A stretch of DNA of 58,895 bases, taken from Chloroflexota bacterium (GTDB lineage Bacteria > Chloroflexota > Dehalococcoidia > UBA2247 > RBG-13-53-26). Shown piece after piece: positions 1 through 58,895 of this stretch. The first letter of the stretch is position 1, and each line of letters starts with the position of its first letter. Under the pieces are notes generated by a model. The model made no database searches and was not told the origin of the DNA. It saw nothing but the letters and a program-made list of their open reading frames with translations. The translations under genes and the position numbers were made by a program. The stretch spans positions 1-58,895 of the forward strand of contig VGOE01000004.1 in NCBI GenBank assembly GCA_016876035.1. Reading direction: 5' to 3'.

Positions 1-69
1 GCAGCGGCCGCCAAGCGCAAGGAGGTGAACAGACTGAGTGAGTTGACCAAAATCGAGGTCGGGGTCTAA
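1..69 (+). CDS. C-terminal end of an unidentified protein (partial)
   Basis: Frame 1 is open from the window edge to a TAA at 67-69, giving 22 residues rich in Lys, Glu and Ala and ending IEVGV. The composition would fit the last helix of a soluble protein, but the piece is too short to identify and an open frame this short can occur by chance. The rest of the gene would lie outside the window. Confidence 0.35.
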   Translation, partial: AAAAKRKEVNRLSELTKIEVGV

Positions 70-333
70 CATTTTGGCAGGGTCGTTTTGTCCGAAAACG
101 ACTGAAGCATTACATTAATAGCTAGTGGAATTCTGAGGGAGACTCAAGAAGTGGGCAAATAGGTTCTAAAATCAAGTGGCAGCGACTGGACTTGAAGCAG
201 TTCTTCTCATCGTTCGATTGCAGTATGAGAAAAGAGACTGCAATCAGATGCAGCCTCCAGTTCGCTATGTCGGCGTTCACCCGCTCCTGAATAAATCTAT
301 GCCGGGATGTTTCGAGAGGCTAAGAAGAATATC
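70..333. other. Non-coding spacer with an att-like repeat and a hairpin
   Basis: No credible gene is seen. The spacer holds the tRNA-end copy at 176-201. Just after it is an inverted repeat, GATTGCAGT (216-224) and ACTGCAATC (237-245), with a 12-base loop. Confidence 0.5.
176..201. repeat. Direct repeat of the tRNA 3' end (att-like site)
   Basis: Bases 176-201 match 859-884, the 3' acceptor and T-arm part of the tRNA gene, at 25 of 26 positions; the one mismatch is G197 against C880. The copy has the same orientation as the tRNA and the tRNA sequence does not continue past it. It lies on the 3' side of the tRNA, where the second attachment site of a tRNA-integrating element would be expected. 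A third, shorter piece of 13 bases (797-809) matches the left part of this copy. Confidence 0.55.
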
Positions 334-696
334 CTAATCCTCGATCTGCGTTAGTTTCTGATCAGGCGACATGACATAAATATGTGAGAAGGTGCTACCT
401 TTAGCGGCACCATGCCAGTGTTTCTCCCCTGCCGCAATGAATATGACATCACCGGGTCTGACGGTTATTTCTTCTTTGTCCGTGGCGATGATACCTTTGC
501 CTTCAGTGACAATGAGCACTTGCTCAATAGAGTGGGTGTGGAATTTGTTCCTTACCCCCTTGCTGAAGTTTACCTGTTGTATCAAGAAGTTTTTGCTCAG
601 GGCTGTTCCGATAATCGGCTGCATGGTGACCGGACCGGTAAACAATTTACTTGTTTGTGGCTCTTTAGCTACCTGGGCTACTTTGATTACCTTCAT
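334..696 (-). CDS. Small single-domain cupin protein
   Basis: A 120-residue protein if translation starts at the ATG at 696, which has an AAGGATGG ribosome site a few bases upstream; the open frame extends to 783 but has no better start. It shows the two cupin motifs: HTHS..E about residue 54 and PGDVIFIAAGEKHWHG about residue 82, which supply the His/Glu metal ligands of a beta-barrel. Such small cupins bind metal and may be enzymes or ligand sensors; the substrate cannot be told from the sequence. The gene stands alone, between the tRNA gene and the copy of the tRNA 3' end, so it may be cargo of a decayed element. Confidence 0.8.
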   Translation of the reverse strand: MKVIKVAQVAKEPQTSKLFTGPVTMQPIIGTALSKNFLIQQVNFSKGVRNKFHTHSIEQVLIVTEGKGIIATDKEEITVRPGDVIFIAAGEKHWHGAAKGSTFSHIYVMSPDQKLTQIED

Positions 697-813
697 GATT
701 ACCCATCCTTTCTCTTTGAACTGATAATACTGTTTTAGTTCATGAGGCTTTCTCTGATGCCAAGACCTGGAGCTGCACTGCAAAGTGACAAAACACCAAG
801 TGGCAGCGAAGTC

Positions 814-835
814 GGTGGGCCGAGCCTACCCTACC
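814..835. repeat. Short hairpin repeat, second copy at 57868-57889
   Basis: GGTGGGC-CGA-GCCTACC forms a 7-bp stem with one G-T pair. The 22-base segment matches 57868-57889 at 20 positions. At both loci a TGTCATTGCGA-type element follows, so the two repeats seem to travel together. Confidence 0.5.
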
Positions 836-856
836 TGGCTTTTTTGTGGGGAAGCA

Positions 857-931
857 TGGTGGCAGCGACTGGACTTGAACCAGTGACCAAGGGCTTATGA
901 GTCCCCTGCTCTACCACTGAGCTACGCTGCC
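857..931 (-). tRNA. tRNA with CAT anticodon, probably elongator tRNA-Met
   Basis: The minus strand folds as a cloverleaf. The acceptor stem is GGCAGCG (931-925) with CGCTGCC (867-861), then discriminator A860 and an encoded CCA (859-857). The D arm is GCTC..GAGC, the anticodon CAT is at 899-897, and the T arm contains GGTTCAAGTCC. The first acceptor pair is G-C, so it is not an initiator tRNA. A CAT anticodon can also belong to the lysidine-modified tRNA-Ile, which cannot be excluded. The anticodon stem has one A-G mismatch next to the loop. Confidence 0.92.
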
Positions 932-1003
932 AAGTGAAAAAAGCGTAACATAACCCCAGCCACAGTGTCAAAACCCCGACTGAGAGCGTCTAGCAACTCA
1001 ATA

Positions 1004-1104
1004 TGTCATTGCGATCCTTCCGAAGGAAGGAGAAGCAATCTCGTGGGGTGATGCCCCACCGCCCTGGGATTGCCACGCTCGCCTGCGGCGAGCTCGCAAT
1101 GACA
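1004..1104. repeat. Palindromic dispersed repeat, TGTCATTGCGA type
   Basis: The element is bounded by perfect 11-base inverted repeats, TGTCATTGCGA (1004-1014) and TCGCAATGACA (1094-1104), and contains smaller palindromes such as CCTTCCGAAGGAAGG. Its right half (1104-1052, reverse complement) recurs at 57899-57951 with 50 of 53 matches. It has no coding capacity, which fits a MITE or REP-like element lying just before mnmG. Confidence 0.7.
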
Positions 1105-1180
1105 AATAAGCACCCTCCACCAGACAGAAACAACACTGCCAGAGAGCCTCAATCGACTGAGAACAAGCCCCTGTAGTAAA

Positions 1181-3148
1181 ATGAATTCTGCAATGTACGA
1201 TGTGATTGTCGTTGGGGCAGGTCACGCCGGCTGCGAAGCCGCCCTGGCAGCAGCCCGTCTGGGTTGCCACACCCTCCTGCTCACCATGAACCTGGACAAT
1301 GTGGCCTTGATGCCCTGCAACCCCTCCATCGGGGGGCCGGCCAAGGGGCATGTCGTCCGCGAGATAGACGCCCTCGGCGGCGAGATGGCCAGGAACATCG
1401 ACAGGACCTTCATCCAGATAAGGATGCTGAACACAGGGAAGGGGCCGGCAGTCCAGGCGCTGCGTGCTCAGGCCGACAAAAGGCTCTACAGCCTGGCTAT
1501 GAAGCATACCCTGGAACGCCAGCCCAACCTCGACCTGAAGCAGGCGCTGGTGGAGGAAATCGGAATCGGCGACGGAACAGGCGACGAGTCGGGCGGCGGA
1601 ACAACCGCCGGAGCAGGCGACACGGCAACCGCCGGAGCCACGCCACCAAGTCTCCCAGCTCTCTGGGTGAAGACTAATTCATCGCAGACGTACTACAGCA
1701 AGACCGTGATTCTAACCACCGGCACCTCGCTGGCAGGGCGAGTCAGTGTGGGCGATACCAGCTATCAGGCAGGAAGGGCCGGAGAGTTTGCCGCCCTCAA
1801 ACTATCCCAAAGCCTGCGCCACCTTGGCTTCACCCTGGGACGGCTGAAGACAGGTACTCCTCCGCGCCTCGATGCCAGAACCATAGACTTCAGCAAGACC
1901 ATCCCGCAGCCGGGCAGCGAGACTCCGCTTTACTTCAGCTTTGTCAGGGACGGAGCCGGCAACTCCCATTTTCCCCCACCCAACCCCATCTACCCCCAAG
2001 CCGCAGAGATTCCCTGGCGTCCTCAGTTGCCCTGTTACCTGGTCTATACCAACGCCAGGACCCATGAGATCATCCGCTCCAACCTGCACCGCGCCCCGCT
2101 GTTCAACGGGTCTATTCAGGGGATCGGGCCACGCACCTGTCCCTCCATCGAAGATAAGATCGTCAAATTCGCCCATAAGGCAGCCCACCCCCTCTTCTTG
2201 GAGCCGGAAGGCTGGGAGACCGGCGAGGTGTACGTCCAGGGCGGCAACACCAGCCTGCCTGAGGAGGTGCAGTTGGCCATGCTGCGCTCCATCCCGGCCC
2301 TGGAGAGGGTGGAGATGGTCAGGACTGGCTATGCCATCGAGTATGACTATGTGCCTCCGTCACAGACGCAGGCCACCCTGGAATCCAAGATAGTCTCGGG
2401 CCTTTTCCTGGCTGGTCAAATCAATGGAACCACCGGCTACGAGGAAGCGGCGGGGCAGGGACTGATTGCCGGCATCAATGCCGCCAACAAGGCTAAAGGT
2501 AAGCCCCTTCTAATCCTGAGGCGCGACCAGGCATACATCGGGGTCATGATCGATGACCTGGTAACCCGGGAGCTTACCGAGCCTTACCGTCTGCTCACCT
2601 CCCGCGCTGAATACCGTCTCCTGCTGCGTCAGGACAACGCCGACCTGCGCCTGACGCCCCTCGGCTACCAACTAGGTCTGATCGACAAAGCCCGCTATGA
2701 TGCAGTGGAGGCCAAGCGGCAGGCCACCGCCAGAGAGATAGAACGATTGGAGAGGACTTTCTTCACGCCTCCCGGCGAGAGTAACAGCCTGGGCACCATC
2801 GAATTCCTTCGCCGCCCGGAAGTGAGCTACCAGACACTGCGTTCCGTGGGCACGGGATCAGCCAGCTTGGCGGCTGACATTGCGGAGCAGGTAGAGATCG
2901 AGGTGAAGTATTGGGGCTACATCGAGAAGCAGAGAAGACAGGTAGAGCGAATGCACCGCCTGGAAGAGTGGCATATCCCGCCTGATATGGACTATGAGGC
3001 TCTGGCTGGGCTGCGGTTCGAAGCCCGCCAGAAGCTACAGCGATTTCGGCCCGCAACCCTGGGACAGGCCTCCCGCATAGACGGCGTTACTCCGGCTGAC
3101 ATATCGATCTTGATGGTACATCTGGGGAGGAGGCGGAGGCGATATTGA
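1181..3148 (+). CDS. mnmG: tRNA uridine-34 5-carboxymethylaminomethyl modification enzyme MnmG (GidA)
   Basis: MnmG works with MnmE to install the carboxymethylaminomethyl group on wobble uridine 34 of tRNAs, using FAD, NADH and a methylene-folate carbon. The 655-residue product has the N-terminal FAD motif [11 protein letters not shown] (about residue 11), the family signature [12 protein letters not shown] (46-57), [10 protein letters not shown] and [16 protein letters not shown]. It is a little longer than usual because residues about 127-158 are a Gly/Ala/Thr-rich insert encoded by imperfect short repeats. The ATG at 1181 has no strong ribosome site; ATG 1193 is an alternative. The stop overlaps the start of the amidohydrolase gene, so the two are probably translationally coupled. 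Confidence 0.97.
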
Positions 3149-4713
3149 GGCCACCTGCAGACTTCCTGCTGCGCAATGCCAGCGTAGTAACCCTCGACCA
3201 GGCCAGACCCACGGCAGCCATCGTAGCCATCAAGGGCAACCGCATTCTGCACGTGGGTGGCGAGGGGGAGGCCGAGTCTCTGGTGGGGGTAAAGACCAGG
3301 ATCATCGACTGCGCGGGCAAAGCCATCATTCCCGGGTTCAACGATGCCCACTGCCACCCGCTGGCTCTGGCCGCCAGCCTGCTCAGCGTTGACTGTGGGC
3401 CTGCATCCGCTCGGAGCATCGGGGAACTACAGGCCCGAATATGTCAGAGAGCAGAGCAGACACCAAAAGGCGAATGGATAAGGGCCACGGGATATAATGA
3501 ATTCTACCTGGCGGAACGACGGCACCCCGATCGCTGGGACCTGGATCAGGCAGCGCCTGACCACCCTGTGAAGCTCTCTCACCGTTCCGGACACGCCTGT
3601 GTCCTCAACAGCCTGGCGCTGAAGCTGCTGGGCATTGGCCGGGAAACCCCCGAACCCCAGGGCGGGATCATGGAGCGAGACCTGGAATCGGGCGACCCCA
3701 ATGGACTGCTTTTCGAGATGAACCCCTACGTGGAGAAGCTCATGCCACCGCTGTCTGACGGAGAGCTGGAGCGGGGGATGGCGCTGACCAACGAGGAATG
3801 GCTTTGCCACGGGATCACCTCGCTCCAGGATGCTACGTGGACGGATAGCCTGAAGCGCTGGCAGACCTTGCGCCGCTTCAAAGAGCGCGGGAAGCTGTCC
3901 CAGCGCCTGTCAATGATGATAGGCACGGAGGATATCGGGGGTATTGAAGAATTTGAGGGGAAAGGCCTGCCGCAGAAAAGTGAGGCTGGCGCCACCTTGC
4001 GCCTGGGCGGGGTGAAAATAGTCCTCCACACCACCACCGGCCGCTTGAACCCGCCGCAGGAGGAACTCAACGACCTGGCCTGCCGGGTGCACCGGGCCGG
4101 GCTTCAACTGGCCTTTCATGTGATCGAAGAAAACGAGGTTGAGGCAGCCATTAGCGCTCTGGAATACGCTCTGTTGCGCGCCCCGCAGACCCCGAACCGC
4201 GACCACCGTCACCGGCTGGAGCACTGCTCTGTCTGTCCTCCCCACCTGGTGAAACGGCTGAAGAATGTCCAGGCCGTAGTGGTCACCCAGCCGTCCTTCA
4301 TCTACTACAGCGGTGAGAGATACCTGGCTACCGTACCGCCGGCTGAACTCGACTGGCTTTATCCTATCGGCTCACTCCTGCGAAGCGGCCTGAAAGTGGC
4401 TGCCAGCTCGGACTCGCCGGTGGTGCCTTCCAACCCTTTCATCGGGATTTATGCCGCTGTTACCAGGACTGCCGAAACAGGGCAGACCCTGCTGCCTCAA
4501 GAAGGCATTTCGACCCTCAAGGCGCTAGAAATGTACACACTGAACTCAGCCTATGCCTCCTTTGAAGAGGGGGTGAAAGGCCGTCTCGCTCCTGGCTACC
4601 TGGCCGACCTGGCCGTGGTGGGCGCAGACCCCACCCAAGCATCCCCCGAAACGTTGAAAGCCATAGAAGTGCTGATGACCATGATTGATGGAGAGATCGT
4701 ATGGCAGAGATAA
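3145..4713 (+). CDS. Amidohydrolase 3 family protein (YtcJ-like metal-dependent hydrolase)
   Basis: A 522-residue amidohydrolase-superfamily protein. Visible metal-site elements are NDAHCHP (an H-x-H type site about residue 69), a Lys in GGVKIV that may be the bridging residue, FHVIEEN, LEHCSVC and the terminal Asp in SSDSPV. The C-terminus re-forms the small composite beta domain with LADLAVV, as in dihydroorotase-like hydrolases. Members hydrolyse amide or ester bonds in varied small molecules and the substrate here is unknown. The start is TTG 3145, supported by GGAGGAGG upstream and a 4-base TTGA overlap with the mnmG stop. Its own stop lies inside folC, so mnmG, this gene and folC form one unit. 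Confidence 0.88.
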
Positions 4714-6041
4714 ATGGGGTGGGCTTTCAAACGGCTGTGGACTATGTCCTCAGTTTCGCCGACTATGAGAGGCTCTCCCGTTCGGCGGTGGTCTTTGATA
4801 TAGCTCGCATAGAGGCGCTGCTAAAGAGGATCGGGAATCCCCACCTGGCAGCCAAATCCGTACATGTGGCGGGCACCAAAGGGAAAGGAAGCACTGCGGC
4901 CATGATCGCCAGCGTGCTGACCGCCTCAGGTTACAGGACAGGCCTCTACACCTCGCCCCACCTCCTCACCATTCGGGAAAGGATACAGGTTGACGGCAGG
5001 CTCATTTCAGAAGGTGAGTTCGCTGCTGTGGTTGAGAGGCTCAAGCCAGAGATCGAGCACGTAAACCGGTTCGGCGAGTTGGGGGAGCTGACCACCTTCG
5101 AAATACTGACCGCCATAGCTTTTGCCTATTTCAAAGAGAGAGCGGTGGATTTTCAGGTGCTGGAGACGGGGCTGGGCGGACGCCTGGATGCTACTAACGT
5201 GGTGAAGCCGGAGGTGTGCGTGATCACCTCCATAAGTCTTGACCATACCGAGGTGCTAGGGGACACGATTGCCAAGATAGCTGCTGAGAAGGCTGGCATC
5301 ATCAAGCCGGGGTGCAAGGTGGTCTGCGCCCCGCAGAAGGCAGAGGCTTTGGCAGTAATAGAGAAGGCATGCCAGGACAGAGGGGCCAGTCTGGTTAAGA
5401 TAGGTGAAAAGATAACGTGGCGAAGGACCAGGATCACTGATTCGAGCCAATCCTTTCGCCTGAAAGGAACTAGGGGCGAGTATGACCTCACCATTCCCCT
5501 CCTGGGTGAGCATCAGTTGGAGAATGCGGCGGCTGCCGTGGCCGCGCTGGAGATCCTGCGTGATCGGGCGCCAGGCCTTTCTGACGGCAGTATTGCCGCA
5601 GGACTAGCGCGGGTCAATTGGCCGGGCCGTCTTCAGGTGTTGCAGAGAAATCCCCTGTTCATTGTTGATGGCGCTCATAACGCCGACTCTGCGCGCAGGC
5701 TGAGGGAAGCCCTCAAGCAGTATTTTGACTTTGACGATGCCATCCTGATAGTCGGCACCTCTCAGGAGAAGGACATCCCCGGAATAGTGGCTGAGCTGTC
5801 TTCACTGACCAGCCAGGTTATTGTCACCCGCTCCGCCCACCCCCGCGCAGCGACCGCCGCCAGGCTTGTGGCCGAATTCTCAAAGTGGGAAGTAAATCCG
5901 GAAGTAACAGAGGATATAGCTTCAGCCGTAGGCTTAGCTCTGGCTAAAGCCAAACCCAGGGATCTTATCTGTGTCACTGGTTCTCTCTTTGTGGTGTCTG
6001 AAGCAATAGAGCACTTAAAGACCAGCGGCTCGGAACAATAA
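4701..6041 (+). CDS. folC: Folylpolyglutamate synthase / dihydrofolate synthase
   Basis: FolC adds glutamate to folates (and to dihydropteroate in bifunctional forms) in the cytoplasm. The 446-residue protein shows the Mur-ligase fold: P-loop AGTKGKGST (about 58-66), folate-site loop TSPHL, the FolC signature LETGLGGRLDATN, SLDHTEVLG, GEHQLENAAAA and the C-terminal VDGAHN motif. The gene starts at ATG 4701, overlapping the end of the amidohydrolase by 13 bases. Its link with mnmG may be functional, since MnmE/MnmG uses a folate-carried carbon. Whether it also has dihydrofolate synthase activity cannot be judged. Confidence 0.96.
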   Translation: MAEINGVGFQTAVDYVLSFADYERLSRSAVVFDIARIEALLKRIGNPHLAAKSVHVAGTKGKGSTAAMIASVLTASGYRTGLYTSPHLLTIRERIQVDGRLISEGEFAAVVERLKPEIEHVNRFGELGELTTFEILTAIAFAYFKERAVDFQVLETGLGGRLDATNVVKPEVCVITSISLDHTEVLGDTIAKIAAEKAGIIKPGCKVVCAPQKAEALAVIEKACQDRGASLVKIGEKITWRRTRITDSSQSFRLKGTRGEYDLTIPLLGEHQLENAAAAVAALEILRDRAPGLSDGSIAAGLARVNWPGRLQVLQRNPLFIVDGAHNADSARRLREALKQYFDFDDAILIVGTSQEKDIPGIVAELSSLTSQVIVTRSAHPRAATAARLVAEFSKWEVNPEVTEDIASAVGLALAKAKPRDLICVTGSLFVVSEAIEHLKTSGSEQ

Positions 6042-6277
6042 CGGCATAGGAGATATCAAGTAGTGCTCAGTTGTAATAGTCCCTATCATAATAGTGAGCC
6101 AGAGGCCATTCTCCGCTTGCAGCCGATCAGGGCGACAACACAAGCCTGTAATCACTTTGAAAATACCGGTAGACAGGCTGCCTTCCAGACTGTCATTCTT
6201 CCGAAAATAGGCGCTCAGGCTCGCGGCACCAATGGCAAGACGAACTCCTTCCATTGCCAGCGCACAACCATTTTCCT

Positions 6278-6459
6278 ACTTCGTGGTGCCCATGTAAATG
6301 GGCATGACGGATTCCCGCGGAAGCGGGAATCCAGGAATTGTGTGACGGCAGCCTGCCTCGTCATTTTCATTCCTTGTGGTGCTGGCTACAAGCCAGAATA
6401 AAAAATTGCTACGAAAGTCCGACGCTTTCATTCTTTGTGGTGCTGGTTTGAGCCAGCAT
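6278..6459. repeat. Three spaced units of CTTYGTGGTG plus hairpin
   Basis: Each unit has a TTYGTGGTG box followed at once by a small stem-loop. Unit 1 (6278-6307): TTCGTGGTG then GCCCAT..ATGGGC. Unit 2 (6368-6397): TTGTGGTG then CTGGCT-ACAA-GCCAG. Unit 3 (6428-6459): TTGTGGTG then GCTGGTTTGAGCCAGC. The stem bases differ between units while the box and the geometry stay the same, which suggests that structure is conserved rather than sequence. Confidence 0.55.
6309..6332. repeat. Perfect palindrome, REP-like
   Basis: GGATTCCCGC (6309-6318), loop GGAA, GCGGGAATCC (6323-6332). This type of palindrome is a common dispersed repeat in bacterial genomes. It has no T-run after it, so a terminator role is not supported. 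Confidence 0.6.
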
Positions 6460-6737
6460 GGGTAATTCTGGGCGTAGTGAAGAATCTCATTTCGCTCATT
6501 TCGGCGAGAAAGCACTGGCCTGTTCCGGCTGAAACTGGCTATCGTTGCATGGCGAAGGCTGAGACCACTGCTTCGTCTTCTGCCAGGGCGAACCCATGTG
6601 ACCCTCGCGGTTTTTTCGGGCATTTGACAAGGCCATACCCCGACCGCTATCATAGGAAAACGGTTGCCTATGACTGACATCGCTTATGCCTGCACCAGTG
6701 ATTCCCCCCAATTTCATCCCCACGGAGAAAACATAGA

Positions 6738-7514
6738 ATGCAAACCAAAATCATAAGAATCATACCTTGCCTGGATATAAAGGACGGCAGAGTAGTTAAG
6801 GGAGTAAAGTTTGTTAACCTTAGAGATGCCCGTGACCCAGTGGAAGCCGCAGCGGCCTACTGCAAGGAAGGGGCCGATGAGCTGGCTTTCCTGGACATCG
6901 CTGCCACCGTCGAAGGAAGGCCCACCAGGCTCGAATGGGTGGAGAAGGTCAGAAAGGCAGCCACCGTCCCCTTCACTGTAGGTGGTGGGATCAGAGACGT
7001 CGCCGACATGAAGAAGCTCTTCGACCTCGGGGTGGACAAAGCCTCCATCAATACTGCGGCTGTCAAGAACCCAGACCTTATCAAGGAGGCCTCTCGTACC
7101 TTCGGTAAGGAACGGGTTGTGGTTGCCATCGATGGCAAGAAGAACCCAACGGGGGGCAAGCTACCCAGGCTTGAAGTAGTGATAAGGGGTGGCATGGAGG
7201 GGGCCGGACTCGACATCGTGGAATGGGCCAGGAAGGCAGAGAAACTGGGGGCAGGGGAGATTCTGTTGACCAGCAAGGATGCCGACGGTACAAAAGAGGG
7301 CTACGACCTGGAGATGACCAAAGCGGTGGCAGAGGCCGTCCAGATCCCAGTTACCGCTTCGGGCGGAGCTGGCAAGCTGGAGCATTTCTATGAAGCTGTG
7401 GTGATAGGCAGAGCCTCTGCCGTGCTGTGTGCCTCCGTCTTCCACTTTGGGGAGATCACTATCCCTCAGGCGAAGAGGTATCTCGCTGGGAAGGGTATCC
7501 CTGTAACGCTCTGA
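6738..7514 (+). CDS. hisF: Imidazole glycerol phosphate synthase cyclase subunit HisF
   Basis: HisF is the (beta/alpha)8 barrel that, with HisH, converts PRFAR and ammonia to imidazole glycerol phosphate and AICAR in histidine synthesis. The 258-residue protein has PCLDIKDGRVVKG with catalytic Asp13, VVVAIDGKK with catalytic Asp132, VGGGIR, LLTSKDADGTKEGYD and ASGGAG, so both catalytic acids are present. The usual Met in LLTSMD is Lys here. It stands alone: no hisH, hisA or other his gene is in the window, and a repeat-rich spacer precedes it. The ATG at 6738 has only a weak purine stretch, GGAG, upstream. Confidence 0.95.
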   Translation: MQTKIIRIIPCLDIKDGRVVKGVKFVNLRDARDPVEAAAAYCKEGADELAFLDIAATVEGRPTRLEWVEKVRKAATVPFTVGGGIRDVADMKKLFDLGVDKASINTAAVKNPDLIKEASRTFGKERVVVAIDGKKNPTGGKLPRLEVVIRGGMEGAGLDIVEWARKAEKLGAGEILLTSKDADGTKEGYDLEMTKAVAEAVQIPVTASGGAGKLEHFYEAVVIGRASAVLCASVFHFGEITIPQAKRYLAGKGIPVTL

Positions 7515-7554
7515 TAATCGGTTGACCAGACACTGTAGGAAAGGTGCTCAAAAC

Positions 7555-8037
7555 ATGGAGATCGATTTGAAGAAAGTAGATGTTATAGTTGACCAATACG
7601 GCTGCAACCGCGATAGCTTGATTTCCATACTGCAAGACATACAGGCAGGCTACCATTACCTGCCTGAAGAGGTGATACGTCAGGTGGCAAGACGGCTCGA
7701 TTTGCCACTAATACAAGTCTACGGTGTAGCCACCTTCTTCAAGGCGTTCAGTCTCAAACCGCGCGGCAAGCATCTGGTCCACGTCTGCCTGGGTACTGCC
7801 TGCCACGTGCGAGGCGCTCCTGCTGTGCTGGATGAAGTTAAGCGCCAACTCGGTGTCGAAACCGGCGACACGACCAAGGACATGAAATTCACGCTGGAGA
7901 CGGTTAACTGCCTGGGGGCGTGTGCTCTGGGACCCATCGTAGTGGTGGATGGCAACTACCAAGGAAAGATGCGGCCAGGGAAGGTTAAGGGTGTGTTCAA
8001 GCAATACAGGGGAGCCATCGAGGGAAAGCAAGCATGA
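7555..8037 (+). CDS. NuoE/HydC-type [2Fe-2S] thioredoxin-fold subunit
   Basis: A 160-residue subunit of the NuoE family (24-kDa subunit of complex I, HydC/HndA of bifurcating hydrogenases). An N-terminal helical bundle is followed by a thioredoxin-like domain with the four [2Fe-2S] Cys in [10 protein letters not shown] and CLGACALGP (about residues 84-130). The ATG at 7555 is chosen because AGGAAAGG lies just upstream; the open frame begins earlier at a TTG with no ribosome site. Its stop overlaps the start of the NuoF-like gene by 4 bases, so the two are coupled and probably form a NAD(H)-oxidising electron-input module. Confidence 0.92.
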
Positions 8038-9665
8038 ACAAACTGAGGTCAGCAGCAGGGCTAGAGCAATTGCGCAATAGGATCATGAGTCAGCGTGATC
8101 CAGAGCGCACTTGCGTTGTTACTAGTGTGGGAACATGCGGACTGGCCCGCGGTGCGGCCGGTGTGGCACAGGCCATCGCCACAGAATTGAACAAGGACGG
8201 TCTGAAGGGCACTGTGGATTTCCGGACGACAGGTTGTCATGGGTTTTGCGATATAGAGCCGGTGGTAGTGATATATCCCAAGAGAATTGTCTATTGTCAC
8301 GTCACTACTGCTGATGTGCCACAGATCATATCAGAGACGGTTGCCAAAGGCAAGGTCATCAAGAGACTCCTCTACACCAATCCTGCTACCGGACGAAAGA
8401 TAGTCCGCGAGCAGAACATTCCTTTCTATGGCAAGCAGTATCGGCTTCTCACCGATAGCATTCGCTTCGTAGATCCTCACAATATAGAAGATTACATTGC
8501 CTTAGGTGGTTATACTGCCCTCTGCAAAGTGCTATTTGACATGCACCCTGAAGAAGTGCTCGATGAAATCAGTAAATCCGGGCTGCGTGGTCGGGGTGGC
8601 GCTGGATTCCCTACCTTCAGGAAATGGGAGGCTGCCCGCAATGCCCCTTCGTGCGATGGCGTCCGCTATATTATCTGCAATGCCGATGAGGGCGATCCAG
8701 GTGCCTATATGGATAGGAGCCTCCTTGAGGGTAACCCTCACAGCGTTATAGAAGGAATGATCATTGGGGCACGCACGATAGGCTCACATCACGGGTACGT
8801 CTATGTCAGAAACGAGTACCCCCTGGCAGTAGATAACCTGGGCATAGCCCTGGAACAGGCGAGGCAATACGGATTCTTAGGCAAGGATATCCTCGGCTCC
8901 GGTTTCGACTTTGATGTCAAGATTTCTCGAGGCGGAGGTGCCTTCATCTGTGGTGAGTCCACGGCGCTCATGGCCTCACTGGAGGGCAGGATAGGCGAAC
9001 CACGTCCCAAGCATATTCATACAGCCCTCAAGGGACTCTACGATCGACCTACCAATCTGAACAACGTAGAAACCTGGGCCAATGTGCCACTTATCATCAA
9101 TCGCGGTGCCAATTGGTACTCGAAGATCGGCACCGAAGGCAGCAAAGGGACCAAGATCTTCTCTCTGGTGGGAAAGGTGAACAACACCGGGCTGGTGGAG
9201 GTGCCCATGGGCATCACCTTGAAAGAGATGGTCTATGACATCGGCGGTGGCATTCCTGATGGGAGGAAACTCAAAGCTATACAAACGGGTGGCCCATCTG
9301 GGGGCTGCATCCCTGAGAGTCTGATTGACCTGCCCGTTGACTTCGATAAGCTGACCGAGGCCGGATCTATGATGGGCTCAGGTGGCATGATTGTCATGGA
9401 TGAAGACAACTGTATGGTAGATATGGCCAGATACTTCGTCAAGTTCTTAACTGAGGAATCGTGTGGCAAGTGTGTGCCCTGCCGTGAGGGGCTAGACAGG
9501 ATGCTGGATATCCTCACCGACATTACTGAGGGACGGGGAAAGCCAGAAGATATCGAGCTTTTGGAGGAACTGGGCGATGTCATCAAAGAGGCCTCGCTCT
9601 GCGGACTGGGTGGCACAGCCCCCAACCCCGTTCTCTCCACCATCAGGTATTTCCACACCTTTTGA
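8034..9665 (+). CDS. NuoF/HydB-type NADH-binding FMN flavoprotein subunit
   Basis: A 543-residue protein with an N-terminal thioredoxin-like [2Fe-2S] domain (Cys in GTCGLARG and TGCHGFCD), then the FMN/NADH-binding core with GRGGAGFP (186-193) and [13 protein letters not shown], a SLBB-type domain, and the C-terminal [4Fe-4S] ligands Cys477, 480, 483 and 523. It ends right after that cluster, so the extra ferredoxin domain seen at the C-terminus of HydB is absent. It should move electrons between NAD(H), FMN and Fe-S clusters. No hydrogenase, formate dehydrogenase or other catalytic subunit lies next to it. The partner may be encoded elsewhere, or be the ferredoxin protein at 9807. Confidence 0.92.
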
Positions 9666-9806
9666 GTGTACCTCCTGCTTTCAGACAGAGACTTCGCATA
9701 CGGCAAGAGCCAAAAGTTGTTGTCCCTTGCTTCCGTAGACTAAAATCAAGCATAAGAGAAAAGCAGGTGGAAAACTGGATAGGTCTTCGGATTCAAGGAG
9801 GTTGCC

Positions 9807-10820
9807 GTGACAGGAAGCGACGTATATGCTGACTTAATGGAAAGGTTGAACTACCCAGACTCGGTTTATCTCAGGAGAGTATTAGAGAAGCTGTTGACTC
9901 CTGAAGAGGGACACTTGCTGCTTCAACTGCCGGCGGAGCCTGGAGAGTTGGCCCAAAGAATGGGGTGGGATGAGGAGACTCTGAACAGGAAACTTCAGGA
10001 GTTTCTGGAGAGGGGTTTGGCCATCGCTGGGCGGAAAGGGGTGCGGTTGATCCGCGAGTTAACACAGCTACACGACGCCACTCTATCAAGCTCGGAGAGG
10101 TGGGTGGATACCGAACTTCTTGACCTATGGCGGGAGTTCTATGAAGCTGACTGGCTTCCACGGCTGGCCACTGTTCCCGTTGATTCCTATGTCCAGTACG
10201 TTAGAGTTGTTCCTGCCTGGAAGGCGATAGAACGGAGCCTGCGGCTTTCCATCAACGAGCTTTTACCCGGAGAGAATATCAGGGAGCTAATCAGGGGAGC
10301 GGAGCTGATTGCCGTGGTTCCTTGTAGCTGCCGTAGATCAATGAGAAGATGCCAGGCTTCGCTTGACAACTGTCTCCAATTCAACAAGGGGGCTGAATAC
10401 GCCATAAGAAGGGGTGCTGGCCGCAGGATTTCTGTGGAAGAGGCCATAGCCATTGCTGACGAAGCTGAGGAGGAGGGGCTGATTCATACCTGGCCTTTGA
10501 TCCCTTCCACCAACCTCAATGTAATATGTAATTGCTGCGTTGACTGTTGCATCATTTTTGATGCTGGACTCCGGTTTGGCACCATAGGCCGGACACTGGA
10601 GAAAAGCCGGTTTCGGGCAGAGATTGATCCACAAGCCTGCGATGGCTGCCAGGATTGTGTGGAGCGCTGCTTTTTTGATGCTATAGAGATGAAGAAGCAT
10701 GCTTCGGAGAAGAAGCTCAAGGCTGCCGTAGACCCAGAAAAGTGCTTTGGGTGCGGCCTGTGTGCGATAGTGTGCGACCCAGGTGCTATTACCATGAAGC
10801 TAGCCGGGGTTGATGCTTGA
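9807..10820 (+). CDS. Winged-helix / Cys-rich / 2x[4Fe-4S] ferredoxin fusion protein
   Basis: A 337-residue protein starting at GTG 9807 behind a strong AAGGAGG. Residues about 25-95 read like a MarR-type winged helix (ELAQRMGWDEETLNRKLQEF then a basic segment). The middle part carries two Cys-rich motifs, VPCSCRRSMRRC and ICNCCVDCC, which could hold a further cluster or metal. The C-terminus is a classical 2[4Fe-4S] ferredoxin with CDGCQDCVERC and CFGCGLCAIVC. It has no membrane segments. Its place after the NuoE/NuoF pair suggests an electron carrier or a redox-sensing regulator for that module; the 141-base gap leaves co-transcription open. Confidence 0.78.
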   Translation: MTGSDVYADLMERLNYPDSVYLRRVLEKLLTPEEGHLLLQLPAEPGELAQRMGWDEETLNRKLQEFLERGLAIAGRKGVRLIRELTQLHDATLSSSERWVDTELLDLWREFYEADWLPRLATVPVDSYVQYVRVVPAWKAIERSLRLSINELLPGENIRELIRGAELIAVVPCSCRRSMRRCQASLDNCLQFNKGAEYAIRRGAGRRISVEEAIAIADEAEEEGLIHTWPLIPSTNLNVICNCCVDCCIIFDAGLRFGTIGRTLEKSRFRAEIDPQACDGCQDCVERCFFDAIEMKKHASEKKLKAAVDPEKCFGCGLCAIVCDPGAITMKLAGVDA

Positions 10821-10845
10821 CAGGAACACACTGACATTATGCGGA

Positions 10846-11409
10846 TCACCCCCAGCCCTCTGGGAAGTTGAACTGTCCGCTCAGGGTAGCGCCGCAATCA
10901 TGACACTGGCCACCGTACCAATCAGTAGGACAACCGCAACGGGGGCAGCGCCATCTCGCCTCCTGCTCTGCAATCCAGGCGTCAATGCCGATTTCCCGCT
11001 GCCGGCGGATATTGGCCAGCACCTCACCGTGGTGTGGAAAGCCATCATTATTGAAGTCAATGAGTTGCTGGCAGGGCGAGTCAGCGCACCGGTAACAGTG
11101 TGTCAGTCCTTTCTCCAATGCGCAAGCCCGGAGCCCGCAAATGCGACACGGAAAGGCCACCATCTCTGAGAGACAGCCCTCGCAAGCGACGTCTTCGATC
11201 CCCAGTTCCAGCCCTTCCAATGCAGAGAGGTCAATGTCTTGTCCCGACGGAGACATCTTCCGGGCCATCTTCGCAATCCCTTCAGGTAACGTCTTCGCCA
11301 TCTGCTCAAGGGACTCGGAATCGCCCCGTTTATTCGCGCGGTACATTACGCACGCACCGCAGTAGAGCCCGCATGGCGCAGCCAGATTCCACCTTTTCCC
11401 ATCCATCAT
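10846..11409 (-). CDS. DUF3795-type Cys-rich zinc-ribbon protein
   Basis: A 187-residue protein opening with APCGLYCGACVMYRA, the typical start of DUF3795 proteins, followed by many Cys pairs (CEGCLSEM, CRICGLRAC, CYRCADSPC) and a C-terminal zinc ribbon CPRCGCP..CHDCG. The Cys pattern suggests several bound zinc ions or clusters. Family function is not established; members are frequent in anaerobes. The start at the first of two ATG codons (11409) is preceded by a GGGGG ribosome-site-like run. It is convergent with the ferredoxin gene, 25 bases away. Confidence 0.8.
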   Translation of the reverse strand: MMDGKRWNLAAPCGLYCGACVMYRANKRGDSESLEQMAKTLPEGIAKMARKMSPSGQDIDLSALEGLELGIEDVACEGCLSEMVAFPCRICGLRACALEKGLTHCYRCADSPCQQLIDFNNDGFPHHGEVLANIRRQREIGIDAWIAEQEARWRCPRCGCPTDWYGGQCHDCGATLSGQFNFPEGWG

Positions 11410-11550
11410 CGGAAACCCCCTTCCTCAAACCTGACTTCTCCTCACTTGACTAACCTCAGAATTCATCGGCCTCAAATCCGCAAAGCCCCGTTCTCAGGCG
11501 TTCCAGCCTCTTCCTGCACGTTCACAGCCCTTCGTGGATTAGTCCGTGAT

Positions 11551-12378
11551 TTAGGGATCCGTGTAAACCGGCTCACGCTTCTCGACGAAGGTAGCCTTGA
11601 TGGCCTCCATGGCATCGTCCGTGAAACCGCATAGGATCTGCGTCCGGTTCTCCAGCTTCGTCGCGTCTAGAAGGCTCCCGGCGTCGATGTTGGCATTGAA
11701 CACTTCTTTCGTCATCCTGAGGGAGAAGGGGGAGATCTTCAGTAGTTCCCGCGCCAGGCTCTCCGCAACCTCATCCAATTGGGCATCGGGGACAACCTGG
11801 GAGACCAGTCCAATGCGTTCCGCAGTAGCGGCATCAATGAAGCGAGAGGTGAACATGTAGAGTGCAGCGCGTGATGCCCCAATGAGCCGGGGCAGAAAGT
11901 ACGACATGCCCACGTCACCTGCCCCCATGCCGAGTTTGGGGGCACCAACGTTGAACCGCGCTGTCTCACTGGCCAAGCGTATGTCGCTGGCCAGAGTGAG
12001 CGCGAAGCCTCCGCCAATGGCGAAGCCGCGGACCGCACAGATAATGGGCTGGGGAGCATGGCGCATTCGAAGCGGAATGTCGGCCAGCTTCCTCTGGATC
12101 ATGAACCCGCGAGGGCGCATGCGCATGGGGACTGCGGCATCGCTTCCCATGCCGCCTTCAAAACCAGGGGTATCCGTCAGATCCAGGCCAACGCAGAAAT
12201 CTCGGCCGGCACCGCGGATGACAAGGACTCTCACGTCCAGGTTGTCCTCCAGAGACCCGAAGAAGTCGCGCAAATCCAGCATCGCCTGCCAGGACAAGGC
12301 ATTACGCTGCTCCGGCCGATTCAGTGTAAGCCAGCCTATGTGGTTGCGTAGTTCGAACTGCAGTGTGCCGTAGCTCAT
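11551..12378 (-). CDS. Enoyl-CoA hydratase/isomerase (crotonase) family protein
   Basis: A 275-residue crotonase-fold enzyme acting on an acyl-CoA thioester. The N-terminal LTLNRPEQRNALS strand, FCVGLDL, the oxyanion-hole segment AVRGFAIGGGFALTLASD (about residues 117-134) and GMSYFLPRLIG are all present, and the length is typical. The first catalytic position lies in APKLGMGAGD, where the canonical Glu is not evident, so hydratase activity is less certain than isomerase or another crotonase reaction. A good GGAGGA ribosome site precedes ATG 12378. It is divergent from the PAC2/acyl-CoA dehydrogenase operon, consistent with a shared role in acyl-CoA catabolism. Confidence 0.9.
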   Translation of the reverse strand: MSYGTLQFELRNHIGWLTLNRPEQRNALSWQAMLDLRDFFGSLEDNLDVRVLVIRGAGRDFCVGLDLTDTPGFEGGMGSDAAVPMRMRPRGFMIQRKLADIPLRMRHAPQPIICAVRGFAIGGGFALTLASDIRLASETARFNVGAPKLGMGAGDVGMSYFLPRLIGASRAALYMFTSRFIDAATAERIGLVSQVVPDAQLDEVAESLARELLKISPFSLRMTKEVFNANIDAGSLLDATKLENRTQILCGFTDDAMEAIKATFVEKREPVYTDP

Positions 12379-12680
12379 ACCGTCCTCCTTTGTAGCCGAC
12401 TGCTAGTCCTCAATGATGATCCCAGTCTGTCCGAGTCAACTCTTGTCGGCTGCCATATCCTTTAACAATCAGTATATCGGCTCTTCGGAGGGTGTGCAAA
12501 GACCTGCCTTGTTTCTCCTTGAACCACAGAGCAAGGTGTGATAGAATGAGCGCCATCGAAAACGGGGTAATTGCAGCCAAGCTCAATTGACGAAGGTGAC
12601 TGAGAATTGAGGTCTGCGCTGCAAATCCGCCTCAGACGAAGAAACATCTGGTCTTTGTTCAATGGGGGAGAAGGTGCTGG
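12379..12680. other. Divergent intergenic region
   Basis: The space between the crotonase gene and the PAC2 gene should carry both promoters. I see no clear -35/-10 pair. An inverted repeat, AGCCGAC (12394-12400) and GTCGGCT (12445-12451), lies on the crotonase side. Confidence 0.4.
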
Positions 12681-13478
12681 ATGAGGAAACGCGAAGAAGA
12701 AATAGTCAAAGTCTATAGAATGCCTAAGCTCACTAATCCTTCATTAGTGGCTGCCTGGCCAGGTATCGCCAATGTGGCTCTTACAGCAGCCAGCTACATA
12801 ACTGATAGCCTGGACGCTAAAGAGTTTGCCGAGGTGCAGTCCTTGTCCTTCTTTGACCTCAATGGGGCCCTCATCGAAAAAAACTTAGTACAAGCGCCAA
12901 GGTTCCCCGAGAGCAAATTCTACTACTGGAAAAGAAACAAAGCCGGAGGTGACCTTGTCTTCTTCATCGGAGAGGCCCAACCGGCCTCGAGAAGCTATGA
13001 ATTCGCCAACAAAATCCTGGACTTCGCCCAGAAGCTTGGAGTCACCCGAGTATATACGCTGGCCGCAGCCATCGTTACCCAATTTTCGGACAAGCCGCGT
13101 GTATGGGCGGCAGCTACGGATGACGAATTGCTGAGGGATCTAGAGAGGTATGGCCTGGTTCTAAAGGGGAACTTCTACGTTGTGGGTATGAATGGTCTAC
13201 TACTCTCCGTAGCCAAAGAGAAGGACATGAGTGGCATTTGCTTGCTGGGAGAGACGCCTCGCTATCTCAGTGACGTTGGGAACCCGATAGCTTCTCAGTC
13301 AGTGGTTGAGGTCCTAACCAGGTTGTTAGACATCGAGATCGATATGACAGAACTAAAGCAGATGGTCAAGGAAGCTCGTCAACAAATAGACGAAGCGATC
13401 AAGGAAAGCCGCCGCCAGTATATCGATCAATTCACTGTGCCTCTTTGGGAGCGTCCTCCAGAGGAGGAAAAGGGCTAG
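12681..13478 (+). CDS. PAC2 (proteasome assembly chaperone-like) family protein
   Basis: A 265-residue protein with the PAC2-family features: the N-terminal LVAAWPGIANVALTAASYI, a central GVTRVYTLAAAIVTQF, a GNFYVVGMNGLLLSVA segment and GICLLGETPRYL. A charged, helical tail follows (TELKQMVKEARQQIDEAIKESRRQ). In archaea and some bacteria such proteins are related to proteasome assembly factors, but their role in bacteria without a proteasome is not settled. Start ATG 12681 has AAGGTG upstream. It lies 86 bases before acyl-CoA dehydrogenase on the same strand, so it may be the first gene of that operon. Confidence 0.85.
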   Translation: MRKREEEIVKVYRMPKLTNPSLVAAWPGIANVALTAASYITDSLDAKEFAEVQSLSFFDLNGALIEKNLVQAPRFPESKFYYWKRNKAGGDLVFFIGEAQPASRSYEFANKILDFAQKLGVTRVYTLAAAIVTQFSDKPRVWAAATDDELLRDLERYGLVLKGNFYVVGMNGLLLSVAKEKDMSGICLLGETPRYLSDVGNPIASQSVVEVLTRLLDIEIDMTELKQMVKEARQQIDEAIKESRRQYIDQFTVPLWERPPEEEKG

Positions 13479-13564
13479 TTTAGCCGGGAGATTTCGACCT
13501 CCTATTCCGAAGCTTGCAAGCATCGCCAATGACAACACGTTAAGCATTGAGAAAGGAGACTCCT

Positions 13565-14722
13565 TTGGAGTACTTCCTGAATGAACAGCAGAAAACGGTA
13601 AAGAGCCTGGCGCGAAGAATCGCCGAAGAGCGCATACTGCCCATACGGGCGGAACTTGACGAGAAAGAAGAGTTTCCCTGGGAAATAATCAAGTCTCTGG
13701 CCGAGGCTGACATGTTCCGTGTATTCATACCGGAAGAGTACGAAGGACTGGGAGGAGGGTGTTTCGACCTCTGTCTGGTAATAGAGGAGCTGTCCCGGGC
13801 CTGTGGGGGCATTGCCATCAGCTATGCTGCCGACGCTCTGGGGTGCCTGCCCCTGATCCACCACAGCACTGAAGAGCAAAAGAAGAAATACCTTCCTGAT
13901 GTGGCCAGCGGCGCAAGACTAACTGCGTTTGCCCTTACCGAATCAACCGCCGGCAGCGACGCCGGCAAAATAAGGACATCGGCTAGCCGCCAGGGCGACC
14001 ACTATCTGCTAAATGGCACCAAGCAGTTCATCACCAACGGCGGCGAGGCGGAGATATACACCGTTATCGCCATGACTGATCCAGCCAAAGGTAGTCGCGG
14101 TGCTAGCGCCTTTGTGGTCGAGAAAAATACTCCTGGTTTCTCCTTCGGCAAGAAAGAAAAGAAGATAGGCATCCGCTCCTCTTCCACACGGGAGCTGATT
14201 TTTCGGGACTGCCGAATACCGCAAGGGAACCTGATCGGCAGGGAGGGGCAAGGCTTCATCATCGCTGTAAGGACAATAGACCGTTCCCGCCCGGGGGTGG
14301 CTGCCCAAGCAGTGGGCATTGCCCAAGGGGCACTGGAGGCGGCTGTGGATTATGCCCGCCAACGCGTCCAATTCGATCACCCCATTTCATCTTTCCAGGC
14401 TGTGCAGCATATGCTGGCCAACATGGCCACCGAATTGGAAGCAGCCAGAGCCCTGGTCTATGCCGTGGCGAAGACGGTTGATAGCGGGGCAAAGGACTAC
14501 GCGGAGGAGGCAGCTATGGCCAAGGTGTTTGCCTCTGATGTGGCCATCAAGGTGACTGTGGATGCTATGCAGATCTTCGGTGGCGTGGGTTACATGCGCG
14601 ATTACCCTGTGGAAAAGATGATGCGGGATGCCAAGATCACTCAAATATACGAGGGCACCAATCAGGTCTTGAGGAACGCCATCGCCCTGGAAGTCCTGAA
14701 GAGAAGAGGCAGGCGGGAATGA
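13565..14722 (+). CDS. Acyl-CoA dehydrogenase
   Basis: A 385-residue FAD enzyme that desaturates an acyl-CoA and passes electrons to ETF. It shows FALTESTAGSDAG, the FAD/substrate segment FITNGGEAEIYTVIA, QAVGIAQGALEAAVDYA, and the C-terminal MQIFGGVGYMRDYPVEKMMRDAKITQIYEGTNQ, where the Glu in IYEGTN is the usual catalytic base. The start chosen is TTG 13565, seven bases after AGAAAGGAG; an earlier in-frame TTG at 13547 would place that ribosome site inside the gene. The stop overlaps etfB in ATGA, giving the order acd-etfB-etfA known from clostridial bcd operons. Chain-length specificity cannot be read from the sequence. Confidence 0.95.
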   Translation: MEYFLNEQQKTVKSLARRIAEERILPIRAELDEKEEFPWEIIKSLAEADMFRVFIPEEYEGLGGGCFDLCLVIEELSRACGGIAISYAADALGCLPLIHHSTEEQKKKYLPDVASGARLTAFALTESTAGSDAGKIRTSASRQGDHYLLNGTKQFITNGGEAEIYTVIAMTDPAKGSRGASAFVVEKNTPGFSFGKKEKKIGIRSSSTRELIFRDCRIPQGNLIGREGQGFIIAVRTIDRSRPGVAAQAVGIAQGALEAAVDYARQRVQFDHPISSFQAVQHMLANMATELEAARALVYAVAKTVDSGAKDYAEEAAMAKVFASDVAIKVTVDAMQIFGGVGYMRDYPVEKMMRDAKITQIYEGTNQVLRNAIALEVLKRRGRRE

Positions 14723-15504
14723 ACGTAGTGGTCTGTATCAAGCAAGTGCCAGAAGCACCGACATTCGAAATTGACCCGCAAACCAATACCTTGATCAGAG
14801 CCAGGGGTAAGATGATCGTCAACCCCTTTGACATGTATGCGCTGGAAGAGGGTGTCCGGCTGAAGGAGCGATATGGTGGGCAGACCACCGCCATCACCAT
14901 GGGACCGCCCGAAGCGCACGAAGCACTAAGGGAGGCGATTGCTCTTGGCATAGACAGCGCCATCCTTTTCACCGATCCCAGTTTCGAAGGTTGTGACACT
15001 CTGGCGACCTCCTATGTTCTGGCTAAGGCCATCAACAAGCTGGGGCAGCCCGATCTCATAATCTGCGGCAGGCAGACGACAGATGGGGACACCGGACAGG
15101 TAGCCCCCCAGCTTGCTGAGGGGCTGGGCCTGCCTTTTGCATCTTATGTGACTAAGATCGAAGAGGTAACAGAGAAACACATGAAGCTACAGCGGATGGC
15201 CGATAGCGGGCACCAGGTTATAGAGATGGCCCTACCGGCAGTAATCAGCGTAGTAAAAGAAATAAATGCGCCACGGCTCCCATCGCTCCGTGGGCTGATG
15301 CAGGCGAAGAAAGCCCAGATACCAAACTGGTCTGCCCAGGATCTGGCTGTGGAGGCCAGCAAGGTTGGATCGGCAGGATCTGCCACCAGGGTGAAGATGG
15401 TCTTCTTCCCGCAGAGGGCGGGAGGGAGCGAACTCCTGCAAGGTAGCCCGGAGAGCCAGGTGGACCAGTTGCTGGAGAGGCTGAGAGGGGCCAAAGTAAT
15501 CTGA
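14719..15504 (+). CDS. etfB: Electron transfer flavoprotein beta subunit
   Basis: The 261-residue beta subunit of ETF takes electrons from acyl-CoA dehydrogenases. It opens MNVVVCIKQVPEAP, then VNPFDMYALEEGVRLKE, MGPPEAHEALREA, and GRQTTDGDTGQVAPQLAE. That last motif resembles the DGDTAQVGP form of ETFs from anaerobes such as clostridial Bcd-EtfAB, which hold a second FAD in EtfB and can bifurcate electrons; ordinary ETFs with AMP at this site have a different sequence here. Bifurcation is an inference from this motif and from the gene order. It overlaps the dehydrogenase stop by 4 bases. Confidence 0.95.
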   Translation: MNVVVCIKQVPEAPTFEIDPQTNTLIRARGKMIVNPFDMYALEEGVRLKERYGGQTTAITMGPPEAHEALREAIALGIDSAILFTDPSFEGCDTLATSYVLAKAINKLGQPDLIICGRQTTDGDTGQVAPQLAEGLGLPFASYVTKIEEVTEKHMKLQRMADSGHQVIEMALPAVISVVKEINAPRLPSLRGLMQAKKAQIPNWSAQDLAVEASKVGSAGSATRVKMVFFPQRAGGSELLQGSPESQVDQLLERLRGAKVI

Positions 15505-15526
15505 CACGGTCAGCAGTGAGGCCCAA

Positions 15527-16531
15527 ATGCCAAACCCAATCATGAACTCTGAAGTCTGGATATTCGCTGAACAGCAAGATAACAAGATAAAGAGCGTGGC
15601 CTATGAGCTGGTATCGGAGGGCCGCAGGCTAGCCGATGCCCTGGGAGTGGCACTGTGTGCGGTATGCCTGGGGTATCAGGTGCAAGGTATAGAGCAACTG
15701 GTTTCTTGCGGGGCTGATAAGGTCTATCTGCTGGATGACCCTGCCTTAGCAGATCATGATGAGGACATATATACCAAAGCCCTTACCGATCTGGTGCGCC
15801 AGCATAAGCCGGCGATACTTCTGGCCGGGGCTACTTCACTGGGCCAGTCGTTTATCCCCAGAGTAGCCGCTTCATTGCAGACTGGGCTGGCCGCCAATTG
15901 CACCGGTCTGGAAATTAACCCAGAGAGCAGGATACTGCTGCAAACGCGCCCCGCCTACGGTGGCAGTCTGATGGCCACGGTGATTTGCCCAGAGAAAAGG
16001 CCCCAGATGTGCACCATCCGTCCCCATGTCTTTAAGCGGGGCAGAACAGACGAATCGCGCCAGGGACAGATAGTGCGTGTGGACTTCGATAAGCGGTCGG
16101 TCACATCGAGAACCAAAGTGCTCCAGATGGTCAATGAGTTGACCGAGAAGGTCAAGCTGGAAGAGGCTGACATTATTGTCTGCGGTGGTCGCGGGCTGGG
16201 GGCAGCGGAGAACTTCCGCATAGTGGCCGAGCTGGCCGAGGTTCTTGATGCGGCACTGGGTTCCTCCCGCCCTCCGGTGGACGATGGTTGGATCCCCTAC
16301 TCACATCAGATTGGGCAGACAGGCAAGACCGTTTCGCCCAAGGTCTATTTTGCCTGCGGTATCTCCGGAGCGCCGCAGCACCTGGCTGGGATGCAGACCT
16401 CTGATATCATCGTGGCCATAAACGAGGACCCCAGAGCGCCTATCTTTGAAGTGGCTACTTACGGTATCGTGGGAGACCTCTTCAAAGTAGTGCCCCTGCT
16501 GACAAGCAAGCTGAAACAGGCCCGCGCCTAG
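15527..16531 (+). CDS. etfA: Electron transfer flavoprotein alpha subunit
   Basis: The 334-residue alpha subunit carries the mobile FAD domain of ETF. The N-terminal half begins VWIFAEQQDNKIKSVAYEL, and the C-terminal FAD domain shows CGGRGLGAAENF, SSRPPVDDGWIPYSHQIGQTG, YFACGISGAPQHLAGM and VAINEDPRAPIFEVATYGIVGD, all standard. No extra N-terminal ferredoxin domain is present. It starts at ATG 15527 with AGTGAGG upstream; ATG 15542 is possible. It follows etfB by 22 bases and closes the operon. Confidence 0.95.
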   Translation: MPNPIMNSEVWIFAEQQDNKIKSVAYELVSEGRRLADALGVALCAVCLGYQVQGIEQLVSCGADKVYLLDDPALADHDEDIYTKALTDLVRQHKPAILLAGATSLGQSFIPRVAASLQTGLAANCTGLEINPESRILLQTRPAYGGSLMATVICPEKRPQMCTIRPHVFKRGRTDESRQGQIVRVDFDKRSVTSRTKVLQMVNELTEKVKLEEADIIVCGGRGLGAAENFRIVAELAEVLDAALGSSRPPVDDGWIPYSHQIGQTGKTVSPKVYFACGISGAPQHLAGMQTSDIIVAINEDPRAPIFEVATYGIVGDLFKVVPLLTSKLKQARA

Positions 16532-16945
16532 CGGGGGTGGTGGGTTTCGTCCCTCCCCGAAAGGGTTGAAGATGATGTCTCCAGTCTTTGAATAACGCCT
16601 CAATGGCTATCCTATCTCTACACCATAGGAGCGCCTTGGGAAGGTGTCTGTAGGTTGTCAGGCAAGCGGATGCAAATGTCCCCTGATGCTAGGGGTGTAA
16701 GATTTGGTCAGGCCCGAGGCGATCGTGATTTCCTGGCGTTAGTCGAAGCACAAAATAAAAGGCTGCGTTTCTCTGTCTATCTCGCAGCCTTCCTTGTGAC
16801 CCCGCCCAAGGTCTAAATCACCAAACACATCCTAATGGGCAATATACAGGTCACTCCTTTCCAATAAACACAGCATAGCATAGCCGTTGACACTTGTCAA
16901 TATTTGTTGAAATCTGTGACAGGTATGTGACATCTCTCGGGTGTA
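16532..16945. other. Intergenic region after etfA
   Basis: No gene is seen. The region contains a terminator facing the AAA ATPase gene (16751-16791, minus strand) and a perfect short palindrome, TTGACA-CT-TGTCAA (16887-16900), just past the end of that gene. Confidence 0.5.
16751..16791 (-). terminator. Intrinsic terminator for the AAA ATPase gene
   Basis: On the minus strand AAGGCTGCG (16791-16783) pairs with CGCAGCCTT (16767-16759) over nine base pairs, with a 15-base loop, followed by TTTATTTTG. The stem lies about 155 bases past the ATPase stop codon. On the plus strand no T-run follows. Confidence 0.6.
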
Positions 16946-18166
16946 TTATCCCGATGATCGTAGTCTATCGTCCAGTCTGCCTGACCACCAGAGGTCACCA
17001 AGCTGACCCTTGCAAGCATCCAGGAGTTGATTGACTTCTCTGTAGTGCTGTAAGCCGTGTATTGTAGTCCCCTCGCTAGGGGAAAACTCGACGACTCGAA
17101 CTTCATTTAGGATGTCAGTCCTTGCCTTGATCGCATTGAGGAAGTCGCGCGAATGTGTAGCCACCAGGATTTGGACACGGCTGGGGTCAGTACCGGTGGT
17201 GAATCGCTTGAGTAGTTGGTAGCGTGGCTCTAAGGCCGACACGTGCACACCGTTCTCGGGTTCTTCCAGGCATACTTTAAGGTTTGGGGTCGAAGAGTGC
17301 AATCGCCAAAGGAGAAAAGTAGAGAGGAGTACACCATCGGACTCCAGTGTTGCTGGCGTCTCCTGCATAGTGCGCCCGGACTTGAAAGTAAGACTCAAGC
17401 CTCGCCAGTCTGACTTGAAACCTATCCCGCGAATGTGTTCGTGCAAAGCGCCAAGGTCAGACTCTATGGAATTGAATATCTCCCGTTTAGTCAGTAATAG
17501 ATCCCGAAGTGCAAGTACTAGGTTGCGTCCGGTCTCATCCACATCCATCGTTTGTCTTTTTTGAGATCCGGTCGCCACGTCAGCCTGTACCCTGGTTGAA
17601 GAGGCTATGTCGCTTGCCCCTGGCCTATACCTGCGCGCAGGACCCAGACTTCTCCTCAGTTCCTGAAGAGGTTGGAGATACGGGCCCGCAACAGGATCCT
17701 GACTGAAGTGTGAGGCTAGGTAAGCTAGTGGTGCCTTGTACGGGCCCGGCCAGGCTTTCGGTCCCTGTGATGTCTCGAACTTGAATCCATCTCTACTATC
17801 CAACCACTGGCCTCTGAACTGAAATCTCTCCGCCGTGATGCTCCAACCAAGGTAGCTTCTACGTAGTTCAATAGTGTAGTCAGCCTCAGTTGATCGGTTA
17901 TCGCCCATCCAGACCTCGAACTCTATTGGGAGCCCCGTATCTCCCTTCCAGACCGCCTCGTCAAAACCTACACCAGGCTCGACGTAGAAGTCGCCAGACT
18001 TCCCGCCGTGGACAGGATACCAGGAGATTCTAGAGAAAGTGGATAGGGCTTTGAAGAAAGCGGACTTGCCTGCGCTGTTGGGGCCGACGAAAACGGTAAG
18101 AGGTTCGAGGTCAACCGTGACGTCTTTGAGGCACATGAAATTCCGGACTCTGAATTTCTTGTACAT
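16946..18166 (-). CDS. Solitary AAA/ABC-type ATPase (RecF/OLD-like AAA family)
   Basis: A 406-residue ATPase with Walker A GPNSAGKS near the N-terminus (about residues 29-36), an ABC-like signature region ATLESDGVLLSTFLL, Walker B KVCLEEPENGVH and the switch motif VATHSRDFL. This is the layout of AAA_15/AAA_21 proteins related to OLD nucleases, but no TOPRIM nuclease domain follows and no partner gene adjoins it. Such proteins are often part of phage defence or toxin systems; this one alone proves nothing about that. It has its own terminator and is flanked by spacers of 414 and 214 bases, so it may be a single-gene insertion. Confidence 0.85.
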   Translation of the reverse strand: MYKKFRVRNFMCLKDVTVDLEPLTVFVGPNSAGKSAFFKALSTFSRISWYPVHGGKSGDFYVEPGVGFDEAVWKGDTGLPIEFEVWMGDNRSTEADYTIELRRSYLGWSITAERFQFRGQWLDSRDGFKFETSQGPKAWPGPYKAPLAYLASHFSQDPVAGPYLQPLQELRRSLGPARRYRPGASDIASSTRVQADVATGSQKRQTMDVDETGRNLVLALRDLLLTKREIFNSIESDLGALHEHIRGIGFKSDWRGLSLTFKSGRTMQETPATLESDGVLLSTFLLWRLHSSTPNLKVCLEEPENGVHVSALEPRYQLLKRFTTGTDPSRVQILVATHSRDFLNAIKARTDILNEVRVVEFSPSEGTTIHGLQHYREVNQLLDACKGQLGDLWWSGRLDDRLRSSG

Positions 18167-18380
18167 GGTTCATCCTCCCAATCACGCGCCCTTGCCTCGA
18201 GCGTCTTGATTGGACAAAGGCAGCACATTATACAACAAAGGCACCGTGAGCGCAATCAGCTGGACTCATCGGCCATCGCCATATCACTGGCTGTTCATCA
18301 GAGGCGCAGCCTCTACGGAATCTGTGAGTGCCAGGTCCCCGACCTGACCTAAGAGGGTAGCTTCCTATTTTATGCTAAGG

Positions 18381-19055
18381 TCAGTCCAGGGACTCGTATT
18401 CTTTTCTGGCCGCAGCCGGCAGTGTTCTCCAGCTTTCCAGAAATTCCCGCTCCCCCTGCTGGAAGATCGGATTCTTGAAAACCATCTGCCAGCAAGAAGG
18501 TGGAATGGTGAGGACATCGGCGCCGGCCATGACAGCCTCGATCAGGTAATCGGGATTTCGCACCGAGGCGACCAGCAACTTGGTGGGACTCTCCATTTCA
18601 TCTATCGCCTCCCTGAGCTGCCAGATGGCTTCTTTGTTGCTCAGGCCAAACTCCTCCACCCTGCCCACAAAGAGACTAACGTAGTCCACCGCCAGCTTAA
18701 CGAAGGGGATAGCCTGCGAGGGATGGAAAACAAGGGTAATGTTCATCTTGACATTTTCCCTCTTCAACTCCTGCGCTGCTATCAGCCCGCTCACGGAGGC
18801 GGGGACTTTGACCACCACATTTTCAGCCAGTTTACTCAGTTTGAGGGCATGCTTTACCATGTCGCGCGGTTCAGTATAGGTAACTTCCACGCTCAGAGGG
18901 CCTTTGACAATCTGAGCGATCTTCTTGATCTGAGAAATGGGGTCGCCGCCTTCTTTGGATAACAGGGACGGGTTGGTGGTAACGCCGTCCACAAGTCCCA
19001 GTGACTGGTAGAATTCGATCTCCTTTAATGAAGCCGTGTCTAAGAAGAATTCCAT
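18381..19055 (-). CDS. Transaldolase-like / fructose-6-phosphate aldolase family enzyme
   Basis: A 224-residue single-domain barrel of the small transaldolase family (TalC/FSA), acting on C3 ketose units in sugar-phosphate metabolism. FFLDTAS holds Asp6, GVTTNPSL holds Asn28 and NVVVKVP holds the Schiff-base Lys83, matching the usual catalytic set. It could be a true transaldolase or a fructose-6-phosphate aldolase; the sequence alone does not decide this. ATG 19055 is chosen because GGAGGG sits five bases upstream, while a GTG two codons earlier lies too close to that site. Confidence 0.93.
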   Translation of the reverse strand: MEFFLDTASLKEIEFYQSLGLVDGVTTNPSLLSKEGGDPISQIKKIAQIVKGPLSVEVTYTEPRDMVKHALKLSKLAENVVVKVPASVSGLIAAQELKRENVKMNITLVFHPSQAIPFVKLAVDYVSLFVGRVEEFGLSNKEAIWQLREAIDEMESPTKLLVASVRNPDYLIEAVMAGADVLTIPPSCWQMVFKNPIFQQGEREFLESWRTLPAAARKEYESLD

Positions 19056-19202
19056 ATACACCCTCCACTTGTCCTGTCCTTATTAGGTCACGGACTCAGC
19101 CTCTGCAATGGCACCATCCGTTTATTGAAGAGGACTCTGCTCTTCCAACGGATTCTGTCTTTGTCTCCATATCTTACCTTAGACTTACCATTCTCTGCCA
19201 CA

Positions 19203-19820
19203 TCAAGTGCGCCCCAAATCCATACCACCAGCTCGTCCCTCTACATGTCCGCTCCTAATGAAAGCAAGCACGCGACCGCGCCGCACCAGCAAGAGAACAA
19301 ACGAGACCAGGATTGCCGCCCCGATGATCTCAGGCACATATACAGCTACATTAGTACAAAGCTCATCTAGCATCCTCCCTGGGAAATCGCTGATATCTGC
19401 CTTTCTGAAGGCAAAACCATAGGCTGGCCAGAGGAATGTTCGAGGATTAAGATAGATCTGGTCAAGGATAAGATGGAGAAGAATGCCAAAGGAAAGCACC
19501 AGTAGCCATGTCTTTCCATAGCGACGCCAAAGATACAACCCGCCCAGGATGACGACAACGAGGAAGAGCAGCGTGTGGCTAAATATCCGCCCGCTGCCGA
19601 AGGTATCAGGGAAAATGAGTGTACCGACGGGTTTATCAATAATGTCAGGAAGAAGTGAGCCTAGAAGCAGAATTCTGAGGTCAATGGATGAAAGCCAAGA
19701 TGGCTTCGCTTGCCCAATCTGCTTGGTTGGAGAGGTGGCAAATGGAGGACGCTTACGCAAGGCACTGTCTAGCAGCACTGCTGCACCCAGCGTAATGCCC
19801 ATATGCCCCAGTATCAGCAC
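19203..19820 (-). CDS. YdjM/DUF457-like membrane-bound metal-dependent hydrolase family protein
   Basis: A 205-residue membrane protein with about four hydrophobic segments (TLLFLVVVILGGLYLW, WLLVLSFGILLHLILDQIY, IIGAAILVSFVLLLV and a weaker one). The conserved acidic/His motifs of the family are present: GHMGITL at the N-terminus, GSLLPDIIDKP, RIFSHTLLF and LHLILDQ. Members are annotated as metal-dependent hydrolases by motif only. It is divergent from the flippase gene, with 285 bases between them. Confidence 0.78.
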   Translation of the reverse strand: MLILGHMGITLGAAVLLDSALRKRPPFATSPTKQIGQAKPSWLSSIDLRILLLGSLLPDIIDKPVGTLIFPDTFGSGRIFSHTLLFLVVVILGGLYLWRRYGKTWLLVLSFGILLHLILDQIYLNPRTFLWPAYGFAFRKADISDFPGRMLDELCTNVAVYVPEIIGAAILVSFVLLLVRRGRVLAFIRSGHVEGRAGGMDLGRT

Positions 19821-20105
19821 CTCTTTCAGCGCTCCTAAATCCTTAGAAAGCTCCCTCCGCCGTTGAGTCTGTCAGCAGGAGAAGAGAACAGTTGAACTCT
19901 ATCAGTGGCGAAAAGCTTAGCGCCGGAAATCCTGCTTCCCGACGGTCCTAATTATAGCTCCTGGCTGCTTCCATTGTCCTTCTGTTTTGCTGAACGTAAG
20001 TGAAAGCGTTGCGTATGTAATGTTACCTGGGTTATAGTAACTAGCGATCAGGTTAGATGCGTTAGCCCATAGATATCGAAGAGCTAAAGGGCAGCAAGGA
20101 TTTCT

Positions 20106-21647
20106 GTGGCAAGTACCGGTAGTTTCAGCGAGGCTAATAAGGTCACCACCACCGTTCAACGCGTAGCCAAGAATGCTGCGGCCTTGTACGTTGGTCAGGG
20201 TTTCGTAGCACTACTTAACCTTCTTCTCCTGGTTTTCTTGGCTCGAGAGTTGGGTAGCGCCGCCTTGGGCAAGTGGGCGTTCGCCATCAACTTCACCGCC
20301 ATTGCCGCTGTTTTTCTGGACATGGGATTCGATGCCTTGATTGTAAGAGAGGTCGCTCGTGACAGGTCCTCTTCCTCCAAATACGTTGGCAATATCGTCA
20401 TTATGAAAGCCGTGCTGTCTATCGTCGTATTTGGACTCATCGCCCTCTTCGCCACCCTGATGAACTTCCCTCATGACACCACTCTTACTGTGCTTATCCT
20501 TGGTGTCTACATCATACTCAATGCGCTTAGTACCGTTTTCATGCAGATATTCCAGGCATTCGAAAGAATGGAGTACTCTGCTTTCCTATCAGTTGTTGGT
20601 CAACTGATAATTACCTCCGTTGGCTTGGCCTTCATATTCTCGGGTCACGGTGTGGTTGCGGTAGCCTCTGCTTGTGTTATTGCAGGACTATTCAAACTGA
20701 TAGTCAGTTTCCTCTTGTGTAGTAAGAGGTTCGCCAAGCCACACATTGAGATAGATCTCGACTTCTGGAAGAGTGCTGCCAAAAGCGGACTGGCTGTGGC
20801 CATGCTTCCCGTGAGCGCCATAATATCTGTTAGGACAGACACAATCATACTTTCCCTGATAAAGACCGATGCTGAAGTAGGTTGGTACAATGCAGCCAAT
20901 ATCTTGCCCCTGGGACTCGGCGATATACCCATGATTCTCATGTTCGCTCTCCTGCCCCTGATGTCCACCTCATTCCTCGCTTCACCCGGTTCCTTAAGGA
21001 CAATCTATGAGAAATCATTCACATATCTACTCATGCTTGGCCTAGGCATGGCTGCCGGAATGTGCCTTCTCTCTGGCAGAATCATCCCTTTGCTTTATGG
21101 AGGCGAGTTCGAACCTTCTATTGTTGCCCTGCAAATACTGTCCTGGAGATTATTTTTCACCTTTCTAAGCGTACCTCTATCGTTCACCCTTATTTCCATG
21201 AACAAGCAGAATCAAATGGCAATGGCTGTAGCGTTATCCGCCGTGGCCAACATCATTCTGAACCTCATTCTCATCCCCCCCCTGAGCTATAAAGGGGCTG
21301 CGATTGCATCTTTAGGCACTGGTGCAGTCACACTCACCTTCTGCTTCTATATGGTCTCGAAGCACCTCTACAGACTGCCGCTACACAGACTGGCTATCAA
21401 GCCCCTGGTTGCTTGTCTACCAATGGGGATGCTTATCCACTGGGGTGAATCAATCAATCTGGCCCTGCTTATCGGCTTGGCTGCTGCGTTGTACTTCCTG
21501 ATCCTCTATCTTATCAAAGCTGTCTCTCGAGAAGATATCAAGGTGGTTAGGGAAGCTATCGGGGGGCCGCAGTCTGGAGAATCGTTGGCCAAGGAAGAGA
21601 CAAATAATCAGCCGCCGACAAGATCACTGAATGGGAGAAGCCAATAA
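20106..21647 (+). CDS. Polysaccharide flippase (MOP superfamily, Wzx/PST-like)
   Basis: A 513-residue integral membrane protein with roughly 12-14 predicted hydrophobic helices, starting ALYVGQGFVALLNLLLLVFLARELGSAALGKWAFA, the usual first segment of lipid-linked oligosaccharide flippases. It would move an undecaprenyl-linked glycan across the membrane. No glycosyltransferase or polymerase genes are nearby, so its substrate is unknown. A hydrophilic tail of about 35 residues follows the last helix. The start is GTG 20106, with AAGGAT about seven bases upstream. Confidence 0.88.
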   Translation: MASTGSFSEANKVTTTVQRVAKNAAALYVGQGFVALLNLLLLVFLARELGSAALGKWAFAINFTAIAAVFLDMGFDALIVREVARDRSSSSKYVGNIVIMKAVLSIVVFGLIALFATLMNFPHDTTLTVLILGVYIILNALSTVFMQIFQAFERMEYSAFLSVVGQLIITSVGLAFIFSGHGVVAVASACVIAGLFKLIVSFLLCSKRFAKPHIEIDLDFWKSAAKSGLAVAMLPVSAIISVRTDTIILSLIKTDAEVGWYNAANILPLGLGDIPMILMFALLPLMSTSFLASPGSLRTIYEKSFTYLLMLGLGMAAGMCLLSGRIIPLLYGGEFEPSIVALQILSWRLFFTFLSVPLSFTLISMNKQNQMAMAVALSAVANIILNLILIPPLSYKGAAIASLGTGAVTLTFCFYMVSKHLYRLPLHRLAIKPLVACLPMGMLIHWGESINLALLIGLAAALYFLILYLIKAVSREDIKVVREAIGGPQSGESLAKEETNNQPPTRSLNGRSQ

Positions 21648-21710
21648 GTGCCAATAGAAACTAGGGCCACGCGGATCAAGCATCAGAGATCAGATAATCC
21701 TTGCGAAGCA

Positions 21711-22814
21711 TCATGCAAATCGATTTCCTCTGGAGGGCATATTCAGCCGGCGGAGGGCTTCTCTCTTTTCTGTGTTGTCAACCCTGGCCTTTTGTACCGC
21801 CTGGGCCAGAAGCTGGATGCTCTTGTCATAGGTTTGCCGGTCCACAGGGAAGGGGTAACCGTCCTTCCCGCCGTGGGCAAAGCTGTAGCGCGCCGGGTCC
21901 CGAAAGCTGGGTGGGGTACCGTAGACCAACTCCGAGATCAGGCTCAGTGCCCGAACGGTCTTCGGCCCTACTCCCTCGATGCTGAGTAACTCTTCAAAAC
22001 CCTTTGGCTGCCGATCGTAAATGACTAGCAGACCCTTGCTCAGCCTGTCGGGGTGAATATCCTCTACGGAAATGTAGTGTCGGAGTGGCAAATCCAGTGT
22101 CTTCAGCCTTCTGATATCTTTCAAAATTCCCTCTGTCGATTGCTCCGTGGCTATGGAGGTGATGGTGTTTCGCGCCGCGTCACTTTCGCTAGCCACTAGG
22201 TTCAGCACCTCCCCTCGCCCCTGAGAGCAGATAGCAGCATGAGGCTCGCAGACAAGGTCAGCCACCGATTCACCCAGCCAGTGATAACGGCGGGCGTAGC
22301 GGCTGACTTCGTTCATTCCCTGCTGCACCACTGCCCAGGAGCCACCCTTGGTGAAAAGAAAGACATGGTGGTAAAGCTGGTAGCCGTCCTGAAGGGCGGC
22401 ACTATCCACCTTGGCTGCCATCCGGCTGGCATATATCAGCGGGGAAGGATCAAGGGAGATGGCATTGCCGAAGGCTTCTATTTCCGCAGGGGTGCGCCTT
22501 GAAGTGCTGCCCTTGCCGCCAGCGACAAACAGCCCCAGGTCTGATTCCAGCCCCTTCAGCCCCTCCTTCAGAGCACCGCAGACAGTGGTCGTGACGCCGC
22601 TGCTATGCCAGTCAAAGCCGAGCACGCAGCCTAAGGCTTGAAACCAGCACGGGTCTGACATGCGGCGCAGCATCTCTTCGGGCCCGAACTCGGCCACGAT
22701 GAAAACAGTAATCTCTCTGGCCAGCTTCACCATCCGCCGAAATAGCCAGGGCGGAGCCTTGCCGTAGTGCAGAGGCATGTTGGCAATGCCTGTTCTGTTA
22801 GCCAAGCCACTCAC
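21711..22814 (-). CDS. DUF763 protein with a helix-hairpin-helix motif
   Basis: A protein of about 367 residues starting ANRTGIANMPLHYGKAPPWL, the typical beginning of DUF763 proteins. Near residue 270 it has LLSIEGVGPKTVRALSLISELVYG, a helix-hairpin-helix of the kind that contacts DNA backbone. Function is unknown; the motif hints at nucleic-acid binding. The frame stays open upstream to 22970, but that part overlaps leuB and lacks family similarity. GTG 22814 is chosen as start, just after the leuB stop; TTG 22805 is equally possible. It is the last gene of the leu transcription unit. Confidence 0.82.
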   Translation of the reverse strand: MSGLANRTGIANMPLHYGKAPPWLFRRMVKLAREITVFIVAEFGPEEMLRRMSDPCWFQALGCVLGFDWHSSGVTTTVCGALKEGLKGLESDLGLFVAGGKGSTSRRTPAEIEAFGNAISLDPSPLIYASRMAAKVDSAALQDGYQLYHHVFLFTKGGSWAVVQQGMNEVSRYARRYHWLGESVADLVCEPHAAICSQGRGEVLNLVASESDAARNTITSIATEQSTEGILKDIRRLKTLDLPLRHYISVEDIHPDRLSKGLLVIYDRQPKGFEELLSIEGVGPKTVRALSLISELVYGTPPSFRDPARYSFAHGGKDGYPFPVDRQTYDKSIQLLAQAVQKARVDNTEKREALRRLNMPSRGNRFA

Positions 22815-22818
22815 AACT

Positions 22819-23916
22819 TTATGCCTGTATGCTCCCCATGATTGCCTGCCCCATCTCCCTCGTCCCCACCTGGGTCTTCCCTTTCTCCATGATGTCGTAG
22901 GTGCGGTAGCCGCGCTCCAGGGCATCGGTGACTGCCCTCTCAACAGTCTCCGCCTCCTGATCCAGACCACAGGAGTAGCGCAGCATCATGGCACTACTGA
23001 GGACGGTGGCAATAGGGTTGGCCAGGTTTTGCCCGGCCCTCCTCGGGGCGCTGCCGTGGATTGGCTCATAGAGACCAAAGGTCATGCTGTCGCCTACCCC
23101 CGGCACCCCCGCCAGGCTGGCCGAAGGCAGCATCCCCATAGAACCCGCTAGCATGGAGGCTTCATCAGTCAATATGTCGCCGAACGTGTTCTCGGTTACC
23201 ACCACATCAAGGTCAAGAGGGCGCTGTATCAGTCTCATGGCGCAGGCATCCACCAGCATGTGTTCTAACTCGACATCAGGATACTCCGCGGAAAGCTCCA
23301 TAGCCACCTGACGCCACAATCGCGAGGTTTCCAGAATATTGGCCTTGTCCACAGAGGTCAGCTTCTTCCTTCGCCTCCGGGCTATCTCAAAACCTACCCT
23401 TATGATGCGCTCAATCTCCTTTTCAGAGTAGACCATGCTGTCCACCGCCCGTCTACCCCTGGAGGTTCGCCACTGCTTCTTAGGCCGGCCGAAGTAAAGC
23501 CCACCGGTGAGTTCCCGCACCACTATCAGGTCTACACCTCTAATGACCTCGGGCTTGAGAGAGGTAGAATCTAGAAGCATGGGAAAGACCTTGACCGGGC
23601 GGAGATTGGCGAAGAGCCCTAGCCCCTTGCGCAACGCCAGGAGGCCATCCTCCGGACGGATTTTGGCTAAAGGGTCATCCCATTTGGGACCGCCCACCGC
23701 CCCGAGCAACACCGCGTGACACTCCTGGCACATCTTGAAAGTCTCGGCCGTCAAAGCTGCCCCAGACTGGTCAATAGCAGCACCACCGACAAGCCCATAA
23801 CGAAGGGCGAATTCATGGCCAAACTTCTGGCCAATCGCCTGCAAGACTTTCACCGCTTCGGCTACTACCTCAGGGCCAACCCCGTCACCGGGCAATACCG
23901 CGATTTGAAACTTCAT
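22819..23916 (-). CDS. leuB: 3-isopropylmalate dehydrogenase
   Basis: LeuB oxidises and decarboxylates 3-isopropylmalate to 2-oxoisocaproate with NAD+ in leucine synthesis. The 365-residue protein has LPGDGVGPEV, GAVGGPKWDDP, the substrate-binding Arg segment ANLRPVKVFP, VRELTGGLYFG, the metal-binding VVTENTFGDILTDEASMLAGSMGMLPSASL and the NAD site YEPIHGSAPRRAGQNLANP. Length is standard. It overlaps the leuD stop by four bases, as do the other leu genes, indicating one translationally coupled operon. Confidence 0.97.
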   Translation of the reverse strand: MKFQIAVLPGDGVGPEVVAEAVKVLQAIGQKFGHEFALRYGLVGGAAIDQSGAALTAETFKMCQECHAVLLGAVGGPKWDDPLAKIRPEDGLLALRKGLGLFANLRPVKVFPMLLDSTSLKPEVIRGVDLIVVRELTGGLYFGRPKKQWRTSRGRRAVDSMVYSEKEIERIIRVGFEIARRRRKKLTSVDKANILETSRLWRQVAMELSAEYPDVELEHMLVDACAMRLIQRPLDLDVVVTENTFGDILTDEASMLAGSMGMLPSASLAGVPGVGDSMTFGLYEPIHGSAPRRAGQNLANPIATVLSSAMMLRYSCGLDQEAETVERAVTDALERGYRTYDIMEKGKTQVGTREMGQAIMGSIQA

Positions 23917-24422
23917 TTGTGTGGGCCTCCCGTCCCAAGTTTCTTCTTGGTGTATTCCACAAGCCCTCCAGCTGAAATCAACTCCAGCATGAAATCAGGA
24001 TAGGGCTTGGCATGAAATAGCTTGTTCTTGGTGACGTTTCTGATTTCACCACTGGTCAACTCCACCTCCAGGACGTCATCGGTCTCAGTCTCATCTACTG
24101 CCTCTTCGCATTCCAGAATAGGCAGGCCGATATTGATGGCATTGCGAAAGAAGATGCGGGCAAAGCTTTTGGCGATAACGGCGGAGATACCCGCGGCCTT
24201 GATAGCCACCGGGGCGTGTTCTCTGGAGGAGCCACAGCCGAAGTTAGTCTCAGCGACAATAAAGTCCTCCGGACTCACCTTGTTGAGGAACTGCTGGTCG
24301 ACGTCCTCCATGCAGTGCTTGGCCAGTTCGTCAGTGTCAGAGGTGTTCAGATAGCGAGCCGGGATAATGGCATCCGTGTCCACATTAGCACCGTATTTGT
24401 GTACTTTGCCCCTCAATTTCAA
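23913..24422 (-). CDS. leuD: 3-isopropylmalate dehydratase small subunit
   Basis: LeuD forms the swivelling small domain of isopropylmalate isomerase with LeuC. The 169-residue protein has [14 protein letters not shown], the substrate-loop [18 protein letters not shown] and [11 protein letters not shown]. Its short length and this sequence type match the archaeal/thermophile LeuD class rather than the longer enterobacterial form, and pair with the short LeuC next to it. It overlaps leuC and leuB by four bases each. Confidence 0.96.
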
Positions 24423-25675
24423 TTCATGGCCTCCTCGGGGCTGGCGATCTTGCCCAGGATGGCGCTGGCCGCGGCCACCGCCGGGTTGGCCAAGTAGACC
24501 TCGGACCGGGGACTTCCCATCCGGCCGACGAAGTTTCGGTTAGTGGTGGAGACGCAGCGCTCGCCAGCAGCCAGAACGCCCATATGACCGCCCAGACATG
24601 GGCCACAGGTAGGCGTGCTCACCACTGTCCCTGCCTGAACAAGAGTCTCGATCAACCCCTCTCGTAACGCGCTAAGATAAACTTGCTGTGAGCCGGGGAT
24701 GATAATACAGCGCACCCTCGGATGTACCAGTCTGCCCTTGAGTATTTTAGCAGCCACTTGCAGATCCTCCAACCTGCCGTTGGTGCAACTGCCGATAACC
24801 ACCTGGTCGATCTCGATCTGGCCCACCTGGCTGATGGGCCTGGTGTTGGAGGGTAGATGGGGGAAGGCCACTTGCGGCTCCAGCCGGGAGACGTCGTACT
24901 CTATGGTCTTGCAGTATTGTGCATCCTCGTCTGCCTCATATACTTTGTACTGACGCCTGGCCCTCGCCCTGACGTACTCCAGGGTCTTGTCATCCACCCT
25001 GAAGATACCGGCTTTTGCCCCAGCCTCGATGGCCATGTTGGCCATGGCAAAGCGCCCGTCCATGGAGAGTGCCTCGATTGCCTCCCCGGCAAACTCCATC
25101 ACGGAGTAGAGAGCGCCATCCACCCCGATGTCCCCAATGGTGTAAAGGATGAGGTCTTTGCCCTCCACCCATTTGCCCACCTTCCCGTGGTAAACGAACT
25201 TGGTGGTCGTCGGAACCTTCATCCAGATTTCGCCGCAGGCCATGGCGGAGGCGATGTCGGTGGAACCCATGCCGGTGGCGAAAGCCCCCAGGGCACCATA
25301 GGTGCAGGTGTGGGAATCGGCCCCGATGACCACATCGCCGGGGAGAACCAGGCCCTGCTCCGGCAGGAGCACGTGCTCGATGCCCATGCAACCCACCTCG
25401 AAATAGACCAGACCCTGCTTCAGAGCGAACTGGCGCATCATCTTGGCCTGCTCCGCCGAGGGAATGTCCTTGTTGGGGACAAAGTGATCGGGCACCATCA
25501 CCACCTTCTGTGGATCAAAGACCTTCTTTACGCCGATGCGCTCAAATTCCCTGATGGCGATGGGAGCCGTGATGTCGTTGGACAGCACCAGATCGACTTT
25601 GACGTTTACCAGCTCACCAGGGGTGACTCTGTCTTTGCCTGCGTGAGCGGCTAGAATCTTCTCCGCCAGGGTCAC
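24419..25675 (-). CDS. leuC: 3-isopropylmalate dehydratase large subunit
   Basis: LeuC binds the [4Fe-4S] cluster of isopropylmalate isomerase (2- to 3-isopropylmalate). The 418-residue protein has [33 protein letters not shown], the [11 protein letters not shown] loop, and [17 protein letters not shown], giving Cys in HTC and CGPC as cluster ligands. It is of the short LeuC type shared with homoaconitases, so homoaconitase-like or citraconate activity is a remote alternative; the leu operon makes isopropylmalate the likely substrate. Confidence 0.96.
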
Positions 25676-27195
25676 TCCGAACCCCTCCCCCTGGCAGCCA
25701 GCAGCCTGTTGAGGGCGTTCATGTAGGCTTTGGCGCTAGCCATGATGATATCGGTGTCAGCGCCCCGCCCGGTATAGGTTACGCCTTCGCTTTCAATCCG
25801 GATCAATACCTCTCCGATGGCGTCAATGCCTTCAGTGACTGAGTTAACCGTGAACTCTGTGAGCCTGTTCGGTACCCCGATGATGCGATTTATCACCTTA
25901 TACACTGCATCCACTGGGCCAGTGCCCACAGCAGCATCAGTCAACACCCGACCCTCTGAGTCAATAAGCCTCACTGCAGCGCTGGCCAGACCCCTTGTAC
26001 CGCAGGAAACCTGGACATCATCCAGGTGAAAGGTCTCGGAAATGGCATGCATCTCGTGGGCCACAATCGTCTCTAGATCACGGTCAGTGACCTCTTTTTT
26101 CTTGTCGGCTAGCTCCTTGAAGGCGAGGAAGGCCCGATCCAGGTCCTCTTCGGCCAGGGCGTAGCCCAACTCTGCCAGCCTCTCCTTAAAGGCATGACGC
26201 CCGCTGAGCTTACCCAATACCAGACTGCTGGCGGGAATGCCTACCTCCCTCGGATCCATGATCTCGTAAGTAATAGCCTTCTTGATGATGCCGTCCTGAT
26301 GGATTCCCGACTGGTGCCGAAAAGCATTGGCCCCAACAATGGCCTTGTTCGGCTGGACCACAAAACCGGTCAACTCACTCACCAGACGGCTGGTTTTGTA
26401 TATTTGCTTAGTGTCGATTCGGGTGGCCAGGTTAAAAAGGTTGCCGCGGGTCTTGAGCGCCATCACAATCTCCTCTAAAGAGGCATTGCCTGCTCGCTCC
26501 CCGATGCCATTAATGGTGCACTCCACCTGCCTCGCCCCGCGCCGCAGCGCTTCCAGGCTATTGGCCACTGCCAGCCCCAGATCATTATGACAATGCACGC
26601 TGATCACAGCCTTATCAATGTTAGGCACATTGTTCAAGATTCCCTCGATAAGATTGCCAAACTCTTGCGGGATGGCATAACCCACCGTATCGGGGATATT
26701 CACCGTGGTTGCCCCGGCACCGATGACTGTCTCCATAATCATGTAAAGGAAGGACGGGTCGGTGCGGCTGGCATCCATGGGCGAGAACTCCACGTCATCC
26801 AGATATGACTTGGCTCTGGCTACCATGTCTCGTGCCAGCCCAAGAATCTCCTCACGGCTCTTCTTAAGCTGATAAGAGAGATGGATTTCAGAGGCGGAGA
26901 GGAAGATATGGATGCGGGGATGCGCTGCTCCTTTGACTGCCTCCCAGGCACTGTCTATGGCCTTGGGATTGGCATGGCTAAGGGCGCAAATAGCCGACTG
27001 TCGCACCTCCCGGGCGATCAGCTTCACGGCTTCAAAATCACCACGGGTGCTTGCCGGAAACCCCGCTTCAATAACGTCCACGCCCAGCTTCTCCAGGTGC
27101 CTGGCTATCTCCAGCTTTTCGTGGATGTTAAGCATGCCTCCGGCCGCCTGCTCCCCATCTCGCAGCGTGGTGTCAAAGATAATAACCCTTTCCAT
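25672..27195 (-). CDS. leuA: 2-isopropylmalate synthase
   Basis: LeuA condenses 2-oxoisovalerate with acetyl-CoA, the committed step to leucine. The 507-residue protein has the [13 protein letters not shown] start, [42 protein letters not shown] with the metal-binding [18 protein letters not shown] and [14 protein letters not shown]. Its C-terminal third is the regulatory LeuA dimer domain ([43 protein letters not shown]), where leucine usually binds for feedback control. ATG 27195 is chosen because GGAG lies eight bases upstream; the GTG at 27204 overlaps that site. Confidence 0.96.
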
Positions 27196-27237
27196 GTCTT
27201 TCACTCCGGTTCTCTTGCTTCCAGCCTGACTAGGTTA

Positions 27238-27273
27238 GAGCATTAGCTCCAACCCCGCCCGGAGTTGATGCTC
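27238..27273 (-). promoter_or_regulatory. Leader hairpin between ilvC and leuA
   Basis: On the minus strand GAGCAT (27273-27268) pairs with ATGCTC (27243-27238), and CTCC (27264-27261) pairs with GGAG (27250-27247) inside it. The structure is flanked by two copies of GACTAGGTT (27228-27236 and 27288-27296). It has no T-run, so it is not a plain terminator. It could be a processing or translation-control element, or a small insertion. No T-box or leucine leader peptide is evident. Confidence 0.35.
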
Positions 27274-27343
27274 CAGGCTACCCGTTGGACTAGGTTCTCA
27301 GATAACTCCCTTGGAATCTCTTTTGTTTGATGGCTCGGCTAAG

Positions 27344-28336
27344 CTACCCCTTCAGCCACGGCATCATGGCCCTGAGTCTCTTGCCTACCTTCTCTATGGG
27401 GTGCTCTGCCTCCATGCGCTTCAAGGCGTTGAATTTCGGGCGGCCTGCTTGATTTTCCAGTATCCATTCCAGGGCAAAGCTACCATCCTGGATTTCAGCC
27501 AGGATCTGCTCCATTTCAGCTCTGGCCATCTCGTCGATAATCCGCGGCCCACGCGTGTAATCACCATACTCTGCCGTATCACTGACCGCATTCCGCATAT
27601 GGGCCAGGCCACCCTGGTAAATGAGATCAACAATGAGCTTCAGCTCATGGCAAACCTCGAAGTAGGCTACCTCAGGCTGATAGCCTGCCTCCACCAGGGT
27701 TTCAAAAGCATTCTTTATCAAAGCGGTAACGCCGCCGCACAGCACTACCTGCTCTCCGAAGAGGTCGGTCTCTGTCTCTTCAGCAAAGGTGGTCTCCAGG
27801 ACTCCTGCCCGGGTACAACCAATGCCCTTAGCGTAGGCTAGAGCCACATCCTTTGCCTTCCCTGAGGCGTTCTGGTGGATTGCTACCAAGGCCGGAGTGC
27901 CAAGGCCCTCGGTGTAGAGGCGACGCACCATGTGCCCCGGGCCTTTGGGGGCGATCATGCTCACGTCAACGCCCGGTGCAGGCACAATCTGGCCGTAATG
28001 AATATTGAAACCATGAGCGAACATCAACGTCTTGCCACGGGACATTTGCTTTTCCATCGACTCTCTGTACACCGCCGGGTGCAGGTTGTCAGGGACGAGC
28101 ATAATCATGATGTCAGCTTCCTTGGCCACCTTGTCGGCAGTGGCCACCTCAAAGCCTGCTTTCTGTGCCTTTTTCCAGGCTTCGCTTCCCCGCGCTTCCG
28201 CTACAATCACCGTACAGCCGCTGTCCTTCAGGTTATTGGCATGCGCACTTCCCTGGCTACCGTACCCGATTACGCCGATGGTCTTCCCTTTGAGCAAATC
28301 CAAATTAGCATCCTTGTCATAATAAATCTTGGCCAT
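27344..28336 (-). CDS. ilvC: Ketol-acid reductoisomerase
   Basis: IlvC converts acetolactate or acetohydroxybutyrate to the dihydroxy acids of the valine/isoleucine pathway using NAD(P)H and Mg2+. The 330-residue class I enzyme shows the Rossmann motif [17 protein letters not shown], the [23 protein letters not shown] segment, [16 protein letters not shown] with the metal-binding acids, and [20 protein letters not shown] clear AAGGAGGAAGC ribosome site precedes ATG 28336. The acetolactate synthase genes usually found upstream are absent here. It is followed after 148 bases by leuA. Confidence 0.97.
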
Positions 28337-28417
28337 GCTTCCTCCTTCTTTTACAAGACCATGAAGTTTGCCCGGTAGTGTTACTGCGCACTCTATCAGG
28401 ATTCTTGTGTACTCTAT

Positions 28418-28446
28418 CTTGTAACATAAGCCAGTTCAGTAGTCAA
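28418..28446 (-). promoter_or_regulatory. Putative promoter of the ilvC-leu unit
   Basis: On the minus strand TTGACT (28446-28441) is followed after 17 bases by TACAAG (28423-28418), a fair match to housekeeping -35/-10 boxes, about 80 bases before ilvC. Confidence 0.35.
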
Positions 28447-28471
28447 ACATGTAGGCTTGAGAGTGTGTAGA

Positions 28472-28494
28472 TTCCATGGGCACAGCCCATGGAA
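28472..28494. repeat. Perfect 10-base palindrome with a 3-base loop
   Basis: TTCCATGGGC (28472-28481), loop ACA, GCCCATGGAA (28485-28494), in the spacer between the radical SAM gene and ilvC. No T-run follows on either strand, so a protein-binding site or a repeat is more likely than a terminator. Confidence 0.5.
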
Positions 28495-28603
28495 CTCTGA
28501 CCATATGCGTACTTCTGTTCTTTCGGATTAGCCACAAATGATGCACTCTCGCCTTTGGCTTATCCCAGGTATATTTTCGCGCTGCTGTTCAACCTGTGTG
28601 TAA

Positions 28604-29482
28604 TCAGAGCGCTCTAAGGTACTCAGGTGTAAGAGTGCGGTGATCCTTTGTTCCTATGACCTTGTCCAGGAATCTCAGTGCCTCGTCCTTTTGCTGCGGC
28701 AGCCTCAGCCTGAGAGGTAGATAGTTAGAGGCGTGGTTTGAGGTGAAGAAGCAATTGGTGAATTTGGAGTGGGCGATTATCTGCCTCAACTCATCGAGGC
28801 ATTGGAAGGGAGAGGCAAGAATGAATTGACCTCGCTGCCACTCGCTGTAGAGGGGAGCACCAGGCTCAAGCATGAGGGTAAGAGCACCGCAGAAGTCAGG
28901 ATCAATCTCAGTAAGAACCTTCGCTGTCTCAAGGGCATGTTGGCGGCCTTCCTGTGAACCGGCTAAGCCCAGTATAATCGTCACCGATAGTGCGATGCCA
29001 GCCACTCTTGCCCTTCTTCCCGCTTCCACCATCTGGCTAGCGGTCACTCCTTTTTCAATCCGTCTCAGCAGTTCTTCATCCCCAGTCTCCACGCCGAGGT
29101 ATATGGTCCCCAGTTTGAGTTCCTTCAAAGTCTTAAGGTCGTCCACGCTCTTGCTGAGAATATTCTGAGGGCTGGCATAGGTTCCTACTCGCTCTATGTT
29201 GGGGAACCTCTTGTTCAGATAGGCCATGATCTCGACCAGCATTCCCTGTCGGCACGCCAGTGCGTCACCGTTTTCCAGAAAGACCCGGCGCACACTCCAA
29301 CCGAAATTGGAGGCTATACTATCTATATCTCCCTTTATGTCCTCTGCGCTTCTTATCTTGAACCTTATTCCTTTGTAGGTATTGCAGAAGGTGCATCGGT
29401 TGTGTGAACAACCCAGGGTCACTGGCAATAATAAGCTCTGCGCTTCACTGGGCGGGCGGATAATCACCATTGGCTCGTGCAT
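28604..29482 (-). CDS. Radical SAM protein (Elp3/MiaB-like fold, function unknown)
   Basis: A 292-residue radical SAM protein. The cluster motif is CSHNRCTFC near residue 25, with four rather than three residues between the first two Cys, a form seen in a COG1032-related group. After it come VFLENGDALA, the SAM-contacting GTIYLGVETGDEELLRRI and IILGLAGS. The C-terminus is short and has no extra domain. The reaction is unknown. It stands alone, with its back to the ABC transporter gene. Confidence 0.87.
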   Translation of the reverse strand: MHEPMVIIRPPSEAQSLLLPVTLGCSHNRCTFCNTYKGIRFKIRSAEDIKGDIDSIASNFGWSVRRVFLENGDALACRQGMLVEIMAYLNKRFPNIERVGTYASPQNILSKSVDDLKTLKELKLGTIYLGVETGDEELLRRIEKGVTASQMVEAGRRARVAGIALSVTIILGLAGSQEGRQHALETAKVLTEIDPDFCGALTLMLEPGAPLYSEWQRGQFILASPFQCLDELRQIIAHSKFTNCFFTSNHASNYLPLRLRLPQQKDEALRFLDKVIGTKDHRTLTPEYLRAL

Positions 29483-29586
29483 TGCAGCATCAATTATACC
29501 ATCATTGTCTGTAGCTGCCAGTTCAGGAACACAGTAGCTAACCTTCCGAGAAACCGTGCCGCCAACCGTGCTAGAATAGATTATCC

Positions 29587-30507
29587 ATGCCTACCGCATC
29601 TATCATAAGGATCAGGAATGTCGTCAAGACCTTTGGGCCGATTACCGCCGTTGCTGGAGTGGACCTGGACGTGGCCCAAGGTGAGTGCTTCGGGTTGCTG
29701 GGGCCCAACGGCGCTGGCAAGACCTCCCTGGTGCGCATGATTATTGCTGCTTCCCCTCTCACCCAGGGCAGCATCTGGGTAGACGGCCACGGCGTTAGCA
29801 AAGACGCCAGACGGATTAAGGCCAGCCTGGGTGTGGTGCCGCAGGAGGATAACCTTGATCCCGATCTGACCGTGCTGGAGAACCTGATCACCTTCGCCCG
29901 TTATTTCGACATACCCAGGGCAGAGGCCAGGGCACGGGCGTTGGACAACCTCCGACTCTTCGAACTTCACGAGAGACAGAAGGCCAAAATCGATGAGCTA
30001 TCGGGAGGCATGAAGCGACGTCTGCTCATCGCCAGAGCTATCATCAACCGGCCCAAGCTTCTCATTTTGGATGAGCCTACCGTCGGCCTTGACCCTCAAA
30101 CCAAGCACCTGGTGTGGCAGAAGCTCCGGTCTTTCCGAGAGCAGGGGATGACGCTTTTGCTAACTACTCAGAACATGGATGAAGCCTGGCGTCTTTCCGA
30201 CCGCCTGGCCATTATGAACGAGGGTAAGATTATTGCCCTGGGCTCCCCGCGGGACCTTGTCAGCCAGTATGGGGGCAATCTGGTCCTGGAGGCCCAGCCG
30301 CCACTGGAGGAGAAGAACAGAGTCCTCAGCCGGTTGAAGGAGCACGGCTTTCAATGGGAAGAGATAGAAGACAGGCTGTACATCTTCCAGGGCGATGGCC
30401 AGATGCTGGAGGAGGAGTTGAAACAGGAACTGGTCATCGTGAACCAGCACGTCCCTACCCTGGAGGACGTTTTTCTGAGGTTAACGGGGAGGTCAATACG
30501 GGAATGA
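29587..30507 (+). CDS. ABC transporter ATP-binding protein (DrrA/NodI-like)
   Basis: A 306-residue ABC ATPase: Walker A GPNGAGKTS (about 38-46), Q-loop VVPQEDNLD, signature LSGGMKRRL, Walker B LLILDEPTVGLDPQT and switch His region LLLTTQNMDEAWRLSDR. The C-terminal extension of about 80 residues is like that of DrrA-type exporters that pump drugs or lipids. Such proteins need a membrane partner, normally the next gene; here only a 15-codon start of a reading frame follows. The TGA overlaps an ATG (ATGA at 30504-30507), the usual coupling to a permease gene. Confidence 0.93.
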   Translation: MPTASIIRIRNVVKTFGPITAVAGVDLDVAQGECFGLLGPNGAGKTSLVRMIIAASPLTQGSIWVDGHGVSKDARRIKASLGVVPQEDNLDPDLTVLENLITFARYFDIPRAEARARALDNLRLFELHERQKAKIDELSGGMKRRLLIARAIINRPKLLILDEPTVGLDPQTKHLVWQKLRSFREQGMTLLLTTQNMDEAWRLSDRLAIMNEGKIIALGSPRDLVSQYGGNLVLEAQPPLEEKNRVLSRLKEHGFQWEEIEDRLYIFQGDGQMLEEELKQELVIVNQHVPTLEDVFLRLTGRSIRE

Positions 30508-30551
30508 GAGGCCGCATGACTCAACTGCGCGCAGCTTCTTCCTGTCGTTAA
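30504..30551 (+). pseudogene. Possible remnant of the ABC permease gene start
   Basis: ATG 30504, overlapping the ATPase stop codon and preceded by GGGGAGG, opens MRGRMTQLRAAS and stops after 15 codons. The basic N-terminus looks like the cytoplasmic start of an ABC-2 permease, but no hydrophobic reading frame follows in the 200 bases up to the next gene. It is read as the scar of a deletion; chance is possible. Confidence 0.35.
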
Positions 30552-30757
30552 CGGCAAAGAATAACAGAGTTTCTTCTCCGCCTCAGGTGGATCAGAATGA
30601 CAAGCTTCTGTTAGCAGTGAGCCGTTTCCTGGAAAACAACCCCATCTGAGCCACTTGACTGGCTCCCGGTCACAGGGGCTCCGATGCCTGCGGGCAGAAA
30701 GCCGCCCAGGTGACAGAGTCTCCCGACCAAGAGGGGCTTCGAACCGAGGGGCGTTTC

Positions 30758-31177
30758 CTAAGCCTCCGCTTCGCGGAGATATTTGCAGAGCCCGACCATG
30801 ATCTTGTACGACAGGCCTGGCACCGTCTCAAGCAACTGTTTGAATGACCTGGCATGCACCACCAACAGTCTCACGTCGGTGTCAGCAATAACTGTGGCCA
30901 TGCGCGGCCGTTGATCAATTAGAGATATTTCCCCGAAGAAGTCATTTGCCGAAAGACGGTTGATGACTTTCCCTTCCTTTTCAACCCTTGCCTGCCCTTC
31001 GATGATGAAGATGAATTCCTGTCCCTTGCTGCCCTGTTGAGCCAGCACAGTCCCCTGCTTCTTCCGCACCTCATCGGCATATCTGGCAACCTCATCCAAA
31101 TTTCGTTTGCTGAGGCCTTTGAACAGAGGCACACTTCTAAGAAGATCGCTCTTATACGAACGCCCAAGTAATCTCAT
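30758..31177 (-). CDS. Cyclic nucleotide-binding domain protein
   Basis: A 139-residue protein consisting of one cNMP-binding beta-barrel. The phosphate-binding cassette reads FGEISLIDQRPRMATV, with the Glu and Arg that hold ribose and phosphate in cAMP/cGMP receptors. No DNA-binding or enzyme domain follows, so it must act through a partner. ATG 31177 is chosen for its AAGGAGG four bases upstream; the open frame extends further but has no such site. It lies 84 bases after a membrane adenylate cyclase gene on the same strand, suggesting that the two make and read the same signal. Confidence 0.87.
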   Translation of the reverse strand: MRLLGRSYKSDLLRSVPLFKGLSKRNLDEVARYADEVRKKQGTVLAQQGSKGQEFIFIIEGQARVEKEGKVINRLSANDFFGEISLIDQRPRMATVIADTDVRLLVVHARSFKQLLETVPGLSYKIMVGLCKYLREAEA

Positions 31178-31261
31178 AATCCCTCCTTGTTCCGTTTGCC
31201 AACAATATATGATTCCACACATGCCTTGTCAACATTCGGGAGTCAGTCCAGCGCTGCACGC

Positions 31262-32527
31262 TTACCTGAGGGATGTGACCTCGTAAACGGTAAAGGCCAC
31301 TTCTTTACCTTTGAAGTGCTGGGGCCCGAGTTCGCTTACTGTCACCCTGTCCTTTACCTTCTCGAAGGTTTGTCCACCTATCCAAACTCGCCCTCCAGGC
31401 GCCGCGCCACAAATGCGAGACGCCAGGTTAACCGCATCTCCTATCACGGTGTATTCCGCTCTCTGCTTGGAGCCGACACTCCCCGCAATTGCTTCCCCGG
31501 TGTTGATGCCTATCCCAAATTGCGTGGCAGGGAAGTCAACCAGCTTCTGGTTGATCTCCTGTATCGCTTTTTGGCTCTCGATGGCTGTTTTGACCGCCAG
31601 GAAGGCATGGTCAGGTTGACTCTGGGGAGCGTTCCAGACTGCCATTATGTTATCGCCGGCGAACTTATTGACCATTCCCTCGTTGGCATTGATACGCTCG
31701 ATGATAGCAGAGAAGTATGTATTCAGCGCATCAACAAGTCTGTCAGGCTTGACCTTATCGCAGAGCTGGGTGAAACCTCGCGCATCAGCGAAAAGCACTG
31801 TTACCTCACGGTTCGCCCCGCCCAGAGCCAGTTCGTCTCTATCTGCCAGTTCAATGATCGCCTTAGCAGCCTGCGGCGAAACATATTTCCCGAATAGGCT
31901 GGTCACCCTTGCTTTCTCAGCCGCTGTCCTTCTCTCGATTATCAGATTGCGTATTATCCAGGCGAAGATGGCCATGCCCATGGCATTGGCGGCAATCATA
32001 GGCAGGCTAACATCTTTGACAAGTTCCCAGGCTCTGTCATAGGGTCGAGCTATCAGCAGCGTTAGACCCATGTGAAAGGATTCCATGGCGGCGGCGAACA
32101 GGGTTGCCTGCCAAACGGCGGGGAACTCTCCTTTCCTCAGCTTGTATATCACCCCGCCCATTAAGCCGGCGATAACGGTAGCCAGAGAGCAGGGAACGTC
32201 AACAAAACCACCGAGGAAGTAACGGTGTATGCCACCGATTACTCCCGCCCCCAGCCCAATTACCGGCCCCCCTACAAGTCCACCGACCATAGGGCCGAGG
32301 TCTCTAATATTGGCTATAGCGCCTGAGGGCAGTTTTATCCCACCGTAGGTGCCGAATATCGACATGGCCCCGAAGACCAGGATAAGGACAACTTGATTCT
32401 GGAAGCTGAATTGCTTGTCCAATATCTCGGTGAAAAACCTGGTGCGGCTCAGAACGTAGGCAAAGACAATTACTACACAGGCTGTTCCAATCAGGTCTAT
32501 CAATATATCGGCAACAGATACTTCCAT
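31262..32527 (-). CDS. Membrane-bound class III adenylate cyclase with LytS-like 5TM domain
   Basis: A 421-residue protein. Residues about 1-195 form a multi-span membrane domain of the 5TMR-LYT type (NIRDLGPMVGGLVGGPVIGLGAGVIGG..RYFLGG), followed by a short linker and a class III nucleotide cyclase domain (about 225-410). The two metal-binding Asp lie in VLFADARGFTQ and KFAGDNIMAVW. Lys in NKFAGD and Asp in YTVIGDAVNLASR are the adenine-selecting residues, so the product should be cAMP. It probably senses a membrane or external signal. The next gene encodes a cNMP-binding protein. Confidence 0.9.
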   Translation of the reverse strand: MEVSVADILIDLIGTACVVIVFAYVLSRTRFFTEILDKQFSFQNQVVLILVFGAMSIFGTYGGIKLPSGAIANIRDLGPMVGGLVGGPVIGLGAGVIGGIHRYFLGGFVDVPCSLATVIAGLMGGVIYKLRKGEFPAVWQATLFAAAMESFHMGLTLLIARPYDRAWELVKDVSLPMIAANAMGMAIFAWIIRNLIIERRTAAEKARVTSLFGKYVSPQAAKAIIELADRDELALGGANREVTVLFADARGFTQLCDKVKPDRLVDALNTYFSAIIERINANEGMVNKFAGDNIMAVWNAPQSQPDHAFLAVKTAIESQKAIQEINQKLVDFPATQFGIGINTGEAIAGSVGSKQRAEYTVIGDAVNLASRICGAAPGGRVWIGGQTFEKVKDRVTVSELGPQHFKGKEVAFTVYEVTSLR

Positions 32528-32771
32528 CTATAAGTACCACGGACCGGCGTTAAGTGTGCTTATCCACTCACACTCTCTCCACAGGGGAACCTTCTCATGC
32601 TTGATCAGTATGGCCTTGAGGGCATCCTGCTTGTTTGTAACATCATGGGCAGGAACTGATAAGGTACCGCAGTAGCAAATTAGCTTCCTCCCTATTCTAG
32701 AGGCGCAACAACCTTATGGCAAACCATCAGCGGGCCGGGCAAAGGTCAGCGGCTGAGCTATTGTCAAGGTA

Positions 32772-32780
32772 TGATATAAT
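32772..32780 (+). promoter_or_regulatory. Extended -10 promoter element for the Usp gene
   Basis: TGATATAAT at 32772-32780 matches the extended -10 consensus TGnTATAAT. No good -35 lies at the usual distance. It is 63 bases before the chosen start, and the same nine bases occur before nnr at 41056-41064. Confidence 0.5.
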
Positions 32781-32843
32781 GGCTGTAAGCCGATGTTGCA
32801 CAACGATCGACACGAAACTGTGTCGTCGGTGAAAGGAGGCGAA

Positions 32844-33311
32844 GTGTACAAGAATATCCTGGTCCCGTTAGACGGTAAGAACCTGGCAGAGGTGGCCCTT
32901 CCCTATGCGATGGAGCTTGCTAAACGCTGTGGCTCAGAGGATATCACTCTAATCGCAGCCATAAAGAGCACCAAGGGCTACAAGCGCGTGACCGGTTACC
33001 CACTGGGGGAAAGGCCAGTAAGCCAGCCCGTGGGCAAGAAGGAAATGAACCTTCAGAATTATCTCGCTGGAGTCGCCCAAAAGCTGCAGGATGAAGGGAT
33101 CAAGGCACAGACGAAAATCGTTCTCGGTAAACCCGCGCAGGCCATTATATTCTACGCTGAACACAACCCTTGTGACCTTATCATTATGGCAACCCGTGGA
33201 CGGGCTGGCCTCAGTAGGTGGATTCGCGGCAGTGTTGCCGCCAGTGTCATCAGGGGCAGTGTTATGCCGGTCCTCATGGTGAAAAGCCCGGGCACTCCAC
33301 CTGGCGCATAG
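32844..33311 (+). CDS. Universal stress protein UspA family
   Basis: A 155-residue single-domain UspA protein. It begins YKNILVPLDGKNLAEVALPYAMELA and has the C-terminal ATP-binding pattern ATRGRAGLSRWIRGSVAASVIRGSVMPVLMV (G-2x-G-9x-G-S type), so it probably binds ATP. The start is GTG 32844, four bases after AAAGGAGG; an ATG at 32793 would add 17 residues unlike the family. The role is stress survival in a general sense; no operon partner is present. Confidence 0.92.
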   Translation: MYKNILVPLDGKNLAEVALPYAMELAKRCGSEDITLIAAIKSTKGYKRVTGYPLGERPVSQPVGKKEMNLQNYLAGVAQKLQDEGIKAQTKIVLGKPAQAIIFYAEHNPCDLIIMATRGRAGLSRWIRGSVAASVIRGSVMPVLMVKSPGTPPGA

Positions 33312-33491
33312 GACAGGGCTGTGCTCCTGTCAGCTTTTCCCGCATGTTGCCCGTTTGCGGTGGTTTCTGGCGAAGGTCGTTTTGTAGGTGACGCGCTGAG
33401 CTTGGCTGAGGGGATCTAAGGAGCGAAGTCTTGAGGTGCAGCAGGCACCGTTTTCACGCTCTTAGAGGCTATATGCAGAGGACCAGTCAGT

Positions 33492-34784
33492 TCAAGGAGC
33501 ACTCGGCGAATCCTTTTCCTTAGTTATCAAAATCCGTTCAATCTTCTTGTCCCGCATTTCAAGAATAGCCAACTTCAAATCCTTGTACTTCAGATGTTCC
33601 CCCTGCCTCGGAATACGACCCAGACGGCTGAGAATGAAGCCAGCTATGGTCTCATAGTCACCATGAGGCAACCCCAGACTCAATTCCTCATTTGCCTCCT
33701 CTATCCTGAGACTGCCGTCCACCTCGAAAGTATTGGCATCAATAGTCACGAAGTCCTTGTCCGTACCGGCAGCCTCCTCAGCAATGCTGCCCATTATCTC
33801 TGCAATCAGGTGTTCTAGGGTAGCTATGCCCGCTACACCACCAAATTCATCGACAACCACCACTATGTGGTAGTTGTTATCTCTCATCTCAGTCAGAAGT
33901 TCGCCCAGAAGCTTGGTCTCAGGCACAAAGTGGACTGGTCGGACCAATACGTCAATAGGGCTATCCATGTCCAACGGATTATTGGCCTGAGCCATAAGCA
34001 CATCTTTGATGGATAGAATCCCCACTACGTTGTCTGTAGTTCCTTGGTAGACGGGGAAGCGTAAGTAGGGGGACTGGCGATAAATATCAAGAAACGCAGC
34101 GAAGCTGCTTCCTTGCTCCAGCCATGCAACTTCGGTTCGCGGCTGCATCACCTCCCTGACAGGTCGGTCAGCAAACTCGAAAGCTTTGTGTAAAATCTCG
34201 GCTTCGTGCTCATCCAGCACCCCTTCGGCCTGCCCAACGGTAATAGCCGTACGGAACTCCTCGGGGCTAATCGTTGGCCTTGGTTCGCCAAATTCACCAG
34301 TCAGCTTAGTAAACCTTACGCCAATACGGTTTAGCACATAGACGAAGGGATAAAAGATCGTTGAAATAATCTGCATGGGCGTGGCGTAGAGTAAGGCTAT
34401 TTTCTCCCCGTAGCGAACGCCCAGGCTCTTGGGGATGAATTCTGCGAAAACCAGGGTCACTACCGTAATGATAATGATGGCTACGGCTGCCCCCAGGTCC
34501 TGCCCCCACAGTGATATAGCCATTGCCGTGCCTAAAGCAGCCACCGCCGTCTCGAAGAGGTTGATCCCCAGAAGGACGGCAGCTAGAAACTTCTCTGGAT
34601 GCTCCACGATCTCGGCCACGATTCTGGCCTTGGGGTGATTGGTATGTACCAGATGCTGGAGCCGAAGCTTTTGCATGCCGATAAAAGCCGTCTCTGCACT
34701 GCAGAAGAAGGCTGCAATGCCAAGGCAAATTAGAAACAGTATTGGATATAAACCGTTAATATCTTCCATGCGGAACCCATCCAA
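33492..34784 (-). CDS. CNNM/CorC-HlyC family membrane transporter
   Basis: A 430-residue protein with the CNNM layout: an N-terminal DUF21 membrane domain with about four helices (ILFLICLGIAAFFCSAETAFIGM, FLAAVLLGINLFETAVAALG, AAVAIIIITVVTLVFAEFIPKSLG), then a CBS pair (PRTEVAWLEQGSSF.., VGILSIKDVLMA, IVVVVDEFGGVAGIATLEHLIAEIMG) and a C-terminal CorC_HlyC domain. Such proteins handle Mg2+ or other divalent ions; older annotations call them hemolysins. It is monocistronic. Confidence 0.92.
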   Translation of the reverse strand: MDGFRMEDINGLYPILFLICLGIAAFFCSAETAFIGMQKLRLQHLVHTNHPKARIVAEIVEHPEKFLAAVLLGINLFETAVAALGTAMAISLWGQDLGAAVAIIIITVVTLVFAEFIPKSLGVRYGEKIALLYATPMQIISTIFYPFVYVLNRIGVRFTKLTGEFGEPRPTISPEEFRTAITVGQAEGVLDEHEAEILHKAFEFADRPVREVMQPRTEVAWLEQGSSFAAFLDIYRQSPYLRFPVYQGTTDNVVGILSIKDVLMAQANNPLDMDSPIDVLVRPVHFVPETKLLGELLTEMRDNNYHIVVVVDEFGGVAGIATLEHLIAEIMGSIAEEAAGTDKDFVTIDANTFEVDGSLRIEEANEELSLGLPHGDYETIAGFILSRLGRIPRQGEHLKYKDLKLAILEMRDKKIERILITKEKDSPSAP

Positions 34785-35150
34785 TCACCTGACTGGGCTC
34801 TCCAATATGATTGTAGTATCAGCTCTTTGTGGCGTCAAAAAGCTTGACAAAATCAACCCTGACAACTTGTCGCCGCCTGCATAGGCGCCTCGGTCGCCGG
34901 CAAATATGCAGCCATCAAAGTGGTAACTTTTGGGGAACGAGTAGGAGCACTTCGCGCGCTCACTCCTGGCTGCACACGAGAGCGGATTTGTTAATATCTT
35001 CTTGCCACATGCCTTGCCAGAGCAAGACCGCGATTCTCCTTCCAGCTAGGATGATAATGCATGCCTCTCTTGGGAATGGCTCAGGATACAGAGAGAAGTT
35101 TAGTCCCCACGCTAGGACATCAAGATATGCAGTTTGGCTTTGCCCCTGTC
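34785..35150. other. Intergenic region, nothing recognised
   Basis: Open frames here are short and unlike proteins. One small hairpin, CGCCT-GCAT-AGGCG (34874-34887), is seen. Confidence 0.4.
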
Positions 35151-35867
35151 TTATTGACCATGCCTTGACGGCCAAGGATATGCCATGTCGGGCCTGAATT
35201 GCTGGACGTATTCTCTGACGAGTTCAAGCAACATGGTTTCCATCTCCTGCAGAGAAGTCACTGGAGGCCCATCCGGGGCATCAATACCAGCAGAACGAAA
35301 ACGTTTCCACTCTTCGGGGTCTCGCGGCTTGAACCTCCACGAGAGTAGGTCTAAGGTCAGTTCGGGGTGCAGTAAGCCGAAGCCGATGCCCTCGCTCAGC
35401 GTCACCTCAACCTGTGTCCATAGCCTATCGTTATCGAGGCTGACCTTACTTTGGGCGGCGTGCCTTATCCGTTCCATATCATCTATCGATCCCACGCTGC
35501 CATGGGGAAAGACCGAGCCGACTCTCTCATATTCCGTCGCAAGCACCATGAAGAACAGAGAATCAGGATTATCACCGTAAATGAGGCGGTACCGCCTTAA
35601 GCGCTCGTCAGCCATCTTTTCCCAGAAGCGCACGGACTCTTCCTCGTTCCCCGGTTTGGCCTCGAGCAGCCGAGCGAGACTCGGCACATCGTCTTTGAAC
35701 ATCCTTCCCAGCAAGGCGCAAGACTCGTAGAGAACCGCTAATATGGCTATGTAATGCCCAGCCTGGACGTACTGCCCTCCGTACAACCGCTTATAAGCGA
35801 CGGACTGGATCGGACCAGTCGCCATGTAAACCTGTAGCGAGTGAACCGTCTCGGACTTAGCCCTCAT
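35151..35867 (-). CDS. Protein of unknown function, 238 residues
   Basis: The frame starts at ATG 35867 with GTGAGG four bases before it. The predicted product is soluble and mixed alpha/beta, without signal peptide, membrane segment or known motif. It has an N-terminal stretch that looks helical (HYIAILAVLYESCALLGRM), several Trp residues in the C-terminal half (RLWTQVE, LLSWRF, EEWKRFR), and a coiled helix near the end. Codon use resembles its neighbours, which supports a real gene. It has no operon partner. Confidence 0.6.
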   Translation of the reverse strand: MRAKSETVHSLQVYMATGPIQSVAYKRLYGGQYVQAGHYIAILAVLYESCALLGRMFKDDVPSLARLLEAKPGNEEESVRFWEKMADERLRRYRLIYGDNPDSLFFMVLATEYERVGSVFPHGSVGSIDDMERIRHAAQSKVSLDNDRLWTQVEVTLSEGIGFGLLHPELTLDLLSWRFKPRDPEEWKRFRSAGIDAPDGPPVTSLQEMETMLLELVREYVQQFRPDMAYPWPSRHGQ

Positions 35868-36330
35868 CAGTCCTCACTTTGGGAGATCCAAAGCCAAGCT
35901 GAAATAAAGGACGATCAGCGTGAGAACCAATGGTAACCATATTAACCGGGATTTCCCATATCAACCCTTACTATGTGATCTCCGTACCCTTTGTTTTTGC
36001 TAACGATGATATGATTCTTGTGGCAGGCTGTCAAGCCCACGCTGTGCCCCAAAAGGGTCTGAGGAATAATAGACTAGGAGGGTATGAAGGGCAGACCGAA
36101 GTTCTTCAAGGCCTTGGTGTGGTGAGAGGCCTTCACGAAGTCCAATACGTCTTCCACACTAACGAGGCCGACCACCGACGTTGCTCCAGTCTTCAGTAAA
36201 TAGGCCCAAACCAGGGCGAGCCTATCTGTAGGCATCCGAACTTCCCGTCGGGCCACCAGCAATACAATGGCTGACATGCAGAGTCGTGAAGCAGGCCAGC
36301 TTGGCTTTTCAGCCTAAGCAGAAGGTAGTT
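35868..36330. other. Intergenic region with a CBS-like remnant
   Basis: Apart from the small frame at 36074-36277 on the minus strand, no gene-like sequence or clear regulatory signal is seen between the unknown gene and trkH. Confidence 0.4.
36074..36277 (-). pseudogene. Possible CBS-domain fragment
   Basis: A 67-residue frame whose centre, SVVGLVSVEDVLDFVK, matches the second half of a CBS domain. The first half of the fold is missing or shortened and no other domain is present. It lies 53 bases past the trkH stop on the same strand, where a K+ channel regulatory subunit gene is often found, so it may be what is left of a regulator. It could also be a chance frame. Confidence 0.3.
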
Positions 36331-37749
36331 CTACCCCACCCTCACCTCGCACTCGGGGCATTCTTCTTCCTCCACCTCCCGGCTTTCCGCAAAGGCCAGA
36401 GCTACTGTGAGGGGGCCAAGCCGGCCTACAAACATGGTCAAAATCAGAAGGAATTGGCCCGCTGCTGAAAGGGACGACGTTATGCCCGTGGTGAAGCCCA
36501 CCGTGCCAAAGGCCGAAACCGTCTCAAAAGAGAGGTCGCGAAAAGATATGCCATCGTCTGTGGCACTCAAGGCGAGAGCTATTACCAGGACCAGAGCCAG
36601 GGCAAAGAAGACCACTGCCACCGCCTTGTGAATCTGGGTTTCTGGGATGCGCTGACGGAATACGTCCACGTGGCGTCGCCCCCGGATATAGGACACGGCA
36701 GTGAGCCAAAGGACAGAGAACGTCGTCACCTTAATGCCCCCTGCGGTAGAGCCTGATACCCCGCCAATGAACATCAGGATCATAATGATAAACAAGGTTT
36801 GCAGCCCTAAAGCTCCCATGTTCAGAGACGAAAATCCTGCCGTGCGAGCTGTTATCGAGCTGAAGAAGGAGTTCATGAGTTTGCCTGGCACACCTAGAGT
36901 GCCAAGAGTCTCGGGATTGTCGTATTCCATCCCAAAGACAAGCAGAGTTCCGATTACAACCAGTGTCAAAACTGCAACCAGAGCCAGTTTGGCGTCCACA
37001 CCGAGCTGCCTCCCCCTCATTAGACTCACCAGCGCGATGATAACCGGGGCACTAAGAGCTCCCACGAAGGACAATAGGCCCACTACGGAAAGTACCTGGG
37101 CATTGCTGGCAAAATTGGCCAGGCTGGTTCCATTCCCCACGGTATCGAAGCCGGCATTATTGAAGGACGAGATAGCATGAAAGGTGGCAGCCCACCAGGG
37201 ATGACCTGATATGTCTTCTCCCTTCAAGAGGAAGGCTAGCAAGAGTATCCCCACCACTTCCATCACGACGGTGATGCCCAGCGTCCAGTAGATGAGCCGA
37301 GCGAACTCGCGCATGTTGTGTGTCCCCAGAGCATCGGCAACGCGGAAATCGCGGAACAGGACGCGGCGCCCGGCCAGCAGCAGCAGGAAAGAGGTAAGAG
37401 TCATGAAGCCAAACCCGCCTAACTGGATGAGGATTAGAATAACCGTCTGGCCAAAACCGCTCCAGTAGGTGCCGGTCTCAACCGTCACTAGGCCGGTAAC
37501 GGTGACTGCCGAGGTAGCGGTGAATAGGGCGGTGCGGGGGTTAATCCATTCTCCCGCGGCACTAGCTTGGGGCAGCATAAGGAGTACGAAGCCAACCAGG
37601 ATCAGCACGGCAAAGCCCAGAATGACAGCAACAAAGATGTTTGTTCCATGTGGGGTCACAAATGCGACAGTTCGCCTGATGATCTCGTCAGAACGCGATA
37701 ACCGCGGCTGGTCGGTGTCGCTCGCTGCCCAGAAGGACTTGTTGTTCAC
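36331..37749 (-). CDS. Potassium uptake channel subunit TrkH/KtrB
   Basis: A 472-residue membrane protein of the Trk/Ktr/HKT superfamily, forming the K+ path in the inner membrane. All four pore loops with their filter glycines are visible: SAVTVTGLVTV, SSFNNAGFDTVG, TARTAGFSSLNMG and FGTVGFTTGIT. The N-terminal hydrophilic piece and length fit KtrB or TrkH equally. The start is GTG 37749 after AGGTAGGAT. The usual RCK partner (KtrA/TrkA) is not next to it. A cation/proton antiporter gene precedes it on the same strand, which suggests joint control of K+, Na+ and pH balance. Confidence 0.92.
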   Translation of the reverse strand: MNNKSFWAASDTDQPRLSRSDEIIRRTVAFVTPHGTNIFVAVILGFAVLILVGFVLLMLPQASAAGEWINPRTALFTATSAVTVTGLVTVETGTYWSGFGQTVILILIQLGGFGFMTLTSFLLLLAGRRVLFRDFRVADALGTHNMREFARLIYWTLGITVVMEVVGILLLAFLLKGEDISGHPWWAATFHAISSFNNAGFDTVGNGTSLANFASNAQVLSVVGLLSFVGALSAPVIIALVSLMRGRQLGVDAKLALVAVLTLVVIGTLLVFGMEYDNPETLGTLGVPGKLMNSFFSSITARTAGFSSLNMGALGLQTLFIIMILMFIGGVSGSTAGGIKVTTFSVLWLTAVSYIRGRRHVDVFRQRIPETQIHKAVAVVFFALALVLVIALALSATDDGISFRDLSFETVSAFGTVGFTTGITSSLSAAGQFLLILTMFVGRLGPLTVALAFAESREVEEEECPECEVRVG

Positions 37750-37829
37750 TATCCTACCTGAGAATTACCACTTCAATTGTTGGCAGGGCTAATCTCGGAC
37801 TCCGCTTCACTAAGTTGCTGAAGCATTTG

Positions 37830-39125
37830 TCACACATCCAAAGCGCCTCTAGAGTACTGTGCATCAGGGGCATATTTCGAGAATAGGGACGCATAGAGTC
37901 GGCGAACCACAGTTTTCTCCACCAGGACGGTGAGAACCGTCGTGGCGACGATACTGAAGAGAATTACTGCAAAGGTGATACCCTGGATCACGCTGCCGTG
38001 TCCTACTCCTGCTTCCATAGCCATGGATGCCACAACGGCTGCTGCCAATCCTTTTGGCACCATGACCGCCGCGATTGAGGCATCAAAGGTCGTCACTGCC
38101 TTATCTAGGGATGCTTGCACCACTCGTATTCTTATTAAGAATAATGCTAAAGTCAAGCCCAACCCGGCAAGAAGGACCTTAGAATCATCTAGTGGGATGG
38201 ATAAGCCAATGTAGATAAAGAAGAAGGTTTTGAGGAGGAAAACAATCTCAGCAAAAAATGCCTTCTCCATCTCGTTTGGCTGGAAGGCTAGCTTCAGAGA
38301 CCGAAATAAAGCTGTTTCCTTCAGCCAGGAATGTTGCAGGGATCGGTGGTTTTGCAGGCCTCCGATATTCCCCAGGACGATTCCAAAGGCGAGGGCTGAA
38401 ATTGCGCCGCTAAAGCCTAGAAGCTCGGTGACACCGTAGGCCACAAATACAAAGGCAGGAGTTAGAAAGGTGCTGTTCTTCAACTGGCGGACTCTGTTAA
38501 GCACCGTTGACCAGAAAAAGGCAGCTAAAGCACCCAGAATGGCTGCCAGCAGGAAGGAGGCGGCTACTGCCCCGAGCATGAAGGTCGGCCTCAGGTCTTC
38601 GTGTTCAACTGCTTGAATGAACCCGAGGGCGAATACGATGACCACCACATCGCTAAAGGCTGATTCTAAGATTAGGGCAGTCCGGGTATCTGATTGCAAG
38701 CGGAGCTTACTCACCATGGGGATGACGACTACAGAAGATGTGCCACCGACGATAGAACCAAGGATCAGGGCTTCAAGAACGGACATGTCATACACGACAC
38801 GGCATATCAGAAGCACAACCCCGAGAGTGGCTACAAAATTGATGACGGTTAGGCGTACTCCACGCCCCATGGATGCACGAAGGGTGGAGAGACTGAGCCC
38901 CAGCCCACTTTCGAAAAGGATAATGACAAGCGTGATTATGGCAAATACATTGCCAATGTCGCCAAGGTCATCCCGATCCACGACGCCCATGATAGGGCCG
39001 ATGACAAGGCCGATGAGAACCAGCAGGAGAACATCCGGTACCCTGGTCTTCTCAAACAATACCGAAAACAGATGTGCCAGGAATATGAGCAAGCCAGCCG
39101 AAAGGATGACTAAGGTCGTTTCCAT
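37830..39125 (-). CDS. Cation/proton antiporter (CPA family)
   Basis: A 431-residue protein with about 12 hydrophobic helices. It begins FLAHLFSVLFEKTRVPDVLLLVLIGLVIGP, has FESGLGLSLSTLRAS, the conserved polar helix GGTSSVVVIPMVSKL and ESAFSDVVVIV, where Ser-Asp is at the ion-binding site. The protein is like NhaP/KefB-type Na+(K+)/H+ antiporters but lacks the C-terminal TrkA-N domain of KefB. No clear ribosome site precedes ATG 39125. It lies 80 bases before trkH. Confidence 0.88.
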   Translation of the reverse strand: METTLVILSAGLLIFLAHLFSVLFEKTRVPDVLLLVLIGLVIGPIMGVVDRDDLGDIGNVFAIITLVIILFESGLGLSLSTLRASMGRGVRLTVINFVATLGVVLLICRVVYDMSVLEALILGSIVGGTSSVVVIPMVSKLRLQSDTRTALILESAFSDVVVIVFALGFIQAVEHEDLRPTFMLGAVAASFLLAAILGALAAFFWSTVLNRVRQLKNSTFLTPAFVFVAYGVTELLGFSGAISALAFGIVLGNIGGLQNHRSLQHSWLKETALFRSLKLAFQPNEMEKAFFAEIVFLLKTFFFIYIGLSIPLDDSKVLLAGLGLTLALFLIRIRVVQASLDKAVTTFDASIAAVMVPKGLAAAVVASMAMEAGVGHGSVIQGITFAVILFSIVATTVLTVLVEKTVVRRLYASLFSKYAPDAQYSRGALDV

Positions 39126-39407
39126 AATTTCGCCCGAACCCGGGATTTCCCACTACAATACAGAGACTCTGTTATTTTGGCAACTGTGCCATCGCTGTGA
39201 ATATGGCTCGCCAGTAACTGCCCCGATGGATATGTTTAGGTTTCACCAGAATGCCGTCATAGTAGACCCCAATGAAACGATACCCCGTGTCCTACTAATT
39301 GATAGCTAAGGCCCACTGCTCGTCAGCGGCCTACTCTATAAATTGCTGAGAGCCTCTCACACCTACACAAAACAAAGCACCCTTTAGAAAAAGGGGAAGC
39401 GCTGGGC

Positions 39408-39710
39408 TCAACGTTTGACCACAGCTTCTCGGAAGATATTCCAGAGGGAAACGTATTTTTGCTCCGGGTCGAAGTCATAGTTCCTCAAAGCCCAGATGTT
39501 AACCAGACCTTGTATCATGCCAAATAGGAGCATTGCGGCTGCCTCCAAATCAACATCTTCTCTCACATCTCCAGCCTTGACCCCTTCAGACAGCACGTCT
39601 CTAAGACCACGTATGTGTTTGTCAATAGTATCTGCTACCTTTCTATTCAGTTCCTTGTCGCCCAGACTGGTAATCTCAGCGATAACCTGAAAAGAGACAC
39701 CCCGCCTTTC
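39408..39710 (-). pseudogene. C-terminal remnant of a TetR-family regulator
   Basis: From just after a TGA at 39711-39713 an open frame of about 100 residues reads VSFQVIAEITSLGDKELN, then VREDVDLEAAAMLLFGMIQGLVNIW and ends REAVVKR. This is the ligand-binding C-terminal part of a TetR regulator; its N-terminal HTH is missing and proB begins upstream of it instead. The longest frame with a start codon is only 62 codons (39408-39596). The regulator gene seems to have lost its 5' half by deletion or rearrangement. Confidence 0.6.
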
Positions 39711-39771
39711 TCAGTGGCCGATACATGGCTTCTAGGTATACTTTCCAACAAACCTCCAGGATCTGCACCCG

Positions 39772-40953
39772 CTAAAGTATCGCCAGGTTGTTCCGATGTA
39801 CCACCTCAGCACCGTACTCATAGCCGAGGAGAGGCATGATCTCGTCGGAGTGGGCGCCCTTGATAACCTGAATATCAGTAGAACTGTAGTTGGATATCCC
39901 GCAGGCAATGCGGTTGCCCTGTGTATCAACAATATCTATCACGCCGCCACGGCTGAATTTTCCCTGCACCTCCCTGGTTCCTGCAGGTAGCAGGCTTCGC
40001 TTCCCTTCTTTGAGGGCGGCCGCTGCGCCATCGTCAACGATGACCTTACCGCGAGAGGCCAGCCCGCTTATCATCCACCGCTGGCGGCTCTCCAGGTTGG
40101 TAGTTTTTGGAGGAAATAAGGTGCCCAGAGGTTCCCCCCGCGCCAGCCGCGGGATTACATCGGGCAGCCTGCCACTGGCAATAATCACCGCTACCCCAGA
40201 GCCAGTGGCCAGCTTGGCCGCCTGAATCTTCGTTGTCATCCCACCTGTGCCCCGGCGACTGCCTGTGCCCTTAGCCAGTCGCTCAATTCGGCCATCGATC
40301 TTCTCGACCCTGGCGATAAGCTCGGCCTGGGCGTCAAGATGGGGGTCGGCGGTGTATAGTCCAGCCACATCGCTGAGCAGCACCAGGAGGTCGGCATCCA
40401 CTAGATTGGCCACCATAGCAGAAAGGTTATCATTGTCGCCGAACTTGGCCTCTTTGATCTCATCAATAGCCACTACATCGTTTTCATTGACAATGGGTAT
40501 CACCTTAAGCTCCAGCAACCCCAATAGGGTGTTGCGGGCATTGAGATAGCCAGCGCGGTCGGACATATCAGCTTTGGTGAGGAGGGCCTGGGCCACTACG
40601 ATGCCGTGCTCGGCGAAGGCCTCCTCATAGTGGTGCATGAGGCGACCTTGTCCTACGGCTGCCATAATCTGTCGGAAGGGAATATCCTTCCGTTCCCTGT
40701 CAAGACCCATCCGATCCCTGCCAGCAGCTATGGCCCCTGACGAGACGAGAATTATCTCTAGCCCCTGCTGGTGCAGCCGGGCCACCTGACATACCAGCCT
40801 GGCCATATTCTCTAGGTCAAGGCGTCCGTCGCTTGTGGTGACTAGGTTGGTGCCTAGCTTCACCACGAGACGGCGATAACGCCAGTCTTCTTGAGATGGT
40901 ATCATCTGGCTGGCCTTGGTTCCGGTGGCTTTCTTGGTTCTATCGCTGGCCAT
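39772..40953 (-). CDS. proB: Glutamate 5-kinase
   Basis: ProB phosphorylates glutamate in the first step of proline synthesis. The 393-residue protein has an amino-acid kinase domain (VVKLGTNLVTTSDGRLD, VSSGAIAAGRDRMGLD, NENDVVAIDEIKEAKFGDNDNLSAMVANLVDADLLVLLSDVAGLYTADP in pieces, GTGGMTTKIQAAKLAT) and a C-terminal PUA domain (about 290-385). An N-terminal extension of about 25 residues precedes the kinase, so the true start may be later, at the ATG of MIPSQEDW. The proA gene that commonly follows is absent. Confidence 0.96.
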   Translation of the reverse strand: MASDRTKKATGTKASQMIPSQEDWRYRRLVVKLGTNLVTTSDGRLDLENMARLVCQVARLHQQGLEIILVSSGAIAAGRDRMGLDRERKDIPFRQIMAAVGQGRLMHHYEEAFAEHGIVVAQALLTKADMSDRAGYLNARNTLLGLLELKVIPIVNENDVVAIDEIKEAKFGDNDNLSAMVANLVDADLLVLLSDVAGLYTADPHLDAQAELIARVEKIDGRIERLAKGTGSRRGTGGMTTKIQAAKLATGSGVAVIIASGRLPDVIPRLARGEPLGTLFPPKTTNLESRQRWMISGLASRGKVIVDDGAAAALKEGKRSLLPAGTREVQGKFSRGGVIDIVDTQGNRIACGISNYSSTDIQVIKGAHSDEIMPLLGYEYGAEVVHRNNLAIL

Positions 40954-41055
40954 GCTTAGTCTGCCTATTCAAACTTGACTAGATTATATCAGCCGTAGTC
41001 TGCTGTCACCAACCCCCTTCTTCCAGGCAATTGTGAGAGGTGCCATGGAGAAATT

Positions 41056-41064
41056 TGATATAAT
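41056..41064 (+). promoter_or_regulatory. Extended -10 promoter element for nnr
   Basis: TGATATAAT at 41056-41064 is identical to the element before the Usp gene and is followed by GGGC; no good -35 sits at 17 bases. It lies 77 bases before the nnr start. Confidence 0.45.
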
Positions 41065-41140
41065 GGGCTAAACCAATCTGCGGCAACCAAGACAGAGTGA
41101 AGTCCAAAGACCCTATGGCCACTGTAGCAGGAGATGCGCA

Positions 41141-42721
41141 TTGAAGGTTGTCACCGTTGAGCAAATGCGAGACATTGAGAGGCAGGCTGCTACCAAAGGC
41201 TTGCCCTCTGAGAAGCTGATGGAAAACGCCGGGCTGGCTGTGGCCCGGGAAGTAAACAAGTGGATCGGCAGAGTAGCCGGGCGCTATATCCTGATCCTGA
41301 TAGGGCCGGGGAATAATGGCGGCGACGGTCTGGTGACGGCGCGCCACCTCCACGATTGGGGTGCTGACGTTCACCTTTACTTGCCTAGACCGCGCCCCGA
41401 TTCAGATCGTAACTATCAACTGATCAGACATAGGGATATCCACACCATCATTGCCGACGAACCCGGGAGCTTCGCTGAACTACAGGGCCTGCTTCCTTCA
41501 GTGGAGGTGGTTATCGACGCCCTATTCGGCACGGGGAAGGCCAGACCTCTGGAAGGGCCCTTTCAACGGATATTGGAGGAGGTGGAGAAAGCGAAGAACA
41601 GGAATGGCAAGCTTCAGGTCGTTGCCCTGGACCTCCCTTCAGGGCTTGATGCGGACAGCGGTGCGGTGGACAACGCCTGCCTAACTGCTGATTTGACGGT
41701 CACCCTGGGTTATCCGAAGCATGGTCTGTTTCTTTTCCCTGGCGCTGCCAAGATAGGCAAGCTCATAGTGGCTGATATCGGCATACCGGCGAAACTGGCC
41801 GAGGACATACCCACCGAGATAATCACTGCTGAAGGGGTGCGGGCGCTGCTCCCGCAGCGCCCGCCAGATGCAAATAAAGGGACCTTTGGCCGAGTGCTGG
41901 TCAGCGGCGGCTCAATCAACTACATCGGAGCGGTCTATCTGGCCTGTGCCTCAGCTACCAGGGTGGGGGCGGGGCTGGTAACGCTGGCCACTGCCCGCAG
42001 CCTCCAGCCCATTCTGGCTGCCAAGCTCACGGAAGTGACCTATGCCCCGCTGCCTGAGTCGGAGCCAGGCATCGTGGCAGGCGAGGCGGCAGAAACCCTG
42101 CGATCTCAAATGGCCAACTACGATGTCCTGCTCCTGGGATGCGGTCTGGGCCAGAGCGCATCGGCGGCAGAGTTTGTGACGTCGATCCTTTTCTCTTCAG
42201 CAAGCCTGCCTGCGCTGATACTTGACGCTGACGCTCTCAACATCCTGTCCAAAATCCCTCAGTGGTGGCAAAAATTAACCAAAGACGCTGTGCTGACGCC
42301 TCACCCTGGAGAGATGGCGCGGCTCACCGGGCTATCCGTGGGGGCGGTGCAGTCGAAACGCTTAAGTGTGGCCAGAGAAGCTGCCGCTTCGTGGCGGAAA
42401 ACGGTTGTCCTGAAGGGGGCCTACACCATTATAGCCGCCCCCGATGGCAGAACCAGAATCAACCCGGTGGCTAACGCGGGTCTGGCCTCGGCCGGCACGG
42501 GGGATGTGCTGGCGGGGGCCATCGCTGGGCTGGCGGCCCATGGTCTTTCCCCCTTCGATGCCGCCGTTGCCGGGGTCTTTCTGCACAGCCAGGCAGGGGA
42601 GGTAGTGAGAAGCAACTTGGGTGACGCTGGAATGGTAGCCAGCGATCTTCTAAGCGTCCTGCCGGTAGTCATCAACAGGACTAAAGGGGGAAGCGCTACT
42701 CCGGAGACAGCCAGAGGCTAG
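41141..42721 (+). CDS. nnr: Bifunctional NAD(P)H-hydrate repair enzyme (epimerase/dehydratase)
   Basis: Nnr repairs hydrated NADH/NADPH. The 526-residue protein joins an N-terminal YjeF_N epimerase domain (about 1-215; GPGNNGGDGLVTARHL and VVIDALFGTG) to a C-terminal ADP-dependent dehydratase domain (about 230-510; GTFGRVLVSGG, LLLGCGLG, LTPHPGEMARLTG, VLKGAYTII and the ATP/ADP anion site NAGLASAGTGDVLAGAIAGL). The start is TTG 41141, seven bases after AGGAG. It is transcribed away from proB and has no operon partner. Confidence 0.96.
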   Translation: MKVVTVEQMRDIERQAATKGLPSEKLMENAGLAVAREVNKWIGRVAGRYILILIGPGNNGGDGLVTARHLHDWGADVHLYLPRPRPDSDRNYQLIRHRDIHTIIADEPGSFAELQGLLPSVEVVIDALFGTGKARPLEGPFQRILEEVEKAKNRNGKLQVVALDLPSGLDADSGAVDNACLTADLTVTLGYPKHGLFLFPGAAKIGKLIVADIGIPAKLAEDIPTEIITAEGVRALLPQRPPDANKGTFGRVLVSGGSINYIGAVYLACASATRVGAGLVTLATARSLQPILAAKLTEVTYAPLPESEPGIVAGEAAETLRSQMANYDVLLLGCGLGQSASAAEFVTSILFSSASLPALILDADALNILSKIPQWWQKLTKDAVLTPHPGEMARLTGLSVGAVQSKRLSVAREAAASWRKTVVLKGAYTIIAAPDGRTRINPVANAGLASAGTGDVLAGAIAGLAAHGLSPFDAAVAGVFLHSQAGEVVRSNLGDAGMVASDLLSVLPVVINRTKGGSATPETARG

Positions 42722-42857
42722 ATATGCCCACAGATGTCACTCGGTGCTTGACCTTGACATGGAATCCACTGCACATACCTTCTGGACTCCAGCTTTCGCC
42801 GGTGTGACATGAGCAGCTATATCGTTGAGTCTTTAGCTTGGCTGTTGTTGCCAATTC

Positions 42858-43502
42858 TCAATAGCTGGCGGTGTACCTAGAACTGTCAACTTCGCGCCCA
42901 TAGGATGCCTTTGGCAAGAGCGTAGCTGAAATGCCAGCCACGGCAGCAGCCTTAGCCAGATCCCAAGGTATGAAAGGCCAAAACCCCAACTTCATTGCTT
43001 GATGGAAGTCCTTGTGCAAGAAAGACCCGAGGTAAGCTGTCCCAGCTAGGTCGATGATCACTACGGCAATAAGCATCAGTCCCAATTGTGGTAAGAACCC
43101 CCGGGCTGTTATGAACGTCTCGCTGAGCGCTCCTATCAAAATAGGCACAACCATAAACGCCAACAGGTACCCCAAAGTCACTGTGTTGCTGAGATAGCCG
43201 ATACCCCCCGCCCAGCCCTGAAACCAGGGGATTCCACAAGCCCCTATGCCCACGTAGAATGCTTGGCTCAGAAAACCATACCTCGCTCCCAACAGCACGC
43301 CACTGAGCAAAACAGCAAAAACCTGTCCGGTAACAGGCACTGGGGTAAACCAGAGATGGATTCTTAATTGAGCAACTAGCCCTGTAAGGCAAGCCATGCC
43401 CAACGCTAAAGCGACTTTCTGGGTTATACTGAGATCGGTCCGCCACTTGAAAGCGGAGTATCTCCAGTACCTATACCTGTCTACATAAGCGCTTGTCGCC
43501 AT
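42858..43502 (-). CDS. BioY family ECF-type substrate-binding membrane protein
   Basis: A 214-residue membrane protein of the BioY family, the S component of energy-coupling-factor transporters, most often for biotin. The typical PVTGQVFAVLLSGVLLGARYG..AFYVGIGACGIPWFQGWAGG is present, with about six hydrophobic helices. ATG 43502 is chosen because GGGGGTG lies just upstream; the open frame continues to 43670 but that part is unlike the family. No ECF ATPase or biotin gene is in the window, so it would depend on a shared module elsewhere or act alone. Confidence 0.9.
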   Translation of the reverse strand: MATSAYVDRYRYWRYSAFKWRTDLSITQKVALALGMACLTGLVAQLRIHLWFTPVPVTGQVFAVLLSGVLLGARYGFLSQAFYVGIGACGIPWFQGWAGGIGYLSNTVTLGYLLAFMVVPILIGALSETFITARGFLPQLGLMLIAVVIIDLAGTAYLGSFLHKDFHQAMKLGFWPFIPWDLAKAAAVAGISATLLPKASYGREVDSSRYTASY

Positions 43503-43733
43503 TACACCCCCTGTATTGGAATCTGACTCGCGATCCGCCTTCGCTTCAGGTCTTCTCTTGAGCTGAGACGCTACACAAAAGTATAGGGTGACATGACCAC
43601 CACAGTCAAGCGTTCTCAGGGAAGGGCGTCCAGAAACCGGTTCAAAAGGATGGGGCGGGCCCTGTACCACGCCTTGCGGGCGTTTTCTCAGGATAAGGCC
43701 AAAAGCCAGACAGGCAAAGAGATTATTCTTGGA

Positions 43734-44660
43734 TCAGGGCGTTGCCCCTCCTGGGATCAGAGATGGCTCAGCGAAGGGGGTACGATTCTTCTTGCTGGGG
43801 TCGAGCTTGTCTCTAACACAGGCAGCGAACCTTTCCACGATCCAGGTGTAATATTCGCGGGGCAGCGCCTCGGGAGTAATATCCGGGACCTCATTGAAGG
43901 CGTCAATGACCCACCACTGGCCCTTCTCGTCCACACACCACTCCATCACGTTAACGTCCAAGTCCAATGCCTGGTTGAACCGGGTGGTAAGATCGATCAG
44001 CCTTTCCAGGACACCCCCCATGCCACCTAGATCACAGTAGAGGTACTGGCCCATAGCCAGAGGTTTGGGAACCCATCGAACAAAGAGGACGTCTTTCTTG
44101 TCAAAGCAAAAGACGCGGAAATAATCTTTGAAGGTGATTAGCTGCTGGGCCATAAGCACGTACCGGGAACAAAGGGCGAGATAAAGGTTGCGCAACTCCT
44201 GGACAGAACTGACCATGTAAACGTCTTGCCAGGCATATCCGTCGAAGGGCTTGAGAACACAGGGGAAGCCCAACTCCTCGTCTACCCGGTCAAGATCAGG
44301 CTGGGCAACTACACTACTCATCTGCTCAATAGCCGTCTGATCCGGCAATACGATGGTCTTAGGGAATGCCAATCCCAGGCAACTCCCCAGTCTCATGTCC
44401 ACCAGCTTGTTCGTGGCAGCAGCCGCAAAGGGATTGTTAATGACATACGCCCCACCGAGTGCCAGGTTCTTCACCATTTCTCTGAGGAAGGGATAGCAGA
44501 AACTAAGCCGGTCCACTACTACCCGGTAGGGACGCTCAAGGGGAACGCGCTCATCGGCAAAAGATATGTATTCTACAGGGATGTCAGCCAGCCGGGAAGC
44601 GACATCAGCCATGAAACGGTCATCCCTGCGCTCCAGAATACCAACGACCTTCGTTTGCAT
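43734..44660 (-). CDS. ATP-grasp enzyme of unknown substrate
   Basis: A 308-residue protein with an ATP-grasp fold: an N-terminal pre-ATP domain (VVGILERRDDRF..), NPFAAAATNKLVDMRLG, LGFPCVLKPFDGYAWQDVYMVSS with the ATP-binding Lys, VLMAQQLI and the metal-binding acids in VNVMEWCVDEKGQWWVIDAFNEVPDI. It resembles RimK-like carboxylate-amine ligases, but the acid in the final motif is followed by FNEVPDITPEALP rather than the usual E.N. The substrates are unknown; neighbours (BioY, crotonase) give no clue. Confidence 0.75.
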   Translation of the reverse strand: MQTKVVGILERRDDRFMADVASRLADIPVEYISFADERVPLERPYRVVVDRLSFCYPFLREMVKNLALGGAYVINNPFAAAATNKLVDMRLGSCLGLAFPKTIVLPDQTAIEQMSSVVAQPDLDRVDEELGFPCVLKPFDGYAWQDVYMVSSVQELRNLYLALCSRYVLMAQQLITFKDYFRVFCFDKKDVLFVRWVPKPLAMGQYLYCDLGGMGGVLERLIDLTTRFNQALDLDVNVMEWCVDEKGQWWVIDAFNEVPDITPEALPREYYTWIVERFAACVRDKLDPSKKNRTPFAEPSLIPGGATP

Positions 44661-44784
44661 GACGGCTGATATTATAGTCGGTACCCACAGTCAGTCAAGA
44701 GAAACGCTATGACCATAGATGCGGACATGGGGTAGAAGCAGGGTTAACGAACAACCCTAGCGTCCACCCCACTTCCTTCTGCGG

Positions 44785-45603
44785 TCAGCGGTTCTTATAG
44801 ATGGCCTTGCGTTTTTCTTTGAAGGCCTTCATGCCTTCCTGGGCATCCTCTGTGGCAAAGACAGGCCATCCGATCTCGTCTTGCCTCTGGAGAGCCTCTG
44901 CCTCAGGCACCGCCTCGTCTATCTCCCGGAGCGTCCGGGTGATTGCTTTTATGGAAATAGGGGCGTTCTCACAGAGTTGCCTTGCGATCTGCATGGCTTC
45001 CTCCATGGCCTTTCCCCGGGGGACTACCCGGTTGATGAGCCCCCATTTCAGCGCCTCCTGGGCACTGATGCGGCGGCCCAGAAGAAGAATCTCTGCCGCC
45101 AGACAGTAGGGGATCTGCCGGCGCAAGCGGACAGCCGAGGCTGCCATGGGGTAGAGGCCACGGGCGACCTCAGTCACTCCGAAGACGGCGTCCTCTGCCC
45201 CCACACGCATATCGGTACCCTGCAGGATCTCGGTGCCTCCGGCCAGGGCAAAACCCTCGACCGCCAGTATGATCGGCTTGTTGGGGCGATTCTCCCGCAG
45301 CAATGCCTGCCAGTGCAGGTTGGGCACATCTTGCATCAATCGCTGAATCTCCTCAGCGTCGTCGCCCGGCCCCGGCCCTGCTTTCAGATCCATGCCGGCG
45401 CAAAACGTATCGCCTTTGCCAGTGAGCACAGCGCAGTATAGATCGTCGCCCTGGTCCAGAAGACGCCACGCCTTATACATGCCGACCAGCATCGGTGGGC
45501 TAAGCGCGTTCTTGGCCTCCGGCCGATTGAGAGTGACGATCAGAATATGCCCTTCCTTCTCTATGGTGCAGTTCTTGGTGGTGATATCCAGTTGTTCAGC
45601 CAT
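44785..45603 (-). CDS. Crotonase / enoyl-CoA hydratase family protein
   Basis: A 272-residue crotonase-fold enzyme. VTLNRPEAKNALS, FCAGMDLKAG, AVEGFALAGGTEILQGTDMRV (oxyanion hole) and FGVTEVARGLYP are visible. The Glu in VTEVARG is in the place of the second catalytic acid of hydratases, while the first is within GGTEILQGTD, so hydratase activity is plausible. Start ATG 45603 follows AGGAGGATTGC. It differs from the crotonase at 11551 in the segment after the oxyanion loop and is not its duplicate. Confidence 0.9.
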   Translation of the reverse strand: MAEQLDITTKNCTIEKEGHILIVTLNRPEAKNALSPPMLVGMYKAWRLLDQGDDLYCAVLTGKGDTFCAGMDLKAGPGPGDDAEEIQRLMQDVPNLHWQALLRENRPNKPIILAVEGFALAGGTEILQGTDMRVGAEDAVFGVTEVARGLYPMAASAVRLRRQIPYCLAAEILLLGRRISAQEALKWGLINRVVPRGKAMEEAMQIARQLCENAPISIKAITRTLREIDEAVPEAEALQRQDEIGWPVFATEDAQEGMKAFKEKRKAIYKNR

Positions 45604-45967
45604 GCAATCCTCCTATTCTTAGTATGACTTGTGGTATCTAGCAGGCATTTCCCTTTTTGACTAGCGATGAATCATGCTCTGCCCTGCTGCCATTTGAGGT
45701 AATGATGAACCCCCCACCCCTTAGCTGTCAAGTGGCTTCATTCGAGGCTGTCTATTAATGTCATTCTGAGGAGTCGGCCTCAGGCGGATGACGAAGAATC
45801 TCGTAGATTCTTGGCTTCGCTCAGAATGACACGAACATGCTGATAGACGATCTCTCTATTCAGGCACTATTCTTGTTGGCGGCACATGACGCTCGTTTGA
45901 TAACGCCCCATGTCAACCCACGCCTTGCAGTATAGCAGCAGATTAGCTATCATGTTTGGTCACGACC
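45604..45967. other. Intergenic region with a MITE-like repeat
   Basis: No gene is seen between the crotonase gene and pyk. The palindromic repeat at 45759-45831 is the only clear structure, and neither gene has an obvious promoter here. Confidence 0.4.
45759..45831. repeat. Palindromic MITE-like repeat, TGTCATTCTGAG type
   Basis: Perfect 12-base terminal inverted repeats, TGTCATTCTGAG (45759-45770) and CTCAGAATGACA (45820-45831), enclose a second palindrome, AAGAATCT-CGT-AGATTCTT. The 73-base element is non-coding and resembles a repeat type dispersed in many bacterial genomes. Confidence 0.7.
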
Positions 45968-47401
45968 ATGCCGAACCCTCGTTTTCCCAAGAGGCGGACT
46001 AAGATAGTCTGCACCATTGGCCCGGCAAGCGGCTCAGCAGCCATCCTTGAGCGGCTTATCAGGGCAGGTATGAACGTTGCCAGGATCAATCTATCGCACG
46101 GCGCCGACAGTGAACACGCTCGCCGTATTCAGACCATACGAAGGTTGGCTGAACGTCTTTCCACGACGGTAGCCATACTGATAGACATACCGGGGCCTAA
46201 GTACCGCGTTGGGAATATAGCTGGCGGCTCAACCGTACTCACGAAAGGTGCTCAGTTGACGCTCACCACCAAGGATGTGGAGGGAAACGGGAAGGTGGTG
46301 TCGGTCAACTTCTCCACACTTCCCCAGGACGTGAAGCCTGGGGACGCGGTAGTACTCAGTGACGGAGCGATACATCTCAAGGCGCTGGAAGTGACTCAGA
46401 CCGAGGTTAAATGCCGGGTCGTTGTTGGTGGGCTCCTCACACCTGGTCGGGGAATCGTGGTACCAGGAGTGCCTATCTCCCGCCCCTATGTTACTGATCA
46501 TCTCCTGGATGATATCAACTTTGCTGTTGGGCAGAAGCCCGACTACATCGCCCTATCCTTTGTCAACCGGCCAGAGGATGTGAAGCAGGTCAGGGATATC
46601 CTGCAGCATAGAGGATCTGATGTCCCCGTCATTGCCAAGATAGAACGGAAGCAGGCTTTCGCCGGTTTCGACAAGCTGTTGGCAGCCAGCGACGGTATCA
46701 TGGTAGCCCGAGGAGACCTGGGAGTGGACATCGCGGTGGAAAAGGTGCCCCTAGCTCAGAAGGAGATTATTGAAAAGTGTAACCGAGTGGGCAAGCCGGT
46801 GATCACCGCCACCCAGATGTTGGAGTCCATGGTGGAGATGCCTATTCCTACGCGGGCAGAGGCAGCTGATGTGGCCAATGCCGTTCTGGATGGCAGCGAT
46901 GCCATAATGCTCTCCGGGGAAACAGCCGTCGGCAAGTATCCCGTCGAGACTGTGAAGATGATGGGCAGAATAGCTCTGGAAGCTGAGGCAGCCATCCCCC
47001 ATGACGAGATACTTCACGGCAGGAGAAACGAGGCTTCACCTGAGGTTGACGATGCCACAGCCAGGGCGGCCTGCCAGATAGCTCACCAGGTAGGAGCGCG
47101 AGCCATTACCACCTTCACCACAGGTGGGACGACACCCCTGCGAGTATCCAAATACAGGCCCAGCCAGCCCATTATTGCGGTCACTCCGTCAGATAACACC
47201 CTGAGGCGTCTTTGCCTGGCGTGGGGCGTCTTGCCGCTGCGGAGACCGGAACCCCTGAGTCTGGAGGAAGTCTTCGAGCAAGCGACGGAGGTGGCCTTGG
47301 CAACACGTGTCGCGACGAAAGGCGATCTCATTCTCATTACCGCTGGCCTGCCTCTTGCTGTTCCTGGGAGCACCAACCTGGTCAAGGTCCACAGGGTATG
47401 A
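45968..47401 (+). CDS. pyk: Pyruvate kinase
   Basis: Pyk converts PEP and ADP to pyruvate and ATP, the last step of glycolysis. The 477-residue protein has KIVCTIGPAS, the active-site RINLSHG, IDIPGPKYRVG, IALSFVNRPEDVKQ, VIAKIERKQAF with the catalytic Lys, MVARGDLGVDIAVEKVPLAQKEII and TATQMLESMVEMPIPTRAEAADVANAVLDGSDAIMLSGETA in separate blocks, then the C-terminal domain. It lacks the extra PEP-utiliser domain found in some Gram-positive forms. ATG 45968 is preferred over the TTG at 45956; neither has a clear ribosome site. Confidence 0.95.
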   Translation: MPNPRFPKRRTKIVCTIGPASGSAAILERLIRAGMNVARINLSHGADSEHARRIQTIRRLAERLSTTVAILIDIPGPKYRVGNIAGGSTVLTKGAQLTLTTKDVEGNGKVVSVNFSTLPQDVKPGDAVVLSDGAIHLKALEVTQTEVKCRVVVGGLLTPGRGIVVPGVPISRPYVTDHLLDDINFAVGQKPDYIALSFVNRPEDVKQVRDILQHRGSDVPVIAKIERKQAFAGFDKLLAASDGIMVARGDLGVDIAVEKVPLAQKEIIEKCNRVGKPVITATQMLESMVEMPIPTRAEAADVANAVLDGSDAIMLSGETAVGKYPVETVKMMGRIALEAEAAIPHDEILHGRRNEASPEVDDATARAACQIAHQVGARAITTFTTGGTTPLRVSKYRPSQPIIAVTPSDNTLRRLCLAWGVLPLRRPEPLSLEEVFEQATEVALATRVATKGDLILITAGLPLAVPGSTNLVKVHRV

Positions 47402-47509
47402 GAACGGCGGTTGACGGGGTCTATCTTCAATCTCGGGGGAAGATGATGTCTTTGGCACCAGGAAATCTATCTGACCTGAAGCAGTGGACGTAGAGGAGGT
47501 AAGACGGCG

Positions 47510-49438
47510 GTGTTCGGATATGCTGACAAGATTCTCAAAGTGGATTTGTCCTCGGGGAGCGCTGTTGAACTGCCCACCTCGCACTATGCTGACAGGTTTG
47601 TCGGCGGCCGGGGTATGGCTGCTTGGCTCTACTGGCAAGAGGTGCCGCCCCTGGCCGGAGCCTTCAGTGCTGAGAATGCCCTGATCTTCGCCACTGGTCC
47701 CCTGGCTGGCATACCTGTGCTGGGAGGGTCGCGCTGGCAGGTATGCGCTAAATCGCCCATCTCCTCGCCGGAGCACTTTTGCTATTGCAACCTGGGGGGC
47801 AGTTGGGGGGTGGGGCTGAAGTTCGCTGGCTATGACGCTCTCCTGATTCGAGGTGATTCGGAGAAGCCGGTCTACCTCTTTCTTCACGATGGGATGTGCG
47901 AACTGAAGGATGCCTCGGCGTTTTGGGGCAAGGGCGCAATTGAGACCAGGGAGATCCTCAAGCGCGAGTTGGGGGATTCAGTCCGGGTGGTGGCTATCGG
48001 TCCCGCCGGCGAGAATCTGGTCAACATGGCCAGCCTTGTGGCCGACGGCGACGCCGTGGGGGCGGGGGGTCTGGGGGCGGTGATGGGATCGAAGAGGCTG
48101 AAGGCTATCGCGGTGAAAGTCACCCAGAAAAAGGTGAAGATTGCCCAACCAGAAAAGCTAAAAGAGTTGACCGCGTACTACCGGGGGTTGGGTAAAGAGC
48201 CGATCACAGCAGCAGGCAATTTGACGCTCCGGATAATGGGGCCGGGAACCAGGAAAGAGCCTTGCTACGGTTGCCTGGGCAATTGCCTTAGAAGATCGTA
48301 TGAGGCGAAAGATGGCCAGAGGGGGAAATTCATGTGCCAGGCAGCCACCTTTTACCAGCCGATGGCAGAGAGATATTACGGGCCGGGGTACGAGGTTCCT
48401 TTCAAGGCCACTAAGCTGTGCGATGACTATGGGCTTGATACCTGGGGTGTCACCCTGACCATAATCTGGCTGATGAGGTGCCTCAGAGCTGGTATCCTGA
48501 CCGATGAAAACACTGGTATCCCTATATCGAAGTTGGGTAGCCTGGAGTTTATAGAGACCCTGGTGAGGAAGATTGCCCTCCGAGAGGGCTTCGGCGATAT
48601 CCTGGCCGAAGGCGTACTAGGGGCGGCGGATCGGGTGGGGCCGGCAGCCAGGGAACAGATTATCCCTCATACGTCGAAGGCAGGGCAGCTTAATGTCAGC
48701 GACCCCAGATTGTATATCCATACGGCGCTTCTGTATGCCATGGAGCCAAGGCCACCGTTGTCGCAATTTCAAGAAGTGAGCCGGGTGGTGCTCAAATGGT
48801 TGGAGTGGCGAAGGCAGGTCAACCATAGCTACGTTTCTGATGATGTGGCGCGCCGCATTACCCGGCGGTTCTGGGGAAGCGAGGCGTCAGCCGACTTCTC
48901 TAGCTATGAGGGGAAGGCGCTGGCGGCAAAGATGATCCAGGATCGGGAGTATGCCAAGGAGTGCCTCATTCTTTGCAGCTTCATCTGGCCTATTATGGAT
49001 CTCGAGTTTACCGAGGACCATGTGGGCGATGCTACCCTCGAGAGCAAAATACTTTCTGCTGTCACCGGGAGGGATATGAATGAAGAGGAACTCTACATAA
49101 TGGGCGAGAAGGTCTTCAACCTCTACAGGGCCATATTGATGCGGGAAGGCCACCGGGGGAGAGAAGACGACGTGCTTCCTGATAGCTGGCACAATATGCC
49201 TCTGAGGGCAGACCAGACCAATCCTGAATGCCTGGTGCCGGGCAAGGAGGGCGAGGCGCTATGCCGAAAAGGCTCGGTAGTTGATAGGGGGCAATTCGAA
49301 AAGACAAAAGACGAGTACTACCGGCTGAGGCAGTGGGACGTGGCTACTGGCCTCCAGACTAGGGCCAAGCTCGAAGAGTTGGGTTTGGGGGATGTTGCCC
49401 GCGATCTAGGGCAGAGGGGGCTTCTGAAAGGAAACTAA
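47510..49438 (+). CDS. Aldehyde:ferredoxin oxidoreductase family tungsten/molybdenum enzyme
   Basis: A 642-residue AOR-family protein. The N-terminal domain that binds the bis-pyranopterin is present (RFVGGRGMAAWLYWQEVPPLAG, ENALIFATGPLAGIPVLGGSRW, GGSWGVGLKFAGYDALLIRG). The [4Fe-4S] ligands are CYGCLGNC (about 251-258) and a late Cys in ECLILCSF (about 490). CDDYGLDTWGV matches the CNDLGLDT-type motif near the cofactor. The enzyme would oxidise an aldehyde or reduce an acid with ferredoxin; the substrate is unknown. The start is GTG 47510, about 12 bases after GGAGG. It follows pyruvate kinase by 108 bases. Confidence 0.92.
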   Translation: MFGYADKILKVDLSSGSAVELPTSHYADRFVGGRGMAAWLYWQEVPPLAGAFSAENALIFATGPLAGIPVLGGSRWQVCAKSPISSPEHFCYCNLGGSWGVGLKFAGYDALLIRGDSEKPVYLFLHDGMCELKDASAFWGKGAIETREILKRELGDSVRVVAIGPAGENLVNMASLVADGDAVGAGGLGAVMGSKRLKAIAVKVTQKKVKIAQPEKLKELTAYYRGLGKEPITAAGNLTLRIMGPGTRKEPCYGCLGNCLRRSYEAKDGQRGKFMCQAATFYQPMAERYYGPGYEVPFKATKLCDDYGLDTWGVTLTIIWLMRCLRAGILTDENTGIPISKLGSLEFIETLVRKIALREGFGDILAEGVLGAADRVGPAAREQIIPHTSKAGQLNVSDPRLYIHTALLYAMEPRPPLSQFQEVSRVVLKWLEWRRQVNHSYVSDDVARRITRRFWGSEASADFSSYEGKALAAKMIQDREYAKECLILCSFIWPIMDLEFTEDHVGDATLESKILSAVTGRDMNEEELYIMGEKVFNLYRAILMREGHRGREDDVLPDSWHNMPLRADQTNPECLVPGKEGEALCRKGSVVDRGQFEKTKDEYYRLRQWDVATGLQTRAKLEELGLGDVARDLGQRGLLKGN

Positions 49439-49508
49439 CGCTTCCTTTGGCAAAGACTGCCAAGTTGATCCTGGTCAGAGCCGAAAAATGTTGGATCTAT
49501 CCATGAGA

Positions 49509-50177
49509 TTAGTACTTTGAAGCCCCTATCTCCTCCATTTTCCCTGTGACAACGTAGACCACTCTCTCACAGATATTGGTTACCCTATCGGCACTGCGCT
49601 CCAGGTTGTGGCCCACCCAGATAAGACGGGTAGCTCGGGTTATAGTCCTCGGGTCTTCCGCCATAAAGGTAAGCAGTTCACGAAAGACCTGGTCATAGAG
49701 GTTGTCTACTTCAGTATCTTCGGCAGCGATCTGTTTGGCCGTATCGGCATCACGTTTGACAAAGGCATCCAGGCTGCGACGCAGCATATCTCCTGTCTTC
49801 TCAGCCATGCGGGGCAGGTCAATCAGCGGCTTCAGAGGTGGCTCGTCTCCTATCAATATCACAATCCTGGCTATGCCCTCGGCATGGTCACCTATCCGCT
49901 CCAGATCGGTTATGATATTGAGAACTGAAATAATGATTCGGAGGTCGCTGGCCATGGGTTGCTGCGTAGCAATAAGCTGAAGGCACTTCTCCTCTATTCC
50001 GAATCTCTTGTCGTTTATCTTAATATCGTCAGCAATTATCTGATGCGCCATGTTGAGGTCTCTGCCCTTCAGAGCCTCTATGGAGCGTCTGATGGCCTTC
50101 TCCACCATGCTCCCCATAATCAGAACATCGTCCTGAATTTCCCTCAATCTTTTGTGAAAGGTTGTTCTTATCTCCAT
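49509..50177 (-). CDS. phoU: Phosphate-transport regulator PhoU
   Basis: PhoU is a two-repeat helical protein that binds the Pst transporter and PhoR to hold the Pho response off when phosphate is plentiful. The 222-residue protein has the metal-binding pattern twice: VEKAIRRSIEALKGRD..IADDIKIN and EKTGDMLRRSLDAFVKRD..AAEDTEVD, followed by LNIITDLERIGDHAEGIA and IWVGHNLERSADRVTNICER. ATG 50177 is chosen for its AAGGAGG eight bases upstream. It is the last gene of mgsA-pstSCAB-phoU, 19 bases after pstB. Confidence 0.96.
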   Translation of the reverse strand: MEIRTTFHKRLREIQDDVLIMGSMVEKAIRRSIEALKGRDLNMAHQIIADDIKINDKRFGIEEKCLQLIATQQPMASDLRIIISVLNIITDLERIGDHAEGIARIVILIGDEPPLKPLIDLPRMAEKTGDMLRRSLDAFVKRDADTAKQIAAEDTEVDNLYDQVFRELLTFMAEDPRTITRATRLIWVGHNLERSADRVTNICERVVYVVTGKMEEIGASKY

Positions 50178-50196
50178 GACTAAGACCTCCTTCATC

Positions 50197-51012
50197 CTAT
50201 CCAAATCGGCCGGTAATATAGTCCTCGGTACGTTTGTCCCTGGGGTTGGTGAATAGTTGAGGCGTGGGACCGCACTCGACCAGCACCCCGGCCCTATCTT
50301 CCTCCATCATAAGGAAGGCAGCCATGTCAGATACCCGCGCTGCCTGCTGCATGTTATGGGTGACGATGACGATAGTGTAGTGTTCGGCCAGGCTTCTCAT
50401 CAAGTCCTCGATCTTGAGGGTAGCTATCGGGTCGAGGGCGCTGCAAGGTTCATCCATCAAAATGACTTCGGGTTCCACTGCCAGCACCCGCGCGATGCAC
50501 AGTCGTTGCTGCTGTCCTCCGGATAGGGCTAGAGCGACCTGGTTCAGTTTGTCCTTCACTTCTTCCCACAGTGCAGCCCTCTGGAGGCTTCTCTCGACGA
50601 TGATCTCGAGCTCGCTGCGGTTCCTCTTACCATGTCGCCTGGGGCCGAAAGCCACGTTCTCAAATATCGACATCGGGAAGGGGTTGGGCTTCTGAAACAC
50701 CATGCCCACCCGTTTTCTCAGCTCTACAACGTCGATAAACTTGTCATAAATAGGGATGCCGTCAACCGCAACCAGCCCCTCGACCCTGGCCCCAGGAATA
50801 AGGTCGTTCATGCGGTTGAACAGGCGAAGAAAAGACGATTTGCCGCAGCCTGATGGGCCAATAAGGGCCGTGATGGCACACTCCGGTATGTCCAGAGTAA
50901 TGCCTCTCAGTGCCTGAAAAGCTCCATAGTAAAGGTTCGCCTTTTCCGTTCCGAGTTTTGTCTTGCCGTATTCAGCTACTCTACCGTTCGAAAGACTGTA
51001 GTTCACATTCAT
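50197..51012 (-). CDS. pstB: Phosphate ABC transporter ATP-binding protein
   Basis: PstB powers the high-affinity phosphate importer. The 271-residue protein has Walker [10 protein letters not shown], the family-specific [19 protein letters not shown] and Q-loop [22 protein letters not shown], signature [16 protein letters not shown], Walker [14 protein letters not shown] and switch [13 protein letters not shown]. The N-terminal 25 residues are a little longer than usual. It starts six bases after the pstA stop. Confidence 0.97.
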
Positions 51013-51018
51013 GGGTCA

Positions 51019-51876
51019 TCATCTCCGCTGGCGCGTTCGCAGCCTGATAATAGTAGCCAGGACATTGAAGAACAAAACTACCGCCAACAGGACGAGGGCG
51101 ACGCCCCACACCGTGCCCTTGGGCATGCCGGGAACATGGGCAGCTACTGTATATAGATGATAAGGTAAGGCCATAAACTGGTCAAAGGGAGAGCTCGGCA
51201 ACCCGGGCAGGAAAAAGGCTGCCCCTACCACCAGTATCGGAGCTGTCTCTCCGGCAGCGCGGCTCATGGCCAGAACAGCACCAGTGATAATCCCAGGTCG
51301 TGCCTGTGGCAAAACTACATGCCGTATAGTCTGCCATTTTGTCACGCCGATAGCCAAGCTTCCCTCTCTGTATTCTCTGGGCACTGCAATTATTGCTTCC
51401 CTGGAGGTGGTAATAGTCATAGCCAGTGCCTGGCAGGCCAGGGTCAGGCTGGCTGCCAGCAGCGACATACCGAAGTCCAGAGCCAGAACGAACACGGCCA
51501 GACCAAAAAGCCCGTAGACGATGCTGGGCACACCAGCCAGACTCATAATAGCCATATTGATGGCCCGCGTCAGCCAGTTTTTGGGAGCATATTCAGCCAG
51601 GTAGATTCCGGCCGACACCCCAATTGGCAGCGCGAAAATGATGGTGCCCACCATGAGGTAGAAGGTACCCACAAGGGCCGGGAAGATGCCGCCTGCCTTA
51701 CCCGCCTGCGAAGGATTTTGAGTTAGGAATCCCCAGTCAATGGCGCCGGCACCCCTGACGACAATCTGAAGGAGGATGACCAGGACTGGAATGGTGACCG
51801 CCGCTGTGGCCAGAAGAAGGAGGCCGAGAGCTATACGCTGGGAACGCTGGCGTGATAGTACCCGTTCAATCTTCAT
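51019..51876 (-). CDS. pstA: Phosphate ABC transporter permease
   Basis: PstA is one of the two membrane halves of the phosphate importer. The 285-residue protein has six predicted helices and the PstA pattern AGGIFPALVGTFYLMVGTIIFALPIGVSAGIYLAEYAP, a GLFGLAVFV segment and the ATPase-coupling loop EYREGSLAIGVTKWQTIRHVVLPQARPGIITGAVLAMSRAAGETAPIL. It lies seven bases after pstC. Confidence 0.96.
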   Translation of the reverse strand: MKIERVLSRQRSQRIALGLLLLATAAVTIPVLVILLQIVVRGAGAIDWGFLTQNPSQAGKAGGIFPALVGTFYLMVGTIIFALPIGVSAGIYLAEYAPKNWLTRAINMAIMSLAGVPSIVYGLFGLAVFVLALDFGMSLLAASLTLACQALAMTITTSREAIIAVPREYREGSLAIGVTKWQTIRHVVLPQARPGIITGAVLAMSRAAGETAPILVVGAAFFLPGLPSSPFDQFMALPYHLYTVAAHVPGMPKGTVWGVALVLLAVVLFFNVLATIIRLRTRQRR

Positions 51877-51883
51877 CTATGAA

Positions 51884-52867
51884 CTACCTTGCGTATTTCC
51901 GCTTCTGACGTTCCAGCACCCAATCAGCGATCAGGTTAATGGCCAGGGTCATGATGAACAGGGTCAAGCCAATGGCGAACAACGCCTGATACTGCAACCC
52001 GCCTCGGACGGCATTGCCGATCCCCGAAGCTATAGCAGCCGTCATCGGCATCATCGAATCCGTTGGAGAGTGAGGTACCGCCAGAGCACCGCCAGCCACC
52101 ATGAGGACGGTCATAGTCTCGCCAATGGCACGTCCCACGCCCAGCATAACAGCCGCGGCGATTCCCGAGACAGCCGCTGGGATACAGACATGCCTGATGG
52201 TTTCCCACTTGGTAGCACCCAGGGCATAGCTTGCCTCTTTGAATTCTTCAGGAACAGCGCGGAGCGCATCCTCCGAGACACTGACAATGACAGGCAGGCT
52301 CATCATTGCCAGCATGATCGCAGCAGTCAGCCCGCAAAGACCCGTGTTCAAATCGAACATGCTCTGGATTAGAGGTGACAGAAGCATGAGGCCGATAAGT
52401 CCCATCACCACTGATGGAATACCCGCCAGCAGCTCCACAATAGGTTTGACCGTTTCTCTTACTCTCGGTGACGCCACTTCAGCTAGATAGGCGGCACAGC
52501 CAACGCCAACGGGCACAGCAATAGCAGTGGCCACCAGGGTCACCATGATTGTAGCCACAAAGAAGGGCATTATGCCAAAGGTCGGTGGGTCAGACACGGG
52601 ATACCACTTGGTGCCCCAAAGGAATTCCCAGGGAGGAGTGTGAGAGAAAATGGGCAACCCTTCTTTTGCCAAAAGGACAATGATACCCAGCAGGACGGCT
52701 ATGGCTAGCAGACCCGCCAGAAAAACCCAACCCTCAACAACCTTTTCACCCCAACGCCACCGCCGCCGGAGGCCGTTGTCCAGGCCTTCGGCAGCGCCGG
52801 GTGAAACGCTTCTCTTTGTTAGAATCGCTCTATTCCTTCTTCTTTTCCTTCTATCCCAGCGGCACAA
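51884..52867 (-). CDS. pstC: Phosphate ABC transporter permease
   Basis: PstC is the other membrane half. After a basic N-terminus the 327-residue frame has six helices, with VVEGWVFLAGLLAIAVLLGIIVLL first, GVGCAAYLAEVASPRV, LAGIPSVVMGLIGLMLL and the coupling loop EFKEASYALGATKWETIRHVCIPAAVSGIAAAVMLGVGRAIGETMTVLM. The start is unclear: TTG 52867 overlaps the pstS stop by 17 bases and has no strong ribosome site, while a rare ATT at 52825 follows AGAAGG. There is no in-frame ATG or GTG before the first helix. Confidence 0.93.
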   Translation of the reverse strand: MCRWDRRKRRRNRAILTKRSVSPGAAEGLDNGLRRRWRWGEKVVEGWVFLAGLLAIAVLLGIIVLLAKEGLPIFSHTPPWEFLWGTKWYPVSDPPTFGIMPFFVATIMVTLVATAIAVPVGVGCAAYLAEVASPRVRETVKPIVELLAGIPSVVMGLIGLMLLSPLIQSMFDLNTGLCGLTAAIMLAMMSLPVIVSVSEDALRAVPEEFKEASYALGATKWETIRHVCIPAAVSGIAAAVMLGVGRAIGETMTVLMVAGGALAVPHSPTDSMMPMTAAIASGIGNAVRGGLQYQALFAIGLTLFIMTLAINLIADWVLERQKRKYAR

Positions 52868-53756
52868 AGCCTGCCTCAGTTACCTTCGCCTGCCCTTCTG
52901 ATGACAGGCAGTAGTCAACGAAGGCCTTTATAACACCCTGAGGTGCTCCATTGGTGTACAGAAGTAGCGGTCGGGCTATAGGGTATGTTCCGTCCAGGGC
53001 TGTCCCCACAGTGGGCAGGACGGCCGGGTCATTGGCCGTCATCTTAATCCCCACAGGTTTCACCTTATTGGTGACGTAGCCCAGTCCGGCGTAGAAGATA
53101 GCTTTCGAATTCTTGGCTACCTCAGATATCCCTCCCTCAGTGGAGGGGAGAAACAGCACCTTCGAGCCATACTCCAGGCTCTTGTCCTCGGTGGAAAGAC
53201 CGAGCATCTGGATCACATGTTCCTTGAAGAAGACATGGGTGCCAGAGTTTGTGTCACGGGCGATCACCACTATAGCAGCATCCTTGCCTCCAACGTCTTT
53301 CCAGTTGGTTATCTTGCCGGTGTAGATGGCTGACAGTTGAGCTATGGTAAGCTCAGTCACCGGGTTGGAGGGGTGCACCACTACTGAAAGGGCATCACTG
53401 GCCATCTGAATCTCATAAGGGTTTACCCCTTTTGCCTGGGCCTGCTCAATCTCCTTCGCTTTGATTTGTCGTGATGCCTGGCAGATGTCGGTGGTGCCAT
53501 CAATCAGAGCGGCAAAGCCAGCTCCTGACCCTGGGCCGCTGACAGCAATGTGCACCCTCGAATGCATTTTCATGAACTCTTCAGCCCAGACTGAGGTCAG
53601 CGGCGTTACCGTATTCGATCCGACGATGCTTATAGACCCGGAAAGCCCGTTAGAATTCCCTGAGTCGCCTCCTCCGCAACCAGCTATGACAAGAGACCCG
53701 GCAAGCAACCCTAGGATAACGACTAGGATCAAGCCTTTTGTTAGTCTACTGTTCAT
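52851..53756 (-). CDS. pstS: Phosphate-binding lipoprotein
   Basis: PstS captures phosphate outside the membrane for PstCAB. The 301-residue protein begins with a lipoprotein signal peptide (MNSRLTKGLILVVILGLLAGSLVIAGC, lipobox VIAGC with Cys27), then a Gly/Ser linker and the PBP fold. Phosphate-site elements GSNTVTPLT, GPGSGAGFAALIDGTTDICQASR and RDTNSGTHVFFKEHV are present. It is of the short PstS type. The gene has AGGAGG upstream and follows mgsA by 22 bases. Confidence 0.96.
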   Translation of the reverse strand: MNSRLTKGLILVVILGLLAGSLVIAGCGGGDSGNSNGLSGSISIVGSNTVTPLTSVWAEEFMKMHSRVHIAVSGPGSGAGFAALIDGTTDICQASRQIKAKEIEQAQAKGVNPYEIQMASDALSVVVHPSNPVTELTIAQLSAIYTGKITNWKDVGGKDAAIVVIARDTNSGTHVFFKEHVIQMLGLSTEDKSLEYGSKVLFLPSTEGGISEVAKNSKAIFYAGLGYVTNKVKPVGIKMTANDPAVLPTVGTALDGTYPIARPLLLYTNGAPQGVIKAFVDYCLSSEGQAKVTEAGFVPLG

Positions 53757-53778
53757 AAATCCTCCTTTGCCAATTCAC

Positions 53779-54222
53779 TTATCTCAGCACAGCCGCGAGA
53801 TCAACACTCATCTCAGGCCTGGCGTGATCTTTTCTATGGCCTTCGAAACGCTCAAACAGAAGGCACAACACGGCCTCGGCAGTAGCCAGGTTTGTTGCCA
53901 GAGGCACGTTGTGGACGTCGCACGCCCGAAGCAACGCTGAAACGTCTGGCTCATGAGGATGGGCTGTCAGCGGATCACGCAGGAAAATCAACGCCTGCAC
54001 ATCACCGCTGGCTATCTGCGCTCCAATCTGCTGGTCGCCTCCCTGCGGTCCGCTTTTCATCAGATGTACCGGCAAGCCGATCTTTTCCTGAATAAACCGC
54101 CCCGTGGTGCCCGTGGCCACCAGGTTCAGTTTGGCTAATTCCTGCCGGTGTGCCTGCACCAGGAAGACCATATCAGCCTTCTTCGCGTCGTGAGCAATCA
54201 GTGCCAGAGTAGGTCTCTCCAT
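53779..54222 (-). CDS. mgsA: Methylglyoxal synthase
   Basis: MgsA converts dihydroxyacetone phosphate to methylglyoxal plus inorganic phosphate, and in studied enzymes is inhibited by phosphate. The 147-residue protein has IAHDAKK with the N-terminal His, GTTGRFIQ, the [17 protein letters not shown] substrate loop with catalytic Asp, and [29 protein letters not shown]. The last holds the His and the second Asp; the first Asp of the usual HDPD is Glu here. AAGGAAG precedes ATG 54222. It is the first gene of the phosphate-transport operon, an unusual place that fits a phosphate-recycling role. Confidence 0.94.
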
Positions 54223-54375
54223 ATCTCACTTCCTTTCCTGTTGTATCTCCTCGAGGAACTTATGCACTCTCATTTTGATCTCATCTCGGATCTTCCTGGA
54301 ACCAGATTCTCTTCATCCGAGTTGGCCACCAGATTCGCCTTGCACTGCCCATTCATCCTGATTCATCCTGGTTCA

Positions 54376-54381
54376 AGGATA
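54376..54381 (-). promoter_or_regulatory. Putative -10 box of the mgsA-pst operon
   Basis: On the minus strand TATCCT (54381-54376) lies exactly 10 bases after the last of the six Pho repeats, the spacing known between Pho boxes and -10 elements in E. coli, where the box replaces the -35. Confidence 0.4.
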
Positions 54382-54391
54382 ACAGGCGATA

Positions 54392-54453
54392 TTTAAGGCT
54401 TGTTTAAGGCATTGTTAAGAGGAGGTTAAATCTTGTTTAGGGTTTGCTTAAGG
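54392..54453 (-). promoter_or_regulatory. Six-unit Pho-box array before mgsA-pstSCAB-phoU
   Basis: In the direction of the operon six 7-base units lie at an exact 11-base period: CCTTAAG (54453-54447), CCCTAAA (54442-54436), ATTTAAC (54431-54425), TCTTAAC (54420-54414), CCTTAAA (54409-54403) and CCTTAAA (54398-54392). An 11-base period of direct repeats is the hallmark of PhoB/PhoP binding sites. The first unit covers the phoR stop codon. The array is 170 bases before mgsA. Confidence 0.75.
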
Positions 54454-56202
54454 CGTGCCGGCTAAGGGAAGGGTGAAACTGAAGGTAGAACCCTTCCCTT
54501 CCACACTTTCTGCCCAGATCCTGCCGCCGTGAGCTTCCACTATATGCTTGGCGATAGCCAAACCCAGGCCAGTGCCCCCGCCAGTCCGCGCCCTGTCTGC
54601 CTTATAGAAGCGCTCGAAAATGCGGGGCAGGTCATCGGCAGAAATGCCCACCCCATTGTCAGCTACTGAGACCAGGAGGTGATTGCCTTCCGCTTTGGCG
54701 GTGACGCTGATTCTGCCGCCGGGCGGGGTGAACTTGATGGCATTGTGTATGATGTTAACCAGCACCTGCTCCACCCGATCCCTGTCGCCAAGCGCCTGCG
54801 GCAAGGATGAAGCACTCTCAATACCCAGGCTTAGCCCTGCCCTATCGGCTTGCGCCTTCAATCTTCCCGCGGCTTGCTCAATTGCTTCCGCCATATCGAA
54901 AGGCTTCTTCTGAATAGGGGCCCTCCCGCTTTCAATGCGAGATAGCTCTCCTAGCTCCTGTACTAACTGGGTCAATCTGTCCGCTTCGGCATTTATCTTG
55001 GCCAGAAAATCCTTCGCCACAGAGGGATCGTCAATAGCCCCATCCCGTAACGTCTCGGCAAGTGCCTTGATCGAAGCTGCTGGCGTGCGCAGTTCGTGAG
55101 AGATATTGGCCACGAAATCGCGCCGCACCGTCTCCAGACGCCGCAGTTCAGTAAGGTCCTGGAGGAGCAGAAGGCAGCCGCCCCCGTCTTCCAAAGGCGT
55201 AGCCATCACTCTCAGAAACTGCTTCCCGGGACTGGTCTCCACTGTTCCCACCTGCTGTTCCTTCGTCCTCAGGCAGCGCTGCAGTATATCATCCATTTCG
55301 TAGTCGCGCACCGCCTCGACGAAGGTGCTCCCCAGCACCTCCTTCCCAGAGAGCTGAAGCATCTGCTGGGCTGCCCGATTCACTGTGGTTACTCTGCTCT
55401 CGCCATCCACAACGAAAATGCCGTCACCCATATTAGATAGGATAGTTGCCATCCTGTCTCGCTCGGTGGTGATAAGAGCTACCATTTCCTTAAGCTTGGC
55501 AGCCATGCGGTTGAAGGCCTTGGCCAGCTCACCCACTTCATCCCTGGACGTCACCTGGATTTCCTGGTCAAGCTCTCCCTCAGCCAACTTCTTGGACATT
55601 TGAGTCAGCTTCTTCACCGGCCCGGTGGTCACTCTCGATATTTGCAGCGCCAGCAAGACAGCGACGACAGCAGCAATGATGGCTCCCCAGGTTATCACCC
55701 AGTTGACATGTCCCGCATATCCATTTATCTCGGTCAAAGGAAGGGACACCCGGGCAACGCCCACTATTTCATCATTTATCGTTATCGGCCCGGCAGCATA
55801 CATCATGTCATACCCCAGGGTGGCGCTGTACCGAATGTCGCTGCCTCTTCCCTCGGTAAGCGCTCCTTTGACCTCCGGCCTATCGGCGTGGTTCCCCATC
55901 AAAGCGGGATCCTCATCGGAGTCCCCCAACACCACCCCATCTCGATCAATGATGGTGATCCGTGCATCAATCTGCTTCCCCAGCCTCTTGGCCAGGGCAT
56001 CGATGTCACTTATCTGACCGCTAGCAAAATATGGGGCACTACTGTCGCCTACCAGCAGTGCCTGGTTCGTCAGCTGGTCTCTCATGTTATCCAGATAGCT
56101 ATCTCTGAAGAAGTGCGACAAATATATGCTCAGCCCGGCAATGCATATCACGATGAGAATAACGAACGGTACGGCTGTTCGCCATCGAATGCTACGAAAC
56201 AC
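54448..56202 (-). CDS. phoR: Phosphate-responsive sensor histidine kinase PhoR
   Basis: A 584-residue membrane kinase. TM1 is VPFVILIVICIAGLSIYL (about 10-30), an extracellular sensor domain of about 130 residues follows, TM2 is WVITWGAIIAAVVAVLLAL, then HAMP (TGPVKKLTQMSKKLAEGELDQEI), a PAS domain (about 255-360), HisKA with the phospho-His in FVANISHELRTP, and HATPase motifs NIIHNAIKFTPPGG, VADNGVGIS and GGTGLGLAIAKHIVEAHGG. The sizeable sensor domain is of the Gram-positive PhoR/WalK type. It begins two bases after phoB, and its stop lies in the Pho-box array. Confidence 0.92.
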   Translation of the reverse strand: MFRSIRWRTAVPFVILIVICIAGLSIYLSHFFRDSYLDNMRDQLTNQALLVGDSSAPYFASGQISDIDALAKRLGKQIDARITIIDRDGVVLGDSDEDPALMGNHADRPEVKGALTEGRGSDIRYSATLGYDMMYAAGPITINDEIVGVARVSLPLTEINGYAGHVNWVITWGAIIAAVVAVLLALQISRVTTGPVKKLTQMSKKLAEGELDQEIQVTSRDEVGELAKAFNRMAAKLKEMVALITTERDRMATILSNMGDGIFVVDGESRVTTVNRAAQQMLQLSGKEVLGSTFVEAVRDYEMDDILQRCLRTKEQQVGTVETSPGKQFLRVMATPLEDGGGCLLLLQDLTELRRLETVRRDFVANISHELRTPAASIKALAETLRDGAIDDPSVAKDFLAKINAEADRLTQLVQELGELSRIESGRAPIQKKPFDMAEAIEQAAGRLKAQADRAGLSLGIESASSLPQALGDRDRVEQVLVNIIHNAIKFTPPGGRISVTAKAEGNHLLVSVADNGVGISADDLPRIFERFYKADRARTGGGTGLGLAIAKHIVEAHGGRIWAESVEGKGSTFSFTLPLAGTP

Positions 56203-56204
56203 GT

Positions 56205-56912
56205 CTAACCCTCAAATTTGTAGCCCACGCCTCGGACTGTCACCAGGTGCCTGGGATGCGCCGGGTCAACCTCGATCTTCTGGCGGAGCCACCTGATGTG
56301 CACATCTACTGTGCGGGTGTCGCCCGCGTAGTCATAGCCCCAGACCTTTTCCAGAAGATAATCACGACTGAATACCCGTGACCGGTTGCTCGCCAGGAAA
56401 GCCAGCAGATCGAACTCCTTGCGGCTCAAGTCCAGAGGAGAACCACCGAGACAGGCCTGATGACGTGCAGGATCAATTTCGAGCCTGCCCGCTTTGATGG
56501 CCGAAGGCCCAGCCTCCTGGCTGGAGGCTATCTCCCGCATCATCATCTCCGTGCGGCGTAGCATTGCCCGAATACGTGCCAGTAGTTCCCTGATGCTGAA
56601 GGGCTTGGTCATGTAATCGTCAGCCCCCAACTCCAGGCCAACTACCTTGTCAACCTCCTCTGTCTTGGCGGTAAGCATCAGAATGGGCACTATCATCTCC
56701 CGGCGCAGAATGCGGCAAACCTCAAAGCCATCGAGCTTGGGGAGCATTACGTCCAGGACAACCAGATCAGGTTTTCCGCTTCGGGCAACTTCCAGAGCCT
56801 GAGCGCCATCAGTGGCAGTCACTACGTCATAGCCCTCTTTGGCAAGGTTATACTTCAGGACACCCAAAAGGGTTTGGTCATCTTCAACGATCATGATCCT
56901 GCTGCTGGCCAT
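56205..56912 (-). CDS. phoB: Phosphate-response regulator PhoB/PhoP
   Basis: A 235-residue OmpR-family regulator. The receiver has the acidic pair in IVEDDQTLLG, phospho-acceptor Asp in LVVLDVMLPKLDG, Thr/Ala in LMLTAKT and Lys in DDYMTKPF. The C-terminal winged helix reads LDLSRKEFDLLAFLASNRSRVFSRDYLLEKVWGYDY..TRTVDVHIRWLRQKIE. It should bind the 11-base repeats before mgsA. A -10-like TATACT (56936-56931) lies 18 bases upstream of the start, with no good -35; no Pho repeats are seen before this gene. Confidence 0.94.
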   Translation of the reverse strand: MASSRIMIVEDDQTLLGVLKYNLAKEGYDVVTATDGAQALEVARSGKPDLVVLDVMLPKLDGFEVCRILRREMIVPILMLTAKTEEVDKVVGLELGADDYMTKPFSIRELLARIRAMLRRTEMMMREIASSQEAGPSAIKAGRLEIDPARHQACLGGSPLDLSRKEFDLLAFLASNRSRVFSRDYLLEKVWGYDYAGDTRTVDVHIRWLRQKIEVDPAHPRHLVTVRGVGYKFEG

Positions 56913-56988
56913 CCTTATTCCTCAGGGAATAGTATAGCACGAAGCCAGCGGTCTATTGAGTGACTAGAAGACTGTCACCCCGCCCCTC

Positions 56989-57017
56989 TTGACAAGGATA
57001 AAATGTTATTGTATAAT
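56989..57017 (+). promoter_or_regulatory. Near-perfect housekeeping promoter
   Basis: TTGACA (56989-56994), a 17-base spacer, TATAAT (57012-57017). Both boxes and the spacing are consensus for the main sigma factor. The start would be near 57024, giving a leader of about 30 bases for the gene at 57055. An imperfect inverted repeat, TGTCACC..GGTAACA, lies in that leader and could be an operator. Confidence 0.8.
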
Positions 57018-57054
57018 CCCTCCATGATATGTCACCTGCATATGGCGGTAACAC

Positions 57055-57843
57055 ATGAGGGCTAACGGGCAGATTTCCAGAGACCGGGAGCTGGTTACCA
57101 GCATGTCCACGGTGGCCTACGTGCTCAGCCGTGAAGGAAAGGAGTTCAATCGCTACCTGCTGGAGCAGTTCCAGCCGTGGGAGAGGCTGGAACTGGAAAA
57201 GATGGGCGCTGTGGCGGCCATGCCGCCAGAACATGTCCTCTTCTACAAGGCGGTAGCGCAGACGCTGGGCTGGCTTCAGCAACTGCCAATACCAAAGGAG
57301 CGCAGGGAAAACGACCTCAAAAACGGGCTATCCCTGGTGCCCCAGATCTATTTCCAGGTGCTGCTGGAGGCCAGAAGTGGGGTGGTCCCCGGTGGGGTGG
57401 CTAAGCGACTGGAGGAGTTGCTGGGGGAGGCCCAGGAGGCCACCAGAGGGAAAAGCCCCCGCAGGCTTCTGGCGGTGGTGGCCGGTCTGCAAACGTGGGC
57501 CGCAGTGGAGTTGCCGGAGGTGGGGCTGGGGGGGACCCTTGACCTGGAAGAGACGCAGCGTCTGGCTCTCAATGCCTGTGGTCGTGCCCGCTGGACGGCT
57601 TTAGCACCGATGAAGATGTATGCTCTGTGCAAGGGCGCTGATTTCAGGACGCCGAGAGCCATACTGCCGCCGCTGGGCAGTGCCGTCTCCAGGGGCATCG
57701 AAAGGCTATTTGGCTTCGCCCTGGGGGAGTCCGAAAGTGACTACCAGCTTTCCAGAGGACTGCACCTGAAACTGGCGGACCTGGCCCATGCCACGATCTG
57801 GGATATCAACTCCGGCTTGCACAGGCTGGGCGGAGGGTCGTGA
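57055..57843 (+). CDS. Protein of unknown function behind a strong promoter, 262 residues
   Basis: The frame opens at ATG 57055, without a clear ribosome site; ATG 57103 is an alternative. The predicted protein is soluble and largely helical, with Leu-rich stretches such as ERLELEKMGAVAAM, PQIYFQVLLEARSG and RRLLAVVAGLQTWAAVELPE, and a C-terminal LKLADLAHATIWDINSGLHRLGGG. No known domain is recognised. Codon use is like that of the neighbours. It is divergent from phoB and overlaps the far end of the recombinase frame on the other strand by about 100 bases. Confidence 0.6.
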   Translation: MRANGQISRDRELVTSMSTVAYVLSREGKEFNRYLLEQFQPWERLELEKMGAVAAMPPEHVLFYKAVAQTLGWLQQLPIPKERRENDLKNGLSLVPQIYFQVLLEARSGVVPGGVAKRLEELLGEAQEATRGKSPRRLLAVVAGLQTWAAVELPEVGLGGTLDLEETQRLALNACGRARWTALAPMKMYALCKGADFRTPRAILPPLGSAVSRGIERLFGFALGESESDYQLSRGLHLKLADLAHATIWDINSGLHRLGGGS

Positions 57844-58895
57844 AGGAACGAACGGCAGAGGCAAATGGGTGGGCCGAGCCCACCCTGCCGGTTTGTCCTG
57901 TCATTGCGAGCTCGCCGCAGGCGGGCGTGGCAATCCCAGGGTGGTGGAGCAAAGATGACTTTTCCACAGTGATTTTGTTCACTGCCGGAAGTCAACTCAT
58001 GCGCAGCGAAACCCAAACCGCTCTTAATGCGTACTGTTTTCAGGTCCTCTGAAGGATATACCCTAATATCAAGGACGCCCAGTAGCTGGAGTTTCTCATC
58101 GAAGCCCGCTGATTCCAGGTTCCTGTGTCTCAGAGATTCCAATTGGGCTCTAATAGCATCAATGCCGGAGCCATTCAGTCCCCAAGTGCCGGCCTGGCGT
58201 TGGAGCCTGGTAACCTCTTCCTCAGCCACTGCAATGGCTTTCTGACACACGTTAATGCGATTCTTGGCCTCTGCGGCATCATAGACGCCTTCTTCATAAC
58301 CCGCCTGCACCCTGGTTATCTTAGCCTGAAGCTGAGCGATTTTTCTCTGCTCGACTTCAATCAGCCTGGTCGCAGCTTCTCCGTCGTCTTTCTCTACCGC
58401 CAACTGCTGCTCTACCCAGGAATCATCACTCAACAAGGCATAGACGCAGTCCCAGATGTATTCATCCCACCGGGCAGAAATAAACTTCCGGAAACCGCAG
58501 GCTTTGCCACTCCAGGTACGATAATGCCGCGCGCAGTGGTAGAAAATCTTCTTGCTGCCACCTTCTCGCCTGACCACCATAGGCAGACCACATCTTGGAC
58601 AGAAGATCCGGTTGCGCAACAAGGCTTGAATAACCTGGCCCTGTTTGCCACGGCCCCTTCCCCTGGCAGTCAATGTCTCGTTGGCCTTCTGCCACAGTTC
58701 TTCGGGGATCAGCTTGGGCACACTGAAGAAAACCCATTCTTCCTGAGGTTTAGGCCGAAGGATAGTCTTCTTGATCTGTCCGGTAACATCACCCAGCGGT
58801 CTGGCCGGATTGGATACCATGGAACGGGCATTGTAGGTATTCCTCCCGGTGTAACACAGCCTTCGAACCACCTTGCACACTGTGTTGGGCCCCCA
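57741..58895 (-). CDS. Large serine recombinase, C-terminal part (partial at window edge)
   Basis: The frame is open from the window edge. It begins inside the recombinase domain (GPNTVCKVVRRLCYTGRNTYNAR), continues with VPKLIPEELWQKANETL, a zinc-ribbon domain (ALLRNRIFCPRCGLPMVVRREGG..FYHCARHYRTWSGKACGFRKFI) and a long coiled coil (about residues 170-225 of the visible part), as in phage integrases and transposases of the large serine class. The catalytic N-terminal resolvase domain would be beyond the edge. The last 65 or so codons lie in dispersed repeat DNA (57868-57951) and over the opposite gene, so the real or original end was probably near 57950. Confidence 0.85.
   Translation of the reverse strand, partial: WGPNTVCKVVRRLCYTGRNTYNARSMVSNPARPLGDVTGQIKKTILRPKPQEEWVFFSVPKLIPEELWQKANETLTARGRGRGKQGQVIQALLRNRIFCPRCGLPMVVRREGGSKKIFYHCARHYRTWSGKACGFRKFISARWDEYIWDCVYALLSDDSWVEQQLAVEKDDGEAATRLIEVEQRKIAQLQAKITRVQAGYEEGVYDAAEAKNRINVCQKAIAVAEEEVTRLQRQAGTWGLNGSGIDAIRAQLESLRHRNLESAGFDEKLQLLGVLDIRVYPSEDLKTVRIKSGLGFAAHELTSGSEQNHCGKVIFAPPPWDCHARLRRARNDRTNRQGGLGPPICLCRSFLHDPPPSLCKPELISQIVAWARSASFRCSPLESW
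57868..57951. repeat. Second copy of the hairpin and TGTCATTGCGA repeats
   Basis: 57868-57889 matches 814-835 at 20 of 22 bases. 57899-57951 matches the reverse complement of 1052-1104 at 50 of 53 bases; the other half of that element is missing here. The block lies within the 3' part of the recombinase frame. Confidence 0.7.

Follow-up and report, generated by a model that had tools for sequence, protein, structure and literature searches.

The adenylate cyclase gene described here is, on the evidence of its sequence, a sharp natural domain-swap chimera of a 5TMR-PP2C receptor and a CHASE2-type cyclase; its domains and the two kinds of parent are known, and it is their natural combination that is unusual. 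The gene lies on the minus strand of a 58,895-nt stretch of Chloroflexota DNA (the window) and encodes, in a single open frame, a 421-aa fusion of a 5TMR-LYT domain with a class IIIb adenylate cyclase (31262..32527). It is followed on the same strand by a gene for a stand-alone cNMP-binding domain (CNBD) protein of 139 aa (30758..31177). A preliminary description had placed both genes between positions 30758 and 32527, where they were found, and its report of a cyclase fused to a 5TMR-LYT membrane domain is borne out by two Pfam matches in the one 421-aa frame, each far over the cut-off: 5TM-5TMR_LYT (PF07694) at residues 30-194 (E 5.2e-50) and Guanylate_cyc (PF00211) at residues 240-411 (E 1.6e-24). 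Pfam detected no histidine kinase, HATPase or CHASE2 domain in this protein, the cyclase domain alone following the 5TMR. A weaker promoter-like site (10/12 positions; 32694..32722, minus strand) is located 167 bp upstream of the cyclase start. The AlphaFold model of the 421-aa protein, whose input alignment held cyclase-half relatives only, has a mean pLDDT of 57, with values below 50 across nearly all of residues 1-238, and is uninformative for the membrane half.

The preliminary description did not recognise the chimeric origin of this gene, whose two parentages are separated cleanly by blastn. Nucleotides 1-616 of the gene, comprising helix 1 and the S-component-like 5TMR domain (31912..32527, minus strand), gave a gap-free match of 78% to the receptor part of a 5TMR-PP2C gene in a related genome (G012), and nucleotides 621-1260, within the catalytic half (31262..31907, minus strand), gave a 73% match to the CHASE2-cyclase gene of the same genome as the window (L051:4883-6667). 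The fusion joint, as defined by the ends of these two matches, falls between nucleotides 616 and 621 (31908..31911, minus strand; residues 206-207), 5-6 residues ahead of the sequence FGKY at residues 212-215 (31883..31894, minus strand), the counterpart of the -FGRY- motif of the cyclase-transducing element as described in excerpts of PMC5995499. Protein-level searches of 60 genomes (the own genome and 59 relatives) divided the protein in the same way, with residues 1-208 matching at 78% a 455-aa frame of G012 (same order) that consists of 5TMR and SpoIIE/PP2C domains, and residues 196-420 matching at 70% a 598-aa frame of CHASE2 and cyclase domains carried by the own genome's contig 2. Receptors of the 5TMR plus SpoIIE/PP2C parent type were identified by Pfam in G012, G349 and G339.

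Phylogenetic trees of the two halves place them with different families. The sensor half falls in a group of six rows with 5TMR-PP2C proteins (support 97/96), which also includes a 5TM-only protein of G228; in the inner group of five rows (89/89) three members are Pfam-checked 5TMR-PP2C proteins and one, from G285, is truncated where its contig stops. The catalytic half groups with the CHASE2-cyclase of the own genome and a protein of G052 (99/98). Class III cyclases number two in the own genome (97.7% complete) and 5TMR proteins one, so that a parent 5TMR-PP2C gene was not found there. Among PDB entries the best match to the 421-aa protein, aligned from residue 206, is 6fht ("Bacteriophytochrome,Adenylate cyclase"), which we take to be the PaaC construct.

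Class III cyclases employ two metal-binding Asp residues, a substrate Lys, and an Asn and an Arg that act on the transition state. By alignment all of these are present in the window protein, as the metal-binding pair D248 and D292, the substrate lysine K288 and the transition-state residues N367 and R371, so that the catalytic set appears complete; the mapping of these positions to adenine and metal roles relies on mammalian numbering that we presume to apply. The preliminary description had proposed an adenine-selecting Lys/Asp pair, of which the Lys (Lys288) stands and the Asp does not: the aligned position, 7 residues N-terminal to Asn367, holds Thr360, which rules out the Lys/Asp pair. 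Thr360 pairs with Lys288 for adenine in what is the class IIIb signature, and Thr occupies this position in 9 of 10 aligned cyclase rows, the exception being a Lewinellaceae row.

The small downstream gene was listed with a start at ATG 31222, but it most likely begins at ATG 31177, because ATG 31222 falls within a promoter-like site (TTGACA-17-TATATT, 11/12 positions; 31232-31204, i.e., 31204..31232 on the minus strand) in the intergenic gap, and because a likely ribosome-binding site read in the sequence, AAGGAGGG (31181..31188, minus strand), precedes 31177. The window contains five promoter-like sites matching at least 11/12 positions; 30 simulated sequences with its dinucleotide content averaged 0.3 such sites and never had more than 2. 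All five are located at most about 140 bases upstream of a same-strand frame of at least 139 aa in the frame lists, suggesting that this consensus is probably used by the organism. The small CNBD gene thus seems to have a promoter of its own, and given this site and the gap of 84 bp that separates the two genes, a single transcript is possible and not required. The earlier claim that the neighbouring gene encodes only a cNMP-binding barrel agrees with Pfam, where cNMP_binding (PF00027, E 1.7e-19) is the sole domain above cut-off and no helix-turn-helix or other output domain was detected in the 139 aa. A CRP-type regulator is ruled out by this length and by the lack of a DNA-binding domain.

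The Glu and Arg of the CNBD phosphate-binding cassette bind the phosphate of cAMP, and a Ser or Thr after this Arg is common, if not universal, in cAMP-binding CNBDs. The cassette of the window protein reads G82 E83 ... R92 M93, and to judge from its sequence it is intact in both Glu and Arg; the Met at position 93, where the 12 other intact CNBDs of the comparison below carry Ser, counts against cAMP binding. The own genome encodes eight CNBDs, three of which retain both residues. One is the window protein, 84 bases from the 5TMR-cyclase gene; the other two belong to the CHASE2-cyclase cluster, a CNBD-aldehyde dehydrogenase encoded about 50 bases from the CHASE2-cyclase gene and a stand-alone CNBD encoded 1.9 kb upstream. 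No intact CNBD gene of this genome is therefore more than 2 kb from one of its two cyclases, an arrangement with a chance of 1 in 56. In the two CRP-type regulators of the genome, which carry a helix-turn-helix, the Arg is missing, as is the Glu in one of them.

This association extends beyond the window. Seven genomes of the class Dehalococcoidia were compared, the own genome and six relatives picked for a CNBD gene near a CHASE2-type cyclase, with all PF00211 hits checked. Among their 33 CNBDs, the cassette is intact in 9 of the 10 that are cyclase-near (within about 4 kb) versus 4 of the 23 others, none of which is near a PF00211 hit. The corresponding Fisher p-values, 1.6e-4 and, with the window CNBD removed, 3.6e-4, are a rough guide only, because the CNBD proteins are related. 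The single broken cyclase-near CNBD, in G160, has Gln in place of Arg. Against the general trend, four intact CNBDs are found away from cyclases, and one of these (G138:C25, 230 aa) has the size of a CRP. A profile built for this study detected a CNBD gene in 10 of 23 neighbourhoods of CHASE2-type cyclases in the class, where same-contig copies were counted once, L062 was left out, several neighbourhoods are cut by contig ends and the CHASE2 domain was profile-checked in two; an MBL-fold gene adjoins the CNBD gene in 8 of the 10 CNBD-bearing loci (four profile-checked). Taken together, the pairing of CNBDs with cyclases looks meaningful. The local cAMP circuit suggested in the preliminary description gains support from the proximity of all three intact CNBDs to cyclases and from the missing Arg of the CRP-type proteins; its wording "self-contained" is too strong, given a second (CHASE2) cyclase accompanied by two intact CNBDs and the promoter-like site that the window CNBD has to itself.

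The two window genes might nevertheless lie side by side and have no common function, with the cyclase supplying the stand-alone CNBD and the CNBD-aldehyde dehydrogenase of contig 2, and the window CNBD expressed and employed separately. The promoter-like site of the CNBD gene is in keeping with such an arrangement, as is its ancestry. In the tree, stand-alone CNBDs from G158 and G187 join the window CNBD (100/99), apart from the CNBD subfamily found at CHASE2-cyclase loci, a placement that rules out inheritance of the window CNBD together with the catalytic domain from such a locus. For four of its six closest relatives (51-59% identity; four in G158, two in G187) no cyclase was found within the scanned 7.5-13 kb. 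It would be wrong to say that these relatives are never near cyclases, since two of the six adjoin a cyclase gene or a remnant of one: one is followed, about 50 bases downstream on the same strand, by an alpha/beta-hydrolase-cyclase gene (and itself has Gln for the cassette Arg), and another adjoins an 81-aa cyclase remnant, with a cyclase about 5 kb off. G158 encodes 14 cyclases over the cut-off in 2.2 Mb, and two of its four relatives adjoin a cyclase gene or remnant, more than the third of one expected by position, although numbers this small carry little weight. These two neighbours, the compatibility of read-through transcription with a promoter of the CNBD's own, and the fact that the window CNBD is among only three intact ones, all less than 2 kb from a cyclase, lead us to regard separate functions as unlikely.

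It is also improbable that the small CNBD protein serves as a buffer or sponge for cAMP and is no effector. A 139-aa protein lacking an output domain would be suited to this, and a mycobacterial universal stress protein that binds cAMP by a single domain has been proposed, in the portion of PMC11107214 available, to sequester the nucleotide. The sequence carries no sign of the high CNBD abundance that a sponge would call for, and at two cyclase loci the CNBDs occur as fusions, with an enzyme or with a transporter as partner, an organization that points to regulation.

The membrane half is from a family in which one member has a known ligand. In E. coli, BtsS binds pyruvate via Arg72, Arg99, Cys110 and Ser113 and dimerises in its presence, and the S113A substitution lowers affinity (Kd 283.6 vs 67.3 uM) and blocks induction, according to excerpts of PMC10653868. 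Alignment with E. coli BtsS and PyrS identifies R75, R102 and C113 of the 421-aa protein as the counterparts of Arg72, Arg99 and Cys110, and the NXR motif of the 5TMR domain is present as N73-I74-R75; the fourth pocket residue is lost, A116 occupying the position of Ser113. With three of the four pyruvate-pocket residues kept, a small carboxylate is plausible but unproven as the ligand of the 5TMR half. The same Arg, Arg and Cys are kept in all ten other aligned 5TMR proteins, including 5TM proteins without an output domain, and are therefore to be read as a mark of the family rather than of one ligand, indicating a small polar ligand generally. Gene context in the 5TMR relatives agrees weakly with a small ligand: acetyl-CoA hydrolase/transferase genes are found near relatives' 5TMR genes (Pfam-checked at L075, L115 and L116), the 5TMR cluster of G012 (L115) includes a thiamine-diphosphate enzyme of the acetolactate-synthase type, and a pyruvate-formate-lyase-like enzyme is encoded near the 5TMR gene of L116. 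Genes read as ilvC and leu, named without a profile, follow in the window at a distance of some 2-8 kb.

These observations bear on the possibility that the membrane part is a mere anchor and that the true input is bicarbonate or CO2, with the class IIIb catalytic domain as its site of action. The Lys/Thr signature lends itself to that proposal, a threonine of this kind being thought to predict bicarbonate regulation in sAC-like cyclases (PMC3383692, in part). An inert anchor would have no need of the R/R/C pocket residues that are kept here, and would hardly be expected to remain 78% identical at the nucleotide level to a receptor that serves another output; an anchor role consequently seems improbable to us.

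The preliminary description called for a survey of the fusion, which among the matches listed was seen in the own assembly alone. Among the 60 genomes, which include no other member of the own genus, a full-length match to the 421-aa protein was obtained only in the own genome. When the whole protein was used as query, 118 of the 393 genomes sampled from the class and 259 of the 400 from the phylum gave a match; these samples overlap, the best four candidates at most were scored per genome, and among the matches listed only that of the own genome covers both halves. Eight of the cyclase matches were fetched, namely the seven listed that extend deepest into the sensor half, plus one other; none contains a 5TMR domain, six having CHASE2, one a response regulator domain and one no named N-terminal domain. 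A tblastn search of plasmids returned 532 records, one of which covers at least 80% of the query and is annotated as a sensor histidine kinase. The fusion is thus rare within the sampled Chloroflexota genomes and the plasmid collection. In the literature, the fusion partners recorded for 5TMR domains in the portion of PMC11109136 consulted are histidine kinase, GGDEF, EAL, PAS, GAF and REC domains, together with MCP, SpoIIE and NRAMP, which are termed "unprecedented"; the word "cyclase" is absent from the main text of that paper. A literature search for PF07694 together with PF00211 found no paper, and one combining "5TMR-LYT" with "adenylate cyclase" found the latter only as a two-hybrid assay.

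Such rarity, coming from one assembly (159 contigs, 2.31% contamination) whose genus is otherwise unrepresented in the 60 searched genomes, might suggest a metagenome assembly artefact, but this is very improbable in view of a joint that keeps the reading frame and coincides with a domain boundary, parent genes that are not identical to their respective halves and whose longest shared exact match is 10 bases, leaving no repeat to mis-join, and halves that agree with each other (GC 0.524/0.537, GC3 0.587/0.602) and are near the values of the neighbouring genes.

We consider it fairly probable that the two window genes constitute a domain-swap receptor-cyclase with its receptor, in which a ligand-gated 5TMR domain controls the synthesis of cAMP and cAMP acts through the 139-aa CNBD on a partner protein. 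A 5TMR-PP2C receptor would have lost its PP2C end and acquired in its place, from a CHASE2-type class IIIb cyclase, the transducer element together with the catalytic domain. The 5TMR helices would enclose a small ligand, a carboxylate like pyruvate being the likeliest, and its binding would favour or rearrange the 5TMR dimer; this change would pass along the helix to the FGKY element, bringing about a productive catalytic dimer and hence cAMP. The nucleotide would then be bound by the 139-aa protein, which, having no output domain, would act by contact with another protein. The organism seems to use cAMP receptors encoded close to its cyclases rather than a CRP-type regulator. Support for this domain-swap receptor-cyclase comes from the two-part blastn match, the split trees, the catalytic residues, the linkage of CNBDs to cyclases, the match at R75, R102 and C113, the dimerisation of BtsS (PMC10653868, excerpts) and the working receptor swaps made in the laboratory. 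A more specific version is offered only tentatively, and we would not expect it to hold in full: that the natural swap is an adenylate cyclase gated by a pyruvate-like carboxylate, in which dimerisation of the S-component-like receptor upon ligand binding would drive the class IIIb cyclase directly, delivering cAMP to a dedicated non-transcriptional receptor in a CRP-free circuit from metabolite to cAMP.

The available text of PMC4821796 and PMC12414865 treats it as a standing question whether adenylate cyclases use their membrane parts as receptors, and for which ligands. The window protein, whose membrane domain may switch on its cyclase, lends itself unusually well to such a test: its membrane part is from the 5TMR family, one member of which has a known ligand, and both kinds of parent are in hand, so that control of the cyclase by the sensor's ligand can be asked about directly. 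In the seven genomes intact CNBDs are located mostly near cyclases, and the cassette Arg is absent from the CRP-type proteins of the own genome, so that enzymes, transporters and small adaptor proteins may be the main targets of cAMP there.

Several known systems share parts of this arrangement. The 5TMR-SpoIIE (PP2C) receptors (named in PMC11109136) have helix 1 and the 5TMR domain in common with the window protein, at 78% nucleotide identity in the case of G012, and the shared helix runs up to the sequence ERRTAAEK; their output is a PP2C phosphatase, whereas that of the window protein is a cyclase. In G349 the receptor gene is located between a STAS gene (profile-checked) and a gene for an RsbW-like ATPase, the row in G012 is the same with the thiamine enzyme inserted between (ATPase profile-checked), and in G339 the contig starts at the receptor; the frames adjoining the window cyclase were read as neither STAS nor RsbW-like nor thiamine-enzyme genes. 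The CHASE2-type class IIIb cyclases (own contig 2 and L012-L019) share the catalytic domain and the FGKY/FGRY motif, with 70% identity to the own paralogue, but have a CHASE2 sensor in place of the 5TMR and are accompanied by a different CNBD subfamily, and neither an MBL nor a FecR gene was found adjoining the window cyclase when its frames were read. E. coli BtsS and PyrS/YpdA share the membrane domain family, three of the four BtsS pyruvate residues being present in the window protein, and differ in being histidine kinases that act with a LytTR response regulator (PMC5552118, in part). The CRP/FNR regulators share the cNMP-binding domain and have in addition the DNA-binding domain that the window CNBD lacks.

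The closest parallel to the joint itself is found in engineered proteins. In CqsS-Rv1625c (PMC4821796) and in the phytochrome-cyclases PagC and PaaC (PMC5995499), a class III cyclase carries a foreign sensor joined to its transducer element, as it does here; the window fusion differs from these constructs in being natural and in having a 5TMR sensor. Excerpts of these papers report that 15 joints were tried between the receptor CqsS and the cyclase (PMC4821796) and that -FGRY- is a conserved motif of the cyclase-transducing element, the coupling of an artificial sensor depending on the helix joined there (PMC5995499); in the available part of PMC9552081, a receptor-cyclase chimera could not transmit its signal without this element. 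Laboratory swaps of receptors onto class III cyclases thus succeed given the right joint (PMC4821796, PMC5995499, PMC9552081, each in part), and in the window fusion nature has joined a sensor and a cyclase in the region that engineers chose.

The CHASE2-type class III cyclase on contig 2 of the source genome closes a same-strand gene order of cNMP-binding domain (CNBD), MBL-fold protein, FecR protein and CHASE2-cyclase (stretch L051, 2571-6667), which forms a recurrent island in the class and is also seen at L012:2520-6702 and L098:2319-6546. The MBL-fold protein of the source genome weakly resembles Apyc1, an anti-Pycsar protein, at a level below the cut-off (E 4.7e-4), which makes a cyclic nucleotide a possible target of this protein. 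Directly downstream of the same cyclase lies a gene encoding a 586 aa CNBD-aldehyde dehydrogenase fusion (L051:6717-8477), in which the CNBD has an intact phosphate-binding cassette, with both Glu and Arg kept. The product is possibly a cAMP-controlled enzyme; of 114 literature matches, the 8 titles listed include none that deals with a fusion of this kind. Both CRP-type regulators among the CNBD matches of the source genome (L003 and L005; contigs 48 and 57) lack the cassette Arg, and the FND pattern of the contig 57 regulator is common to CNBDs in the relative genomes G354, G334, G141 and G138.

In the window, a universal stress protein gene (32793-33311, + strand) is divergent from the cyclase gene. 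A mycobacterial member of this family is described as a cAMP binder in PMC11107214, so by analogy the window protein could be a second cAMP binder. An ABC ATPase is encoded at 29587-30507 (+ strand), and reading of the frames revealed no permease frame beside it on the same strand.

The 5TMR sensor type also occurs in stand-alone 5TM-5TMR proteins of ~200 aa that carry no output domain (L026:1501-2106, L074:1477-2082, L076:1504-2115 and L077:1471-2100), whose role may be in transport or in sensing together with a partner encoded separately. At L075 and L076 such genes adjoin a gene for an acetyl-CoA hydrolase/transferase, an assignment confirmed by profile search at L075. In G012, the source of the 5TMR-PP2C gene matching the sensor half of the window cyclase, a thiamine-diphosphate enzyme of the acetolactate-synthase type, split into two frames (L115:5632-6738 and 6742-7353), lies between a STAS gene and the 5TMR-PP2C gene.

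Cyclases and CNBDs are neighbors in other forms among the relatives. In G354, a CHASE2 class III cyclase gene stands tail to tail with a gene for a sulfate-permease-family transporter with STAS and C-terminal cNMP-binding domains (L098:6643-8907), the latter with an intact cassette. In G158 (L152:4863-6718), a stand-alone CNBD with Gln in place of the cassette Arg precedes a gene in the same orientation that fuses an alpha/beta-hydrolase to a class III cyclase. This pair, like that of the window, combines a CNBD with a cyclase, but differs in its input domain, an alpha/beta-hydrolase.
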